Source: Burkholderia pseudomultivorans
Lineage (GTDB): Bacteria; Pseudomonadota; Gammaproteobacteria; Burkholderiales; Burkholderiaceae
DNA length: 64,000 bases
Reading direction: 5' to 3'
Assembly (NCBI RefSeq): GCF_001718415.1
Contig: NZ_CP013378.1
Coordinates: forward strand, 1,798,001-1,862,000
Under the pieces are notes generated by a model. The model did no database searches and was not told where the DNA came from. It was given only the letters and a program-made list of their open reading frames with translations. Below are positions 1-64,000 of the stretch, piece by piece. Position 1 is the first letter of the stretch. Each line of letters opens with the position of its first letter. Both the position numbers and the translations under genes were made by a program.

Positions 1-52
1 GCAGCGTCATCGCGCGGGTCAGCGGCGGGTGGGTGTCTTGATGCGGTTTCAT
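1..52 (-). CDS. Possible 5' end of a membrane transporter (partial)
   Basis: Reading leftwards from an ATG at 52, an open frame of 17 codons runs off the window edge (MKPHQDTHPPLTRAMTL). A short polar N-terminus followed by L-T-R-x-M-T-L resembles the start of some major facilitator superfamily exporters, and such genes often lie divergent to a LysR regulator as here. The visible part is too short to prove this. No clear ribosome binding site precedes the ATG. It could be another gene or not a gene at all. Confidence 0.3.
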   Translation of the reverse strand, partial: MKPHQDTHPPLTRAMTL

Positions 53-361
53 GAGGATCGGACAAACAGCGGCGCCGGCCGGCGGCGTCGGGACGCCGGC
101 TGCGCGGGTTGGCTGGAATCGGGGCCGGCAAAGACGCTCGGTGGATGAACCGGTGTGGCGCGCCGGCGGCATCGCGCCGGGCGCCCGGATCGGGCGGGCG
201 GCGGGACCGTCGCACGGCGGGCGCCGGCAGGACGGGCCCCGGCATGTCGCTCGGCGCGGCAGTGCGCGGGAGCGGCTGGGCGTATGATGCGGGAATCGAA
301 TCATAGCGTCCAAGACCGGTTCGTTATGATGTCCATTGGAAAATCCAATACCTCGACCGCG
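53..361. other. Intergenic region upstream of the CynR-like gene
   Basis: This is a G+C-rich gap with no convincing gene. Its most notable element is a perfect 6-3-6 inverted repeat at 335-349 (ATTGGA AAA TCCAAT), ending 12 bases before the chosen start of the LysR gene. It is a possible regulator binding site. If translation really began at 326 the repeat would be coding, but family length favours the start at 362. I see no convincing -35/-10 pair. Confidence 0.4.
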
Positions 362-1252
362 ATGCTGCTTCGCCATATCCGCTATTTCCTGGCCGTTGCC
401 GAGCACTGCAACTTCACGCGCGCGGCCGACGCGCTGCACGTGTCGCAGCCGACGCTGTCGCAGCAGGTGCGCCAACTCGAGGACACGCTCGGCGTGCCGT
501 TGTTCGACCGTTCGGGCCGCACGGTGCGCCTGACCGAGTTCGGCGAGGTCTATGCGCGGCATGCGCGCGCGGCGCTGCACGAACTCGTCGCGGGGCAGCG
601 CGCGCTGCACGACGTCGCCGAGCTCGGCAGCGGTTCGCTGCGGCTCGCGATGATGCCGACCTTCGCGGCCTACCTGAGCGGCTCGCTCATCGATGCGTTC
701 CAGGCGGACCATCCGAACCTCGTGCTGACGATCGACGCGATGCCGCAGGAGCGCATCGAGGCATTGCTCGCCGACGACCGCCTCGACGCGGGCTTCGCGT
801 TCGTGCCGGCGCGTTCGCCGGACATCGACGTCCTGCCGCTGTGGGACGAATCGCTCGCGCTCGTGACGGGCCGCACGCATCGCCTCGCGCGCCGCCGCCG
901 CGCGCTGACGCCGGCCGAGCTCGGCGGCGAACCGCTGGTGCTGCTGGGTCCCGCGTTCGCGACGCGCGAGCGCATCGACCGCTACTTCGTCGAGCACGGC
1001 GCACGGCCGCGCGTCGCGGTCGAGACGAATACGGTCAGCGCGGTGCTGGAACTGGTGCGGCGCGGCCGGCTCGCGACGGTGCTGCCCGACGCGGTCGCGC
1101 GCGAGAGCGGCGATCTGTGCGCGCTGGAAATTGCCCCGCCGCTGCCGATGCGCACGGCCGCGCTGCTCACGCGCAAGGGCGCGTACCGCAGCGTCGCGGC
1201 GCGCGCGTTCATCGAGCGCGCGCGTGCGTACCGCGTCGCGCCGGCGGCGTAG
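362..1252 (+). CDS. LysR-family regulator, CynR-like
   Basis: The product is a 296-residue LysR-type transcriptional regulator. A winged helix-turn-helix fills about residues 1-60, with the typical FTRAADALHVSQPTLSQQ stretch at 18-35. An effector-binding domain follows from about residue 90. The sequence resembles E. coli CynR, the regulator of cyanate detoxification (about 299 residues), including LHVSQPxLSQQ, LGVPLFDRSGR and the ISAVLEL-like segment. The open frame extends upstream to 155, but the start at 362 (MLLRHIRYFL) matches the family N-terminus. The effector cannot be told, because no cyanase gene is visible in the window. Confidence 0.8.
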   Translation: MLLRHIRYFLAVAEHCNFTRAADALHVSQPTLSQQVRQLEDTLGVPLFDRSGRTVRLTEFGEVYARHARAALHELVAGQRALHDVAELGSGSLRLAMMPTFAAYLSGSLIDAFQADHPNLVLTIDAMPQERIEALLADDRLDAGFAFVPARSPDIDVLPLWDESLALVTGRTHRLARRRRALTPAELGGEPLVLLGPAFATRERIDRYFVEHGARPRVAVETNTVSAVLELVRRGRLATVLPDAVARESGDLCALEIAPPLPMRTAALLTRKGAYRSVAARAFIERARAYRVAPAA

Positions 1253-1261
1253 CGTTCGCGC

Positions 1262-1954
1262 TCAGGCGCGCGGGGTCGGGAAGAAGATGCCGGCGCGTTG
1301 CGCGGCGTTCGAGATATGCGTTTCGATCGCGGTGCCGGCGGCCGCCGCATCGCGTGCGATCAGCGCGTCGACGATCGCGCGGTGCTCGTGCCACGTCGAC
1401 AGCAGCAGCTCGCGCCGGTAGAACGGCATGCGCTGGCTTTCCTTCATGATGTCGGCGCTGCTGCGCAGCACCGATTCGATCGCCGCGTTGCCGGCCAGGT
1501 GGATGATCCGCATGTGGAAGTCGAAGTCGAGCTGCGACGCGTCGTCGAGCGCGTTCTCGGTCAGCGCGACGTGCAGGTCGGCGAGATTGTCCTCGAACCA
1601 TGCGATGTCGTCGTCGGTGACGACGCGCGCGGCCATCCGCGCGGCGAAGCCTTCGAGCGCATAGCGCATCTGGTAGGTGTCGGGCGGCGACGACTGCTCG
1701 GCGAACTGCCATGCGTGCGCGGCCGTCGCCCGTGCGCTCTCGACGTACACGCCCTTGCCGGCGCGAATGCGCAGCATCCCGAGCGCTTCGAGCGTCGACA
1801 GCGCCTCGCGCAGCGACGCACGGCTGATCTCCAGCTCCTCGGAGAGCTGGCGCTGGGCCGGCAGCAGGCTGCCGACCGGATACACGCCTGCCTCGATCCG
1901 GTCGCGGATCGTCGCGATGGCGGCGTCGGTCACGGTGTGCGGAACGTTTTTCAT
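1262..1954 (-). CDS. GntR-family regulator with FCD domain, probable regulator of dctA
   Basis: This is a 230-residue regulator of the FadR/GntR class. A winged helix-turn-helix occupies about residues 10-70 (PAQRQLSEELEISRASLREAL at about 32-52). A C-terminal FCD ligand-binding domain carries the usual metal-binding Asp and His residues (DFDFHMRIIHLAG, EHRAIVDAL, ETHISNA). An ATG at 1996 is in frame, but 1954 (MKNVPHTV) fits the family and leaves the operator palindrome at 1968-1982 just upstream. The gene is divergent from dctA, and both promoters carry matching palindromes. I infer that it represses itself and dctA in response to an organic acid. The ligand is unknown. Confidence 0.82.
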   Translation of the reverse strand: MKNVPHTVTDAAIATIRDRIEAGVYPVGSLLPAQRQLSEELEISRASLREALSTLEALGMLRIRAGKGVYVESARATAAHAWQFAEQSSPPDTYQMRYALEGFAARMAARVVTDDDIAWFEDNLADLHVALTENALDDASQLDFDFHMRIIHLAGNAAIESVLRSSADIMKESQRMPFYRRELLLSTWHEHRAIVDALIARDAAAAGTAIETHISNAAQRAGIFFPTPRA

Positions 1955-1967
1955 GATGTGAACGATG

Positions 1968-1982
1968 GCCGGTCTGACCGGC
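1968..1982. promoter_or_regulatory. Putative FCD/GntR operator at the regulator gene
   Basis: A perfect 6-3-6 inverted repeat (GCCGGT CTG ACCGGC) lies 14 bases upstream of the GntR regulator start. Its core GGTCTGACC matches the GT-N3-AC pattern known for FadR-type GntR operators and is nearly the same as the core at 2143-2151 before dctA. It is a likely autoregulatory site. Confidence 0.6.
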
Positions 1983-2139
1983 ATTGTAATCCGCACACGC
2001 GTGGTGCACCCGCCGCTACGGGAAAGTCACGATCCGGCCCGTTTTCCGGCGCGCCCGGCGGCCCGTCGGGGGCGGGAAATCCCTATTTTGACCGTTCTTG
2101 ACGGGACTATATCGGCTTCCTACTATCGTCCATAACATC

Positions 2140-2154
2140 ACTGGTCTTACCAGT
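2140..2154. promoter_or_regulatory. Putative FCD/GntR operator at dctA
   Basis: A perfect 6-3-6 inverted repeat (ACTGGT CTT ACCAGT) lies 41 bases before the dctA start codon. It contains TGGT-N3-ACCA, the FadR-type operator pattern. It shares the GGTCTNACC core with the site at the divergent regulator gene, which supports joint control of both genes by that regulator. Confidence 0.65.
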
Positions 2155-2194
2155 ATGAACAGACGAAAACTGCAACCCATATCGGGAGAGCGCC

Positions 2195-3514
2195 GTGTCC
2201 AAGTTCCTCAACTCGCTGTTTGGTCGAGTCGTGATCGCCTTAGTCCTCGGGGTCGCGCTCGGCGCGTTCTTCCCGCATTTCGCCGAGTCGCTGAAACCGC
2301 TCGGTGACGGTTTTCTGAAGCTCATCAAGATGGTGATCGGCCCGATCGTGTTCTGCGTCGTGGTCAGCGGGATGGCCAACGCGGGCGACCTGAAGAAGGT
2401 CGGCCGGGTCGGCCTGAAGGCGGTCGTCTACTTCGAGCTGATGACGACGCTGGCGCTCGGCATCGGCGTGCTGCTCGCGTGGCTGCTGCGGCCGGGCGAG
2501 GGGATGAACATCAACCTGAACTCGCTCGACGCGTCGTCGCTCGCCGCGTACGCGAAGAATGCCGAGAGCCTGAAGGACACGGCCGGCTTCCTGATGAAGA
2601 TCATCCCCGACACCGCGATCGACGCGTTCGCGAAGGGCGACATCCTGCAGATCCTCGTGTTCGCGGTGCTGTTCGGCTCGGCGCTGTCGCTGCTCGGCGA
2701 CAAGGCGCAGCGCGTGAACAGCCTGATCGAGGAGCTGTCGCACGTGTTCTTCCGCGTGATCGGCTTCATCATCAAGCTCGCGCCGCTCGGCGTGCTCGGC
2801 GCGATCGCATTCACGACCGGCAAGTACGGCGTCGCGTCGCTCAAGCAACTCGGCTATCTGGTCGCGGTGTTCTACCTGAGCTGCTTCGTGTTCGTCACGG
2901 TCGTGCTCGGCATCGTGATGCGGCTGGCGGGCTTCTCGGTGTTCAAGCTGATCCGCTACCTGCGCGAGGAACTGTCGATCGTGCTCGGCACGGCGTCGTC
3001 GGACGCGGTGCTGCCGCAGGTGATGCGCAAGCTCGAATACATGGGCGTGAAGGATTCGACCGTCGGCCTCGTGATCCCGACCGGCTATTCGTTCAACCTC
3101 GACGGCTTCTCGATCTACCTGACGCTGGCGGTGCTGTTCATCGCGCAGGCGACCAACACGCCGCTGTCGTTCCACGACCTGATCGTCGTGCTGCTGGTGT
3201 CGATGATCACGTCGAAGGGCGCGCACGGGATTCCGGGCTCGGCGATCGTGATTCTCGCGGCGACGCTGTCGGCGATCCCGGCGATTCCGGTGCTCGGTCT
3301 CGTGCTGATCCTGCCGGTCGACTGGTTCGTCGGCATCGCGCGTGCGCTGACCAACCTGATCGGCAACTGCGTGGCGACGGTCGTCGTCGCGGTGTGGGAG
3401 AACGACATCGACCGGGCCCGCGCGAAGCGCGTGCTGAACCGCGAACTGCGCTACGTGCCGGCCGAGGAGGAAGAGGCGGCGCCGGTCGCCGGCGACCAGG
3501 CCCACGCGCTCTGA
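2195..3514 (+). CDS. dctA: C4-dicarboxylate/cation symporter DctA
   Basis: The 439-residue inner-membrane carrier belongs to the dicarboxylate/amino acid:cation symporter family and imports succinate, fumarate or malate with protons or sodium. It has about eight hydrophobic segments and the family signatures: SDAVLPQVMRKLE near 270, PTGYSFNLDGFSIYLTLAV near 290-308 and SKGAHGIPGSAIVIL near 332-346. Length matches E. coli DctA (428). A GGGAGAGC ribosome binding site precedes the start. Transcription is probably controlled by the divergent FCD regulator through the palindrome at 2140-2154. Confidence 0.93.
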   Translation: MSKFLNSLFGRVVIALVLGVALGAFFPHFAESLKPLGDGFLKLIKMVIGPIVFCVVVSGMANAGDLKKVGRVGLKAVVYFELMTTLALGIGVLLAWLLRPGEGMNINLNSLDASSLAAYAKNAESLKDTAGFLMKIIPDTAIDAFAKGDILQILVFAVLFGSALSLLGDKAQRVNSLIEELSHVFFRVIGFIIKLAPLGVLGAIAFTTGKYGVASLKQLGYLVAVFYLSCFVFVTVVLGIVMRLAGFSVFKLIRYLREELSIVLGTASSDAVLPQVMRKLEYMGVKDSTVGLVIPTGYSFNLDGFSIYLTLAVLFIAQATNTPLSFHDLIVVLLVSMITSKGAHGIPGSAIVILAATLSAIPAIPVLGLVLILPVDWFVGIARALTNLIGNCVATVVVAVWENDIDRARAKRVLNRELRYVPAEEEEAAPVAGDQAHAL

Positions 3515-3576
3515 GCGGCGCGTCGCGCGGGGCGGTCTCGCCCCGGAGGGTCCCGCGCGCGATCGAATCGCTTTGG

Positions 3577-3600
3577 CCGGTCCGTTTCGGGCCGGTTTTT
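3577..3600 (+). terminator. Rho-independent terminator of dctA
   Basis: An 8-bp stem (CCGGTCCG / CGGGCCGG, one U-G pair) with a TTT loop is followed by five T. It lies 62 bases after the dctA stop. Confidence 0.75.
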
Positions 3601-3617
3601 CATCAGGAAGGCAAAAC

Positions 3618-3740
3618 ATGAGACGGGAGCGAGCGCCGAAGCGTGAGCGCCTGTCGAGAGGTTTGCAGCGGGCCGGAGCAAGAAGTGCCAAAGCACTCAC
3701 TTCGGCGGACAGCTTTGCATGGGACAGGAGTAAGCGCTAA
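3618..3740 (+). CDS. Possible 40-residue basic peptide in the alc leader
   Basis: An ATG at 3618 is preceded by a good ribosome binding site (AGGAAGG, 6-base spacing). It opens a 40-codon frame, Arg/Lys-rich at the N-terminus and ending in DSFAWDRSKR, with its stop inside the second full repeat unit. Most of it overlaps the tandem hairpin units. It may be a translated leader peptide or simply a by-product of the repeat sequence. I cannot assign a function. Confidence 0.3.
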   Translation: MRRERAPKRERLSRGLQRAGARSAKALTSADSFAWDRSKR

Positions 3741-3869
3741 AGCGCCAACTCCTGTCGACAGCTTTGCATGGGGTCGCAGTAAGCGCTAAAGCGCTAACTG
3801 CGACCGACAGCTTTACATGGGACAGGAGTAAGCGCTAAAGCGCCAACTCCTGTCGACACAGGAGACGAT
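3622..3869 (+). repeat. Five tandem hairpin units in the allantoicase leader
   Basis: Units start at about 3622, 3674, 3723, 3772 and 3821; the last three are exactly 49 bases apart and the fifth ends at the alc start codon. Each unit has an outer stem, an inner GCGC-rich stem with an NRAA-type loop (CGAA, CAAA or TAAA), and, in units two to four, a spacer close to GACAGCTTTGCATGG. Outer stems differ but pair: GACAGGAGT/ACTCCTGTC (units 3 and 5), GGTCGCAGT/ACTGCGACC (unit 4), GCCGGAG/CTTCGGC (unit 2) and GACGGGAGC/GCGCCTGTC with a wobble and a mismatch (unit 1). In unit 5 the 3' arm CTCCTGT (3847-3853) can instead pair with ACAGGAG (3858-3864), the alc ribosome binding site. Confidence 0.85.
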
Positions 3870-4877
3870 ATGGCAGCCCCCATCCTCGACCCGAACGCGC
3901 CGGCCTTCACGCGGCGCTACATGAACCTCGCCGATCCGCGCGTCGGCGCACAGGCGCTGTTCGCCAGCGACGAATTCTTCGCGCCGAAGGAGCGCATGCT
4001 CAACCCGGAGCCGGCGGTTTTCATCCCCGGCAAATACGACGACCACGGCAAGTGGATGGACGGCTGGGAGACGCGCCGCAAGCGCACGACCGGCCACGAC
4101 TTCTGCGTGGTCCGGCTCGCGCGGGCGGGCGTGATCCACGGCGTCGACCTCGACACCAGCCACTTCACCGGCAACTTCCCGCCGGCCGCGTCGATCGAGG
4201 CGTGCTTCAGCGACGCCGACACGCCGTCCGACGATGCCGAATGGCGCACGATCGTGCCCGCGACGACGCTGCAGGGCAATGCGCATCACTATGTCGAGGT
4301 CGTCGATCCGCGCCCGTACACGCATCTGCGCGTGAACCTGTATCCGGACGGCGGCCTCGCGCGCCTGCGCGTGTACGGGCAGCCGCAGCGCGACTGGAGC
4401 CGCGTGCCGCACGGCGAACTGGTCGATCTCGCGGCGACCGAGAACGGCGGCTACCTGGTGGCCGCGAACAACCAGCACTTCGGCGCGGCAGCGCAGATGC
4501 TGATGCCCGGGCGCGGCGCGAACATGGGCGACGGCTGGGAAACGCGCCGCCGCCGCGAACCCGGCAACGACTGGGCAATCATTGCGCTCGCGCGGCCGGG
4601 CATCATCCGGCGCGTCGAGGTCGACACCGCGTTCTTCAAGGGCAACTACCCCGACCGCTGCTCGCTGCAGGCCGCGCAGGTCGCGGGCGGCACCGACGAT
4701 TCGCTCGTCACGCAGGCGATGTTCTGGGCCGAACTGCTCGGCGAGCAGAAACTGTCGATGGACAGCGTCCATACGTTCGACCCGCTCGCGTCGCTCGGGC
4801 CCGTCACGCACGTGCGCTTCAACATCTTCCCGGACGGCGGCGTGTCGCGCCTGCGTCTGTGGGGCGAACCGGCCTGA
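3870..4877 (+). CDS. alc: Allantoicase
   Basis: Allantoicase (335 residues) hydrolyses allantoate to ureidoglycolate and urea in purine breakdown. The protein shows the family's internal duplication: a GWETRR segment followed by a V-D-T-x-x-F-x-GN-(F/Y)-P motif occurs near residues 62-103 and again near 219-256. Each half ends in an N-(L/I)-(Y/F)-PDGG-(L/V)-(A/S)-RLR motif. It starts at the ATG at 3870 behind AGGAG, which forms part of the leader's alternative hairpin, so translation may be structure-controlled. The ureidoglycolate lyase gene follows after 14 bases and acts on its product. Confidence 0.93.
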
Positions 4878-4891
4878 TGGAGGACAACGGC

Positions 4892-5416
4892 ATGAGTCAT
4901 TCCCGTACCCTGCGCGTCGAGCGTCTGACCCGCGATGCGTTCGCGCCGTTCGGCGACGTGATCGCGCTCGAAGGCGCACGGCATTTCCCGATCAACGGCG
5001 GCACGACCGAGCGCTTCCACGATCTCGCGACGATCGACGTCTGCGCGGACGGCGGCCGGCCGCTCGTCAGCGTGTTCCGCGCGCAGCCGCGCACGCTGCC
5101 GGTCGCGATCACGCTGATGGAGCGCCACCCGCACGGCAGCCAGGCCTTCATTCCGCTCGCCGCCGTGTCGCGCTATGCGATCGTCGTCGCGCCGGCCGGC
5201 GAGTTCCGGCCCGACGCAATGCGCGCGTTCCTCGCCGAAGGCTGGCAGGGCGTGAACTATGCGAAAGGCGTCTGGCACCATCCGCTGCTCGCGCTCGACG
5301 CGGTCAGCGACTTCGTGATCGTCGATCGCGGCGGCCCGCAGCCGAACTGCGACGAGATCCCGCTCGACGGCGCATGGGCGCTCGAATTCGAGCCGGCCTG
5401 CGCGAGCGCGGCCTGA
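4892..5416 (+). CDS. allA: Ureidoglycolate lyase
   Basis: The 174-residue cupin-fold enzyme splits ureidoglycolate into glyoxylate and urea, the step after allantoicase. Family features are the N-terminal [41 protein letters not shown] and the [10 protein letters not shown] segment. An ATG at 4877 overlaps the alc stop, but the ATG at 4892 has GGAGG at the proper distance ([12 protein letters not shown]) and gives the usual length. It is co-transcribed with alc. Other allantoin genes are not in the window. Confidence 0.9.
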
Positions 5417-5505
5417 GACGCGCGCCGCGCTGACCGAAGCGGTATGGGCGGGGTCGAAGGGTTTCCGAAAGCCCGCCCGAACCGACCCTCGCGGGCGTCA
5501 TCCCG

Positions 5506-5547
5506 AAAAGAAGACGGCCCGGACGGCGAGATGCCGGCCGGGCCGTC
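5506..5547 (-). terminator. Terminator of fur
   Basis: A perfect 10-bp stem (GACGGCCCGG / CCGGGCCGTC) begins 22 bases past the fur stop. On the minus strand it is followed by TTCTTTTC. It may also stop transcription arriving from allA on the other strand, although the T run there is poor. Confidence 0.7.
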
Positions 5548-5568
5548 TGCGCAATGCAGATGCGCGGA

Positions 5569-5997
5569 TCAGTGCTTGCGGTGCGGGCAGTTCTCGGTCG
5601 TGCAGGAACCGTACATCGCGAGCGAATGCTCCTGGAGCCGGAAGCCGCGCTCCTTCGCGATCGCCTGCTGGCGGCTTTCGATCTCGGCGTCGAAGAACTC
5701 CTCGACGCGGCCGCAGTCGAGGCAGACGAGGTGGTCGTGGTGCGAACCTTCGTTCAGCTCGAACACGGCCTTGCCCGATTCGAAGTTGCTGCGCGACAGC
5801 AGCCCGGCCTGCTCGAACTGCGTGAGCACGCGATAGACGGTGGCAAGCCCGATGTCGAGCTGCTCGTTGAGCAGGTTGCGGTAGACGTCTTCGGCGGTCA
5901 GGTGCCGCACCGGGCTTTGCTGGAAGATCTCGAGAATCTTGAGGCGCGGTAGGGTGGCCTTTAGCCCGATATTCTTGAGATCCGTCGGATTGGTCAT
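5569..5997 (-). CDS. fur: Ferric uptake regulator Fur
   Basis: Fur (142 residues) is the iron-responsive dimeric repressor. The DNA-binding winged helix occupies about residues 1-80 ([16 protein letters not shown] at 52-67). The metal-binding dimerisation domain follows, with the His-rich [12 protein letters not shown] (His86, His87, His89, Cys92, Cys95) and a second Cys pair at 132 and 137. Length and motifs are typical of proteobacterial Fur rather than Zur. It is divergent from bamE, an arrangement I recall from related betaproteobacteria. Confidence 0.95.
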
Positions 5998-6139
5998 GGC
6001 TAGGCGTCCCTAGAGTACAATGCAGGGCTTCAATGTTACCGGCTTTTCGCCGTTCCAGAAACACGCGCGGCCTGCGAGGCGGGCCAGCACGGTGAGGGAA
6101 ATGATTCCAGAATCTCTTTCGCACTTTCAGAGGAGCCGC

Positions 6140-6961
6140 ATGCGGAGTGCCATCATCGCTGCCGCCGCCGTTGCCGCGCTGGCTGGTTGTTCGTCGTACG
6201 ACAGCGTGACGCAGCGCATCGCGCAGAGCATCACCCCCTATCGGATCACCGTCGTGCAGGGCAACTTCGTGTCGCAGGAGAAGGCCGCGCAGCTGCAGGC
6301 CGGGATGACGCGCGAGCAGGTTCGCGCGCTGCTCGGCACGCCGCTGCTGACCGACATGTTCCACGCCGACCGCTGGGATTACCTGTTCTACTTCAAGCGC
6401 GGCTCGACGGCAGTCGTCCAGCAGCGCGACCTCGTGCTGACCTTCTCGGGCGACCGCCTGACGAGCTGGACCGGCGCCGAGAACCTGCCTTCCGAACTCG
6501 ACCTGCTCGCCGACATCGACGGCGATCGCGGCGGCAAGAAGGCGAAGGCCGCCGCAGCGGCGAGGGCGGCGTCCGAAGCCGCTGCCGCGAGCGCCGCGCA
6601 GGCCGCGAGCGCATCGGCGCCGGAGGCCGCGGCGAGCCTGTCCACCGCGCCGGCGTCGGCCGCGGCGGTGGTCGACCAGGATGCGAACGCGCAGGCGGCG
6701 CGCGCGGCGAACCGCGCGACCAACCAGGTATCGGGGCAGGGAACGACCGCACGCCGCTTCACGCCGTCCGCGCAGGCCGGCGGCGGCGCACCGGTGCCGG
6801 GCGGCCAGCCGCCGGGCGCGGTGCCGGCGATCCAGCCGCAGTTCCAGTTCCATCGTCCGCCGCAGCCGAACGTGTCGAACGAAGCGGCGCCGCCGGTCGG
6901 CCCGCAGGGTTCGGACACGCTGCAGAACCAGCCGCTCACCGCGCCGGCCCAGTCGCAGTAA
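6140..6961 (+). CDS. bamE: Outer membrane assembly lipoprotein BamE with long extension
   Basis: BamE (OmlA/SmpA) is an outer-membrane lipoprotein of the BAM complex that inserts beta-barrel proteins. The start at 6140 behind AGAGGAGCC gives a signal peptide with lipobox LAGC, so Cys17 is lipidated. The fold is at about residues 30-115 (GNFVSQEKAAQLQAGMTREQVRALLGTPLL and the DRWDYLFYF segment). After about residue 130 comes roughly 140 residues of low-complexity Ala/Pro/Gln-rich sequence that E. coli BamE (113 residues) lacks. It is divergent from fur and 65 bases upstream of dapB. Confidence 0.9.
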   Translation: MRSAIIAAAAVAALAGCSSYDSVTQRIAQSITPYRITVVQGNFVSQEKAAQLQAGMTREQVRALLGTPLLTDMFHADRWDYLFYFKRGSTAVVQQRDLVLTFSGDRLTSWTGAENLPSELDLLADIDGDRGGKKAKAAAAARAASEAAAASAAQAASASAPEAAASLSTAPASAAAVVDQDANAQAARAANRATNQVSGQGTTARRFTPSAQAGGGAPVPGGQPPGAVPAIQPQFQFHRPPQPNVSNEAAPPVGPQGSDTLQNQPLTAPAQSQ

Positions 6962-7026
6962 GGGGCCGGCGTGCGGAACCGGGGCGGCATGCGCCGCCCG
7001 TCTTTAGATTTGTCGTGTAGAAAGCC

Positions 7027-7824
7027 ATGAAGATTGCGATTGCCGGTGCGTCGGGCCGAATGGGCCGGATGCTGATCGAAGCCGTTCTCAACGATTCCGA
7101 CGCGCAGCTCGTCGGCGCGCTCGACCGCGCTGGCTCGCCGTTTCTCGGCCAGGACGCCGGCGCGTTCCTCGGCAAGGAAACCGGGATCAAGCTGACCGAC
7201 GACCTCGACGCGGTGTTCGCGCAGGCCGACTACCTGATTGACTTCACGCGCCCGGAAGGCACGCTCGCCCACGTCGAGGCCGCGCTGCGCCACGACGTGA
7301 AGCTCGTGATCGGCACGACCGGTTTCACCGCCGAGCAGAAGGCCGTGCTGCAGGCAGCAGCCGGCAAGATCGGCATCGTGTTCGCGGCGAACATGAGCGT
7401 CGGCGTGAACGTCACGCTGAAGCTGCTCGAGTTCGCGGCGAAGCACTTCTCGCACGGCTACGACATCGAGATCATCGAGGCGCACCATCGTCACAAGGTC
7501 GATGCGCCGTCGGGCACCGCGCTGATGATGGGCGAGGCCGTCGCCGGCGCGCTCGGCCGCTCGCTCGACGACTGCGCGGTGTACGGCCGCCACGGCGTGA
7601 CGGGCGAGCGCGATCCGTCGACGATCGGCTTCGCGGCGGTGCGCGGCGGCGACATCGTCGGCGACCATACCGTGCTGTTCGCCGGGATCGGCGAGCGCAT
7701 CGAGATCACGCACAAGTCGTCGAGCCGCGTATCGTATGCGCAGGGCGCGCTGCGCGCGGTCCATTTCCTGTCGGCGCACGGTGCCGGCCTGTTCGACATG
7801 CAGGACGTGCTCGGCCTGCGCTGA
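7027..7824 (+). CDS. dapB: 4-hydroxy-tetrahydrodipicolinate reductase
   Basis: DapB (265 residues) reduces the product of DapA with NAD(P)H in the diaminopimelate/lysine pathway. The nucleotide-binding motif GASGRMGRM is at about 8-16. The catalytic and substrate-binding signature [16 protein letters not shown] lies at about 151-166, with the His pair and the Lys. Family length matches. It probably shares a transcript with bamE. Confidence 0.96.
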
Positions 7825-7842
7825 CACCATGAGGGACCCCCG

Positions 7843-8511
7843 ATGGCCATCCCCACCGGCGTAGTCCACTATCTCGAAAGCGGCGATGCAATCACGCACG
7901 CCGTCGCCTATGTGCTGCTGGCGATGTCCGTCGCCAGCTGGTGTTTCCTCCTGATGAAAGCCTGGCTGCTGGTGCGCGCGAAGCGGCAGGGGCCGCGCGC
8001 GCTCGCGGCGTTCTGGCACGCGCCGTCGCTCGACGCCGGCATCGCGGCGCTGAGCGGCGCCGACCGCGAGCGCGTGTTCGTGCCGCTCGCCGAAGCCGCG
8101 CGCGATGCGGCCGACGCGCACGATCCAGCCGCGCTGGGCGCGCGCGTCGAGCGTGCCGAGCGCGTGCTGCGTGCGCTGCGCCACGCGATGCTGCGCTCGC
8201 AGCGGCGCCTCGAGTTCGGCCAGGTGCTGCTCGCGTCGATCGGCAGCACCGCGCCGTTCGTCGGGCTGCTCGGCACCGTATGGGGCATCTACCATGCGCT
8301 CGGCAGCATCGCCGCGAGCGGGCAGGCGCAGATCGAGAACGTCGCGGGGCCGGTCGGCGAGGCGCTGATCATGACCGCGTTCGGGCTCGTCGTCGCGATT
8401 CCGGCCGTGCTCGCTTACAACATCCTCGGGCGGCTCGTGCGGCAGCTCGCCGAGGAACTCGACGGCTTCGCGCGCGACCTGCACGTATTCGTGTGCGCGC
8501 AGGACGCGTGA
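7843..8511 (+). CDS. exbB: ExbB/TolQ/MotA-family proton channel protein
   Basis: This 222-residue inner-membrane protein has three hydrophobic segments (about 18-38, 125-150 and 170-197), as in ExbB and TolQ. The conserved core ASIGSTAPFVGLLGTVWGIYHALG lies near 128-151, and GPVGEALIMTAFGLVVAIPAVLAYN near 168-192. With the next gene it should form the proton channel that energises TonB- or Tol-dependent outer-membrane processes. No tonB, tolA or tolB gene is adjacent, so ExbB is preferred over TolQ only by sequence impression. The gene starts at 7843. Confidence 0.82.
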   Translation: MAIPTGVVHYLESGDAITHAVAYVLLAMSVASWCFLLMKAWLLVRAKRQGPRALAAFWHAPSLDAGIAALSGADRERVFVPLAEAARDAADAHDPAALGARVERAERVLRALRHAMLRSQRRLEFGQVLLASIGSTAPFVGLLGTVWGIYHALGSIAASGQAQIENVAGPVGEALIMTAFGLVVAIPAVLAYNILGRLVRQLAEELDGFARDLHVFVCAQDA

Positions 8512-8529
8512 CGCGCGGGAGGAGCGACC

Positions 8530-8973
8530 ATGGCATTCGGCGGACTCGAGCACCACAAGACTTCCGCACCGATGGCGGAGATCAACATGACGCCGCTGAT
8601 CGACGTGATGCTGGTGCTGCTCGTGATCTTCATCATCACCGCGCCGCTGATGACGCACGCGATCCGGCTCGACCTGCCGAAGGTTGCGGCGAACGTCGCG
8701 CGCGACACGCCGCAGTCCGTCACGCTGTCGATCGACGATGCGGGCAAGCTGTACTGGGACGACACGCCGGTCGCGCTCGACGCGCTGCCGGCGCGCTTCC
8801 GGGCCGCCGCCGCGGGCGGCGCGCCGCCCGAGCTGCGGCTGCGTGCATCGCGCGCGACGCGCTACGACGTGATCGCGCAGGTGATGGGCGACGCCCAGGC
8901 GGCCGGCCTCACGCGCATCGGCTTCGTGACCGACATGCCGCCGGCGGGCGCCGCGGCCCCGGCGAGCCGCTGA
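8530..8973 (+). CDS. exbD: ExbD/TolR-family protein
   Basis: The 147-residue partner of the preceding ExbB-like protein has one N-terminal transmembrane helix (about 22-43) and a periplasmic domain. The family's essential membrane aspartate is Asp25 in MTPLIDVMLVLL. A GGAGG-like ribosome binding site precedes the ATG. It follows exbB by 18 bases, so both are surely one operon. It could be TolR instead. Confidence 0.85.
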   Translation: MAFGGLEHHKTSAPMAEINMTPLIDVMLVLLVIFIITAPLMTHAIRLDLPKVAANVARDTPQSVTLSIDDAGKLYWDDTPVALDALPARFRAAAAGGAPPELRLRASRATRYDVIAQVMGDAQAAGLTRIGFVTDMPPAGAAAPASR

Positions 8974-9047
8974 GCGGACCGGCGGGCAGCGCGCCGCGCG
9001 ATCCGGCCGCTCGCCGCGAGACCGGCCGTATGGGCCGGCGCGGACGG

Positions 9048-11852
<2,805 letters not shown>

Positions 11853-11890
11853 CGGCCGCCGGCCGTCGGGTGCACACAGAAGGAGCGAAG

Positions 11891-12442
11891 GTGATCCGCA
11901 GATCGTTTTTGATGCTCGTCGGCAGCGCGGTCGCGCTGTCGGCATGCGGTTTCCAGTTGCGCGGCCAGCAGGACTACGCGTTCAAGCGCCTGCTGATCGC
12001 CGGCGCACCGGCGGCCGTGTCGGCGCGGCTGACGCGACTCGTCGAGGCCGGCAGCGACACGAAGATCGTCAAGTCGCCGGACGACGCCGACGCGGTGCTG
12101 CGCATGTGGGAATCGCGCGGCCAGAACACGCTGACGCTCAACCAGTACGGTTCCGCGCAGGAATACGCGCTGTTCTATACGCTGAACTACACGCTGACGA
12201 GCAAGGACGGCACCGTGCTGATTCCGCCGAGCGCGATCGCGCTGAACCGCGCGATGACGTACAGCGACCAGTACACGAACGCGAAGGCGCAGGAAGCCGA
12301 CATCCTGTACGGCGACATGCAGAACGACGCGGTCGACCAGCTGATGCGGCGTCTCGCAATCGTGCATTCGCTGACGCCGGCGCCGGAGGACGTGGTGCCG
12401 GGCGTTGCGCCGCGCGCGCCGCTGCCGCCGCCGCCGCTTTGA
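11891..12442 (+). CDS. lptE: LPS-assembly lipoprotein LptE
   Basis: LptE (183 residues) plugs the LptD barrel and helps deliver lipopolysaccharide to the outer leaflet. It starts at the GTG at 11891 behind AAGGAGCGAAG. The signal peptide ends in the lipobox LSAC (Cys19), followed by GFQLRG, the family hallmark. The C-terminus is Pro/Ala-rich. It lies 38 bases after leuS and 18 before holA; this gene order supports the call despite the family's low sequence conservation. Confidence 0.9.
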   Translation: MIRRSFLMLVGSAVALSACGFQLRGQQDYAFKRLLIAGAPAAVSARLTRLVEAGSDTKIVKSPDDADAVLRMWESRGQNTLTLNQYGSAQEYALFYTLNYTLTSKDGTVLIPPSAIALNRAMTYSDQYTNAKAQEADILYGDMQNDAVDQLMRRLAIVHSLTPAPEDVVPGVAPRAPLPPPPL

Positions 12443-12460
12443 TCTGCGCCGCACGCACCG

Positions 12461-13555
12461 ATGCAATTGCGACTTGATGCACTGGAGCCGCACCTCGCGA
12501 AGGGGTTGGCCGGGCTCTACACCGTGTACGGCGACGAGCCGCTGCTCGCGCAGGAAGCGTGCGACCGCATTCGCGCGGCCGCACGCGCGGCCGGCTTCAC
12601 CGAGCGTTCGGTGCATACGGTCGAGCGCGGCTTCGACTGGAGCGTGCTGCTCGGCGCGACGCAGGCGATGTCGCTGTTCGGCGAGCGCCAGCTGATCGAG
12701 CTGCGCATTCCGTCGGGCAAGCCCGGCAAGGAAGGCGCCGACGCGCTGAAGACGCTTGCGGCCACGCCGAATCCCGATGCGCTGATGCTCGTCACGCTGC
12801 CGCGTCTCGACGCGGCGACGCAGAAGTCCGCGTGGTTCATCGCGCTGTCGAACGGCGGCGTCGCGCTGAAGATCGATCCGGTCGACCGCGCGCAGCTGCC
12901 GAACTGGATCGGCCAGCGGCTCGCGATGCAGGGCCAGCGCGTCGCAGCCGGCGACGACGGTCGGCGCGCGCTGCAGTTCATCGCGGAGCGCGTCGAGGGC
13001 AACCTGCTCGCCGCGCACCAGGAAATCCAGAAGCTCGGGCTGCTCTATCCGCAGGGCGCGCTGTCGTTCGAGCAGGTGCACGACGCGGTGCTGAACGTCG
13101 CGCGCTATGACGTGTTCAAGCTGAACGAAGCGATGCTCGCCGGCGACGCCGCGCGGCTCGCGCGGATGATCGACGGGCTCAAGGGCGAGGGCGAGGCGAT
13201 CGTGCTCGTGATGTGGGCCGTCGTCGAGGAGCTGCGCACGCTGCTGCGGATCAAGCGCGGTGCGAACGCCGGCAAGCCGCTGGCGACGCTGCTGCGCGAG
13301 AACCGCGTGTGGGGCCCGCGCGAGCGGCTGATCGGTCCCGCGCTGAACCGCGTGTCCGAGGCCGTGCTGGAGAAGGCGCTCGCGTTTGCCGCGAAGCTCG
13401 ACCGCCAGGTGAAGGGCCTCACGGCCGTCACGCCGGGCCGCCGCACGCAGGACGAGCCGCCGCCCGATCCGTGGGACGGGCTGTTCCAGCTCGCGATGAC
13501 GGTTGCGGGCGCCCACGGCGAGCGACCGCCGACCGCGGGGCGCATGCGGCGTTAG
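12461..13555 (+). CDS. holA: DNA polymerase III delta subunit
   Basis: HolA (364 residues) is the delta subunit of the clamp loader that opens the beta sliding clamp. Recognisable parts are the N-terminal [19 protein letters not shown] segment (residues about 18-36), the [16 protein letters not shown] segment near 109-124 and the C-terminal collar helices. The Walker A motif is degenerate, as is normal for delta. The position after lptE is conserved in many proteobacteria. The C-terminus is slightly longer than in E. coli (343). Confidence 0.92.
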
Positions 13556-13695
13556 GTCCCGTTCGGGCCTTCAGCGCGCGGCGGGCAACCCGCATACAAT
13601 GCTTCGAAAAGTGGGGCCGCCGTCCCCGGACGGCCGTCCCGCGCTCTCCCCACGAATTCACGCCGCCGAGCGCGGCTCGCTTCTCGAGTCACATG

Positions 13696-14967
13696 ATGGA
13701 TATCGATCAGTACATGACCGACCTGGGCCGCCGCGCCCGGCATGCTTCCCGTGCGATGGCGCGCGCCAGCACGGCCGCGAAGAACGCGGCGCTCGAAGCC
13801 GTGGCGCACGCGATCGAACGCGATGCGCAGGCGCTGAAGGATGCGAATGCGCGCGACGTCGCACGCGCCCGCGAAAAGGGGCTCGATGCGGCGTTCGTCG
13901 ATCGCCTGACGCTGTCGGACAAGGCGCTGAAGACGATGGTCGAAGGGCTGCGCCAGGTTGCGTCGCTCGCCGATCCGATCGGCGAGATCGGCAATCTGAA
14001 GTTCCGTCCGAGCGGGATCCAGGTCGGCCAGATGCGCGTGCCGCTCGGCGTGATCGGCATCATCTACGAATCGCGCCCGAACGTGACGATCGACGCGGCC
14101 GCGCTGTGCCTGAAGTCGGGCAACGCGACGATCCTGCGCGGCGGCTCCGAGGCGCTCGAATCGAACACCGCGCTCGCCAGGCTGATCGGCGAAGGGCTGG
14201 CCGCCGCCGGCCTGCCGCAGGACGCGGTGCAGGTCGTCGAGACCGCCGATCGCGCGGCGGTCGGCAAGCTGATCACGATGACCGAATACGTCGACGTGAT
14301 CGTGCCGCGCGGCGGCAAGAGCCTGATCGAGCGCCTGATCAACGAGGCGCGCGTGCCGATGATCAAGCACCTCGACGGCATCTGCCACGTCTACGTCGAC
14401 GATCGCGCGGATCTCGACAAGGCGCTGACCGTCTGCGACAACGCGAAGACGCATCGCTACGGCACCTGCAACACGATGGAGACGCTGCTCGTCGCGAGCG
14501 GCATCGCGGCGAAGGTGCTGCCGCTGCTCGGCAAGGTCTATCGCGACAAGCAGGTCGAACTGCGCGTCGACGCGGCCGCGCGCGCGGTGCTTGCCGAAGC
14601 CGGCATCGGCCCGCTCGTCGATGCGACCGAGGACGACTGGCACACCGAGTATCTCGCGCCGGTGCTCGCGATCAAGATCGTCGACGGCCTCGACGCAGCG
14701 ATCGAGCACATCAACCACTACGGCTCGCATCACACCGATGCGATCGTTACCGAGGATCACGACCGTGCGATGCGCTTCCTGCGCGAAGTCGATTCGGCGA
14801 GCGTGATGGTCAACGCGTCGACGCGCTTCGCGGACGGCTTCGAATTCGGCCTCGGCGCGGAAATCGGCATTTCGAACGACAAGCTGCACGCGCGCGGCCC
14901 GGTCGGCCTCGAAGGGCTGACGTCGCTGAAGTACGTGGTGCTCGGGCACGGCGAAGGCCGCCAGTAA
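13696..14967 (+). CDS. proA: Gamma-glutamyl phosphate reductase
   Basis: ProA (423 residues) reduces gamma-glutamyl phosphate with NADPH to glutamate-5-semialdehyde in proline synthesis. It has an aldehyde-dehydrogenase-like fold: [22 protein letters not shown] sequence near 113-130, and the catalytic Cys at about 258 in [12 protein letters not shown]. Two adjacent ATG codons (13693, 13696) are possible, and [15 protein letters not shown] is chosen. The open frame upstream (from 13213) is only the overlap with holA in another frame. Confidence 0.95.
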
Positions 14968-15003
14968 CGCAGAACGCAAAACACAAGGCGAGGCGCACAA
15001 CCG

Positions 15004-15426
15004 ATGGCAATGCTCTGGGTCAAGACGTTCCATATCGTTCTGATTGCCGCGTGGTTCGCGGGGCTGTTCTACCTGCCGCGCATCTACGTGAACCTCGCGA
15101 TGGAGACCGATCCGGCTGCGGTGCGGCGCCTGCTGCTGATGGCGCGCAAGCTGTTCCGCTTCATGACGATGATCGCGGTGCCGGCGCTCGCCTGCGGGCT
15201 GTGGCTGTGGCTCGTGATCGGCATCGGCCAGGGGCAGGGCTGGATCCACGCGAAGGTGACGGTCGTGCTGCTGCTGGTGATCTACCACGCGTACTGCGGG
15301 CATCTGCTGAAGGTGTTCGAGCGCGGCGAGAACCGCCGCACCGACAAGTGGTATCGCGTATTCAACGAGCTGCCGGTGCTCGGCATGCTGATCGCGGTCG
15401 CGCTGGTCGTGATCAAGCCGTTCTGA
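15004..15426 (+). CDS. HemJ-like membrane protein (CopD/UPF0093 family)
   Basis: This 140-residue inner-membrane protein has about four helices. It matches the HemJ family, which oxidises protoporphyrinogen IX to protoporphyrin IX in heme synthesis: WVKTFHIVLIAAWFAGLFYLPR at 5-26 includes the conserved His10, and WIHAKVTVVLLLVIYHAYCG lies at about 80-99. The start at 15004 is short and clean. It follows proA by 36 bases, probably as one transcript. HemJ function is inferred from the family. Confidence 0.8.
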   Translation: MAMLWVKTFHIVLIAAWFAGLFYLPRIYVNLAMETDPAAVRRLLLMARKLFRFMTMIAVPALACGLWLWLVIGIGQGQGWIHAKVTVVLLLVIYHAYCGHLLKVFERGENRRTDKWYRVFNELPVLGMLIAVALVVIKPF

Positions 15427-15480
15427 GCGAATGCGCCGGCGAACCCGCCGGCGGCGCGGCCCGCTTGCCTGTCATTGCGC

Positions 15481-15504
15481 AACGGCGTCCCTCGGGGCGC
15501 CGTT
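15481..15504 (+). terminator. Weak terminator after the HemJ-like gene
   Basis: AACGGCG and CGCCGTT enclose TCCC/GGGG, giving a stem of about 11 bp with a short loop, followed by only TTTG. It lies between convergent genes. Confidence 0.45.
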
Positions 15505-15528
15505 TGTCGTATACGACGCCGGCGGCGG

Positions 15529-16377
15529 CTAGTCCTTCGCGCCGTCGTCGATCCGGCGGCGCGTGATCGCTTCCTTCGCGCGGCCGACGCGCTCCATCAG
15601 CGCGGGGCCGCGCGACAGCGCGACGCCGACCGCGAGGATGTCGCCGATCGCCAGATGCGACATCCGCGACGTCATCGGCGAGAACACGTCGGTTTCCTCG
15701 GCGATGTTCGATGCGAGGCTGACCGTCGCGAGCTTCGCGAGCGGCGAATGGCTGTGCGTAATCGCGACGACTTTCGCGCCGCATGCGAGCGCCGCGCGCG
15801 CGGCGTCGACGATGTCGCGCGTGCGGCCCGTGTTCGAGATCGCGACGACGACGTCCTGCGGCCCGAGCAGCGCGGCCGACATCGAGAACGTATGCGGGTC
15901 CGAATACGCGACGCTCGGTACGCCGAGCCGGAAGAACTTGTGCTGGATGTCCTGCGCGGCGATGCCCGAGCCGCCCGCACCGTAGAACTCGATGCGCGAT
16001 GCATTCGACAACAGCGCGATCGCCTCGGCGACGCTGCCCGCCGACAGGCTGTTGCGCACCTCGATCAGCGCGCCGATCGTGCGGTCGAACACCTTGCCGA
16101 TGATGCCGGGCGCGGGCTCGTCGGGCTCGACGTCGCGATACACGGACGACACGCCCGGCGCGACGCTCTGCGCGAGCCGGATCTTGAATTCGCGAAAGCC
16201 GCTGCAGCCGAGCGCCTGGCAGAAGCGCGCGATGGTCGGCTGGCTGACGCCCGCGCGCGTCGACAGTTCGGTCATCGCGAGGTCGAGCACCTCTCGCGGC
16301 GCGGCGAGGATGTAGTCGGCAAGCTTGCGCTCGGACGGGCGGAGTTCGGCGCGGATCGCTTCGATGCGGGGCAGCAT
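15529..16377 (-). CDS. hexR: RpiR-family regulator HexR
   Basis: This is a 282-residue regulator with an N-terminal RpiR helix-turn-helix (about 1-77, RAGVSQPTIARFCQALGCSGF at 41-61) and a C-terminal sugar-isomerase (SIS) domain (about 125-255, EFYGAGGSGIAAQDIQHKFFRLG). It matches HexR, which in Pseudomonas and relatives binds 2-keto-3-deoxy-6-phosphogluconate and represses central glucose genes. It is divergent from edd-eda, whose product intermediate is that ligand. The intergenic palindrome at 16430-16444 is its likely operator. Confidence 0.88.
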   Translation of the reverse strand: MLPRIEAIRAELRPSERKLADYILAAPREVLDLAMTELSTRAGVSQPTIARFCQALGCSGFREFKIRLAQSVAPGVSSVYRDVEPDEPAPGIIGKVFDRTIGALIEVRNSLSAGSVAEAIALLSNASRIEFYGAGGSGIAAQDIQHKFFRLGVPSVAYSDPHTFSMSAALLGPQDVVVAISNTGRTRDIVDAARAALACGAKVVAITHSHSPLAKLATVSLASNIAEETDVFSPMTSRMSHLAIGDILAVGVALSRGPALMERVGRAKEAITRRRIDDGAKD

Positions 16378-16429
16378 GGGACGGCAGATGGAAATCGGGT
16401 TCGGATGAGCGAGTGTATCTCAATCGAAT

Positions 16430-16444
16430 TGTAGAAAATCTACA
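16430..16444. promoter_or_regulatory. Putative HexR operator 1
   Basis: A perfect 6-3-6 inverted repeat, TGTAGA AAA TCTACA, lies 53 bases upstream of hexR. Known HexR sites in other proteobacteria are A+T-rich palindromes with TGTA...TACA ends, which this matches. It probably serves autoregulation and/or edd control. Confidence 0.65.
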
Positions 16445-16572
16445 TGAAAATACTAGCGGGAATAGGCGATCTTCCTCGCGATGGTCGTCACGCTAATTAG
16501 GGTTTTCACTAGTTATAGCCTTGATGCTAGCGGGAATGAGGATTGCAGCCGGTTCGATCTGCATTGCGTGCT

Positions 16573-16587
16573 TGTAGTTTTTCTACT
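16573..16587. promoter_or_regulatory. Putative HexR operator 2
   Basis: TGTAGTTTTTCTACT keeps the TGTAG...CTAC ends of the first site with one end mismatch and the same 15-base span. It lies 84 bases before edd. In the region between the two sites an 11-base direct repeat, CTAGCGGGAAT, occurs at 16453-16463 and 16527-16537; its role is unknown. Confidence 0.5.
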
Positions 16588-16670
16588 AGACTGCCTTCGT
16601 TCGGTCGACGCACTCGACCGTCCCCACGATTCCAACCGCCGGCGTCGGCCGGCATACAGGAGCGCCCAGC

Positions 16671-18527
<1,857 letters not shown>

Positions 18528-18553
18528 TTCCAGGGATTCAAGGAGAAGCATCG

Positions 18554-19180
18554 ATGAAGACGATTGGTGAAATCGTGAAGCTGGGCCCGGTGATTCCGGT
18601 GCTCGCATTCGACTCGGTCGAGCAGGGCGAACACGTGTCGCGTGCGTTGCACGCGGGCGGCGTGAAGGTGCTCGAGATCACGCTGCGCACGCCGGCCGGC
18701 CTGGAGGCGATCCAGCGCGCGAGCCAGCTCGCGGACGACATCGTCGTCGGCGTCGGCACGATCACGAAGCCCGAGCACTGCGAGCAGGCCAGGCGCGCGG
18801 GCGCGAAGTTCGGCGTGTCGCCGGGCCTGACGAAGGAACTGCACCTCGCGTCGCTCGACGCGGGCCTGCCGCTGCTGCCGGGCGTGATGACGCCGAGCGA
18901 CATCATCCAGGCGCTCGAATTCGGCTACGAGATCGTCAAGTTCTTCCCCGCGCAGCAGGCCGGCGGCGTGCCGATGCTGCAGGCATTCCACGGGCCGTTC
19001 CCGACGCTGAAGTTCTGCCCGACCGGCGGCATCTCCGCCGACACCGCGCCGAATTTCCTGAAGCTGCCGAACGTCGTCTGCGTCGGCGGTTCCTGGCTCA
19101 CGCCGAAGGCCGCGCTTGCCGCGCAGGACTGGGCCGAAGTCACGCGTCTCGCGCAAGCGGCCAGCCAGCTGCCCCGTTAA
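18554..19180 (+). CDS. eda: KDPG aldolase
   Basis: Eda (208 residues) cleaves 2-keto-3-deoxy-6-phosphogluconate to pyruvate and glyceraldehyde-3-phosphate. It is a class I TIM-barrel aldolase: catalytic Glu41 lies in LEITLRTP and the Schiff-base Lys129 in GYEIVKFFPA. GTITKP and the phosphate-binding PTGGIS are also present. An AGGAG site lies before the ATG at 18554. It is co-transcribed with edd and ends at a strong terminator. Confidence 0.96.
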   Translation: MKTIGEIVKLGPVIPVLAFDSVEQGEHVSRALHAGGVKVLEITLRTPAGLEAIQRASQLADDIVVGVGTITKPEHCEQARRAGAKFGVSPGLTKELHLASLDAGLPLLPGVMTPSDIIQALEFGYEIVKFFPAQQAGGVPMLQAFHGPFPTLKFCPTGGISADTAPNFLKLPNVVCVGGSWLTPKAALAAQDWAEVTRLAQAASQLPR

Positions 19181-19204
19181 GGTTTGTACGAAACGGCAGT
19201 TTCA

Positions 19205-19248
19205 CCCTCGGAAGACGAGCGCTTAGTGCTTGTTTTCCGAGGGTTTTT
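19205..19248 (+). terminator. Terminator of edd-eda
   Basis: A perfect 9-bp stem (CCCTCGGAA / TTCCGAGGG) with a 21-base loop is followed by TTTTT. Confidence 0.8.
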
Positions 19249-19255
19249 GCTGATG

Positions 19256-19265
19256 GAACCGGTTC
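19256..19265. promoter_or_regulatory. Palindrome upstream of the gluconate permease
   Basis: The perfect palindrome GAACCGGTTC resembles the central part of LacI-family operators, including the gluconate repressor sites of enteric bacteria. It lies 138 bases before the permease start. No LacI-type gene is in the window, so this is speculative. Confidence 0.3.
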
Positions 19266-19403
19266 TATCCGCGGGCCGTAAAGATAAGTAAAATTCAGCG
19301 TCCCGAGCGGCAGGGGTTCGTCCGCTGTTTCGGAGACCTGCGCAGCCGGGCATACTCGCGTCAATCCGCGTCCGGTTCGAATAATCCCAAGGAGGAGTGC
19401 CAC

Positions 19404-20765
19404 ATGGGGGCTGTCCAAGGCAGCATGCTGCTCGTATTCACGCTGATCGCGATCGCCGCGCTGATCCTGATGATCGCGCGCTTCAAGATCTACCCGTTCC
19501 TGGTGCTGATCATCGTTTCGCTGGGCCTTGGCCTGGCCGTCGGCATGCCGATGGACAAGATCGTCAAGTCGTTCGAGACGGGCACGGGCGGCACGCTCGG
19601 CCACATTGCGATCGTCGTCGGCCTCGGCACGATGCTCGGCAAGATGATGGCCGAATCGGGCGGCGCCGAACGGATCGCGACCACGCTGATCGACTGGTTC
19701 GGTGAAAAGAACATCCACTGGGCGATGATGTTCGTCGCGATCATCGTCGGCCTGCCGGTGTTCTTCGAAGTCGGCTTCGTGCTGCTGATCCCGATCGCGT
19801 TCAACGTCGCGAAGCGTACCGGCAAGTCGCTGCTCGTCGTCGGCCTGCCGATGGTGGCCGGCCTGTCCGTCGTGCACGGGCTGATCCCGCCGCACCCGGC
19901 CGCGCTGCTCGCCGTCCAGCAATACGGCGCCGATATCGGCAAGACGATCGCCTTCGGCCTGATCGTCGGCGTGCCGACCGCGATCATCGCGGGCCCGGTG
20001 TTCGCGCTGACGATCTCGAAGTTCGTGAAGCTGCCGGAAAACAACCCGCTCGCCGCGCAGTTCGTCGATACGCACGCGGACGGCAAGCGCCGCGAACTGC
20101 CGGGCTTCGGCATCACGCTGTTTACGATTCTGCTGCCGGTCGTGCTGATGCTCGTCGGCAGCTGGGCCGACCTGGTGTTCGCGCCGAAATCGCTGCCGAA
20201 CAACCTGCTGCGCTTTGCCGGCAACTCGGACGTCGCGCTGCTGATCGCGGTGCTGGTGAGCTTCTTCACGTTCGGCAAGCTGCAAGGCTTCAATCGCGAC
20301 CAGATCCAGAAGTTCTGCGGCGAGTGCCTGGCGCCGATCGCCGGGATCACGCTGATCGTCGGCGCGGGCGGCGGCTTCGGCGGCGTCCTGCGCGACAGCG
20401 GGATCTCGCAGCAGATCGTCGAAACCGCGAAGCACGCGCATCTGTCGCCGCTGCTGCTCGGCTGGTTCGTCGCGGCGCTGATGCGTCTGGCGACGGGTTC
20501 GGCGACGGTCGCGATGACGACGGCCTGCGGCATCGTCGCGCCGATCGCGGCGGCGGCCGGCACGGCGGTCAGCCCGGAGCTGCTGGTGCTTGCCACCGGC
20601 TCGGGCTCGCTGATTTTCTCGCACGTGAACGACGGCGGTTTCTGGCTGATCAAGGAGTATTTCGGGATGACGGTCGGTCAAACCTTCAAGACCTGGTCGT
20701 TGCTCGAAACGATCATCTCGGTGCTTGGCCTCGGTTTCACGCTGGCGTTGAGCATGGTTCTGTAA
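19404..20765 (+). CDS. gntP: Gluconate:H+ symporter (GntP family)
   Basis: This 453-residue inner-membrane protein has 12-14 hydrophobic segments and belongs to the GntP gluconate permease family. Characteristic segments are GTGGTLGHIAIVVGLGTMLGKMMAESGGAERIA (about 53-85), PVFFEVGFVLLIPI (about 119-132), HGLIPPHPA and ATGSATVAMTTA. It has an AGGAG site before the ATG. It lies 13 bases before gluconokinase and downstream of edd-eda, so gluconate is the likely substrate. A separate promoter is likely because a terminator precedes it. Confidence 0.92.
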   Translation: MGAVQGSMLLVFTLIAIAALILMIARFKIYPFLVLIIVSLGLGLAVGMPMDKIVKSFETGTGGTLGHIAIVVGLGTMLGKMMAESGGAERIATTLIDWFGEKNIHWAMMFVAIIVGLPVFFEVGFVLLIPIAFNVAKRTGKSLLVVGLPMVAGLSVVHGLIPPHPAALLAVQQYGADIGKTIAFGLIVGVPTAIIAGPVFALTISKFVKLPENNPLAAQFVDTHADGKRRELPGFGITLFTILLPVVLMLVGSWADLVFAPKSLPNNLLRFAGNSDVALLIAVLVSFFTFGKLQGFNRDQIQKFCGECLAPIAGITLIVGAGGGFGGVLRDSGISQQIVETAKHAHLSPLLLGWFVAALMRLATGSATVAMTTACGIVAPIAAAAGTAVSPELLVLATGSGSLIFSHVNDGGFWLIKEYFGMTVGQTFKTWSLLETIISVLGLGFTLALSMVL

Positions 20766-20778
20766 CAAGGGGTAGTCA

Positions 20779-21282
20779 ATGATTCTGATCGCAATGGGCG
20801 TGTCGGGCGCGGGCAAATCGCGAATCGGCGAGATGCTGGCGGAACGCCTGTCGTGCAGCTTTACCGACGGCGACGCGTTTCACAGCGCGGCGAACAAGGA
20901 AAAGATGCACCACGGCATTCCGCTGACCGACGACGACCGCTGGCCGTGGCTGCGCGCGATTCGCGAGGCCATCGAGGCCAAGCAGCGCGCGGGCGAGACG
21001 GCGGTGTTCACGTGCTCGTCGCTGAAACGCTCGTATCGCGACGTGCTGCGCGGCAACGACACCGACGTGCGGTTCGTGTATCTGAAGGGTTCGTTCGAGG
21101 TATTGCGCGAGCGCCTGAAGGACCGCACCGGCCACTTCTTCGATCCGTCGCTGCTGCAGAGCCAGCTCGACACGCTCGAGGAGCCGGGCCCGGACGAAGC
21201 GATCGAGGTCAGCATCGAGCTGACGCCCGAGCAGATCGTCGACCAGGTGATGGTGAAGATCGGGTTCGCGCAGCAGCAGTGA
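20779..21282 (+). CDS. gntK: Gluconokinase
   Basis: The 167-residue kinase phosphorylates gluconate with ATP to 6-phosphogluconate, the substrate of the Edd enzyme encoded just upstream. The Walker A motif GVSGAGKS is at 7-14. FTDGDAFHSAANKEKMHHGIPLTDDDRWPWL (about 32-62) is the gluconokinase signature, and FTCSSLKRSYRDVLR follows. Length is typical of the thermoresistant type (about 175). It forms an operon with the permease. Confidence 0.95.
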   Translation: MILIAMGVSGAGKSRIGEMLAERLSCSFTDGDAFHSAANKEKMHHGIPLTDDDRWPWLRAIREAIEAKQRAGETAVFTCSSLKRSYRDVLRGNDTDVRFVYLKGSFEVLRERLKDRTGHFFDPSLLQSQLDTLEEPGPDEAIEVSIELTPEQIVDQVMVKIGFAQQQ

Positions 21283-21335
21283 CGGTGGGGCGGGAGGTCG
21301 ATCCCGCTGAAACCGGCTGATACGCCGATGCCAAG

Positions 21336-21370
21336 GGGCCGGGCCTGTTTTTACGGGGCTCGGCCCTTTT
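21336..21370 (+). terminator. Terminator of the gluconate operon
   Basis: A 10-bp stem (GGGCCGGGCC / GGCTCGGCCC, one G-U pair) encloses an 11-base loop and is followed by TTTT. Confidence 0.75.
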
Positions 21371-21454
21371 CGTTTGGATGCGTTCGGTTGCGGATTCGAA
21401 TGGAGCGGGGTGCCGCGCGTCATGCTTGCCGCGAAGTGTCGGCTCGTATCGAAA

Positions 21455-21730
21455 TCAGCTTCCGACGCGGGGAATCTTGCCGAATTTCCCGCCGGCGACC
21501 CATCCGCTGCCGGAGTCGCACCTGACCTTGGTGTACATGTCGACTTTGCCCGCCATGTCCATTCCGGGTTCGCAGTGTTCCGATGGTTGAAGGTAGAAGA
21601 TGACTTTTCCGTCGATGCTGTCGTAAACCGGGATGCGATCCTGCGCGATCCACGTTTCGTCGGGATGCGACGAGCAGCCGATCACCAGAATCGACAGCAA
21701 TGAAATGACGCTACTGCTTCGGATAGACAT
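21455..21730 (-). CDS. Small lipoprotein with SH3-like domain
   Basis: A 91-residue protein of unknown role. The start at 21730 gives a signal sequence MSIRSSSVISLLSILVIGC with lipobox VIGC, so Cys19 is probably lipidated. The remaining 72 residues include a pattern typical of bacterial SH3-like folds (R-I-P-V-Y-D-S-x-x-G-K-V-I near 34-46; W-V-A-G-G-K near the end). It has one internal Cys pair (ahead of EPGMDM and in VRCDSG). Its codon use is less G+C-biased than its neighbours. I do not recognise a specific family. Confidence 0.6.
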   Translation of the reverse strand: MSIRSSSVISLLSILVIGCSSHPDETWIAQDRIPVYDSIDGKVIFYLQPSEHCEPGMDMAGKVDMYTKVRCDSGSGWVAGGKFGKIPRVGS

Positions 21731-21814
21731 GTTCGGCAACCAGTCGTCGTGAGCGTGAATCCTGTCGTCTGCGTGGCGGGACAGAGGGCCCAAAAGGATT
21801 CGCTTCAAACCGTC

Positions 21815-22462
21815 TCACCGCCCCCCCGCCTGCCGCGCAATCCCGTCGAGCAGCACCTCGAGCATCGTCTCGTGCACCACGGCCGGATCGAGCGCCGCGT
21901 AAAGCGGCGCGACCGCCTTGACGAGCGGATGCCCCGCATCGGACAGCGCGTCCATTTCCGCCAGCTCGACGTCGTTCGCGGCCCGCGTGAGGCCGCCGGC
22001 CTCGGCCGCGGCGAGCCCGATCACGCTCGCATACCAGCCGACGCACACGGTCGGCAGCGCCGCGTGCGGGATGCCGGCATCGACGAGCGCGCGGTGCACG
22101 GCCTCGACGTGCGCGAGATCGGCCGGCCCCGTGCTCATGTGACGCTGCAGCAAGCCGAACGCGACCGGACGGGCCAGCGCGAGCGACCGATACTGGCGCG
22201 CGAGGTCGCACAGCCGCTCGCGCCACGGCAGCGTGTCGTCGACCGGCACCAGCGAACGCGACAGCGCGTTCGCGATCGCGCGGCTCAAGCCTTCCTTCGA
22301 CTTGAAGTGGTACAACACGCTCATCGGGTCGCAGCCGATCGACTGCGCGAGCTTGCGCACGCTGAACGCGGCTTCGCCGACTTCTTCGAGCAGCGCGAGC
22401 GCAGCGGCGACGATCGCGTCCTTGTCGAGGCCGCGCGGGCCCTGGGCGGGTTTGTCTTTCAT
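21815..22462 (-). CDS. TetR-family repressor
   Basis: The 215-residue regulator has an N-terminal TetR helix-turn-helix (about 12-58: IVAAALALLEEVGEAAFSVRKLAQSIGCDPMSVLYHFKSKEGL) and a TetR_C-type ligand domain. The frame opens at 22513, but MKDKPAQG at 22462 is preferred because the earlier codons overlap the operator region. It is divergent from the FAD oxidoreductase gene, and two A+T-rich palindromes lie directly upstream. It probably represses itself and the oxidoreductase. The inducer is unknown. Confidence 0.82.
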   Translation of the reverse strand: MKDKPAQGPRGLDKDAIVAAALALLEEVGEAAFSVRKLAQSIGCDPMSVLYHFKSKEGLSRAIANALSRSLVPVDDTLPWRERLCDLARQYRSLALARPVAFGLLQRHMSTGPADLAHVEAVHRALVDAGIPHAALPTVCVGWYASVIGLAAAEAGGLTRAANDVELAEMDALSDAGHPLVKAVAPLYAALDPAVVHETMLEVLLDGIARQAGGR

Positions 22463-22513
22463 CGAGGTGGCGCGCCGGCCGGGATGGACCGGCCGTAAGC
22501 TTGACGAAAGCAT

Positions 22514-22550
22514 ATTCTACACTGTAGAATTATTTCTGCGGTGTAGAAAT
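22514..22550. promoter_or_regulatory. Tandem putative TetR operators
   Basis: Site one (22514-22530) is a perfect 8-1-8 palindrome, ATTCTACA C TGTAGAAT. Site two (22532-22550) is a 19-base imperfect palindrome with ATTTCT and AGAAAT ends that shares TGTAGAA with the first. The sites abut at 18-base spacing. Both lie between the TetR gene and the oxidoreductase. Confidence 0.65.
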
Positions 22551-22739
22551 TGGGTGTCCCGGCACCTTTCAATGCGTGCTTCTCGCACGGTCCGGGATCC
22601 AGGCGGCACGAGCGTGCCCGCCGTCAACACGGGCGCGTCGCGCCCCTTCTTTCGTTGACACCCAAGTGGAACCGGCTGCCCCACCCGCGAAGCCAGAACG
22701 GCTCTTCGACAGGCGGCCCAAGACCATGCAAGTGCAAAC

Positions 22740-24158
22740 ATGATTTCCCGACAACCCCTGATCCAGGGCGAATCGCGTTTCGAGCAAACGCAACTGACTA
22801 TCGAAAAAGACAACTGGAACTGGTGCGATCCGGCCCGTTACGACGGCGAGCGCCCGGCGAACTGGTACGAGGCGTCGCTGTCGCGCCATGCGAACAGCGC
22901 GCCGCTCGCGCATGACACGGTGTGCGACGTGCTCGTGATCGGCGCCGGGCTGCTCGGCGCATCGACCGCGCTGCATCTCGCGGAAGCGGGCGTCGACACG
23001 ATCCTCGTCGACAAGCATCACGTCGGCTCGGCGGCATCGGGCCGCAACGGCGGCCAGCTCACGCCCGGCCTCGCGCGCTGGGAAGCCGCCGACATGATCG
23101 ATCACCTGTCGCACGACGATGCGAAGCGGCTGTGGCGCTTCGCGTCGACCGAGTCGATGGACCTGATCGACGCGATCGGCGCGCGCTATGCGCTCGATCT
23201 CGACCGCAAGCGCGGCCACGTGACGGCGGCCGTCCATCCCGGCCACATGAGCGCGCTGCTCGACGGCGCGGATGCGCGCCGCCATCTCGGCGACGCGGGC
23301 GTGACGCTGGTCGGCAGGCATCAGCTGCACGACGAATACGTGCGCTCGGGGCTGTATCACGGTGCGGCGGTCGACGCGATCGGCGGGCAGATCCATCCGC
23401 TCGCGCTGGTGCGCGGCCTCGTGCACGGCTTCCGGCTGAACGGCGGCGCGCTGTACGAGGGCACCGAGGTGCTGGAGCTCGACGAGACGCCGGCGGGCGT
23501 CGTCGCGACGACACCGGGCGGCACGATCACCGCGCGCAAGGGCGTCGTGCTCGCGCTGCACAACACGACGTTCCGCCTGCTCGACGACGGCGCGGCGACG
23601 ACCGTGCCGTTCTTCACGTACGTGAGCGTGACGGCGCCGCTCGACGTCGACGTCGCGACGCTGATGCCGGCCGGCATGCCGGTGTACGACACGCAGTTCC
23701 AGATCGACTACTACCGGCCGGTGCGCGGCAACCGGCTGCTGTTCGGCGGCCAGGGCACCGGCACCTGCTGGGCGCAGCCCGATGTGAACGCCTATCTGCT
23801 CACGCGGCTGAACACGGTGTTTCCGCAATACGACGGCCGCTTCGCGCTCGTCTACAGCTGGAGCGGCGTCAGCGACTTCACGCTGAACGGCGCGACCGAC
23901 AGCCGCAAGACGGACGGCCGCGTGCCGGTCCACATGGTGCAGGGCTGGAGCGGGCACGGCGTCGCGCAGACGGTGCGGATCGGCAAGGCGATCTGCGACG
24001 ATTTCGTCGGACGCAACGACGACTTCTCGATGCTGACCGGCATCGACCATCGCGAGATTCCGCTCGGCCGGCAACTGTCGCCGATCGCGATTCCGGCCGC
24101 GAAGGCCGCGATGAGCGTGATGAGTGCGCTGAATCCGGGGAAGATGATCTCGTTCTGA
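22740..24158 (+). CDS. FAD-dependent amine oxidoreductase, PuuB-like
   Basis: The 472-residue flavoprotein belongs to the DAO/OrdL family that includes gamma-glutamylputrescine oxidase PuuB. The FAD-binding Rossmann motif VIGAGLLGASTALHLAEAG is at about 66-84. The subgroup signature GSAASGRNGGQLTPGL is at about 96-111, and the C-terminal WSGHGV FAD segment is near 404. It likely oxidises a secondary or acylated amine. No other putrescine-pathway gene is adjacent. The ATG at 22740 has no strong ribosome binding site. It is divergent from a TetR gene that probably controls it. Confidence 0.82.
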   Translation: MISRQPLIQGESRFEQTQLTIEKDNWNWCDPARYDGERPANWYEASLSRHANSAPLAHDTVCDVLVIGAGLLGASTALHLAEAGVDTILVDKHHVGSAASGRNGGQLTPGLARWEAADMIDHLSHDDAKRLWRFASTESMDLIDAIGARYALDLDRKRGHVTAAVHPGHMSALLDGADARRHLGDAGVTLVGRHQLHDEYVRSGLYHGAAVDAIGGQIHPLALVRGLVHGFRLNGGALYEGTEVLELDETPAGVVATTPGGTITARKGVVLALHNTTFRLLDDGAATTVPFFTYVSVTAPLDVDVATLMPAGMPVYDTQFQIDYYRPVRGNRLLFGGQGTGTCWAQPDVNAYLLTRLNTVFPQYDGRFALVYSWSGVSDFTLNGATDSRKTDGRVPVHMVQGWSGHGVAQTVRIGKAICDDFVGRNDDFSMLTGIDHREIPLGRQLSPIAIPAAKAAMSVMSALNPGKMISF

Positions 24159-24211
24159 TTCCGGCGGCACGATACGGCGCGGCCGGTGCGCAAGCACTGA
24201 CGCCGGAAACG

Positions 24212-24246
24212 AAAACGCCCGATGCGATGCATCGGGCGTTTGCTTT
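24212..24246. terminator. Bidirectional terminator between convergent genes
   Basis: A perfect 13-bp stem (AAACGCCCGATGC / GCATCGGGCGTTT) has a 3-base nominal loop. T-rich tails lie on the plus side (TTTGCTTTT) and the minus side (TTTTCG). It serves the oxidoreductase and purB. Confidence 0.8.
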
Positions 24247-24301
24247 TGCGCGCCTGCGACGGCCGGCAGGGCCGCCGCCGCGAACGCGCAGCGAAGCCGC
24301 G

Positions 24302-25741
<1,440 letters not shown>

Positions 25742-25922
25742 TTACCATCGGCGCGCGACGATTCCGGGCGCGGGCGGCCGGCGCGCGCCGCCGCGTGCCG
25801 ACGCCGCGCCGGCACGCCCGTGCGCCGTGGTCGCGGCGGCCGTGCGCGCCGCCGCCGGCCGCGCCCGCGCGCCGGTAAAATGCCGGCTTCTCCCCGATCG
25901 CCGCCCGCCGCGCGCGCCCCGT

Positions 25923-26876
25923 ATGGAACTGAAATGGCTGGAAGACTTCGTCTCGCTCGCGGAGACGCGCAGCTTTAGCCGGTCCGCCGAGCTGCGGCAC
26001 GTGTCGCAGCCGGCGTTTTCGCGGCGCATCCAGGCGCTCGAGGCGTGGCTCGCGACCGAACTGATCGATCGTTCGGTCTATCCGACCCGGCTCACGCAGG
26101 CCGGCCAGATCTTCTACGAGCAGGCGCTGACGATGCTGTCGCAGGCGCACGAGGCGCGCACGCTGCTGCGCGGTCACGTCGGCGCGCCGGTGCCGACCAT
26201 CGAGTTCGCGGTGCCGCACACGCTGTCGCTCACGTACTTCCCGCGCTGGCTGCAGCGCATCGAGGCGAAGATGGGGCAGGTCCATACGCGGCTGCGCGCG
26301 CTGAACGTGCACGACGCGGTGCTGTCGCTCGTCGAGGGCGGCTGCGACCTCGTGATGGGCTACCACCACCCGAGCCATCCGGTCGCGCTCGACCCCGCGC
26401 GCTACGACATGCTGATCCTCGGCAGCGAGCCGATCAGCGCGTTCTCGGCGCCCGGCCGCGCGGGACGGCCGCGCTACACGCTGCCGGGCACGGCCGAGGC
26501 GCGCGTACCGTACCTGTCGTATACGCCGAACGCGTATCTCGGCCGGATGACCGAGGTGATCATCGCGAATGCGCCGACGCCGCTGTTCCTCGACCGCGTA
26601 TACGAAACCGACATGGCCGAAGGGCTGAAGGCAATGGCGCTCGCGGGCCACGGCGTCGCGTTCCTGCCGCACAGCGCGGTGGAGGACGCGGTCGCCGGCG
26701 GCCGGCTGATCCGGCTCGACCGTGCGGTGCGCGGCGGCGCGCAGCCGTTCACGCTGACGATGGAGATCCGCCTCTACTGCGACAAGCTCGCGCTGCAGGG
26801 TGACGAGCCGCGGCAGAAGCTCGTGCGCGCGCTGTGGGAGGTGGTGCGCGACGAGTTGCGCGAAACGGCCGGTTAA
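25923..26876 (+). CDS. LysR-family regulator, HypT/YjiE-like
   Basis: The 317-residue LysR-type regulator has an N-terminal helix-turn-helix at about 1-60, with RSFSRSAELRHVSQPAFSRRIQALE at 16-40. It resembles E. coli HypT (YjiE) in VSQPAFSRRI and in the YLSYTPNAYLGRM and GVAFLPHSAVEDAV segments. The frame is open upstream to 25638, but MELKWLEDFVSLAE at 25923 is the family start. It lies upstream of gdhA on the same strand. Whether it controls gdhA or the glutamate transporter is only a guess from position. Confidence 0.8.
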   Translation: MELKWLEDFVSLAETRSFSRSAELRHVSQPAFSRRIQALEAWLATELIDRSVYPTRLTQAGQIFYEQALTMLSQAHEARTLLRGHVGAPVPTIEFAVPHTLSLTYFPRWLQRIEAKMGQVHTRLRALNVHDAVLSLVEGGCDLVMGYHHPSHPVALDPARYDMLILGSEPISAFSAPGRAGRPRYTLPGTAEARVPYLSYTPNAYLGRMTEVIIANAPTPLFLDRVYETDMAEGLKAMALAGHGVAFLPHSAVEDAVAGGRLIRLDRAVRGGAQPFTLTMEIRLYCDKLALQGDEPRQKLVRALWEVVRDELRETAG

Positions 26877-26892
26877 CCGCCGGCGGTTAACC
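26871..26892. terminator. 22-base perfect palindrome at the LysR gene stop
   Basis: GGTTAACCGCC is followed at once by its reverse complement and includes the stop codon of the LysR gene. It can form an 11-bp snap-back stem. No T run follows, so it may be a weak or factor-assisted terminator or a processing signal. Confidence 0.35.
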
Positions 26893-27022
26893 GCGGCTTC
26901 GATCGCCGGCTGGCTGACGACCGGCTTGCGGCGCCTGTCGGACGGCTGTCCGGCGGCCGGCGCAGGCCCGGCGCGCGCTGTTTTTCACGTCCGCGATGCA
27001 CGATCGATGGCGACCGTTCTTG

Positions 27023-27045
27023 CGCAAATCGACCGCGGATTTGCG
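27023..27045. promoter_or_regulatory. Inverted repeat in the gdhA promoter region
   Basis: CGCAAATC and GATTTGCG form a perfect 8-7-8 inverted repeat 109 bases before the gdhA start. It sits in a 277-base non-coding stretch that becomes A+T-rich towards gdhA (a CATAAT at about 27071 could be a -10). It is a probable regulator site, and the spacing would suit a LysR-type or Lrp-type protein. Confidence 0.45.
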
Positions 27046-27153
27046 AAAAATCGCGATCATGCAAGAAACGCATAATCGAATAAGCAAACGGCATTGGATA
27101 AAAAAAACGGGTTTTTCGACAATGTGCGCAATCCGTTGAACGTTGGAGCATCC

Positions 27154-28440
27154 ATGTCTTCGCAACAGCAGTCCATCCCGTCCTACCTGCACGCCGACGA
27201 TCTCGGCCCGTGGGGCAACTACCTCCAGCAGGTCGATCGCGTCGCGCCGTACCTCGGTTCGCTGTCGCGCTGGCTCGAAACGCTGAAGCGTCCGAAGCGC
27301 ATCCTGGTCGTCGATGTGCCGATCGAGCTCGACAACGGTACCGTCGCGCACTTCGAGGGCTATCGCGTGCAGCACAACGTGTCGCGCGGCCCGGGCAAGG
27401 GCGGCGTGCGCTACCACCAGGACGTGACGCTGTCGGAAGTGATGGCGCTGTCCGCATGGATGTCGGTGAAGAACGCGGCCGTGAACGTGCCGTACGGCGG
27501 CGCGAAGGGCGGTATCCGCGTCGACCCGCGCAAGCTGTCGCGCGGCGAGCTCGAGCGCGTGACGCGCCGCTACACCAGCGAAATCGGCATCATCATCGGC
27601 CCGAACACCGACATTCCGGCGCCGGACGTCAACACCAACGAACAGGTGATGGCGTGGATGATGGACACCTTCTCGATGAACCAGGGCCAGACGTCGACCG
27701 GCGTCGTGACCGGCAAGCCGATCTCGCTCGGCGGTTCGCTCGGCCGCAAGGAAGCGACCGGCCGCGGCGTGTTCGTGGTCGGCTGCGAAGCGGCGAAGAA
27801 GAAGGGCCTCGAGATCGAAGGCGCGCGCATCGCGGTGCAGGGCTTCGGCAACGTCGGCGGCATCGCGGCGAAGCTGTTCCAGGAAGCGGGCTCGAAGGTG
27901 ATCGCGGTGCAGGATCACACCGGCACGATCTACCAGCCGGCCGGCCTCGACGCGAACAAGCTGCTCGACCACGTGGGCCGCACCGGCGGCGTCGCGGGCT
28001 TCGAGGGCGCGGAACCGATGCCGAACGACGAATTCTGGACGGTCGAGACCGACATCCTGATCCCGGCAGCACTGGAAAACCAGATCACCGAGAAGAACGC
28101 GTCGAAGATCCGCACGAAGATCATCGTCGAAGGCGCGAACGGCCCGACCACGACGGCGGCCGACGACATCCTGAGCGCGAACGGCGTGCTCGTGATCCCG
28201 GACGTGATCGCGAATGCGGGCGGCGTGACCGTGTCGTACTTCGAATGGGTGCAGGATTTCTCGAGCTTCTTCTGGACCGAGGACGAGATCAACCACCGCC
28301 TCGAGCGCGTGATGCGCGAAGCGTTCGCCGGCGTGTGGGCGGTCGCGGAAGAGCACAAGGTGTCGGTGCGCACCGCGGCGTTCATCGTCGCGTGCAAGCG
28401 CATCCTGATGGCGCGCGAAATGCGCGGCCTGTACCCCTGA
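27154..28440 (+). CDS. gdhA: Glutamate dehydrogenase
   Basis: The 428-residue enzyme interconverts glutamate and 2-oxoglutarate plus ammonia. The substrate site [13 protein letters not shown], with the catalytic Lys, lies at about 111-123. The nucleotide-binding GFGNVGG is near 230. Length and sequence fit the short hexameric class, often NAD-linked. An in-frame TTG lies further upstream at 27094, but the ATG at 27154 ([12 protein letters not shown]) has GGAGC in front. Genes for a glutamate/aspartate importer follow, suggesting joint use in glutamate catabolism. Confidence 0.93.
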
Positions 28441-28516
28441 TCGGCGTCGCGGTCGTACGCGGCCCGTTGATTTCGATCAAGCGATGACGCAATCCACCCG
28501 ATTGCGTGCATGAACC

Positions 28517-28550
28517 GCGCGGGCGGTGCCGGATCCGGCACCGCCCGCGC
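28517..28550. terminator. 34-base perfect palindrome after gdhA
   Basis: A 17-base arm beginning GCGCGGGCGGTGCC is followed directly by its exact reverse complement, giving a very strong G+C hairpin 77 bases after the gdhA stop. It lacks a T run on either strand. It is the likely 3' end signal of gdhA, perhaps acting with a termination factor or protecting the mRNA end. Confidence 0.5.
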
Positions 28551-28681
28551 GCGCATTCGAGGCGCCCGAAGCCGGGAGGACGGCTGCGCACCGGGCGATT
28601 CGTAGTGCGGTAAACAACCAGTACTTTCAAAAATATTACTTTGATACACTGGCGCGGGTTTCAGCCAAGGAGATGACCAAA

Positions 28682-29575
28682 ATGAAATACCACAAGGCAG
28701 TCCTGATGGTCGCGGCGCTCTGCGCGTTCGCAAGCGGCGCGCAGGCTCAGGAGACGGGCACGCTGAAGAAGATCAAGGACACGGGCGTAATCGCGCTGGG
28801 CCACCGCGAGTCGTCGATTCCGTTCTCCTACTACGACCAGAACCAGCAGGTCGTCGGCTATTCGCGCGAATTCCAGATGAAGGTCGTGGACGCGGTGAAG
28901 AAGAAGCTGAATCTGCCGAACCTGCAGGTGAAGAACATTCCGGTCACGTCGCAGAACCGCATCCCGCTCGTGCAGAACGGCACGGTCGACATCGAGTGCG
29001 GCTCGACCACCAACAACGCCGAGCGCCAGCAGCAGGCCGCGTTCTCCGACACGATCTTCGTGATCGGCACGCGCCTGATGACGAAGAAGGATTCGGGCAT
29101 CAAGGATTTCGGCGACCTGAAGGGCAAGACGGTCGTGACCACCGCCGGTACGACCTCCGAGCGTCTGCTGCGCAAGATGAACAACGAGAAGCAGATGGGC
29201 ATGAACATCATCAGCGCGAAGGATCACGGCGATTCGTTCAATACGCTCGAATCGGGCCGCGCGGTCGCGTTCATGATGGACGACGCGCTGCTCGCGGGCG
29301 AACGCGCGAAGGCGAAGCAGCCGGGCGAATGGGTGATCGTCGGCACGCCGCAATCCGAAGAGGCTTACGGCTGCATGATGCGCAAGGGCGATGCGGACTT
29401 CAAGAAGGTCGTTGACGACGCGATCGCGCAGGTCGAGAAGTCGGGCGAAGCCGCGAAGATCTACGCGAAGTGGTTCGAAAACCCGATCCCGCCGAAGGGG
29501 CTGAACCTGAACTTCCCGCTGTCGGACTCGATGAAGAAGCTGTTCGCGAACCCGAACGACAAGGCGCTCGACTGA
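28682..29575 (+). CDS. gltI: Glutamate/aspartate ABC transporter binding protein
   Basis: The 297-residue periplasmic solute-binding protein of family 3 captures glutamate/aspartate for the GltJKL importer. A signal peptide ends at about residue 22 (SGAQA/QE). ALGHRESSIPFSYYD, DIECGSTTNNAERQ and RAVAFMMDDALLA match E. coli GltI. Two ATG codons are close: the one at 28682 is 9 bases after AAGGAG, whereas the one at 28673 touches it, so 28682 is used. A hairpin after the gene probably lowers expression of the membrane subunits. Confidence 0.93.
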   Translation: MKYHKAVLMVAALCAFASGAQAQETGTLKKIKDTGVIALGHRESSIPFSYYDQNQQVVGYSREFQMKVVDAVKKKLNLPNLQVKNIPVTSQNRIPLVQNGTVDIECGSTTNNAERQQQAAFSDTIFVIGTRLMTKKDSGIKDFGDLKGKTVVTTAGTTSERLLRKMNNEKQMGMNIISAKDHGDSFNTLESGRAVAFMMDDALLAGERAKAKQPGEWVIVGTPQSEEAYGCMMRKGDADFKKVVDDAIAQVEKSGEAAKIYAKWFENPIPPKGLNLNFPLSDSMKKLFANPNDKALD

Positions 29576-29609
29576 TCACGCGTCCGTTGACGCAGAGTTG
29601 ATGCTGACG

Positions 29610-29644
29610 AAACGGAAGAGGCCACGCTTCTTCCGTTTCTTTTT
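29610..29644 (+). terminator. Intercistronic hairpin between gltI and gltJ
   Basis: A perfect 10-bp stem (AAACGGAAGA / TCTTCCGTTT) is followed by CTTTTT, 34 bases after the gltI stop and 16 before gltJ. It looks like a partial terminator that gives more binding protein than membrane components. Confidence 0.7.
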
Positions 29645-29659
29645 GCTGGAGTCCTGCCC

Positions 29660-30400
29660 ATGTCATACCACTGGAACTGGGGCATTTTCCTGAGCCCCGT
29701 CTCGACCGGCGAGCCGACGACTTATTTCGGATGGCTGATGTCCGGCTTCTGGGTGACGATCGAGGTGTCGCTCGTCGCCTGGGTCATCGCGCTGATCGTC
29801 GGTTCGCTGTTCGGCGTGCTGCGCACCGTGCCGAACAAATGGCTGTCCGCGATCGGCACCGTGTACGTGTCGATCTTCCGCAACATTCCGCTGATCGTGC
29901 AGTTCTTCATCTGGTACCTCGTCGTACCGGAGCTGCTGCCCGCATCGATCGGCACCTGGATCAAGCAGCTGCCGCCCGGCACGCAGTTCTTCACCGCGTC
30001 GATCGTCTGTCTCGGGCTGTTCACCGGCGCGCGCGTGTGCGAACAGGTGCGCTCGGGCATCAACGCGCTGCCGAAGGGCCAGCGCGCCGCCGGCCTCGCG
30101 ATGGGCTTCACGCAGTGGCAGACGTATCGCTACGTGCTGCTGCCGGTCGCGTACCGGATCATCGTGCCGCCGCTCACGTCGGAGTTCCTGAACATCTTCA
30201 AGAACTCGGCGGTCGCGTCGACGATCGGCCTGCTCGACCTGTCCGCGCAGGCGCGCCAGCTCGTCGACTACACCGCGCAGACCTACGAGTCGTTCATCGC
30301 GGTCACGCTCGCCTACGTGCTCATCAACCTCGTCGTGATGGCGTTCATGCGCTGGATCGAAGGCCGCACGCGGCTGCCCGGCTACATCGGAGGCAAGTGA
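29660..30400 (+). CDS. gltJ: Glutamate/aspartate ABC transporter permease GltJ
   Basis: The 246-residue inner-membrane permease has about five helices and the His/Glu/Gln/Arg-type amino acid permease fold. Typical parts are [25 protein letters not shown] (about 70-94) and the cytoplasmic coupling region [35 protein letters not shown] (about 133-167). It overlaps gltK (TGATG at 30398-30402), so the two are translationally coupled. Confidence 0.93.
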
Positions 30401-31077
30401 TGCATCAGTTCGACTGGAGTAGTATTCCCGGCGCGCTGCCGACGCTCTGGACCGGCGCGATCGTCACGTTCAAGATCACGCTGATCGCGATCGTGGTCGG
30501 GATCGTCTGGGGCACGCTGCTCGCGCTGATGCGGCTGTCGGGCGTGAAGCCGCTCGCATGGTTCGCGAAGGCGTACGTGACGGTGTTCCGCTCGATCCCG
30601 CTCGTGATGGTGCTGCTGTGGTTCTTCCTGATCGTGCCGCAGGTGCTGCAGGGCGTGCTCGGGCTGTCGCCGACGATCGACATCCGGCTCGCGTCGGCGA
30701 TGGTCGCGTTCTCGCTGTTCGAAGCCGCGTATTATTCGGAGATCATCCGCGCCGGCATCCAGGCGGTGCCGCGCGGGCAGGTGAACGCGGCGTTCGCGCT
30801 CGGCATGAACTACGCGCAGGCGATGCGCCTCGTGATCCTGCCGCAGGCGTTTCGCGCGATGGTGCCGCTGCTGCTCACGCAGGCGATCGTGCTGTTCCAG
30901 GACACGTCGCTCGTATACGTGATCAGCCTCGCGGACTTCTTCCGCACGGCCGCCAACATCGGCGATCGCGACGGCACCACCGTCGAGATGGTGCTGTTCG
31001 CCGGCGCCTGCTATTTCGTGATTTGCTCGGTGGCGTCTGCCCTCGTCAAAGGTCTCCAGAAAAAGGTCACAAGATGA
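30400..31077 (+). CDS. gltK: Glutamate/aspartate ABC transporter permease GltK
   Basis: The second permease subunit (225 residues) pairs with Glt[22 protein letters not shown] and the coupling segment [36 protein letters not shown] are typical. Its start overlaps the gltJ stop and its stop overlaps the gltL start (ATGA at 31074-31077). Confidence 0.93.
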
Positions 31078-31799
31078 TTTCCATCAAGAACGTTTCGAAG
31101 TGGTACGGCCAGTTTCAGGTTCTCACCGACTGCACGACCGAAGTGAAGAAGGGCGAGGTGGTCGTCGTGTGCGGGCCGTCGGGCTCGGGCAAGTCGACGC
31201 TGATCAAGACCGTGAACGGCCTCGAGCCGTTCCAGCAGGGCGAGATCCTCGTGAACGGCCAGTCGGTCGGCGACAAGAAGACGAACCTGTCGAAGCTGCG
31301 CTCGAAGGTCGGCATGGTGTTCCAGCATTTCGAGCTGTTCCCGCACCTGTCGATCACCGAGAACCTGACGCTCGCGCAGATCAAGGTGCTCGGCCGCGGC
31401 AAGGACGAGGCGGCCGAGAAGGGGCTGAAGCTGCTCGACCGCGTCGGCCTGAAGGCGCATGCGCACAAGTTCCCGGGCCAGCTGTCGGGCGGCCAGCAGC
31501 AGCGTGTCGCGATCGCGCGCGCGCTGTCGATGGACCCGATCGCGATGCTGTTCGACGAGCCGACGTCCGCGCTCGATCCGGAGATGATCAACGAAGTGCT
31601 CGACGTGATGGTCGAACTCGCGCAGGAAGGGATGACGATGATGGTCGTCACGCACGAGATGGGCTTCGCGAAGAAGGTCGCGCACCGCGTGATCTTCATG
31701 GACAAGGGTGCGATCGTCGAGGACGACCGCAAGGACGACTTCTTCTCGAATCCGAAGTCGGATCGGGCTAAGGACTTCCTCGCGAAGATCCTGCACTGA
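31074..31799 (+). CDS. gltL: Glutamate/aspartate ABC transporter ATPase GltL
   Basis: The 241-residue ATP-binding subunit has Walker [10 protein letters not shown] at 34-42, the ABC signature [15 protein letters not shown] near 139-153, Walker [15 protein letters not shown] near 158-171 and the switch His in [13 protein letters not shown]. It couples ATP hydrolysis to GltJK. It starts at the ATG overlapping the gltK stop and ends before a strong terminator. Confidence 0.95.
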
Positions 31800-31833
31800 G
31801 CGTTGCCGCGGGTTTCGCGCGGCCATGCAGACA

Positions 31834-31864
31834 CCGCCCGGCAGTGCGCCGGGCGGTTTTTTTT
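31834..31864 (+). terminator. Terminator of gltIJKL
   Basis: A 9-bp stem (CCGCCCGGC / GCCGGGCGG), with a 5-base loop, is followed by eight T. Confidence 0.88.
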
Positions 31865-31919
31865 CGTCGGACGGCGGCGCCGGTGCCGTGCGCCGCCGGG
31901 CAGCCGCCGCGCCGGACGG

Positions 31920-34900
31920 CTACCAGCTGTACCGGTAGCCGACCTGTCCGACGATCCCGCGCCGGTACGATCCGCCGATGTTGCGCGCGTACTTCGCGTT
32001 CGCGTACAGCTCGCCCGACTTGCCGAAGCCGGCGGTCACGCCGATGCCGAGTTCGTACCAGGTGCGGCCCAGGTGCGTCGCGAACGGCGTGCCGCCGACG
32101 ACGGTCTGGCCCGGCGACAGGAAGTCGTGCAGCACGTCGGCCGTGAAGTACGGCGTCGCGGCGCCGCCGCCGGCGCTCGACTCGAGGTTCGGCCGGAAGA
32201 TGCGCACGCCGACGCGGCCGCGCAGCGCGTTGCTCGTCGTGCCCGATACGGCCGACACGTTGTCGCTGAACCCGTTGAGCTTCACGTACTGGTACATCAG
32301 CTGCGCCTGCGGCTCGACCGCGATCGGCGTGCCGCCGATCGCGAACGGCTTGCCGACCTCCTGCGACAGCGCGACGCCGAAGCCGTTCTGCGACGCTTCG
32401 TTGCCGTAGCTGTCGCGATAGCGGTTGCCGTAGTGCGTGACCTGGCCGACGCTGTCGAAGTACGTGCCGTCGGGCAGGTACTTCGTCCAGTAGCCGCCGA
32501 GGCTCTGCGCATGCATCTGCACCGAGCCGGTCGAGGTCGACAGGTCCGGCGTGTCGGCGCGCGCGAGATCGGTGAAGCTCGCGTTCGACGTGCCGATGGT
32601 CGCGGTCACGCCCGCGTGCGTGCTGCCGCCGTTGGGCGTCTGGTCGAGCGTCCAGTCCTTGCCGAGCTGCGCGAAGAAGGTGCGCTCGTCGGCGGCGAAG
32701 CGGCCCGCATTCGCATCGAGACTCTGGCCGCCGATGCGCCCCCACACGCCGTCGCGGTTGCCGGGCTGCTGCTTCTCGAGGTTGTAGATGTCGCCGACGC
32801 GCTCGTGCAGCTTGCCGAGCGTCGAGAAGCCGTAGTCGACGTTGAGCAGCGGCGTCAGCGCATAGCCCGAGACGCCCGGGCGATAGGCGAGGGCGCCGCC
32901 GTTGCCGCTGCCGGACGGGCCGACCGGATCGCCCGGGTCGGTCGGGTCGAGCTGCGAGCGCAGATACCAGCCGTTCGCGTCGCCCTGGCCGCCGCGGTAG
33001 AGCCGGTACTCGTACGCACCGGCCTGCACCGGGCCCGCGAGATGGAACGCCGACGCGGTGGTCGTGCCGCCGTTGGCCGTGACGACCACCGGAATCCCGT
33101 CGCCGGTCGTCTGCGCGCCGGTGCCGGCCGTGTTGGCGATCTTCAGGCCGGTCGTGCCGCGCGCGGCACCGCCGTCGACGATCACGCGATCGGTCGGCGA
33201 CGCGTCGGCGCCGAGGAACGTGTTCAGCGCGATCGTGCCGCCGTTGCCGACGTAGCTGCCGGTCGTCAGCGTCTTGTAGCTGCCGCTCAGCGCCGGCGAG
33301 CCGGTCGGTGCGGCGACCGCGACCGTGCCCGCGTTCGTCAGGCTGCTCAGCACCGAGCTCGCCGTCATGTTCCAGGTGCTCGTGCCGTCGACCGTCAGTG
33401 CGACCGGATCGATCCGGCCGGTCAGCGTCGTGCGCTGGGTCAGGAACACGCTGCCGGTGCTGGATGCGTCGGAGACGATGTCGCCGGTCAGGTTCACGGC
33501 CGATGCGCTGAAGCTCGTGTGGCTGCCGTTCGACAGGTCCAGCAGCGTGCCGTTGCCGGTCGTCACGACCGTGCCGTTGCGCACTGCGATGTCGGCGGCG
33601 CCGCCGCGCGCGGCGAACGCCGGGCCGCCGGTCGACGTCACGCTGCCGCCGTCGACGAGCACCGAACTCGTCGCGCCGGTCGCGAGCGTGTCGGAGGTCA
33701 GCACGCCGGCCGTCGCGCCCTTGAGCGTCGTTCCCGTCAGCGCGAGCGCGCCGCCGCTGTCCGCGGTCGCGCCATGGCCGGCCGCGCTCGAAATCGACGA
33801 GCCCGTATCGGCGATGCGGCCGCCGTTCTGCGTGACGAGGCCGTCGGCGGCGGCGCCGGCCGTGCCGAGCTTCGTGCCCGACAACAGTGCCGTCGCGCCG
33901 CTGCCGACGACGAGCGCGGCCGCGCCGGCGCCGGTTGTCGCGACGGTCGTGCCGCTGGCCGCGAGCGTCGAATCCGCGCCCGACACGACCATGCCGCGCG
34001 CGCCGTCGCCGGAGGTTCGCACCTGCGTAGCGGCATCGGTCGAGATCCGCGCGCCGGCGCCGCTCGACGACAGGCCGTCGGCGCCCGCGCCGGTCGTGCC
34101 GATCTGCGTGCCCGACAGCGCGATCGTCGTGCGGGCGCCGAGGTTGTCGATGCCCTTGCCGGAGCCGCCGACCGCGATCGACGTCGCGCCGGCCGCGATT
34201 CCGCCGTCCGACACGGTCGAGTCGATCAGCACGCCGTCGGCGCTGCCGTTCGCGACGACGCTGCCTGCGCCCGACAGTGCGACCGACGCACCGGCGCCCG
34301 TCAGGTGCACGCCGGCGACGCCGTCGTCGGCCTCGATCGAGCCCGTGTTGGTCAGCGTCGCCGACGCGCCCTGCACGAGTGCGCCGGTGCCGTCGGACAC
34401 GCGGATCGTCGAGGCGTTGTTCACCGTGCCCTGCGTGCCGACCACCACGCCGGTCGAGCCGGCGCCGGTCAGCAGCACGGTGTTGCGGTTCTCGAGCGTG
34501 CCGAGGTTCCGGGCGACGAAGCCCGTCACGCCCGCGGTCGACGACGTGACGGCGGCCTCGTTGGTCAGCTGCGTCGCGACCGGCGCACCGGCATTCGCGC
34601 CGGACAGGTCGTGCGGCTGGCCGTCGACGACGCCCGCGATCGCGCCGGCCGCATTCAGGTTGATCGTCGCGCCTGCGTCGATCGTGCCGGTCGCACCGCC
34701 CTCGACCGCGACGGCGATGCCGTTCGCGCCGTTGACGTTGTAGACCGCGTCGCCCGTCGACAGCGTGGTGCCGGCGTCGGTCGCGAGCACGCCGCGCGCG
34801 TGCTGGCCGTCGACGTTGGTCGTCAGCGTGCCGGCCGTCGATGCGCCCGTATAGGCCGCGCCGCCCGCGACGCGGAACAGCGTCGAATCGTCGGTGCCGA

Positions 34901-37178
34901 CCGTGAGGTTCTGCGCGGCCACGTTGATCTTCGAGCCGGCGCCGTACGCGTAGAAGCCGATCTGGTTCGTGCCCGACACGAAGTTCGGTACCGCGTTGGC
35001 GCCGACGTCGATGGTCGCGCCGGCGCGCGCGTGTACGCCGATCGCGCCGTTGCCCGTCAGGTTCAGCGCGCCGTCGAGCCGGGCCGTCGCGTTCGGCCCT
35101 TCGGCCCACACGCCGTAGTTGCGCATGTCCGACGCCGGATCGAGCGCGCCGGCCACGTCGATCGTGCCGGTCGAGGTCGCGGACGTCGCCGTCGCGCCGT
35201 TGCCGACGACCATGATGCCGATCCCGTTCACGCCGTTCAGCGTGATGGTGCCGGTGTTGGTCACGGTCGCGCCGCTGTTGGCGGCCAGCATGCCGACGTT
35301 GGCGAGCGGCGTGCCCGGCGCCGCGCCGTTGACGGCGATCGTGCCGGCGTTGGTCAGCGTGCCGGCGGTCGAGCCGATGCTCGCCATCGCGGCGCCGTTC
35401 TGCGTCTGCGAGCCGATCACGATCGTGCCGAGGTTGCTCGCGGTGCCGGACTGGCCGAGCAGCACGCCGTACGCATGCGCGGACAGCGCGACGTCGTTCG
35501 CGGCTTCCGGCGCCGCGCCGTCGTACTGCGCGGCGCGGCCGAGATAGATCGTGCCGCCGGCCTCGTTCGTGAAGCTGCCGCCGGCGACGAGCCCGCCGAT
35601 CACCTGGCTGTCGAGCGTGGTCGCGTTGACGCCGACGTTGATCGTGCCGGCGTTCGACGCGGCCGCGCCGCCCGTCACGGCCACCGCGTAGCTCTGCAGG
35701 TCCGGGCGGTCGCCATTCAGCGTCCAGGCGCCGACGTTCATCACGCCGTTGTTGACGAAGGTCGTGCCCTTGCCGTTCGCGTAGACGCCGAAGCCCTCGG
35801 TGTACGCGCCGAAGCCGAAGTTGTCGGGCGCTGCGCTGCCGCCCGTGTTGAAGTTGTCGCCGGCCGCGTAGCCAGCGGAGATCGCGCCGTTGTTGACGCC
35901 GCTCGCGCCGCTCAGCAGGCGGACCAGCGTGAAGTCGCCCGACAGGCTGCCGTCGTTGACGAAATGCGCGCCGTTTTCCGCGAGCACGGCCGAACTCGAC
36001 TCGATCGTGTTGGTGCCGCGAAAATCGATCTGGCCACCCGTGCCGATATGCAGCGTGGCGTTTGCGCCGGTGCCGTGCATGACCGACAGGTGGTCGATCG
36101 GCAGCGCGTTCTTGTCGCCCGCGGACACGTCGTTCGCATACTGGAAGGTTTCCGGCGAGATCGTGACGGCCTGGCCGAACGCGCTGTCGTAGGCGGCCTG
36201 CGAGCCGAGCGCGCCGCTCTGGATCGAGCGCACCAGGAAGTCGTTGTACGCGGCGAGCGACGCGGCGTCGGTGACGGTCCAGGTGCTGCCGTCGAAGGCG
36301 GTGAAGGTGCCGGCGTAGGTCGGCACGTCGAGCTGGATGCTGCCGACCGGGCCGCCGTTCGCGAGATAGTCGCCGGTGGTGAACCAGACCTGGTTGCGCG
36401 AATTCCAGTTGACGACGCTCGGCGCCGCACCGGTGCCGTCCGCGAAGGTCAGGTCGGTCTGCTTGGCCGCCATCGTGATCGCGTTGCCGGCCGCCGACGG
36501 CGCATTCGCCGGATTGCCGATCGACACGTCGAGCGTGCCGCCGCCGTTTGCGACCGTGCCGATGCGCGTGTTCACGTACTGGTTGCCGTTCACGTCGTGA
36601 TAGACGGGCACGTCGACCGAGCCCGCGTTCGACGCGGCGAATTCGGACGAGTTGTAGGTCGCGATCGACGTATGCGCGCCGGTGATCGAGTCGGGCGTGC
36701 TGACGCTCTGCGTCTTGCCGCCGAGCGACAGTTGCGGCTGGCCCGGGTCGCCCGACACGGTCGACGTGCTGCCGAGCGGCGCCATCGTGTAGCCCGCGTC
36801 GCCGGTGGCGCCTGTCCATGCGCCGGTGACGCCGATCCTGTCGCCGCCCGAGACGGTCGCGGCGCCGGCCAGGTTGTCGTTGGCGACCGGCCCGTAGCCG
36901 CCGATCGCGCAGGCGCCGCCGGTCGCGACCGGCGCGCCGTTGCCGCAGCTCGACGCGTACGCGGCGCCGGAGGACAGCGCGGTCAAGGTGGTCAAGGTGG
37001 TCAACGCGACGCCCAGCGCGGCGACGCGCAGTCGCGGCCGGCAGGCGGCGGCCGGCGTGACGATGCTGCCTGCGCCGGACCGGCTGCCCGAACGCTTGCC
37101 GCGTGCCCGCGAGGTTTCCGCCACCGCGACCCAGCACCCGGAGGTCTCGCTCCATATCGATCGAAATGAGTGATTCAC
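31920..37178 (-). CDS. Large type V autotransporter
   Basis: The 1752-residue protein appears to be exported and then displayed through its own beta-barrel. From a GTG at 37178 it opens with an extended signal peptide region (NHSFRSIWSETSGCWVAVAE), a basic ARGKRS and a hydrophobic core ending at AYA/SS near residue 75. The passenger (about 76-1430) is Ala/Gly/Thr/Asn-rich with repeated N-x-G-T-I and A-T-V-x-N-T-G-T-I strands, as in beta-helix adhesins. The C-terminal barrel (about the last 290 residues, from GVWGRIGGQSLD) ends in YRYSW, with the terminal aromatic expected of outer-membrane barrels. GGGG-type Shine-Dalgarno sequence precedes the GTG. The target is unknown; adhesin or biofilm roles are inferred from the family. 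Confidence 0.88.
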   Translation of the reverse strand: MNHSFRSIWSETSGCWVAVAETSRARGKRSGSRSGAGSIVTPAAACRPRLRVAALGVALTTLTTLTALSSGAAYASSCGNGAPVATGGACAIGGYGPVANDNLAGAATVSGGDRIGVTGAWTGATGDAGYTMAPLGSTSTVSGDPGQPQLSLGGKTQSVSTPDSITGAHTSIATYNSSEFAASNAGSVDVPVYHDVNGNQYVNTRIGTVANGGGTLDVSIGNPANAPSAAGNAITMAAKQTDLTFADGTGAAPSVVNWNSRNQVWFTTGDYLANGGPVGSIQLDVPTYAGTFTAFDGSTWTVTDAASLAAYNDFLVRSIQSGALGSQAAYDSAFGQAVTISPETFQYANDVSAGDKNALPIDHLSVMHGTGANATLHIGTGGQIDFRGTNTIESSSAVLAENGAHFVNDGSLSGDFTLVRLLSGASGVNNGAISAGYAAGDNFNTGGSAAPDNFGFGAYTEGFGVYANGKGTTFVNNGVMNVGAWTLNGDRPDLQSYAVAVTGGAAASNAGTINVGVNATTLDSQVIGGLVAGGSFTNEAGGTIYLGRAAQYDGAAPEAANDVALSAHAYGVLLGQSGTASNLGTIVIGSQTQNGAAMASIGSTAGTLTNAGTIAVNGAAPGTPLANVGMLAANSGATVTNTGTITLNGVNGIGIMVVGNGATATSATSTGTIDVAGALDPASDMRNYGVWAEGPNATARLDGALNLTGNGAIGVHARAGATIDVGANAVPNFVSGTNQIGFYAYGAGSKINVAAQNLTVGTDDSTLFRVAGGAAYTGASTAGTLTTNVDGQHARGVLATDAGTTLSTGDAVYNVNGANGIAVAVEGGATGTIDAGATINLNAAGAIAGVVDGQPHDLSGANAGAPVATQLTNEAAVTSSTAGVTGFVARNLGTLENRNTVLLTGAGSTGVVVGTQGTVNNASTIRVSDGTGALVQGASATLTNTGSIEADDGVAGVHLTGAGASVALSGAGSVVANGSADGVLIDSTVSDGGIAAGATSIAVGGSGKGIDNLGARTTIALSGTQIGTTGAGADGLSSSGAGARISTDAATQVRTSGDGARGMVVSGADSTLAASGTTVATTGAGAAALVVGSGATALLSGTKLGTAGAAADGLVTQNGGRIADTGSSISSAAGHGATADSGGALALTGTTLKGATAGVLTSDTLATGATSSVLVDGGSVTSTGGPAFAARGGAADIAVRNGTVVTTGNGTLLDLSNGSHTSFSASAVNLTGDIVSDASSTGSVFLTQRTTLTGRIDPVALTVDGTSTWNMTASSVLSSLTNAGTVAVAAPTGSPALSGSYKTLTTGSYVGNGGTIALNTFLGADASPTDRVIVDGGAARGTTGLKIANTAGTGAQTTGDGIPVVVTANGGTTTASAFHLAGPVQAGAYEYRLYRGGQGDANGWYLRSQLDPTDPGDPVGPSGSGNGGALAYRPGVSGYALTPLLNVDYGFSTLGKLHERVGDIYNLEKQQPGNRDGVWGRIGGQSLDANAGRFAADERTFFAQLGKDWTLDQTPNGGSTHAGVTATIGTSNASFTDLARADTPDLSTSTGSVQMHAQSLGGYWTKYLPDGTYFDSVGQVTHYGNRYRDSYGNEASQNGFGVALSQEVGKPFAIGGTPIAVEPQAQLMYQYVKLNGFSDNVSAVSGTTSNALRGRVGVRIFRPNLESSAGGGAATPYFTADVLHDFLSPGQTVVGGTPFATHLGRTWYELGIGVTAGFGKSGELYANAKYARNIGGSYRRGIVGQVGYRYSW

Positions 37179-37755
37179 GACATGCCCCTTTTCTTCTTTT
37201 GAAGTGATATTCACCGCGATACGGTGAAAGCGCGTTCCGCGGTGAATCAATATCCGGAATGGACATGCGGCGACCGTGGCGGTATTTCGCGCCAGTCGCA
37301 TTTCGCTACACCGAGGATGAGGGGAGTCTACTGACTGTGCGAGCGATCGATTATCAAAAAAATCAAAATCGTGGCGTTAATGCCGATTCAATCCGGTATT
37401 TCTGGAATGTGTGATCGTGCGAACCGAAAGCCTTGGTGGGCAATGGTTTGGCGGGGATTGTGCGGTGGTGCGGGGAATTGCCGGATTGGTGGTGTGGCGC
37501 ACGGTTCGGCAAATTTCGACGCGTTAAAATGTGGTTTCGGGATTATATTATTTTGGCGGTTTGCGATTTTTTGTTTCGCACATGGATTATTTTTCGCCTG
37601 AAAATTAATAAAATCAAGCGAATATTGCGGCGCGGCGCGCTGATTTTATGGATTGTGGTCCGGATCAAACGAAAGCGGGCGGTGCAGCGGATTGTCGGCC
37701 GCGAAATGCGGCGCTCGGGAGGGCAGGAACGGCGCGCGACGGGCGCGCGCCGCGT
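37179..37755. other. A+T-rich non-coding gap upstream of the autotransporter
   Basis: This 577-base gap is unusually A+T-rich for the window, especially about 37340-37640, with runs such as ATCAAAAAAATCAAAATC and AAAATTAATAAAATCAAG. It must contain the autotransporter promoter. It looks like a stretch that nucleoid proteins of the H-NS type would bind. Its short open frames (for example 37371-37601) lack ribosome binding sites and family features. I see no RNA gene in it. Confidence 0.55.
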
Positions 37756-38670
37756 TCAGAAATCGATCGCGTCGTCGGCGTCCGCGTCGGCGCCTTCCGC
37801 GAGCGCGGCACGGCGCGTGTCGCACGGTGCGGATGCGGACGGATCGAGCGACGGGTTGCGCAGCTTCTCGAGCACGCGCTCCGGCACCGGAATCTGCATA
37901 CGCGCCGCGACGTCGCCGCACTGGAACATGATCAGCTCGCCGGGCTCGAACGCGGTCCAGACTTCGTTGTCGGTGAGCGGCTGGGTCGCGATCACCGCGA
38001 CGCGATCCTCGGGCGTCGTGTATTTCGCGAAGTCGATCGACAGGTCCTCGTCGACCAGATGCGCGGTCGAGAACGGCCAGCGGCGCACCAGGTAGTGCAG
38101 CCGCGTCGAGCAGTGCGCGAACAGCGCCTGGCCGTTCGACATCAGGAAGTTGAACACGCCGTGATCGGTGATCCCGCGCGTCAGCTCGCCGACGCGCTCG
38201 AACAGCTCCGGCAGCGGCGGCTGCGCGCCCGGGAACGCCTCGCGCAGCCCCTGCATCAGCACGCAGAACGCCTGCTCGCTGTCGGTCGTGCCGACCGGGT
38301 GATAGACGCTGCCTTCGAGGTCGGGTTCGTAGTCCTGCAGATCGCCGTTATGCGCGAAGATCCAGTGCCGGCCCCACAGCTCGCGCATGAACGGATGGCT
38401 GTTCTCGAGCAGGATGTGCCCCTGCGTGGCCTTGCGGATGTGCGCGATCGTGTTCTTCGACTTGATCGGGTAGCGCTTCACCATTTCGGCGATCGGCGAC
38501 GTCGCCGAGGCCTGCTGGTCGATGAACAGGCGGCAGGCCTTGTCTTCGAAGAAGGCGATTCCCCAGCCGTCGGCGTGGTGATCGGTGAGCCCGCCCCGGG
38601 CCGCGAAACCTGTGAAGGAGAATGTGACGTCCGTCGGCGCGGCGCAGTTCATTCCTAGGAGTTGGCACAT
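37756..38670 (-). CDS. Class II glutamine amidotransferase (YafJ-like)
   Basis: The 304-residue protein is a glutamine amidotransferase of the N-terminal-nucleophile type, with Cys2 exposed after Met removal (MCQLLGMNC). Conserved segments include DHHADGWGIAFFED (about 30-43), IAHIRKATQG (about 74-83) and RHWIFAHNGDL (about 100-110). It resembles E. coli YafJ, whose substrate is not firmly known. The C-terminus beyond about 270 is Asp/Ala-rich. It is divergent from pyrC with a 213-base gap. Confidence 0.85.
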   Translation of the reverse strand: MCQLLGMNCAAPTDVTFSFTGFAARGGLTDHHADGWGIAFFEDKACRLFIDQQASATSPIAEMVKRYPIKSKNTIAHIRKATQGHILLENSHPFMRELWGRHWIFAHNGDLQDYEPDLEGSVYHPVGTTDSEQAFCVLMQGLREAFPGAQPPLPELFERVGELTRGITDHGVFNFLMSNGQALFAHCSTRLHYLVRRWPFSTAHLVDEDLSIDFAKYTTPEDRVAVIATQPLTDNEVWTAFEPGELIMFQCGDVAARMQIPVPERVLEKLRNPSLDPSASAPCDTRRAALAEGADADADDAIDF

Positions 38671-38883
38671 TTTACTTGGGGCGGCTGGTCGAAGCGGGGT
38701 AACGAACCGGGTGAACCCCGGTACAATGCGGGTTCTAGCATATCACCGAGCCCGGAGCGGTAAAAAGCGGATTCCGCCGGCCGAAGGCCCCGTGTTGCGG
38801 TTTGCCGTCAGTCGGCCCGCGCACGCGCGTTCCGGCCCCGCCGATCGTCCGCCCGTTCCAGCCCGTTCCTCACGACGCCTCCT

Positions 38884-39948
38884 ATGACTGCCTCGAACGC
38901 TACCTCTCCGGCGACGCTGTCGCTCGCCCGTCCCGACGACCTGCACCTGCATCTGCGGGACGGCGACATGCTGGCCGCCGTGCTGCCGCATACCGCGCGC
39001 CAGTTCGCCCGCGCGATCGTCATGCCGAACCTGAAGCCGCCGGTGACGACCACCGCGCATGCGCAGGCCTATCGCGAGCGGATCCTCGCCGCGCTGCCGG
39101 CCGGCATGGCGTTCGAGCCGCTGATGACGCTGTACCTGACCGACAACACGTCGCCCGACGAAATCCGCCGCGCGAGAGAGAGCGGCTTCGTGCACGGCGT
39201 GAAGCTGTATCCGGCCGGCGCGACGACGAACTCCGACCACGGCGTCAGTGATCTCGCGAAGTGCGCGAAGGCGCTCGAAGCGATGCAGGAAGCCGGCATG
39301 CCGCTGCTCGTGCACGGTGAGGTGACCGATCCGGCGGTCGACATGTTCGATCGCGAGAAGGTCTTCATCGACCGCGTGATGACGCCGCTGCGCCGCGATT
39401 TCCCGGGCCTGAAGGTCGTGTTCGAGCACATCACGACGAAGGACGCCGCCGACTACGTGCGCGACGCCGACGCGGCGCCGGGCCTGCTCGGCGCGACGAT
39501 CACGCCGCAGCATCTGCTGTACAGCCGCAACGCGCTGTTCGTCGGCGGGATTCGTCCGCATTACTACTGCCTGCCGGTGCTGAAGCGCGAGACGCATCGC
39601 GTCGCGCTGGTCGAAGCGGCGACCTCGGGCAATCCACGCTTCTTCCTCGGCACCGACAGCGCGCCGCACGCGCGCGACGCGAAGGAAACCGCCTGCGGCT
39701 GCGCGGGCTGCTATACGGCGCTGCACGCGCTCGAGCTGTATGCGGAAGCGTTCGACCAGGCCGGCGCGCTCGACAAGCTGGAAAACTTCGCGAGCCGCTT
39801 CGGCGCCGATTTCTACGGGCTGCCGCACAGCACCGAGACGATCACGCTGCGCCGCGAAACCTGGGAGCTGCCGCGCGAGGTCTTCGCGGGCGATACGCCG
39901 GTCGTGCCGCTGCGCGCCGGCGAGACGCTCGGCTGGAAACTCGCGTGA
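38884..39948 (+). CDS. pyrC: Dihydroorotase
   Basis: PyrC (354 residues) closes carbamoyl aspartate to dihydroorotate in pyrimidine synthesis. It is a class II zinc enzyme: His21 and His23 in [10 protein letters not shown], the carboxylated Lys near 108 in HGVKLYPAG, His in LLVHGEV and FEHITTKDA, and the catalytic Asp in [10 protein letters not shown]. Length matches E. coli PyrC (348). The next gene overlaps its stop. Confidence 0.96.
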
Positions 39949-40832
39949 GCGGCGCGCCGCCGCGTGACGCCGGCCATGCGGCCGGCGGCGGGGCGGCGGA
40001 TTTCGCGCGGATCGACTGGTCCGCGCCCTGGCTGGCCGGCTATGTGCAGCCGGGCCGCGCCGTGCAGGCGGCCGCGCTGGCCGGCGACGCCGCGATGCTC
40101 GATGCGCTGAACGGCGCACCCGGCGCACTCGCCGACGGCGCGCGCGTCAGCGGCCGCGGCAAGCCGCTGCGTTTCGTGCCGCAGGCCGAACTGCCGCCCG
40201 GCGTGGCCTACGAGACCCATATCGCCGCCACCGGCGGCGTGCCGACCCGGCACAACCTCCACGATTTCTTCAACGCGCTGGTCTGGTTCGCGTATCCGCG
40301 CATCAAGGCCGCGCTGAACGCGCGCCAGTCCGCGGCGATCGACGCGGCCGGCGGCATTGGGCCCGTGCGCGGCCCGTTGCGCGACGCGCTGACGCTGTTC
40401 GACGAGAATGCGGCGCTGTTCGTGACCGCCGATCGCGCGCTCGCCGACGCGCTGCGCGGCTTCGACTGGCAGCGGCTGCTGGTGGCCGCGCGCGACGCGT
40501 GGGGCGCGCGCTGCGAGGTGCGGCTCGTCGGCCATGCGCTGCTCGAGAAGCTCGTTGCGCCTTACAAGTCCTGCACCGCGCACGCGTGGATCGTCGAAGT
40601 GAGCGCAGACTATTTTTCGTGGCCCGACGCGCGCCGCGCCGCGCATGTCGACGCGCAGGTCGCCGCCGAGCTTGCGGCGCGCGAGCTGACGAGCCGCGAT
40701 TTCTCGCCGCTGCCGGTGCTCGGCGTGCCGGGCTGGTGGGCGGCGAACGCCGACCCGGCGTTCTACGCGGATCCGGCCGTATTCCGCAGCGGCCGCCGCA
40801 CGCGCGCTGCCGGCGGCGGCGCGCAGTGCTAG
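39945..40832 (+). CDS. DUF3025 protein
   Basis: The 295-residue protein of unknown function starts with a GTG overlapping the pyrC stop by 4 bases, so the two are translationally coupled. The DUF3025 hallmark [29 protein letters not shown] lies near 101-129. It has no signal peptide or membrane segment. Its stop codon TAG forms part of the -10 box of the downstream RNase P RNA gene. Confidence 0.82.
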
Positions 40833-40835
40833 AAT
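40830..40835 (+). promoter_or_regulatory. -10 box of rnpB inside the preceding stop codon
   Basis: TAGAAT at 40830-40835 is a good -10 element 10 bases before the RNase P RNA 5' end. Its first three bases are the stop codon of the DUF3025 gene. The -35 region would lie in that gene's last codons and is weak. Confidence 0.6.
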
Positions 40836-40845
40836 GCGCGTCGCA

Positions 40846-41252
<407 letters not shown>

Positions 41253-41268
41253 GCCGCTCGAATACACG

Positions 41269-41306
41269 AAGGGCCGGCGCTCCGCGAAGAGCGTCGGCCC
41301 TTTTTT
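41269..41306 (+). terminator. Terminator of rnpB
   Basis: A 14-bp stem (AAGGGCCGGCGCTC / GAGCGTCGGCCCTT, one G-U pair) with a 6-base loop is followed by T. The minus side also has a short T run, so it could serve the convergent OsmC gene. Confidence 0.85.
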
Positions 41307-41322
41307 CATGCGCGCCGTCGAC

Positions 41323-41745
41323 TCAGGCGGCGACGATGTCGAACGAATGCGTGAGTTCGGCCGTCTTCGCGATCATGATCGACGCGGAACAGTACTTGTC
41401 GTGCGACAGGTTGATCGCGCGCTCGACCGTGGCCGGGTTCAGGTTGCGGCCCGTGACGGTGAAGTGGAAGTGGACCTTGGTGAACACCTTAGGATCTTCG
41501 CTGGCGCGCTCGGCCTTCAGCGTGACCGAACAGCCGGTGACGTCCTGGCGGCTCTTCTTCAGGATCAGCACGACGTCGTACGCGGTGCAGCCGCCGGTGC
41601 CGACCAGCACCATTTCCATCGGACGCGGCGCGAGGTTGTGACCGCCGCCCTCGGGCGCGCCGTCCATTGCGACGAGGTGGCCGCTTCCGGTCTGGGCGGA
41701 AAACGCCATGCCGTCCTGACCCATCCAGCTTACTTTGCATTCCAT
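41323..41745 (-). CDS. OsmC-family protein
   Basis: The 140-residue protein belongs to the OsmC/Ohr superfamily of thiol peroxidases, closest in look to the YhfA branch. The two redox cysteines are Cys53 (GTGGCTAYDVV) and Cys119 (HDKYCSASIMI). Its role is probably reduction of organic or fatty-acid hydroperoxides, though the substrate is unproven. The frame extends upstream to 41880, but MECKVSWMGQDGMAF at 41745 is the family start. Confidence 0.87.
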   Translation of the reverse strand: MECKVSWMGQDGMAFSAQTGSGHLVAMDGAPEGGGHNLAPRPMEMVLVGTGGCTAYDVVLILKKSRQDVTGCSVTLKAERASEDPKVFTKVHFHFTVTGRNLNPATVERAINLSHDKYCSASIMIAKTAELTHSFDIVAA

Positions 41746-41995
41746 GCTTGCGCTCCAGCGTTGCCTGATTCGAATTCGATCCGGCATTGTAGCCCGCCGC
41801 GCCACGCCCGGCTGATGCGGCGCAGGAGCCATGGCGCCGCACCTGCGCAGGGGCCGCGCGACCGGCCGTCGAGCGGCCATTTCCCTGCCGGGTTTAGGGG
41901 TTTTACTCTAGATGTGCGCGGTCGAAGCTGCGTCGATCCTGCTTCAGTCGATTGATTTATAAGGGGAAATCCGGATTTTCGAGTGCCGACCCGAT

Positions 41996-42031
41996 ATTTC
42001 GCATTATGGTTTGAGATTTCGTAATGCAAAT
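41996..42031. promoter_or_regulatory. Inverted repeat upstream of the candidate sRNA promoter
   Basis: GCATTA (42001-42006) and TAATGC (42022-42027) form a perfect pair, flanked by ATTT and AAAT that extend it apart from one extra C. The right arm ends 5 bases before the -35 box at 42036. It is a possible activator or repressor site for the RNA gene. The surrounding stretch 41880-42030 is A+T-rich and shows no gene. Confidence 0.4.
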
Positions 42032-42035
42032 TTTC

Positions 42036-42064
42036 TTGTGAAGTCGGCGACGCGTTCGTATAAT
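42036..42064 (+). promoter_or_regulatory. Strong sigma-70 promoter of the candidate sRNA
   Basis: TTGTGA (-35, 42036-42041) and a perfect TATAAT (-10, 42059-42064) have the ideal 17-base spacing. Transcription should start near 42071. No protein gene follows on this strand before the terminator at 42133-42162. Confidence 0.75.
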
Positions 42065-42070
42065 GCGTCT

Positions 42071-42162
42071 CATTGGTTGTCGCGCTGCGGCAACCTCCGA
42101 ATGTCTCCTCCACCCTCCTCCTAAGGTGGATTAAGCCCGAACCAGCCGTTCGGGCTTTTTTT
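42071..42162 (+). ncRNA. Candidate small RNA with anti-Shine-Dalgarno loop
   Basis: The predicted transcript is about 92 bases with three hairpins. Hairpin 1 (42075-42095) is GGTTGTCGC-GCT-GCGGCAACC, nine pairs with one U-G. Hairpin 2 (42109-42130) has stem TCCACC / GGTGGA and the loop CUCCUCCUAA, complementary to a Shine-Dalgarno sequence. Hairpin 3 is the terminator. No reading frame with a ribosome binding site fits. It lies between two minus-strand genes, so it is its own unit. The structure suggests a trans-acting RNA that masks ribosome binding sites; known sRNAs with C/U-rich loops act this way. Targets are not known. Confidence 0.68.
42133..42162 (+). terminator. Terminator of the candidate sRNA
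   Basis: A perfect 10-bp stem (AAGCCCGAAC / GTTCGGGCTT) with a 5-base loop merges into a run of seven T. Confidence 0.88.
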
Positions 42163-42207
42163 CGTCCCGTGCAAGCATCGGCGCGCAGCTTGCGCGCCCC
42201 GAGACCG

Positions 42208-42504
42208 TCACGCGGGTTGCCGCGCCGCCGGTTGCGATGCCGCGTCGGGCGGTGCGCCGCGCGGACGGGCGGCGGGTGCGGCGGCTGCCGACGCGTGGCC
42301 GTGGCCGCGCGCGCAGAAGTGGCGCACGCGTTCGCGCACCGCGCGCAGGCGGGCGATCCGGTCCTCGGCATGAGCGGCGCGGGCCTCGGCGATGCGCGCA
42401 TCGAGTGCGTCGAGCTTGGCTTCGCAGCCGGTGTGGGCGACGGCGGCAGGCGCCGCGGCGGCCAGCAGCGTGGCCGCGAAGAAGGGTGCAAGTCGTTGTT
42501 TCAT
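42208..42504 (-). CDS. Small periplasmic DUF1090-like protein
   Basis: A small exported protein (98 residues from 42504). A signal peptide ends near AAVA/HTG. The mature part starts TGCEAKLDALDARIAEARAAHAEDRIARLRAVRERVRHFC, a Cys-to-Cys helical stretch like DUF1090 (YqjC) proteins. The last 30 residues are Ala/Pro-rich and disordered. An upstream in-frame ATG at 42528 is also possible; neither start has a clear ribosome binding site. Function is unknown. Confidence 0.65.
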   Translation of the reverse strand: MKQRLAPFFAATLLAAAAPAAVAHTGCEAKLDALDARIAEARAAHAEDRIARLRAVRERVRHFCARGHGHASAAAAPAARPRGAPPDAASQPAARQPA

Positions 42505-42668
42505 AAGCGTGTTTGTTGTTTTCCGCATGCGGCCGGTCGGGGCGCGGCAAGGTCATGTGTCGCGCATCGATGGGTGCCTCCCCGGGCGCTCGGTTCGCCT
42601 GGCTGGACGGGGCACGACCGGATTTTGGCCGATTTCGGGCGCGCTGGACACCGCGGCATGGATTCTCT

Positions 42669-42698
42669 TTGACCGCGACGCCGTATTTCCTTTATAAT
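42669..42698 (+). promoter_or_regulatory. Promoter of rplM-rpsI
   Basis: TTGACC (42669-42674) and TATAAT (42693-42698), with 18-base spacing, form a near-consensus promoter. The start is expected near 42705, giving a leader of about 115 bases before rplM, long enough for ribosomal-protein feedback control. The leader holds CTTTTCCG and CGGAAAAAG arms. Confidence 0.7.
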
Positions 42699-42819
42699 TC
42701 AGGGCTTTTCCGCTTTCATGCCCACGGAAAAAGAACAGGGAGAGCCTGCACCGCGCCTCGAAGCGCACTCAGACAAGCAGGAAGAACACACAGGGCAAAG
42801 CATTTTTTTTGGATCGATC

Positions 42820-43248
42820 ATGAAGACGTTTTCCGCAAAAGCCCATGAGGTGACGCGCGAATGGTACGTGATTGACGCGACGGATAAGGTTCTCGGCCGT
42901 GTTGCCAGCGAAGTGGCACGCCGTCTGCGCGGCAAGCACAAGCCTGAGTTCACCCCGCACGTCGACACCGGTGATTTCATCATCATCATCAACGCGAGCA
43001 AGTTGAAGGTCACGGGCAACAAGACTCTGGACAAGAAGTACTACCGTCACTCGGGCTACCCGGGCGGTATCTATGAAACGACGTTCGGCAAGATGCAGGA
43101 ACGCTTCCCGGGCCGCGCGCTCGAGAAGGCGGTCAAGGGCATGCTGCCGAAGGGCCCGCTCGGCTACGCGATGATCAAGAAGCTGAAGGTCTACGCAGAA
43201 GCGACGCATCCGCACTCGGCTCAACAGCCGAAGGCGCTCGAGATCTAA
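42820..43248 (+). CDS. rplM: Ribosomal protein L13
   Basis: L13 (142 residues, the same as E. coli) is a 50S subunit assembly protein. Family segments are [34 protein letters not shown] (about 15-48) and the RHSGYPGG segment. A frame open from 42718 includes a longer ATG start, but [11 protein letters not shown] at 42820 is the conserved N-terminus. It is co-transcribed with rpsI, 11 bases downstream. Confidence 0.97.
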
Positions 43249-43259
43249 GGGGAGCCCAC

Positions 43260-43652
43260 ATGATCGGTAACTGGAACTACGGTACGGGCCGCCGCAAGAG
43301 CGCAGTCGCACGTGTCTTCATCAAGGCTGGCAAGGGCGACATCATCGTCAACGGCAAGCCCATCGCTGACTACTTCTCGCGCGAAACGTCGCTGATGATC
43401 GTGCGTCAACCGCTGGAACTCACGAACCACGGCCAGACGTTCGACATCAAGGTGAACGTCACGGGCGGCGGTGAAACGGGCCAGGCAGGCGCAGTGCGCC
43501 ACGGCATCACCCGTGCACTGATCGACTACGATGCGACGCTGAAGCCGTCGCTGTCGAACGCAGGCTTCGTCACGCGCGATGCACGTGAAGTCGAGCGTAA
43601 GAAGGTCGGTCTGCGCAAGGCACGCCGCGCGAAGCAGTTCTCGAAGCGTTAA
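43260..43652 (+). CDS. rpsI: Ribosomal protein S9
   Basis: S9 (130 residues, the same as E. coli) is a 30S subunit protein whose C-terminal tail reaches the P-site t[31 protein letters not shown] (about 6-33) and the basic end [17 protein letters not shown] with the terminal Lys-Arg are diagnostic. A GGGGAGCC site precedes the ATG. Confidence 0.97.
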
Positions 43653-43695
43653 TTTCGCTTCATGGCCGCGCCGCTTCCGGGCGGCGTCCGCCGGA

Positions 43696-43728
43696 AAAAC
43701 CGCCAGCTTTCGCGCTGGCGGTTTTTTT
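43696..43728 (+). terminator. Terminator of rplM-rpsI
   Basis: A perfect 12-bp stem (AAAACCGCCAGC / GCTGGCGGTTTT) with a 6-base loop ends in seven T. Confidence 0.9.
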
Positions 43729-43860
43729 ATGCGCGCGCGGCGACGGCGCGGCAGCGCGCACGCTTGATGAAATCGACAAGAACCTATTGATTTCATGGAC
43801 ATCAGCACGATCTTCTGATCGGCCCTACAATAGCGGCTAAAGCTTTTTGGAGAGTTCGCA

Positions 43861-44232
43861 ATGAACGCTGTTACCGAATCCGCAGCAACGACGACCGAAA
43901 TGCCGGCACCGTTCGTCTTCACCGACGCCGCGGCCGACAAGGTCAAGCAACTGATCGACGAAGAGGGCAATCCCGACCTGAAGCTGCGCGTGTTCGTGCA
44001 GGGTGGCGGCTGCTCCGGCTTCCAGTATGGCTTCACGTTCGACGAGGAAGTCAACGAGGACGACACCGTGATGAACAAGAACGGCGTCCAGCTGCTGATC
44101 GACTCGATGAGCTACCAGTACCTGGTCGGCGCCGAGATCGACTACAAGGACGACCTCAACGGCGCGCAGTTCGTGATCAAGAACCCGAACGCAACGACCA
44201 CCTGCGGGTGCGGTTCGTCGTTCTCGGTCTGA
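43861..44232 (+). CDS. erpA: Iron-sulfur insertion protein ErpA
   Basis: ErpA (123 residues) is an A-type carrier that delivers iron-sulfur clusters to apoproteins. The three cluster cysteines are Cys51 ([11 protein letters not shown]), Cys115 and Cys117 ([10 protein letters not shown]). [14 protein letters not shown] and [22 protein letters not shown] segments match ErpA rather than IscA. It stands alone, away from the isc cluster, and has its own terminator. Confidence 0.94.
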
Positions 44233-44268
44233 GCACACGACCTATCCTGCCCGGTTCGCCGGAATCAG

Positions 44269-44295
44269 AAACGGGGCTTCATGCCCCGTTTTTTC
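44269..44295 (+). terminator. Terminator of erpA
   Basis: A perfect 9-bp stem region (AAACGGGGC / GCCCCGTTT) with a 5-base loop is followed by T. Confidence 0.85.
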
Positions 44296-44331
44296 ATGTC
44301 CGTGCGCGGCGTGGGCCGCGCCGTGTCTGTT

Positions 44332-45480
44332 TCAGCGCGGATAGAGCGCGCCGAGCACGCGCTCGCCGGCCGCGCCGGTGACGCTGGCGAGGTTGCCCGG
44401 CTGGCGCGCGGTGAAGCGGTACGCGAGCCACGCGAACGCGAGCGATTCGACCTGTTGCGGCGGCACGCCGAGCGCGGCCGTCGTGTCGACCGTGGCCAGC
44501 ACGCCGGCATCGCGCAGCGCGTTCGCGAGCGCGGCGAGCAGCACAGGATTGCGTGCGCCGCCGCCGCACACGAACACCGCCTGGCAGTCGCGCGCATGCT
44601 GCGCGATCTCGCGCGCGACCGATACCGCGGTGAGCGCGGTCAGCGTCGCCTGCACGTCCTCGGGCGATACCTGCGCGAACGCGGCGAGCTTCGCGTCGAG
44701 CCACGCGGGATTGAACAGGTCGCGCCCCGTGCTTTTCGGCGGCGGCGCAGTGAAGTAGGGCTCGTCGAGCAGCGCGTCGAGCAGCGGCGCATGCACGCTG
44801 CCGCGCGCGGCGAACTTGCCGCCGTCGTCGTACGGCTTGCCGAGGTGGCGGCTCGCCCACGCATCGATCAGCGCATTCGCGGGGCCGCAGTCGAAGCCGC
44901 GCACGTCACCGCCTTTGCCGGGCAGGATCGTGATGTTGCTGATCCCGCCAAGATTGCAGACGACGCGCGTCTCGCCCGCCGCGCCGAACACCGTCGCGTG
45001 GAATGCCGGCGCAAGCGGCGCGCCGTGGCCGCCGGCCGCGACGTCGCGGCTGCGGAAGTCGGCGATCACGTCGATATGCGCGAGTTCGGCGAGCAGCGCC
45101 GGGTTGTTGAGCTGCCGCGTATAGCCGCGCTCGGGGCGGTGGCGCACCGTCTGGCCGTGCACGCCGATCGCGCGGACGTCGTCCGGCGACAGGCCGGCCG
45201 TGCGCTGCAATTCGTGGCAGCACACCGCGTAGCGCGCGACCAGCGCGTTCGCGGCCAGCGATTCGCGGTCGATCTCGTTGTCGCCGGGCTGCTGCAGCGC
45301 GAACAGCGCGTCGCGCAGCGACTGCGCGAAGCCGACGAACGCCTCGGCGAGCACGACCGGCGCGCGGCCGGCCTCGAAGCGCACGGCGATGCCGTCGACG
45401 CCGTCCATGCTGGTCCCCGACATCAGCCCGAAGTAGATGCCGTCGGCCGGATGGTCGGTTTGCGGATGTCGTTGCGGCAC
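44332..45480 (-). CDS. anmK: Anhydro-N-acetylmuramic acid kinase
   Basis: AnmK (382 residues) phosphorylates and opens 1,6-anhydro-N-acetylmuramic acid released from the cell wall, giving MurNAc-6-phosphate for recycling. The ATP-binding [13 protein letters not shown] lies at 18-30, and [38 protein letters not shown] and [11 protein letters not shown] follow. Length matches E. coli (369). It is divergent from tyrS; the two are also close in E. coli. Confidence 0.94.
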
Positions 45481-45622
45481 GTTGGATCCTCCTGAAGCCT
45501 GCGGCGCGGGCCGGTGCCGCGCGTCTTGCGCCCGATTATCCGCGCAACGCGGCGCGCCGTTAAGCGATGCGCGCGCAAGTTATGGGAAAATCCCTGTTTT
45601 TGCGACATTCTTCCTGGCACCG

Positions 45623-46864
45623 ATGAGCACCGAACCCAGTTCCAAGCCCGTATTCCCGATCACCGACGAAGTCCGGCATGCGCTCGCCGTCACGAAGCGC
45701 GGCGTCGACGAGCTGCTGATCGAGGAAGAGTTCGCGCAGAAGCTCGCGCGCAGCGCGGCCACCGGCACGCCGCTGCGCATCAAGCTCGGCCTCGACCCGA
45801 CCGCGCCCGACATCCATATCGGCCACACGGTCGTGCTGAACAAGATGCGTCAGCTGCAGGACCTCGGCCATACGGTGATCTTCCTGATCGGCGACTTCAC
45901 GTCGCTGATCGGCGATCCGTCGGGCCGCAATGCGACGCGCCCGCCGCTCACGCGCGAGCAGATCGAGGCGAACGCCAAGACCTACTTCGAGCAGGCCGCG
46001 CTCGTGCTCGACCGCGAAAAGACCGAGATCCGCTACAACAGCGAGTGGTCGATGCCGCTCGGCGCGGACGGGATGATCAAGCTCGCGTCGCGCTACACGG
46101 TCGCGCGCATTCTCGAGCGCGAGGACTTCACGAAGCGCTTCCAGGGCGGCGTGCCGATCTCGATCCACGAATTCCTGTACCCGCTGATGCAGGGTTACGA
46201 CTCGGTCGCGCTGAACGCCGATCTCGAACTCGGCGGCACCGACCAGAAGTTCAACCTGCTGGTCGGTCGCGAGCTGCAGAAGCAGTACGGCCAGGAACAG
46301 CAGTGCATTCTGACGATGCCGCTGCTCGAAGGGCTCGACGGCGTCGAGAAGATGTCGAAGTCGAAGGGCAACTACGTCGGCATCAGCGAGAAGCCGACCG
46401 ACATGTTCGGCAAGCTGATGAGCATCTCGGACACGCTGATGTGGCGTTACTTCGAACTGCTGTCGTTCCGCAGCATGGACGAGATCGCCGGCTTCAGGCG
46501 CGAAGCCGAAGGCGGCCGCAATCCGCGCGACTTCAAGGTGCTGCTCGCGCAGGAAATCGTCGCGCGCTTCCACTCGCAGGCCGATGCCGAGCGTGCGCTG
46601 GAAGACTTCAATCACCGCGCGAAGGGCGGCGTGCCGGACGACATCCCGTCGGTCACGCTCGCGGGCGCGCCGCTCGCGATCGGCCAGCTGCTGAAGCAGG
46701 CGGGCCTCGTGCCGTCGACCAGCGAAGCGCTGCGCAACATCGAGCAGGGCGGCGTGAAGATCGACGGTGCGACGGTATCGGACAAGGCCCTGAAGGTCGA
46801 GGCCGGCGAGTTCGTCGTGCAGGTCGGCAAGCGCCGCTTCGCGCGCGTCACGCTGACCGCATGA
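45623..46864 (+). CDS. tyrS: Tyrosyl-tRNA synthetase
   Basis: TyrRS (413 residues) is a class Ic synthetase that charges tRNA-Tyr. HIGH is at 65-68 ([11 protein letters not shown]), KMSKS is at 243-247, and a C-terminal S4 RNA-binding domain covers about 345-413. The frame is open from 45437, but [17 protein letters not shown] at 45623 is the family start. Its stop overlaps the dtd start (ATGA at 46861-46864). Confidence 0.96.
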
Positions 46865-47319
46865 TCGCGCTGATCCAGCGCGTGAAGCGCGCCGACGTGC
46901 GGGTCGGCGCACGCACGACGGGCGAGATCGGCGCGGGCCTGCTCGCGCTCGTTTGTGCGGAGCGCGGCGACACCGAGGCCGCGGCCGACAAGCTGCTCGC
47001 GAAGGTGCTCGGCTACCGCGTGTTCAGCGACGCGGCCGGCAAGATGAACCTGCCGGTGTCGAACATCGACGGTGAAGGGCGCGCGGGCGGGCTGCTGCTC
47101 GTGTCGCAGTTCACGCTCGCAGCCGACACCAACAGCGGCCTGCGCCCGAGCTTCACGCCCGCCGCGCCGCCCGACGAGGGCGCGCGCCTGTTCGACTATT
47201 TCGTCGCGGCTGCGCGTGCGCGCCATCCGGTCGTCGAGACCGGCGAATTCGGCGCCGACATGCAGGTCTCGCTCGTCAACGACGGGCCCGTGACGTTCTG
47301 GCTGCAAGTGCGGCCCTGA
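46861..47319 (+). CDS. dtd: D-aminoacyl-tRNA deacylase
   Basis: Dtd (152 residues) removes D-amino acids (for example D-Tyr) mischarged onto tRNA. Both signature motifs are present: SQFTLAAD at 82-89 and the cross-subunit Gly-cisPro motif GPVT at 142-145. Overlap with tyrS by 4 bases indicates translational coupling, a sensible pairing because TyrRS can attach D-tyrosine. Confidence 0.95.
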
Positions 47320-47342
47320 TTCCCCGCCGGAGACGCCTCGCG

Positions 47343-48005
47343 ATGGCCACCACGCAGATCCTCTTCATTCGCCATGGCGAGACGGCCTGGAACCGCATCA
47401 AGCGCATCCAGGGCCATATCGACATCCCGCTGGCCGATACGGGGCTCGCGCAGGCGCAGCGGCTTGCCGCGCGCCTCGAACGCGACGCGCGCGACGGCGC
47501 GCGCATCGACGCGGTCTATTCGAGCGACCTGATGCGCGCGCAACAGACCGCGCAGCCGTTCGCTGCCGCGCTGGGGCTGCCGCTGATTCTGCGCGAAGGC
47601 CTGCGCGAGCGCGCGTACGGCGTGTTCCAGGGGCATGACAGCGCGGAGATCGAAACGCTGTTTCCCGATGCGTATGCGGCATGGCAGACGCGCGATCCGG
47701 GTTTCGAGCCGGAAGGCGGCGAGTCGCAGCGCGCGTTCTATCACCGCGTGCTGCATGCGATCGAGCCGATCGTCGCCGCGCATCCGGGTGGCCGGATCGC
47801 GTGCGTCGCGCACGGCGGCGTGCTCGATTGCGTGTATCGCTTCGCGAACGGGATCGAGCTGGCCGCGCCGCGCAACTATCCGCTGCTCAACACGAGCATC
47901 AACGTCGTCGATTACGTGGACGGCCGCGCGCAGGTCGTGCAGTGGGCCGACGTATCGCATCTGGATGCGGCCAGCGACGACGACGGATACCGGAAGGTGC
48001 TCTGA
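47343..48005 (+). CDS. Histidine phosphatase family protein (GpmB-like)
   Basis: The 220-residue protein belongs to the phosphoglycerate-mutase-like histidine phosphatases. The nucleophile His11 is in FIRHGETAWN (8-17), a second catalytic His is near 160 in IACVAHGGVLDCVYR, and the SSDLMRAQQTAQPF and RERAYGVFQG segments are typical. It may act on a small phosphorylated substrate; true mutase activity is not shown. It lies 23 bases after dtd. Confidence 0.88.
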   Translation: MATTQILFIRHGETAWNRIKRIQGHIDIPLADTGLAQAQRLAARLERDARDGARIDAVYSSDLMRAQQTAQPFAAALGLPLILREGLRERAYGVFQGHDSAEIETLFPDAYAAWQTRDPGFEPEGGESQRAFYHRVLHAIEPIVAAHPGGRIACVAHGGVLDCVYRFANGIELAAPRNYPLLNTSINVVDYVDGRAQVVQWADVSHLDAASDDDGYRKVL

Positions 48006-48050
48006 GCGCACGGCCCCGTCGGCCGGGGCGCGTGAACGATGGCGGGCGCG

Positions 48051-49172
48051 TTACTGCGGCAGACCGTGGCGCGCCTTGTAGTCGAGCGCGTACGCGAGCT
48101 TGCCCGGCTTGTCGGCCGTGATCGGCTGGCGCAGCTTGTCGAATTCCCCCTTGCTGTATTTCTTGCCGCCGTTGATCGCGTCGGCGCGGCCGAGATCGGC
48201 GCCCGTCTTGCCGTCGATCACGGGGTCCGTGGCCGCGACCATCAGCGTCGACGCGTTCCACACCGCATTCGCATAACCGGTATCGGCCTTCGCGGGATCG
48301 GGATCGGTCGTGCCGATGCGCGTCAGATCGTAGCCGGTGAGCGCGAACGTGCCCGGTTGCGCGCGCAGCCAGTCGGCCCAGTAGAACTCGAGATAGTCGG
48401 TCGCCTGCGCAGGCTTGCTGTAGCCGATGTCGCGCGTGAAATAGACGAGCGACCGGTAGCGGTCGTTCGTCATCCCGAGCTTCAGCCCGAGCCCGGTCGG
48501 CAGCTGCGCGGCCGTGATCGGCTGGCCGTCGCCGTCCTTCAGGCGCAGGTAGCCGCGGCGCTGCATCTGCTGCCAGAACGCGTCGCCGGAGTACGCGCTC
48601 AGGTTGTCCTTGACGACCACGTGCACGTGCAGCGCCGGACCGCCGTCGGACGTCTCGTAGTAGGTCGACAGGCCGTGATGGCCGTCGGTCAGGTATAGCG
48701 TGTCACCGTTCGGGCCGATCACGACGGGATTGAGCACCGAGCGGTCGCGCGCGTTCGCATCGGTCGTCGTGCACGTGTAGCTCGCGGTGTCGCGCAGCGT
48801 CGACTGCGCGGTGTAGCCGCTCGACGCGACGCCGCCCAGGCCTTCGTCCGCGCAGAAGTCGTCGAACTTCTTGTCGGGCTGCAGTTCGTAGCGGCCGAGC
48901 TTGTAGTAGATCTGGTCGTAGCCGATCGCGCCCTGCGTCGGGTGCAGATCGCCGAGCGTGATGTCGAGCAGGTCGCCTGCGCGGGCGGCTTGCCACTTGC
49001 CGGGCTGCGGGGCGGGCGGCGTGGTCGTCGACGTGTCGCCGCCGGGCGGCGTCTGCATGTCGGCGTGCGTGACGGATGCGACGTCGTCACCGCCGCAGGC
49101 GGCGAGCGCGAGTACGGTGGACAGGCTGGCGGCAACGGCGAAACGGGTCGGCAGACGGGACATCGCGGGCAT
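48051..49172 (-). CDS. ParB/sulfiredoxin-fold lipoprotein
   Basis: The 373-residue exported protein has a signal peptide ending in lipobox LAAC (Cys26), then a Pro/Thr-rich linker to about residue 60. The body resembles the ParB-like nuclease/ParBc_2 family: DLLDITLGDLHPTQGAIGYDQIYYKLGRYE (about 67-96) and LYLTDGHHGLSTYYE with the family's D-G-H-H motif (about 160-174). Its role is unknown. A second ATG three codons in is also possible. Confidence 0.78.
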   Translation of the reverse strand: MPAMSRLPTRFAVAASLSTVLALAACGGDDVASVTHADMQTPPGGDTSTTTPPAPQPGKWQAARAGDLLDITLGDLHPTQGAIGYDQIYYKLGRYELQPDKKFDDFCADEGLGGVASSGYTAQSTLRDTASYTCTTTDANARDRSVLNPVVIGPNGDTLYLTDGHHGLSTYYETSDGGPALHVHVVVKDNLSAYSGDAFWQQMQRRGYLRLKDGDGQPITAAQLPTGLGLKLGMTNDRYRSLVYFTRDIGYSKPAQATDYLEFYWADWLRAQPGTFALTGYDLTRIGTTDPDPAKADTGYANAVWNASTLMVAATDPVIDGKTGADLGRADAINGGKKYSKGEFDKLRQPITADKPGKLAYALDYKARHGLPQ

Positions 49173-49277
49173 CGGGTGTCGTGGGAGGAGGCCGCGCGCA
49201 GGACGAGCGCACGCGGATGCAAGCCTGTCAGCTTGTCACAGGAATTTGACAGCAAATTGAAATGATCGGAAGGATCG

Positions 49278-50219
49278 TCAGGCAGACGGACGGTCGCCGG
49301 GCGGCGTCGCGGTCGCGCGGCGTCGTGCGCGCTTCGACACGCCGTTGATCAGCGCCCAGCGCAGCACGGGCGCGACCGCACGCACGCCGGGACGCACCAC
49401 CGCGCGCCGCAGCGGCGCGAACCGCGACACGCGGAGCCGCTGCTGCGCCCACGGCGGCAGCAGGTCGATGCCGGCCTGCATCACGAGCGTCGCGGCGGGC
49501 CGCAGCGCCGGTTTGGCGACGGGCGCATTGAGCAGGATGCGCATCACTTCGAAGGTGCGCGGCCCGGCCTCGAGTTCCGGCTGCATGCGCGCCAGATACG
49601 CGGCGATTTCCGCACGCGAGCGCGGGACCTCCCGTGCGCCGAGCCGCTCGGCGATCTGCGCGGTTTCCGCGTAGTAGCGGTCCTGCATGTCGCCGGGCAG
49701 CGCCGGGTTCACGTAGCAGAGGTGCGCGGCCAGAAAGCTCGACACCTCGGCGACATGCACCCACGTCAACAGCGCCGGATCGTCGGCGCGGTACGGCCGC
49801 CCGTCGGGCGCGGTGCCCGAGATCTGCGCGTGGATCGCCTTCACGCGCTCGATCAGCGCGAGCGCGTCTGCGCGGCTGCCGAATGTCGTGCCGGAAATGA
49901 ACGTCGCGGTGCGCCGCAGCCGGCCGAGGATGTCGGTGCGAAACGACGAATGATCCCAGACGCCCGCGAGCGCAAGCGGATGGAGCGCCTGCAGCAGCAG
50001 CGCGGCAATGCCGCCCGTCATCATCGACGTGAAGTCCGCATGCACGCGCCAGCAGACCGAATCGGGGCCGAACAGCCCCGGATCGCCGGGCGGCGACGAA
50101 TAGTCGAGCGTCGGGCCGCTGCCCGTCGTCAGGTGCGTGACGCCGGCCACGACGCGCTTGCGCAGCTGCTCGACCCAGCGCGGGCCGGCGGCGGGGTGAG
50201 AGCTGTGCGGCGTCGTCAT
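49278..50219 (-). CDS. DUF2236 (MpaB-like oxygenase) protein
   Basis: The 313-residue protein of the DUF2236 family includes the latex-clearing and MpaB-type heme or metal oxygenases. Typical segments are GPDSVCWRVHADFTSMMTGGIAALLLQALHPLALAGVWDHSSFRTD (about 50-95) and LLTWVHVAEVSSFLAAH (about 150-166), the HPxALAG and TWVH residues being conserved. The start at 50219 gives MTTPHSSHP. It lies 13 bases after ruvB and may be read from the ruv transcript. Its function is unknown here. Confidence 0.82.
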   Translation of the reverse strand: MTTPHSSHPAAGPRWVEQLRKRVVAGVTHLTTGSGPTLDYSSPPGDPGLFGPDSVCWRVHADFTSMMTGGIAALLLQALHPLALAGVWDHSSFRTDILGRLRRTATFISGTTFGSRADALALIERVKAIHAQISGTAPDGRPYRADDPALLTWVHVAEVSSFLAAHLCYVNPALPGDMQDRYYAETAQIAERLGAREVPRSRAEIAAYLARMQPELEAGPRTFEVMRILLNAPVAKPALRPAATLVMQAGIDLLPPWAQQRLRVSRFAPLRRAVVRPGVRAVAPVLRWALINGVSKRARRRATATPPGDRPSA

Positions 50220-50232
50220 GGCGGGCGGCGGG

Positions 50233-51300
50233 CTATTGCGCGTCCGGCGTGTCCCACACGCCGCGCGCGGCATTGCCGGCATCGGGTGCCGCGAGCCCGA
50301 AGTGGCGATACGTGAGCAGCGTCGCGACGCGGCCGCGCGGCGTGCGCTGCAGGAAGCCCTGCTGGATCAGGTACGGCTCGAGCACGTCCTCGATCGTGTC
50401 GCGCTCCTCGCCGATTGCGGCGGCGAGGTTGTCGATGCCGACCGGGCCGCCGTCGAACTTGTGCAGGATCGCTTCGAGCAGCTTGCGGTCCATCAGGTCG
50501 AAGCCGACCGGATCGACGTCGAGCATCGCCAGCGCGGCGTCGGCGACGGCCGCCGTGATCTGGCCGTCGGCCTTCACCTCCGCATAGTCGCGCACGCGGC
50601 GCAGCAGGCGGTTCGCGATCCGCGGCGTGCCGCGCGAGCGCCGGGCGATTTCCAGCGCGCCGTTCGGGTCGATCTGCGCGTTCAGCAGCGATGCCGAGCG
50701 CCGCACGATGCGCGACAGCTGGTCGGCATCGTAGAACTCGAGGCGCGCGACGATCCCGAAACGGTCGCGCAGCGGGTTGGTCAGCATCCCCGCGCGCGTG
50801 GTTGCGCCGACCAGCGTGAACGGCTGCAGGTCGAGCTTCACGCTGCGCGCGGCCGGCCCTTCGCCGATCATGATGTCGATCTGGTAATCCTCGAGCGCCG
50901 GATACAGGATTTCCTCGACGACCGGCGACAGCCGGTGGATCTCGTCGATGAACAGCACGTCGTTCGCTTCGAGATTGGTCAGCAGCGCGGCGAGATCGCC
51001 CGCGCGTTCGAGCACGGGGCCGGAAGTCTGGCGCAGGTTCACGCCCATCTCGCGCGCGATGATGTGCGCGAGCGTGGTCTTGCCGAGACCGGGCGGCCCG
51101 AACAGCAGCACGTGGTCGAGCGGCTCGGAACGGCGCTTCGCGGCCTCGATGAAGATTTCGAGCTGGCCGCGCACCTTCTCCTGGCCGACGTAGTCGTCGA
51201 GCTGGCGCGGCCGCAGCGCGCGTTCGAACACCTCCTCGTGCGACGAGGCGGGCGTGGCGGCGATGATCCGCTCGGCGGCGAGTTTGTCGGTTTCAATCAT
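50233..51300 (-). CDS. ruvB: Holliday junction helicase RuvB
   Basis: RuvB (355 residues) is the hexameric AAA+ motor of branch migration in recombination repair. Walker [10 protein letters not shown] is at 68-76, Walker B FIDEIHRL near 120-127, and sensor and winged-helix segments [18 protein letters not shown] and [15 protein letters not shown] near the C-terminus. It lies 109 bases after ruvA. Gene order is ruvC-ruvA-ruvB. Confidence 0.97.
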
Positions 51301-51409
51301 GCGGGCATTGTACCGCGCGGCGCGGTCGGGCCCACCTGGCCGAACGGCCGACTGGCGCGCGCCGCGCCGCAGCGCGACACTGGCTTCGACAGCAGGCTGC
51401 GGGCGGGCG

Positions 51410-51991
51410 TCAGACCTTCGACAGCGCCTTCAGCGCGAGCTTGATGCCTTCGGATACACCAGTGCCGGCCGGCACGTTCTTGATCGCGGCGAGGCCTTCC
51501 TTTTCCGAGTAGCCGAGCGCGACCAGTGCGTTGAGGATGTCGGCCGCGTGGTCGGACGGCGACGCCTCGCCGGCGAGTGCGCCGAGGTCGGCGCCGAGCT
51601 TGCCCTTCAGCTCGAGCAGCAGGCGCTCGGCGGTCTTCTTGCCGATGCCGGGCAGGCGCGTCAGGCGCGCGGCGTCCTGCATCGTGACGACCTGCGCGAG
51701 CTCCTGCACGCTCATGCCGGAGAGCACGGCGAGCGCCATGCGCGCGCCGATGCCGGTGATCTTCAGCAGCTCGCGGAAGGTCGTGCGCTCCTGCGGCGTC
51801 AGGAAGCCGTACAGCAGGTGCGCGTCCTCGCGGACGATCTGCTGCGTGAGCAGGACGACGCGCTCGCCCGTCTGCGGCAGGTTGTAGAAGGTGCTCATCG
51901 GCACGTCGATTTCGTAGCCGACGCCGTTGCAGTCGACGAGCAGGTGAGGCGGGTTCTTTTCGAGCAGGATGCCGGCGATGCGACCGATCAT
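51410..51991 (-). CDS. ruvA: Holliday junction DNA-binding protein RuvA
   Basis: RuvA (193 residues) binds four-way junctions and loads RuvB. The OB-fold N-terminus [35 protein letters not shown] and the helix-hairpin-helix regions ([37 protein letters not shown]) are clear. The C-terminal domain contacts RuvB. The start at 51991 is the family start; the longer open frame to 52300 is spurious. Confidence 0.97.
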
Positions 51992-52202
51992 GGATGGCGG
52001 GATGCGAGGAAGAAAGCGCGAGTGTAGCGCACGCGCGGCGCAAAGCCGATGGGTCGGGCCGTGCGTCTGCGGCTTGCGCGGGAGAAGGGCAGGGCGACCT
52101 CGGCGCGCGCGGGGCGCCGGGCGGGAGGATCGGCCGCATCGGCGCATCGGGCGCAGGCAGCGTGTCGCCGCTCGCGCCGGGCGCCGGTGCAGCCGCGCCG
52201 CG

Positions 52203-52745
52203 TCAGCCGACGAGCCGCCCGCGCCGCACGCGCAGCCCTTTCTTCGCGAGCGCCGGCGCGAGGCCGCCGAGCGTCGACAGCGTATTGCCGCCGTGCGCAT
52301 GGCAGATCGCCATCCCGAGCGCGTCGGCCGCGTCGGAGCCGGGCTGCCCCGACAGGTTCAGCAGGCGCGTGACCATTTCCTGCATCTGCGCCTTGGTCGC
52401 GCGGCCGTAGCCGACCACGGCCTGCTTGAGCTGCAGCGCCGTGTATTCCGCGACCGGCAGCCCGCCCGCGACGAGGCCGCAGATCGCGGCGCCGCGCGCC
52501 TGGCCGAGGAGCAGCGTCGACTGCGGGTTGACGTTGACGAACACCTTTTCGATCGCGGCCTGGTCGGGCGCGTGTTCACGCACGAGCGTCGAGACGCCCT
52601 GGAAGATCGTGCCGAGCCGGGTGGCCAGATCGGCCGTCGGGGTGCGGATCACGCCGCTCGTGACATACGCGAGACGGTGGCCGCTGACGTCGATGACGCC
52701 GAAGCCCGTGACGCGCAGGCCTGGGTCGATGCCGAGAATTCGCAT
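52203..52745 (-). CDS. ruvC: Holliday junction resolvase RuvC
   Basis: RuvC (180 residues) cuts Holliday junctions symmetrically. The acidic active site is visible: Asp7 in [16 protein letters not shown], Glu in [10 protein letters not shown] and the Asp residues in [17 protein letters not shown]. Length matches E. coli RuvC (173). It heads the ruvC-ruvA-ruvB set, downstream of purH and separated from it by a terminator. Confidence 0.97.
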
Positions 52746-52895
52746 GTAAGGAGGGAATTGCCTGATGCAGCGATACTACAACGAAAGGCGCGACGAGCCG
52801 TCGCGAAGCGGTGCGCGGCCGCGCGGCCGGCGAGTCGCGTGCGCAGCGCGCGGTCGTCCCGCTTCGGCGTTTTGCCGGGCGGGGATGCACCGCGC

Positions 52896-52932
52896 AATAA
52901 AAAACCCGGCGGGTATCATGCCGCCGGGTTTT
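52896..52932 (-). terminator. Terminator of purH
   Basis: A perfect 12-bp stem (AAAACCCGGCGG / CCGCCGGGTTTT) with an 8-base loop is followed on the minus strand by TTATTG. It lies 24 bases past the purH stop and 150 before ruvC. Confidence 0.85.
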
Positions 52933-52956
52933 CGTGCCGCCGCCGCGCGGGCCCGA

Positions 52957-54522
52957 TCAGTGACGGAAGTGGCGCACGCCCGTCAGGATCATCGCGATGT
53001 TGTGCTCGTCGGCCGCCGCGATCACTTCGTCGTCGCGCATCGAGCCGCCCGGCTGGATCACGCAGGTCGCGCCTGCCGCGACGACCACGTCCAGACCGTC
53101 GCGGAACGGGAAGAACGCATCCGACGCGACCGCCGAACCGGCCAGCGTGAGGCCGGCGTTCTGCGCCTTGATGCTCGCGATGCGTGCGGAATCGACGCGG
53201 CTCATCTGGCCAGCGCCGACGCCGAGCGTCATGCCGTTGCCGCAGAACACGATCGCGTTCGACTTCACGTACTTCGCGACGCGCCAGGCGAACAGCAGGT
53301 CGTCCATTTCCTTCGGCGTCGGGTGGCGCTTCGTGACGACGCGCAGCTCGTGCGGCTGCACGTTCTTCGCGTCGAGCGACTGCACCAGCAGGCCGCCGCC
53401 GACACGCTTCAGGTCGAACGTGTTATGGCCTTCGCCCAAGGCGATCTCCAGCAGACGCACGTTCTGCTTCGCTGCGAACACCTGCTTCGCGGCGTCGCTG
53501 AACGACGGCGCGATCAGCACTTCGACGAACTGCTTCGCCACCGCCTGCGCGGCCGCTTCGTCGACTTCGCGGTTGAACGCGATGATGCCGCCGAAGGCCG
53601 ACGTCGGATCGGTCTGGAATGCCTTCGCATAGGCATCGGCCGAGTCGTTGCCGACCGCGACGCCGCACGGGTTCGCATGCTTGATGATCACGCAGGCCGG
53701 CGCGTCGAACGTCTTCACGCATTCCCACGCCGCGTCCGAATCCGCGATGTTGTTGTACGACAGCTCCTTGCCCTGCAGCTGGCGGTAGTTCGCGAGCGCG
53801 CCGGCCGGCGTGACGATGTCGCGATAGAACGCCGCGCTCTGGTGCGGGTTCTCGCCGTAGCGCAGGTCCTGCACCTTGTCGAACGCCAGGTTCAGCGTCG
53901 CCGGGTACGGATTGCGCGAGCTGTGCTTCAGCTCGTCGGTCAGGCTCGTCAGGTAGTTCGTGATCGCGCCGTCGTATTGCGCGGTGTGCGCGAACACCTT
54001 GGTCGCGAGGCGGAAGTTGGTCGCGTAGCCGACCGTGTTGCCGTTCGCCTTCATTTCGTCGAGCACGACCGCGTAGTCGGCCGGATCGACGACGACCGTC
54101 ACGTCGCGGTGATTCTTCGCGGCCGAGCGCAGCATCGTCGGGCCGCCGATGTCGATGTTCTCGATCGCGTCGGCGAGCGTGCAGTCGTCCTTCGCGATCG
54201 TCGCGACGAACGGATACAGGTTCACGACGAGCAGGTCGATCGTCGGGATGCCGTGCTGTTCGAGCGCCTGCATGTGCTCGGGCAGATCGCGACGCGCGAG
54301 GATGCCGCCGTGGACCTTCGGGTGGAGCGTCTTCACGCGCCCATCGAGCATTTCCGGGAAGCCGGTGTAGTCGGCCACTTCGGTGACGGGCAGGCCCGCG
54401 TCGGCGAGCAGTTTCGCGGTGCCGCCGGTCGACAGCAGCTTGACGCCGAGGTCGGACAGCGACTTCGCGAAGTCGACGATGCCGGTCTTGTCGGAAACGG
54501 AAATGAGCGCTTGCTTGATCAT
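52957..54522 (-). CDS. purH: Bifunctional AICAR transformylase/IMP cyclohydrolase
   Basis: PurH (521 residues) makes the last two steps to IMP. The N-terminal cyclohydrolase domain is at about 1-195 ([18 protein letters not shown]; the [21 protein letters not shown] segment). The C-terminal transformylase domain has [11 protein letters not shown] with the catalytic Lys-His near 262, and [14 protein letters not shown]. It follows fis by 44 bases. Confidence 0.97.
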
Positions 54523-54566
54523 GATGGAACCACCAATAGCCAGGGAAACGGGGACGGGACGGCCGT

Positions 54567-54800
54567 CTACAGCAGGCCGTGCTGCTGCAGCTTCTTGCGC
54601 AGCGTGTTGCGGTTGATGCCGAGGTACTCGGCGGCGAGCGACTGGTTGCCGCCGGCCTGTTCGAGCACGACCTCGAGCATCGGCTTTTCGACACAGGACA
54701 TCACCATTTCATAGACGTCGTGCGGATTGGAGCCGTCTAGATCCCGGAAATACACGTCCAGGCTCTCGCGGACACATTGTTCGATGTTGTGCTTGCTCAT
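54567..54800 (-). CDS. fis: Nucleoid protein Fis
   Basis: Fis (77 residues; E. coli has 98) is a DNA-bending nucleoid protein that activates rRNA and recombination systems. The C-terminal Fis helix-turn-helix [35 protein letters not shown] (43-77) is diagnostic. The short N-terminus, lacking much of the E. coli beta-hairpin arm, is usual in betaproteobacteria. Its start overlaps the dusB stop by 4 bases; the dusB-fis order is widely conserved. Confidence 0.95.
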
Positions 54801-55864
54801 GCTGCTAACTGGTTAGGGTCGTCCGACTCGCCCTGGCCGTTTTCGTCTTCGTCGTCGACGTAGACGAGGTGGTCCGACAGCGCCTTTTGCGCGTCGAAGA
54901 AGGCATTGACGGCGGCGAGCTGCTCGCGGGTGGAGTCGAGCGTGTTCATTCGATGCCGGAACCCGTTGGCACCGGAAAGGCCGCGAGTGTACCAGCCGAT
55001 GTGCTTGCGCGCAGTACGAACGCCGGTGAATTCCCCGTAGAACGCGTAGTGGTCTTCCAGGTGTTCGTTCATCACGTGCTGGATCTCGTCGATCCGCGGC
55101 GGCGGCAGCAGCTCGCCGGTTTGCAGGAAATGATCGATTTCGCGGAAAAGCCATGGCCGGCCTTGCGCGGCACGACCGATCATCAGCGCGTCGGCGCCCG
55201 TGGCGTCGAGCACGGCCTTCGCCTTCGCCGGCGACGTGATGTCGCCGTTCGCGACGACCGGAATGCGCACCGCGGCCTTCACGGCCGCGATCGTGTCGTA
55301 TTCGGCTTCGCCGCGATAGAGGTCGGCGCGCGTGCGGCCGTGCACGGTGAGCATCGAGATGCCGGCGGCTTCGGCCAGCCGCGCGATCGTGATCGCGTTC
55401 TTGTGCTCGCGGTCCCAGCCGGTGCGGATCTTCAGCGTGACGGGCACCGCGTCGGGCCCGGTGCCCACCGCGGCGACGACGGCCTCGACGATCCGCTGCA
55501 CGAGCGGCTCGTTCTGCAGCAGCGCGGAGCCGGCCGCGACGTTGCAGACCTTCTTCGCGGGGCAGCCCATGTTGATGTCGATGATCTGCGCGCCGTTGTC
55601 GACGTTGTAGCGGGCCGCTTCGGCCATCATCGCCGGGTCGGCGCCGGCGATCTGCACCGCGATCGGCTCGACTTCGCCGGTGTGGTTGGCGCGCCGCATC
55701 GTCTTCGCGCTTTTCCACAGCTGCGCGTTGGACGCGACCATCTCGGACACCGCGTAACCGGCCCCCAGCTTCTTGCAGAGCTGGCGGAACGGACGATCGG
55801 TCACCCCGGCCATCGGGGCGACGAACAGGTTGTTACGCAGGACGTGAGAGCCGATAACGGGCAT
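54797..55864 (-). CDS. dusB: tRNA-dihydrouridine synthase B
   Basis: DusB (355 residues) is an FMN enzyme that reduces uridines in the tRNA D-loop with NADPH. The FMN-binding start FVAPMAGVTDRPFRQLC is at about 14-30; the catalytic Cys101 lies in INMGCPAKKVCNVAAGSALL; phosphate binding involves TLKIRTGWD and ANGDITSPAKA. It leads the dusB-fis-purH unit. Confidence 0.94.
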   Translation of the reverse strand: MPVIGSHVLRNNLFVAPMAGVTDRPFRQLCKKLGAGYAVSEMVASNAQLWKSAKTMRRANHTGEVEPIAVQIAGADPAMMAEAARYNVDNGAQIIDINMGCPAKKVCNVAAGSALLQNEPLVQRIVEAVVAAVGTGPDAVPVTLKIRTGWDREHKNAITIARLAEAAGISMLTVHGRTRADLYRGEAEYDTIAAVKAAVRIPVVANGDITSPAKAKAVLDATGADALMIGRAAQGRPWLFREIDHFLQTGELLPPPRIDEIQHVMNEHLEDHYAFYGEFTGVRTARKHIGWYTRGLSGANGFRHRMNTLDSTREQLAAVNAFFDAQKALSDHLVYVDDEDENGQGESDDPNQLAA

Positions 55865-56010
55865 CGCAATGGCACCGCCCGCGAGCGGCAGGCGTCGCGG
55901 GCCAAAAAGGACGGAGGGAAAACGCGCATTTTACCGTATTCCCATGCCCCGCCGATTTGACCCGGTTTGACGGGGATCGCCGTGCGCGCGAACGCGCGGC
56001 GCGTCGCGCG

Positions 56011-57198
56011 TCAGCTGCGCTGGCCGAACATCATCTGGCGCGCGATCGCGGTCTTCAGCGGCGGCACGAATTCGAGTGCGGTGAGCGCCGCGCCGCGCAG
56101 CAGCGGCAGCGGGCCCGCGTCGATCGTGAACAGCCGCGCGAGCGTGTCGGTCGCGCCGATCGTGAAGCGCCGGTCGAGCGCGCGGCGCGCGTTGAAGGTC
56201 GCGAGCGCGGTCGCTTCGAAGCCTTGCGCGGACAGCGCGTCGACCAGCGTGTGCGCGTCGCGCAGCCCGAGGTTGAGTCCCTGGCCCGCCACCGGGTGCA
56301 GCGTCTGCGCGGCATTGCCGACGATCGCGACGCGGCCGTTGACGAGCGTTTGCGCCGCATTGAGCCCGAGCGGAAACGACGCGCGGCCCGCGATCGCGAC
56401 GAACGCGCCCATGCGCTCGCCGAACGCGATGCCGAGCTCGCGCAGGAACGCGTCGTCGGGCAGCGCGGCGCGCCGCGCCGCTTCGTCGGGCGCGCAGCAC
56501 CAGACCAGCGCGTAGTCGGCCTGGCGCGGGCCGCCGAGCGGCAACAGCGCGAGCGGGCCCTCGTGCGTGAAGCGTTCCCACGCGACATGCGGGCGCGGCG
56601 CGGCGACCGTGACGGTGCCGACGAGCGCGGTCTGTCCGTAGTCGCGGCGATGCTTGCCGGTGTCGGCCTGCTGTTCGTGGAACAGCCCGCCTTCGGCATT
56701 GACGACGATGCGCGCGCGCAGCGTGCGCTCGCCGTGCGGGCCGTCGAGCGTCAGCGTGACGCCGTCGGCGTCCTGCTGCGGCGCGCGCGCGGTGGTCGAG
56801 GTCAGCCAGTCGACGCGCGTGCCGCGCACCGCGCCCGCGAGCGCCTGCACGAGCGAGCCGTAGCGCACGACATAGCCGAGCGCGGCGAGGTCGTGCTCGT
56901 TGCGGTCGATCAGCGTGCGGCCGAAGTGGCCGCGCTGCGATACGTGGATATGTTCGATCGCGGTCGAGTCGGCGGGCCATGCGAGCGTGTCGAGCAGCAC
57001 GCGGCTGCCGTGCGACACGGCGATCGCGCGCGGATCGTTCGCGCTCGCGGCCGGCTCGCGCGCATCGATCAGCGCGACCGACGCGTGCTGCGTCGCGCTG
57101 CGCCGCGCGAGCCAGCCGGCGAGTGCGAGGCCGACGGGGCCCGCGCCGACGATGGCGAGATCGTAGTCCGGCGTGGCCGGGGAAGAAGCGGTCGTCAT
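56011..57198 (-). CDS. ubiH: Ubiquinone-biosynthesis FAD hydroxylase (UbiH family)
   Basis: The 395-residue flavin monooxygenase belongs to the UbiH/UbiF/VisC/COQ6 family that hydroxylates the ubiquinone ring. FAD motif one is LAIVGAGPVGLALAGWLARR (about 14-33), and FAD motif two, GRVAIVGNAAQTLHPVAGQGLNLGLRDA, is near 285-312. It follows pepP by 47 bases; pepP-ubiH is also adjacent in E. coli, which favours UbiH over the paralogues. The start at 57198 is the first good ATG. Confidence 0.88.
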   Translation of the reverse strand: MTTASSPATPDYDLAIVGAGPVGLALAGWLARRSATQHASVALIDAREPAASANDPRAIAVSHGSRVLLDTLAWPADSTAIEHIHVSQRGHFGRTLIDRNEHDLAALGYVVRYGSLVQALAGAVRGTRVDWLTSTTARAPQQDADGVTLTLDGPHGERTLRARIVVNAEGGLFHEQQADTGKHRRDYGQTALVGTVTVAAPRPHVAWERFTHEGPLALLPLGGPRQADYALVWCCAPDEAARRAALPDDAFLRELGIAFGERMGAFVAIAGRASFPLGLNAAQTLVNGRVAIVGNAAQTLHPVAGQGLNLGLRDAHTLVDALSAQGFEATALATFNARRALDRRFTIGATDTLARLFTIDAGPLPLLRGAALTALEFVPPLKTAIARQMMFGQRS

Positions 57199-57245
57199 CA
57201 GGATTCGTGAAACGGTGGTAACGGTCGATGGCGCGGCATCGCGGG

Positions 57246-58631
57246 TCACGCGCCCGCGCGCATCAACGCCTCGATCTCGGCCGCGTCGACCGGCACGTCG
57301 CGCGTGATCAGTTCGCAGCCCTGCTCGCGCACGATCGCGTCGTCCTCGATGCGGATGCCGATGTTCCAGTAGTCGGACGGCACGTCGTCGGCGGCGCGCA
57401 CGTACAGGCCGGGCTCGACCGTCAGCGTCATGCCGGGCTTCAGCGTGCGCCACGGCAGCGCGCCGTTGGCGTCGCGTTCGGCGAGCCGTTCGCGATAGTC
57501 GCCGCAGTCGTGCACGTCCATCCCGAGCCAGTGGCCGGTGCGGTGCATGTAGAAGCGCGTGTAGGCGCGCTCGGCGATCACGTCGTCGACGTTCGAGAAG
57601 CGCGTTTTCGGGATGATGCCCGTATCGAGCAGCCCCTGCGCGAGCACGCGCACCGCAGCGTCGTGCGGCGCCTCGAACGGCACGCCGGCGCGCGTCGCGT
57701 CGATCGCGGCCTGCTGCGCGGCGAGCACGATGTCGTACAGCGTGCGCTGCGCGGGCGAGAAGCGTCCGTTCGCCGGGAACGTGCGCGTGATGTCCGACGC
57801 ATAGCCGTCGAGCTCGCACGCGGCGTCGATCAGGATCAGGTCGCCGTCCCGCGCGGCCGCGTTGCCGGCCGGGTAGTGCAGCACGCATGCGTTCGCGCCG
57901 GCCGCGACGATCGATCCGTAGGCGGGCGCCTGTGCGCCATGCTTGCGGAACGTATACAGCAGCTCGGCTTCCAGTTCGTATTCGCGGATGCCGGGCCGGC
58001 ATGCCTGCATCGCGCGACGGTGCGCGAGCGCCGAGATGTGCGCGGCGCGCATCATGATCGCGAGTTCGTGTTCGTCCTTCACGAGCCGCATGTCGTCGAG
58101 CAGCGGCGTGAGGTCGAGCATCGCGTCCGGCGCGGCGACGCCCGCGCGTGCCTGCGCGCGCACCGCGTCGAGCCAGCGCGCGAGCTGCCGGTCGAACTCG
58201 GCCGAGGCGCCGAACCGGTAGTGCACGGTGCCCGCATCGGCGAGCAGGCGCGGCATTTCGGTATCGATCACGTCGGTCGCGTACGCGGCATCGAAGCCGA
58301 ATGCGTCGCGTGCGGCTTCGGGCCCGTAGTGGAAGCCTTCCCAGATTTCGCGGTCGGCATTCTTCGCGCGGCAGAACAGGATCGATTCCGGTGCGCCGTG
58401 CGGCGCGGCCGCGTTCAGCACGAGCACCGCGTCCGGCTCGCTGAAGCCGGTCAGGTAGTGGAAATAGCTGTCGTGCCGGTACGGGTAGCCCGTATCGCGA
58501 TTGCGCAGCACTTCCGGCGCGGTGGGGACGATGGCGACGCCGCCGCCCGCGGCGCGCAGTGCGGCAAGCACGCGCGCGCGGCGCTGGCGGTAGACGTCGA
58601 CGGCGATGGCGGTATCGATGGGCGCATTCAT
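57246..58631 (-). CDS. pepP: Xaa-Pro aminopeptidase P
   Basis: PepP (461 residues) removes N-terminal residues preceding proline. It is a pita-bread-fold metallopeptidase; the dinuclear metal ligands are the two Asp in ILIDAACELDGYASDITRTF (about 262-281), the His in MHRTGHWLGMDVHD, and Glu in VEPGLYV and IRIEDDAIV. The frame opens at 58724, but MNAPIDTAIAVDVYRQRR at 58631 is the family start. It is first of a pepP-ubiH pair. Confidence 0.95.
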   Translation of the reverse strand: MNAPIDTAIAVDVYRQRRARVLAALRAAGGGVAIVPTAPEVLRNRDTGYPYRHDSYFHYLTGFSEPDAVLVLNAAAPHGAPESILFCRAKNADREIWEGFHYGPEAARDAFGFDAAYATDVIDTEMPRLLADAGTVHYRFGASAEFDRQLARWLDAVRAQARAGVAAPDAMLDLTPLLDDMRLVKDEHELAIMMRAAHISALAHRRAMQACRPGIREYELEAELLYTFRKHGAQAPAYGSIVAAGANACVLHYPAGNAAARDGDLILIDAACELDGYASDITRTFPANGRFSPAQRTLYDIVLAAQQAAIDATRAGVPFEAPHDAAVRVLAQGLLDTGIIPKTRFSNVDDVIAERAYTRFYMHRTGHWLGMDVHDCGDYRERLAERDANGALPWRTLKPGMTLTVEPGLYVRAADDVPSDYWNIGIRIEDDAIVREQGCELITRDVPVDAAEIEALMRAGA

Positions 58632-58813
58632 CGTGCGATTGTAGCGCCGCCGGACGCCGCGCGTGAACGCCGCGGCCGCAGGCCGCGCCGCAAGGCCGCG
58701 GGGCGGCTGTTGCAAACCATCCACAGGCCAAACGGGCGATTTTCTACCGTGCGACGTCGCCCGGTTATGATCGACGACAACGTATACTCTCGGCGGTTCC
58801 CTTCAAAAGGCAG

Positions 58814-59428
58814 ATGATGAAATTAATCGGTTCGCTCAGCAGCCCGTTCGTCCGAAAGGCGCGGATCGTGCTTGCTGAAAAGAAGATCGACTACAAGCTG
58901 GAGCTCGAGAACGTGTGGGGCCCGGATACCAACATCCATGCGTCGAACCCGCTCGGCAAGGTGCCGTGCCTCGTGATGGAGGATGGCGCCGCGGTGTTCG
59001 ATTCCCGCGTGATCTGCGAATACGTCGATACGCTGTCGCCGGTCGGCAAGCTGATTCCGCCGTCGGGCCGCGAGCGCGTCGAGGTGCGTTGCTGGGAAGC
59101 GCTGTGCGACGGCGTGCTCGACGCGTCGGTCGCGATCCGTCTCGAACACACGCTGCGCGACGAGGCGCAGCGCAGCGCGAGCTGGATCGCGCGGCAGCAG
59201 CGCAAGATCGACGACGGCCTCGTCGCGATGTCGCAGGGTCTCGGCGGCAAGACGTGGTGCGTCGGTAATCATTACACGCTCGCCGACATCGCGCTCGGCT
59301 GTGCGCTCGGCTATCTCGACTTCCGGATGCCGGAGCTGAACTGGCGCGACCGCCATCCGAACCTCGACAAGCACTTCGTGAAGCTCGCGCAGCGCCAGTC
59401 GTTCGCCGATACGCTGCCGCAGAACTGA
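58814..59428 (+). CDS. Glutathione S-transferase
   Basis: The 204-residue glutathione S-transferase has an N-terminal thioredoxin-like domain (about 1-77; SLSSPFVRKARIVLAEKKIDY, then the cis-Pro motif NPLGKVPCLVMEDG and glutathione-contact DSRVICEYVD) and a C-terminal helical domain (about 85-200; TLADIALGCALGYLDFR). It resembles the YibF branch. The substrate is unknown. A TATACT at about 58785 may be a -10 box. Its original downstream region is now split by an insertion sequence. Confidence 0.9.
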   Translation: MMKLIGSLSSPFVRKARIVLAEKKIDYKLELENVWGPDTNIHASNPLGKVPCLVMEDGAAVFDSRVICEYVDTLSPVGKLIPPSGRERVEVRCWEALCDGVLDASVAIRLEHTLRDEAQRSASWIARQQRKIDDGLVAMSQGLGGKTWCVGNHYTLADIALGCALGYLDFRMPELNWRDRHPNLDKHFVKLAQRQSFADTLPQN

Positions 59429-59467
59429 GCCGCGACCGGTTCGCGCGCATAATCCGCAGACAAAAAA

Positions 59468-59486
59468 ACGCCGGCAAGGCCGGCGT
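59468..59486 (-). terminator. Minus-strand terminator abutting the insertion sequence
   Basis: An 8-bp stem, ACGCCGGC / GCCGGCGT (3-base loop), is followed on the minus strand by TTTTTTTG. It ends exactly where the insertion sequence begins. Before insertion it probably ended the transcript of the glutamate-synthase-like gene; now it would end the transposase transcript. Confidence 0.75.
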
Positions 59487-59499
59487 CAGATTGCTGACG

Positions 59500-59529
59500 A
59501 ACCCCACGTTTTTGGAAGCGTGGGGTTTT
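59500..59529 (+). terminator. Hairpin inside the left IS end
   Basis: AACCCCACG and CGTGGGGTT form a 9-bp stem followed by TTTTG on the plus strand. It would stop transcripts entering from the glutathione S-transferase gene, antisense to the transposase. Confidence 0.6.
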
Positions 59530-59541
59530 GTCTTTCTGGGA

Positions 59542-61005
59542 TCAGGATTGCGAGCTCGCCGCGAGCGGGTAGTCGAAGCTGCAGCGCAAACCGCTCACCA
59601 GACGCAGCAGCATGCGCACGAAGCGCCAATCGGGACCCGCTGGCCCCTTTTTCCGCTTCCGCGCCACCAGCATCGCGATCTTCTTGATGTTCTGCGCCGC
59701 CGCGGCCAGCAAGCACTGCTCGGCCACCTTGCGTAGCCCACGCATACGCGCATAACGGTGCCCATGCAGTTGCTTGGCATCGGCGAAGCTACGCTCCACC
59801 GTCTCCTTGCGCCGCGCGTAAATGCGTTGGCCCCATTCGGTCAAGCGCCGCGCGTCCACCTTCTCCTTGGCGCGCTCCCACACGTGGCGCGTCACCACCT
59901 TCACCGCGTTCGCACTGTTCGTGCACTGCGCGCGTACCGGGCAACGCCGGCAGATCTGCGGGTTGGATTTGTATTCCCGGTAGCCGACTCGATTGGTCGT
60001 GCTGTAAGGCAGTGCCTGCCCCTGCGGGCACACGTATTCGTTGCGATACGCGTCGTACTTGAACTGCCGTTTGTAGAACATGCCCGGCTTGTGGTTCGGC
60101 GTGCGATAGCCCATCACCCCGGCAATCCCTCGCTCCTCCAGCCCCTGGCACACCGCCGGCGTGAAGTAGCCCGCATCCAGCCCCACCGCATCGACCTTGA
60201 ACTCGAAGCGCTCGCGCTGCCGATCCAGCCGATCCAGATACGGCTGGCTGTCGTGCACCGAGGCCGGCGTCACATGCGTATCGGTGATGATCGCGTGCCG
60301 GGCATCCACCGTGCGGTGGTCCAGATAGAAGAACCCTTTGGGCTTGTCGTCCCGAACCATGTAGCCGCTGTCCGGATCGGTTCGGCTGATCTTGGTGTCC
60401 TTGCTCGGCGGCGGCTCGTCGTCGTCGCGATCCAGCGGCTTCTTGCCATGCGCGGCCCGGTCCGCATCCACCGCCGCATTCAGCGCCTCCGTGTACGCCG
60501 CAGGCGTCTGCTCCAGCTTCACGACATCAAACTTGCCTTTGTTCGCATTCGCCTTCAGGTGCGTGCTGTCGGTGTACAGCACCCGACCATCGACCAACCC
60601 GCGCTTCATTGCCTGCCGCACGATCTCGTCGAAGATCTCCTGATACACCACCGTGTCCGGGAAGCGGCGGCGGCGATTCTGCGAGAACGTCGACGCATCC
60701 GGCACCTTGTCGGTCAGCCGGAACCGCGCGAACCACCGATAGGCGACGTTGACCTGGACCTCACGCATCAGTTGCCGCTCGCTGCCCACCCCAAACAGGT
60801 AGCCGATGAACAGCAGCTTGAACATCACCACGGGATCGAGCGCTGGCCGCCCGTTATCCGCGCAATACAGATGCGCCACCTTCGCGCGGATGAACTCGAA
60901 ATCCACCGCCGCGTCGATCTGGCGCAGCAGGTGGTCCTTCGGCACGAGTTCCTCGAGCGTCACCATCTCGAGTTCGTGCTGCGTGGGCATGGGCGTCTTC
61001 AGCAT
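59542..61005 (-). CDS. IS1182-family transposase
   Basis: The 487-residue DDE transposase is of the IS1182 type. The N-terminal DUF772-like domain (YLFGVGSERQLMREVQVNVAYRWFARF, about 69-95) precedes the catalytic core: Asp in LYTDSTHLKANANKGKFD, Asp in VDAVGLDAGYFTP and Glu in RKETVERSFADAKQLHG. A Cys cluster (CPQG, CRRCPVRAQC) lies between the last two. The frame also has an ATG at 61023. No frameshift or internal stop is seen, so the gene appears intact. Confidence 0.92.
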   Translation of the reverse strand: MLKTPMPTQHELEMVTLEELVPKDHLLRQIDAAVDFEFIRAKVAHLYCADNGRPALDPVVMFKLLFIGYLFGVGSERQLMREVQVNVAYRWFARFRLTDKVPDASTFSQNRRRRFPDTVVYQEIFDEIVRQAMKRGLVDGRVLYTDSTHLKANANKGKFDVVKLEQTPAAYTEALNAAVDADRAAHGKKPLDRDDDEPPPSKDTKISRTDPDSGYMVRDDKPKGFFYLDHRTVDARHAIITDTHVTPASVHDSQPYLDRLDRQRERFEFKVDAVGLDAGYFTPAVCQGLEERGIAGVMGYRTPNHKPGMFYKRQFKYDAYRNEYVCPQGQALPYSTTNRVGYREYKSNPQICRRCPVRAQCTNSANAVKVVTRHVWERAKEKVDARRLTEWGQRIYARRKETVERSFADAKQLHGHRYARMRGLRKVAEQCLLAAAAQNIKKIAMLVARKRKKGPAGPDWRFVRMLLRLVSGLRCSFDYPLAASSQS

Positions 61006-61012
61006 CACGCCA

Positions 61013-61047
61013 TTAAAAAACAAAACCCCCGCACTTGGCGAGGGTTT
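61013..61047 (-). terminator. Hairpin inside the right IS end
   Basis: A 10-position stem with one mismatch (61023-61032 with 61038-61047) is followed on the minus strand by TTTTG and TTTTTT. It would stop transcription entering from the glutamate-synthase-like gene before it reaches the transposase, whose own start lies just downstream. Confidence 0.65.
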
Positions 61048-61059
61048 GTCAGCAATCTG

Positions 61060-61086
61060 AAGCGCCCGGGCCGGGCGCTTTTTTTT
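61060..61086 (+). terminator. Plus-strand terminator abutting the insertion sequence
   Basis: A 10-bp stem, AAGCGCCCGG / CCGGGCGCTT with almost no loop, is followed by T. It begins directly after the IS end. It was probably the original terminator of the glutathione S-transferase gene, now about 1.6 kb away from it. Confidence 0.75.
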
Positions 61087-61120
61087 GTTGCGCCAGCCGC
61101 GCGACGCGCGGCGGCCGGCG

Positions 61121-62740
61121 TTACTCGATCGATGCGTAAACGGTCTCGCCGAGTGTGAACGAATCGCTGCGCGAAATCGGCCACCATTTGTCGTACAACG
61201 TATAGCCGCACGTGTTACCGTCGAGCAGCGCGCCCGGCTTCAGATACTTCAGCAGCTGCGACATCAGCCGGACCTCGTGCGGCGAGATGCGCTGCACGAT
61301 ATGGTGTGCGCGCAGCTCGGACGGATGCGCGAGGCCGGCCGCCTGCACGAGCTCCTGCAGCGCGTGCAGCGTATTGCGGTGGAAGTTGTAGACGCGCTCG
61401 GCCTTGTCGGGCACGACGAGCGCGCGCTGACGCACCGGGTCCTGCGTCGCGACACCGGTCGGGCAGCGGTCGGTGTGGCAATGCTGCGCCTGGATGCAGC
61501 CGACCGCGAACATGAAGCCGCGTGCCGAGTTCACCCAGTCCGCGCCGATCGCGAGCGTGCGCGCGATGTCGAACGCGGTGATGATCTTGCCGCTCGCGCC
61601 GATCTTCACGCGGTCGCGCACGCCGATCCCGACCAGCGTGTTGTGCACGAGCAGCAGCCCTTCCTGCAGCGGCACGCCGACGTGGTCGGTGAATTCGAGC
61701 GGCGCGGCGCCGGTGCCGCCTTCCGCGCCGTCGACGACGATGAAGTCCGGCACGATGCCCGTTTCGAGCATCGCCTTCGCGATCCCGAAGAACTCCCACG
61801 GATGGCCGATGCACAGCTTGAAGCCGGTCGGCTTGCCGCCCGACAGCGTGCGCAATCGTTCGACGAATTCGAGCAGCCCGCGCGGCGTCGAGAATTCCGA
61901 GTGCGTCGCGGGCGAGATGCAGTCCTTGCCCATCGGCACGCCGCGCGTCTCGGCGATCTCGGGCGTGATCTTCGCGGCCGGCAGCACGCCGCCGTGGCCC
62001 GGCTTCGCGCCCTGCGACAGCTTGATCTCGATCATCTTGACCTGCGGATCGGCGGCCTGCTTCGCGAACTTGTCGGGGTTGAACGTGCCGTCGTCGTTGC
62101 GGCAGCCGAAGTAGCCCGACGCGATTTCCCAGATGATGTCGCCGCCGTTCTCGCGGTGGTACTTCGACAGCGAGCCTTCGCCGGTGTCGTGCGCGAAGCC
62201 GCCTTTCTTCGCGCCGAGGTTCAGCGCGCGGATCGCGTTCGCGGACAGCGAGCCGAAACTCATCGCCGAGATGTTGAAGATCGAGATGTCGTACGGCTGC
62301 GCACGCGTCGCGCCGACGCGGATGCGGAAATCGTGGTTCGGCAGCCGGGTCGGCGCGAGCGAGTGGCTGATCCATTCGTGCGCGACCGCCTTCACGTTGA
62401 GCTCGGTGCCGTACGGGCGGTTGTCGGCGACGTTCTTCGCGCGCTGGTAGACGAGGCTGCGCTGCGCGCGCGAGAACGGTTTCTCGTCGGTATCGTCCTC
62501 GACGAAGTACTGGCGGATTTCCGGCCGGATGAACTCGAACAGGAAGCGGAAGTGGCCCCAGAGCGGGTAGTTGCGCAGGATCGCGTGACGGTCCTGCTTC
62601 AGGTCATACAGGCCGAGCGCGACGAGCGCGACGGGGATGACGATCCAGAACCAGGAGAGCACGTGGATCGATGCGAGCGCGGCCGCGGCGACAAGCAGCA
62701 GGACGGCGCACCACATCGCAAGGTAGCGTCGTGAAAGCAT
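61121..62740 (-). CDS. FMN-binding glutamate-synthase-family protein
   Basis: The 539-residue protein has two N-terminal membrane helices (about 5-24 and 27-45) and a glutamate synthase FMN/2-oxoglutarate domain like the C-terminal half of GltB. ISAMSFGSLSANAIRALN, GEGSLSKYH, KPGHGGVLPAAKIT and VVDGAEGGTGAAPLEF match. The Cys cluster IQAQHCHTDRCPTGVATQDP may bind an iron-sulfur cluster. It lacks the glutamine amidotransferase domain, so it is not a full GltB. Its reaction is unknown. The start at 62740 (MLSRRYLAMW) is chosen over 62773 because GGAGTCCCC lies in front. Confidence 0.85.
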   Translation of the reverse strand: MLSRRYLAMWCAVLLLVAAAALASIHVLSWFWIVIPVALVALGLYDLKQDRHAILRNYPLWGHFRFLFEFIRPEIRQYFVEDDTDEKPFSRAQRSLVYQRAKNVADNRPYGTELNVKAVAHEWISHSLAPTRLPNHDFRIRVGATRAQPYDISIFNISAMSFGSLSANAIRALNLGAKKGGFAHDTGEGSLSKYHRENGGDIIWEIASGYFGCRNDDGTFNPDKFAKQAADPQVKMIEIKLSQGAKPGHGGVLPAAKITPEIAETRGVPMGKDCISPATHSEFSTPRGLLEFVERLRTLSGGKPTGFKLCIGHPWEFFGIAKAMLETGIVPDFIVVDGAEGGTGAAPLEFTDHVGVPLQEGLLLVHNTLVGIGVRDRVKIGASGKIITAFDIARTLAIGADWVNSARGFMFAVGCIQAQHCHTDRCPTGVATQDPVRQRALVVPDKAERVYNFHRNTLHALQELVQAAGLAHPSELRAHHIVQRISPHEVRLMSQLLKYLKPGALLDGNTCGYTLYDKWWPISRSDSFTLGETVYASIE

Positions 62741-62858
62741 GGGGACTCCGTAAGAATCTTGAAGTGCCGCCATGCGTACGCTGCGCGGCGGCGCACCGGC
62801 CTCGACCGGATCGTGTCCGGCCGGGCGCGGCGTGCCGCAAGTCTAAACCGAATACGGG

Positions 62859-64000
62859 TCAGCGTGCGTCGGCGAGCGCCGGCGCGCGGCCTTCCGCGCA
62901 AGCGGCCTGACCGGGCTGGCCGGTCGCCGCGAACTCGATGATGCCGCCGCCGAGACAGATCTCGCCGTCGTACAGCACCGCCGACTGGCCGGGCGTGACT
63001 GCCCATTGCGCGTCGTCGAACGCGAGCGAGAAGCGCGCTTCGCCTGCCGGGCCGGGCGTCGCCGTGCCGTATGCGCAGGCGGCGTCGGCCTGCCGGTAGC
63101 GGGTTTTCGCGCCGCACGCGAAGCCGTCGGCCGGCGGCTCGCCCGCGACCCAGCTGACGTTGCCGGCGACGAGCTGCCGCGACAGCAGCCACGGGTGATC
63201 GTGGCCCTGCACGACGTACAGCGTGTTCGACGGGATGTCCTTCGCGGCGACGAACCACGGCTCGCCGCTGCCGTCCTTGCTGCCGCCGAGGCCGATGCCC
63301 TTGCGCTGGCCGAAGGTATAGAACGCGAGGCCGATGTGCTCGCCGACGACCTTGCCGTCCGGCGTCTTCATCGGGCCGGGCCGGGTCGGCAGATAGCGGT
63401 TCAGGAAATCGCGGAACGGCCGTTCGCCGATGAAGCAGATGCCGGTCGAATCCTTCTTCTTCGCGTTCGGCAGCCCGATCTGCGCGGCGATCTCGCGCAC
63501 CTTCGTCTTGGGGATCTCGCCGAGCGGGAACATCGTCTTCGACAGCTGCGCCTGGTTCAGCCGGTGCAGGAAGTACGACTGGTCCTTCGTATGATCGAAC
63601 GCCTTCAGCAGCTCGAAGCGCCCGTCGCGCTCGCGCACGCGCGCGTAATGACCGGTCGCGATCATTTCGGCGTCGAGTGACATCGCATGATCGAGGAACG
63701 CCTTGAACTTGATCTCGGCGTTGCAGAGCACGTCGGGGTTCGGCGTGCGGCCGGCCGAATACTCGCGCAGGAACTCGGCGAACACGCGGTCCTTGTACTC
63801 GGCCGCGAAATTCACCGCCTCGACGTCGATGCCGATCAGGTCGGCCACCGACACGACGTCGATCCAGTCCTGGCGCGTCGAGCAGTATTCGCCGTCGTCG
63901 TCGTCTTCCCAGTTCTTCATGAACAGGCCGACCACGTCGTAGCCCTGTTCCTTCAGCAGCCACGCGGTCACCGACGAATCGACGCCGCCCGACATGCCCA
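62859..64000 (-). CDS. mnmA: tRNA-specific 2-thiouridylase MnmA (5' end cut by window)
   Basis: MnmA puts the 2-thio group on uridine 34 of tRNA-Lys, -Glu and -Gln. About 380 residues are visible. The P-loop-type [15 protein letters not shown] lies at the window edge, and a few N-terminal residues are missing, because homologues begin slightly earlier. Catalytic cysteines are in [14 protein letters not shown] (about 100-113) and [13 protein letters not shown] (about 196-208). The C-terminal barrel continues to the stop. The extreme C-terminus, after the EFAATGQ segment, is a variable Ala-rich tail. Confidence 0.95.

Follow-up and report, generated by a model that had tools for sequence, protein, structure and literature searches.

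The tandem array of hairpins that precedes the allantoicase gene alc of Burkholderia pseudomultivorans is probably (at roughly 0.7) one local group of copies of a palindromic DNA repeat that is REP-like, mobile, and dispersed in the genomes of Burkholderia and related genera. As part of this explanation, the alc array would be a lineage-specific insertion, and an effect on alc would be possible without being the reason for its presence. The array lies in the window, by which we mean the whole stretch of 64,000 nucleotides that was analyzed, between alc and an upstream open reading frame (2195–3514) that we take, by name, to encode a DctA-like protein.

The preliminary description had reported five hairpins in the alc leader, two of them degenerate and three at an exact 49-nt period, and this layout was seen in the sequence and in the inverted-repeat and tandem-repeat results (Table 1). 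The concerted change of both outer arms, GACAGGAGT/ACTCCTGTC against GGTCGCAGT/ACTGCGACC, was likewise present in the sequence. The inner GCGC stems, the loop, and the conserved spacer were as described, except that the loop is better written YRAA than NRAA and that the spacer forms part of the 49-nt unit. Fifteen nucleotides separate the end of the last hairpin from the alc ATG. The segment 3615–3880 folded at −125.4 kcal/mol compared with −91.6 kcal/mol (standard deviation, 5.2) for shuffled sequences (z = −6.5), and three single-hairpin pieces gave z values from −6.5 to −7.9 for RNA folding and from −5.9 to −7.5 for DNA folding, again against shuffles. The inner 14-mer with up to three mismatches occurred 10 times in the 64-kb window against 13.2 expected; since this is no excess, counts of loose patterns alone are no evidence.

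Table 1. The hairpin array in front of alc, with positions in the window (R1, covariance model built from 26 units).
Feature	Position	Strand	Evidence
Hairpin 1, degenerate	3622..3655	+	R1 match G000:C2:1801607-1801659 (window 3607-3659), 31.1 bits, E 0.0027; fold
Hairpin 2, degenerate, inner stem GTGC-CAAA-GCAC	3672..3706	+	Sequence and fold; outside the R1 list at E ≤ 0.01
Hairpin 3, outer arm GACAGGAGT	3723..3756	+	Inverted repeat I3; R1, 79.9 bits
Hairpin 4, outer arm GGTCGCAGT	3772..3805	+	Inverted repeat I2; R1, 80.6 bits
Hairpin 5, outer arm GACAGGAGT	3821..3854	+	Inverted repeat I4; R1, 75.8 bits
Tandem array, 3.1 copies of the 49-nt unit (linker GACAGCTTTGCATGG and hairpin)	3708..3858	+	Tandem Repeats Finder
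GACACAGGAGACGAT, right junction GA|CA and Shine–Dalgarno AGGAG at 3860-3864	3855..3869	+	Sequence; junction compared with other loci
alc, allantoicase, downstream of the array	3870..4877	+	Pfam PF03561, 331.5 bits

Each unit is about 49 nt long and consists of (CA)GCTTTGCATGG, a 34-nt hairpin, and GA; units stand head to tail at a spacing of about 49 nt and in variable number. The hairpin comprises a 9-bp outer stem, an A·A mismatch, a variable position (A-U, G-C, or A·C), a GCGC stem, and a YRAA loop of 4 nt. In 68 of 72 arrays from three genomes (G000, the genome of the window, G006, and G024), the last hairpin was followed by GACA, giving TGTC before the stem on the antisense strand, and inner units of arrays also showed GACC. 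Ahead of the stem in the sense direction, T13, G14, and G15 were found in 85, 89, and 87 of 91 units, respectively, which corresponds to CCA on the other strand. The first stem pair was G-C in all 26 units of alignment A2. This alignment, the source of covariance model R1, was drawn from 12 loci and omits six rows of the 32-row alignment A1 (a misaligned window unit, an rRNA-spacer unit, one L012 unit, and three L018 units).

The earlier claim that pairing is kept while the sequence changes was borne out by the covariance check on these 26 units, where 92.9% of 364 cells held standard pairs, double changes occurred at nine of the 14 pairs, and double-change cells numbered 56 compared with 18.5 in shuffles. 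Twelve atpC-leader hairpins gave 14 double-change cells against 5.1 in shuffles and further pair types at 10 against 9.9, which is no excess; these hairpins span three genera, and separate insertions are possible among them. Paired changes were likewise seen by eye for other genes carrying hairpins in more than one species. The gene names used here (atpG, atpA, atpD, atpC, trpA, and others) are those that we recognized from the sequences and presume to be correct.

A covariance search across Burkholderia, proposed in the preliminary description as a check, showed the unit to be dispersed and not specific to alc. R1 gave 48 matches at E ≤ 0.01 in the B. pseudomultivorans genome, 35 of them at E ≤ 1e-4, and among 41 relatives it was positive in 25, comprising all 25 genomes of the genus and none of the 16 from other families of the order. 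The survey of the family was positive in 59 of 150 genomes and eight of 25 genera. At E ≤ 1e-5, the own genome was the sole positive in a set of 143 genomes drawn from the class (0 of 142 others). Because model searches scored no more than 38–150 candidates in each genome, copy counts in the genus, family, and class surveys are lower bounds. The exact 16-mer GTAAGCGCTAAAGCGC was found at 12 places in the own genome; with up to two mismatches it gave 36 matches there against 35 for the reversed control, and further use was therefore limited to the 12 exact matches and those of the model. Twenty-two records of a plasmid collection matched the array, all named Burkholderia, Paraburkholderia, or Caballeronia, and in the one record with gene annotation among the four inspected, the array stood in sense ahead of a class II aldolase family gene. 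Two matches were also obtained among viral contigs.

Placement relative to genes was determined for 147 matches in G000 (36, one with E 1.5e-4), G006 (50), and G024 (61), which form 72 arrays. A mechanical start test, by which a Shine–Dalgarno-like motif and a start with an open frame all had to fall within 70 nt, was passed by 62 of the 72 arrays in sense and by four in antisense. Reading by eye placed 64 arrays before starts, with L186 and L229 removed and L010, the L026 atpC copy, L213, and L204 added; the remaining eight were those in rRNA spacers (L011, L230, and L234) together with L186, L231, L190, L224, and L229. A Shine–Dalgarno-like motif lay no more than 14 nt from the last hairpin in 58 of the 72 arrays, compared with 7.0% of 37,597 CA sites. 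The sequence after the unit starts with CA, usually continuing with a purine-rich stretch that is most often a Shine–Dalgarno site, and single-copy units were common in this set. Among the loci of best matches (L110–L160), 40 of 54 arrays passed the start test in sense and one in antisense, a few arrays (e.g., L110/L136) being counted twice. Of 35 arrays examined in G089, which belongs to another genus, 15 passed and 20 failed; by eye, approximately 10 of the failing arrays adjoin an A-run, mostly by a terminator-like inverted repeat, and two lie inside another dispersed repeat.

The genes downstream have mixed functions. The 16 proteins scanned downstream of own-genome arrays comprised allantoicase, acyl-CoA dehydrogenases, mannitol and zinc alcohol dehydrogenases, HutF, an FAD oxidase, a sigma54 regulator, a BNR-type protein, a thiolase, three transporters, an ATC hydrolase, the glycine cleavage P-protein, and an AMP-binding enzyme. 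Units before atpC numbered one in G000, two in G024, and seven in G006 (L188 and L280), and those before a trpA-like gene eight in G006 (L184) and one in G024. Downstream of the G006 atpC array, L188:5435-5501 partially matched RF02423, a predicted Burkholderia sRNA.

The proposal of a dedicated alc leader element or switch was not supported, since the unit also stands before unrelated genes and antisense in rRNA spacers and was rare among alc orthologues. Within the best 80 of 574 confirmed alc loci, one convincing unit was found, in Burkholderia sp. SRS-46 (L039), by a search with a loose pattern that yields chance matches and from which rows with four or five mismatches were dropped by eye. 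The alc leader of G024 carries a unit as well (L205). A tree of 27 alc genes, which included the window, G024, and a selection of the same best 80 loci, called for three changes to place the three carriers; each of these changes is forced by well-supported branches, and L044, the sister of L039, was empty. The carriers were nested among empty sisters and differed in hairpin and left flank, and the left flank of the window array showed no clean line-up with empty alc leaders. A mobile repeat is thus a more probable explanation of the array than a switch dedicated to alc.

Comparison of orthologous or paralogous sites showed that presence or absence of the unit corresponds to a block of 48–51 nt. 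In the atpG leader of one genus, an empty TTCGATC-AAGGAG (G059 and G139) was paired with a filled TTCGATC-(GCTTTGCATGG-hairpin-CGAC)-AAGGAG (G079); three further genera had both filled and empty members at this site. The atpC leader showed empty CTCAACC-AGGAG against filled versions in several genera. Four tRNA-Ile/Ala spacers of the own genome measured 41 nt and one measured 92 nt, the extra 51 nt being the hairpin in antisense to the rRNA; this comparison covered five operons, with the sixth (at C2:27k) outside it. In G073, a dispersed small-ORF repeat had copies that contain the unit, and in L170 and L171 filled and empty copies lay side by side. All of these cases can be drawn with CA after the insert. 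Because CA is often also the start of the unit, the insertion border cannot be placed exactly, and this uncertainty holds our confidence in a mobile repeat at the level given above. No clean target duplication was seen at the filled sites, where block length varies from 48 to 51 nt.

The dispersed small-ORF repeat (G073, L161–L175; G089, L407 and L440) starts with a start codon, has the frame MNxPHAHYRSLPPxGADASLGAARREAS, and ends in GGGAGGCATCATG before the next gene. Many of its copies contain the hairpin, and near-identical composite copies have been amplified in G073.

Such patchiness could also arise without mobility from an old, vertically inherited element that has only been lost since, by precise deletion between short flanking repeats. 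Hairpins flanked by short repeats are known to undergo such deletion. A tree of atpG–atpD from 61 genomes, 14 of which were labeled filled by eye, needed at least eight changes between the filled and empty states, six of them forced; some of these changes may represent losses after a single old insertion, given that the filled atpG junctions are nearly alike between four genera, and at this site G086 looks like an imprecise loss beside the filled G049. Loss alone is nevertheless a very improbable account of the whole, given that the three alc carriers nested in empty sisters have different hairpins and left flanks, that one of five rRNA spacers is filled within a single genome, and that near-identical composite copies were amplified in G073.

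We used mismatches to separate RNA from DNA as the molecule in which the arms are kept paired, on the premise that selection on sense RNA should give more G·U than A·C. The outer stems of 207 distinct units found regardless of pairing held 1449 cells, of which 1275 were Watson–Crick pairs, 60 G·U, 55 A·C, and 59 other. The counts of G·U and A·C did not differ (p = 0.71), and the mismatches showed no strand bias; an earlier set of 91 units gave 13 G·U and 19 A·C in the outer stem. The inner stem of the same 207 units leaned towards G·U (21 against 10). Thirty tRNAs as a control gave 40 G·U and no A·C, which is only indicative, as ARAGORN favors paired stems. Thus, the outer stem behaves like a DNA inverted repeat, and the near-equality of G·U and A·C in it favors a DNA hairpin over selection on an mRNA fold. 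Selection on folded RNA or DNA had been suggested from the sequence; the pairing on which that suggestion relied is kept, and DNA is favored, whereas the mismatch counts argue against sense RNA. One arm is known to be correctable from the other during replication, which would produce paired changes without selection. Pairing was also retained in old-looking copies of the unit, which counts against a mobile repeat, since a purely selfish element does not need pairing.

These data bear directly on a functional RNA leader, in which a hairpin flush with the Shine–Dalgarno site would expose or insulate that site, protect a processed 5′ end, or bind a protein, and would be kept in many metabolic operons. 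Arrays that stand in sense directly ahead of a start (62 of 72), genes that carry the hairpin in more than one species, compensatory changes among the atpC copies, and very stable RNA folds are all consistent with this alternative. We nevertheless consider it unlikely, because G·U did not exceed A·C in the outer stem in either set, while tRNAs, though a biased control, showed a complete excess; because the same genes lack the hairpin in close relatives; because copies are antisense in rRNA spacers and 20 of 35 arrays in G089 fail the start test, approximately 10 of them by A-runs; and because the downstream genes have mixed functions. Under the mobile-repeat reading, leader functions are possible in some genes. 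It counts against that reading that the sense orientation at Shine–Dalgarno sites (62 of 72) could also be the outcome of selection for such a function.

Regarding the mechanism, we tentatively propose a single-stranded DNA hairpin element, possibly served by a trans-acting enzyme, whose targets would be pyrimidine tracts with TG at their end, mostly complements of Shine–Dalgarno sites, and which would seed leader arrays across Burkholderia sensu lato. A putative enzyme would recognize the hairpin as folded single-stranded DNA and place TGTC-hairpin-CCA, on the antisense strand, 3′ of such a tract. This target would account for the orientation, the nearness to ribosome-binding sites, and the copies beside terminator A-runs. 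Since each unit ends in GCTG on the antisense strand, insertion would lead to head-to-tail arrays, which may lengthen through slippage or when a further unit inserts at the end of the array itself. Pairing of the arms would persist either through a requirement for the DNA hairpin or through correction of one arm with the other as template.

No transposase was found to follow the repeat in the family, where Y1_Tnp matches occurred in 134 of 150 genomes with or without it. Mobilization by a RAYT was rejected, as most genomes of the family have a single Y1-like gene, with the repeat or without it. The Y1_Tnp-like protein of the own genome (L029:1459-2172; C2:1554102-1554392 region) was a borderline match at 21.3–22.9 bits, and its HUH motif appears to be replaced by QVQ, which we take to suggest a non-catalytic relative. 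An IS-borne origin was also discarded, because we read the same-sequence matches (L011:-2260, L016, L019, L020, and L022) as the 5S–23S end of rRNA operons, an assignment presumed from our recognition of the sequence. These 23S–5S-end spacers contain a related GTAAGCGCTGAAGCGCTAAC hairpin, antisense to the rRNA. A micro-ORF of the form ATG-GGN-N3-N3-TAA/TAG, present in many units, was dismissed, since intact GCAA units have no stop and no Shine–Dalgarno site precedes the ATG.

If the proposed mechanism is true, the repeat would be a mobile element aimed at ribosome-binding sites and supplying ready-made leader structures. For the REP field, this would mean a further family whose empty sites are clear and whose usual target is the ribosome-binding region, within a CGTC-type class that has no known transposase. 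More generally, an inverted repeat with paired changes does not on that evidence alone prove selection on RNA, and the count of G·U against A·C helps to separate the two cases.

Among known RNA families, Rfam 15 gave no gathering-score match over the array in the window or over the arrays in L010, L176, and L188. The best match of the array was to naRNA4/CssrE (RF02564), with two hairpins on the minus strand at 32.4 bits against a gathering score of 59.5, so that the array is not a member. Elsewhere in the window, RNase P RNA class A (40845–41256; 290.5 bits) and RF02278, the Betaproteobacteria toxic small RNA (42102–42163; 73.6 bits), were identified. The RF02278 type comprises double-hairpin sRNAs, which the available part of PMC5688073 reports in B. 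cenocepacia; as a candidate for the array it was set aside, being a different thing. No description of the hairpin repeat as a family was found in open-access papers, to which the search was confined, subscription papers lying outside it, nor does it appear in the available parts of PMC4603805 and PMC5688073.

The core of the unit has been printed as an orphan CRISPR repeat of Paraburkholderia terrae and P. hospita, with a related string in P. oxyphila (PMC5968390, Table 4), and the orphan repeat GCGTAAGCGCTAAAGCGCTAACGCC of that table contains it. This is what speaks for an orphan CRISPR array or, as had been suggested for the alc leader, a protein-binding array in duplex DNA. Both are highly implausible, since conservation lies in the linkers and the outer arms are variable yet still complementary, which is the reverse of the conserved repeats and unique spacers of a CRISPR array and is not expected for a sequence-reading protein, and since single copies are common. 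We read the tabulated orphan repeats as units of the hairpin family and not as CRISPR, which corrects the printed assignment.

Other short repeats resemble the array in part. The Beggiatoaceae TAACTGA repeats, as presented in the available text of PMC4679880, also form short arrays just upstream of the start codons of unrelated genes, but they are 7-nt direct repeats without a conserved hairpin, in other organisms. GTAG-tagged REPs and REPINs with RAYT, as portrayed in the accessible portions of PMC3733652 and PMC3116915, are likewise small extragenic palindromes amplifying within genomes, whereas the hairpin repeat has no unpaired GTAG tag and no repeat-linked RAYT was found for it.

The nearest described class is that of the CGTC-tagged REPs. 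In the available part of PMC3733652, which does not mention Burkholderia, these are short dispersed palindromes with a tag that is often TGTC, a CCA tail at the opposite end, a loop of 4–5 nt, and no known dedicated transposase; their stems are 8–9 bp long with A/T at the first two positions, and they occur mainly as head-to-head pairs, with negligible head-to-tail pairs. Read in antisense, the hairpin repeat shares the tag, tail, and loop of that description (TGTC-hairpin-CCA with a 4-nt YRAA loop), and its 9-bp outer stem is followed by a mismatch and a further inner stem. It differs from the class as described there in having an invariant G-C first pair instead of A/T and in forming head-to-tail arrays by Shine–Dalgarno sites, and because of these two features we do not file it as a CGTC-tagged REP. 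Our best reading is that the hairpin repeat is an undescribed, REP-like, TGTC-tagged mobile palindrome that inserts before CA and a purine tract.
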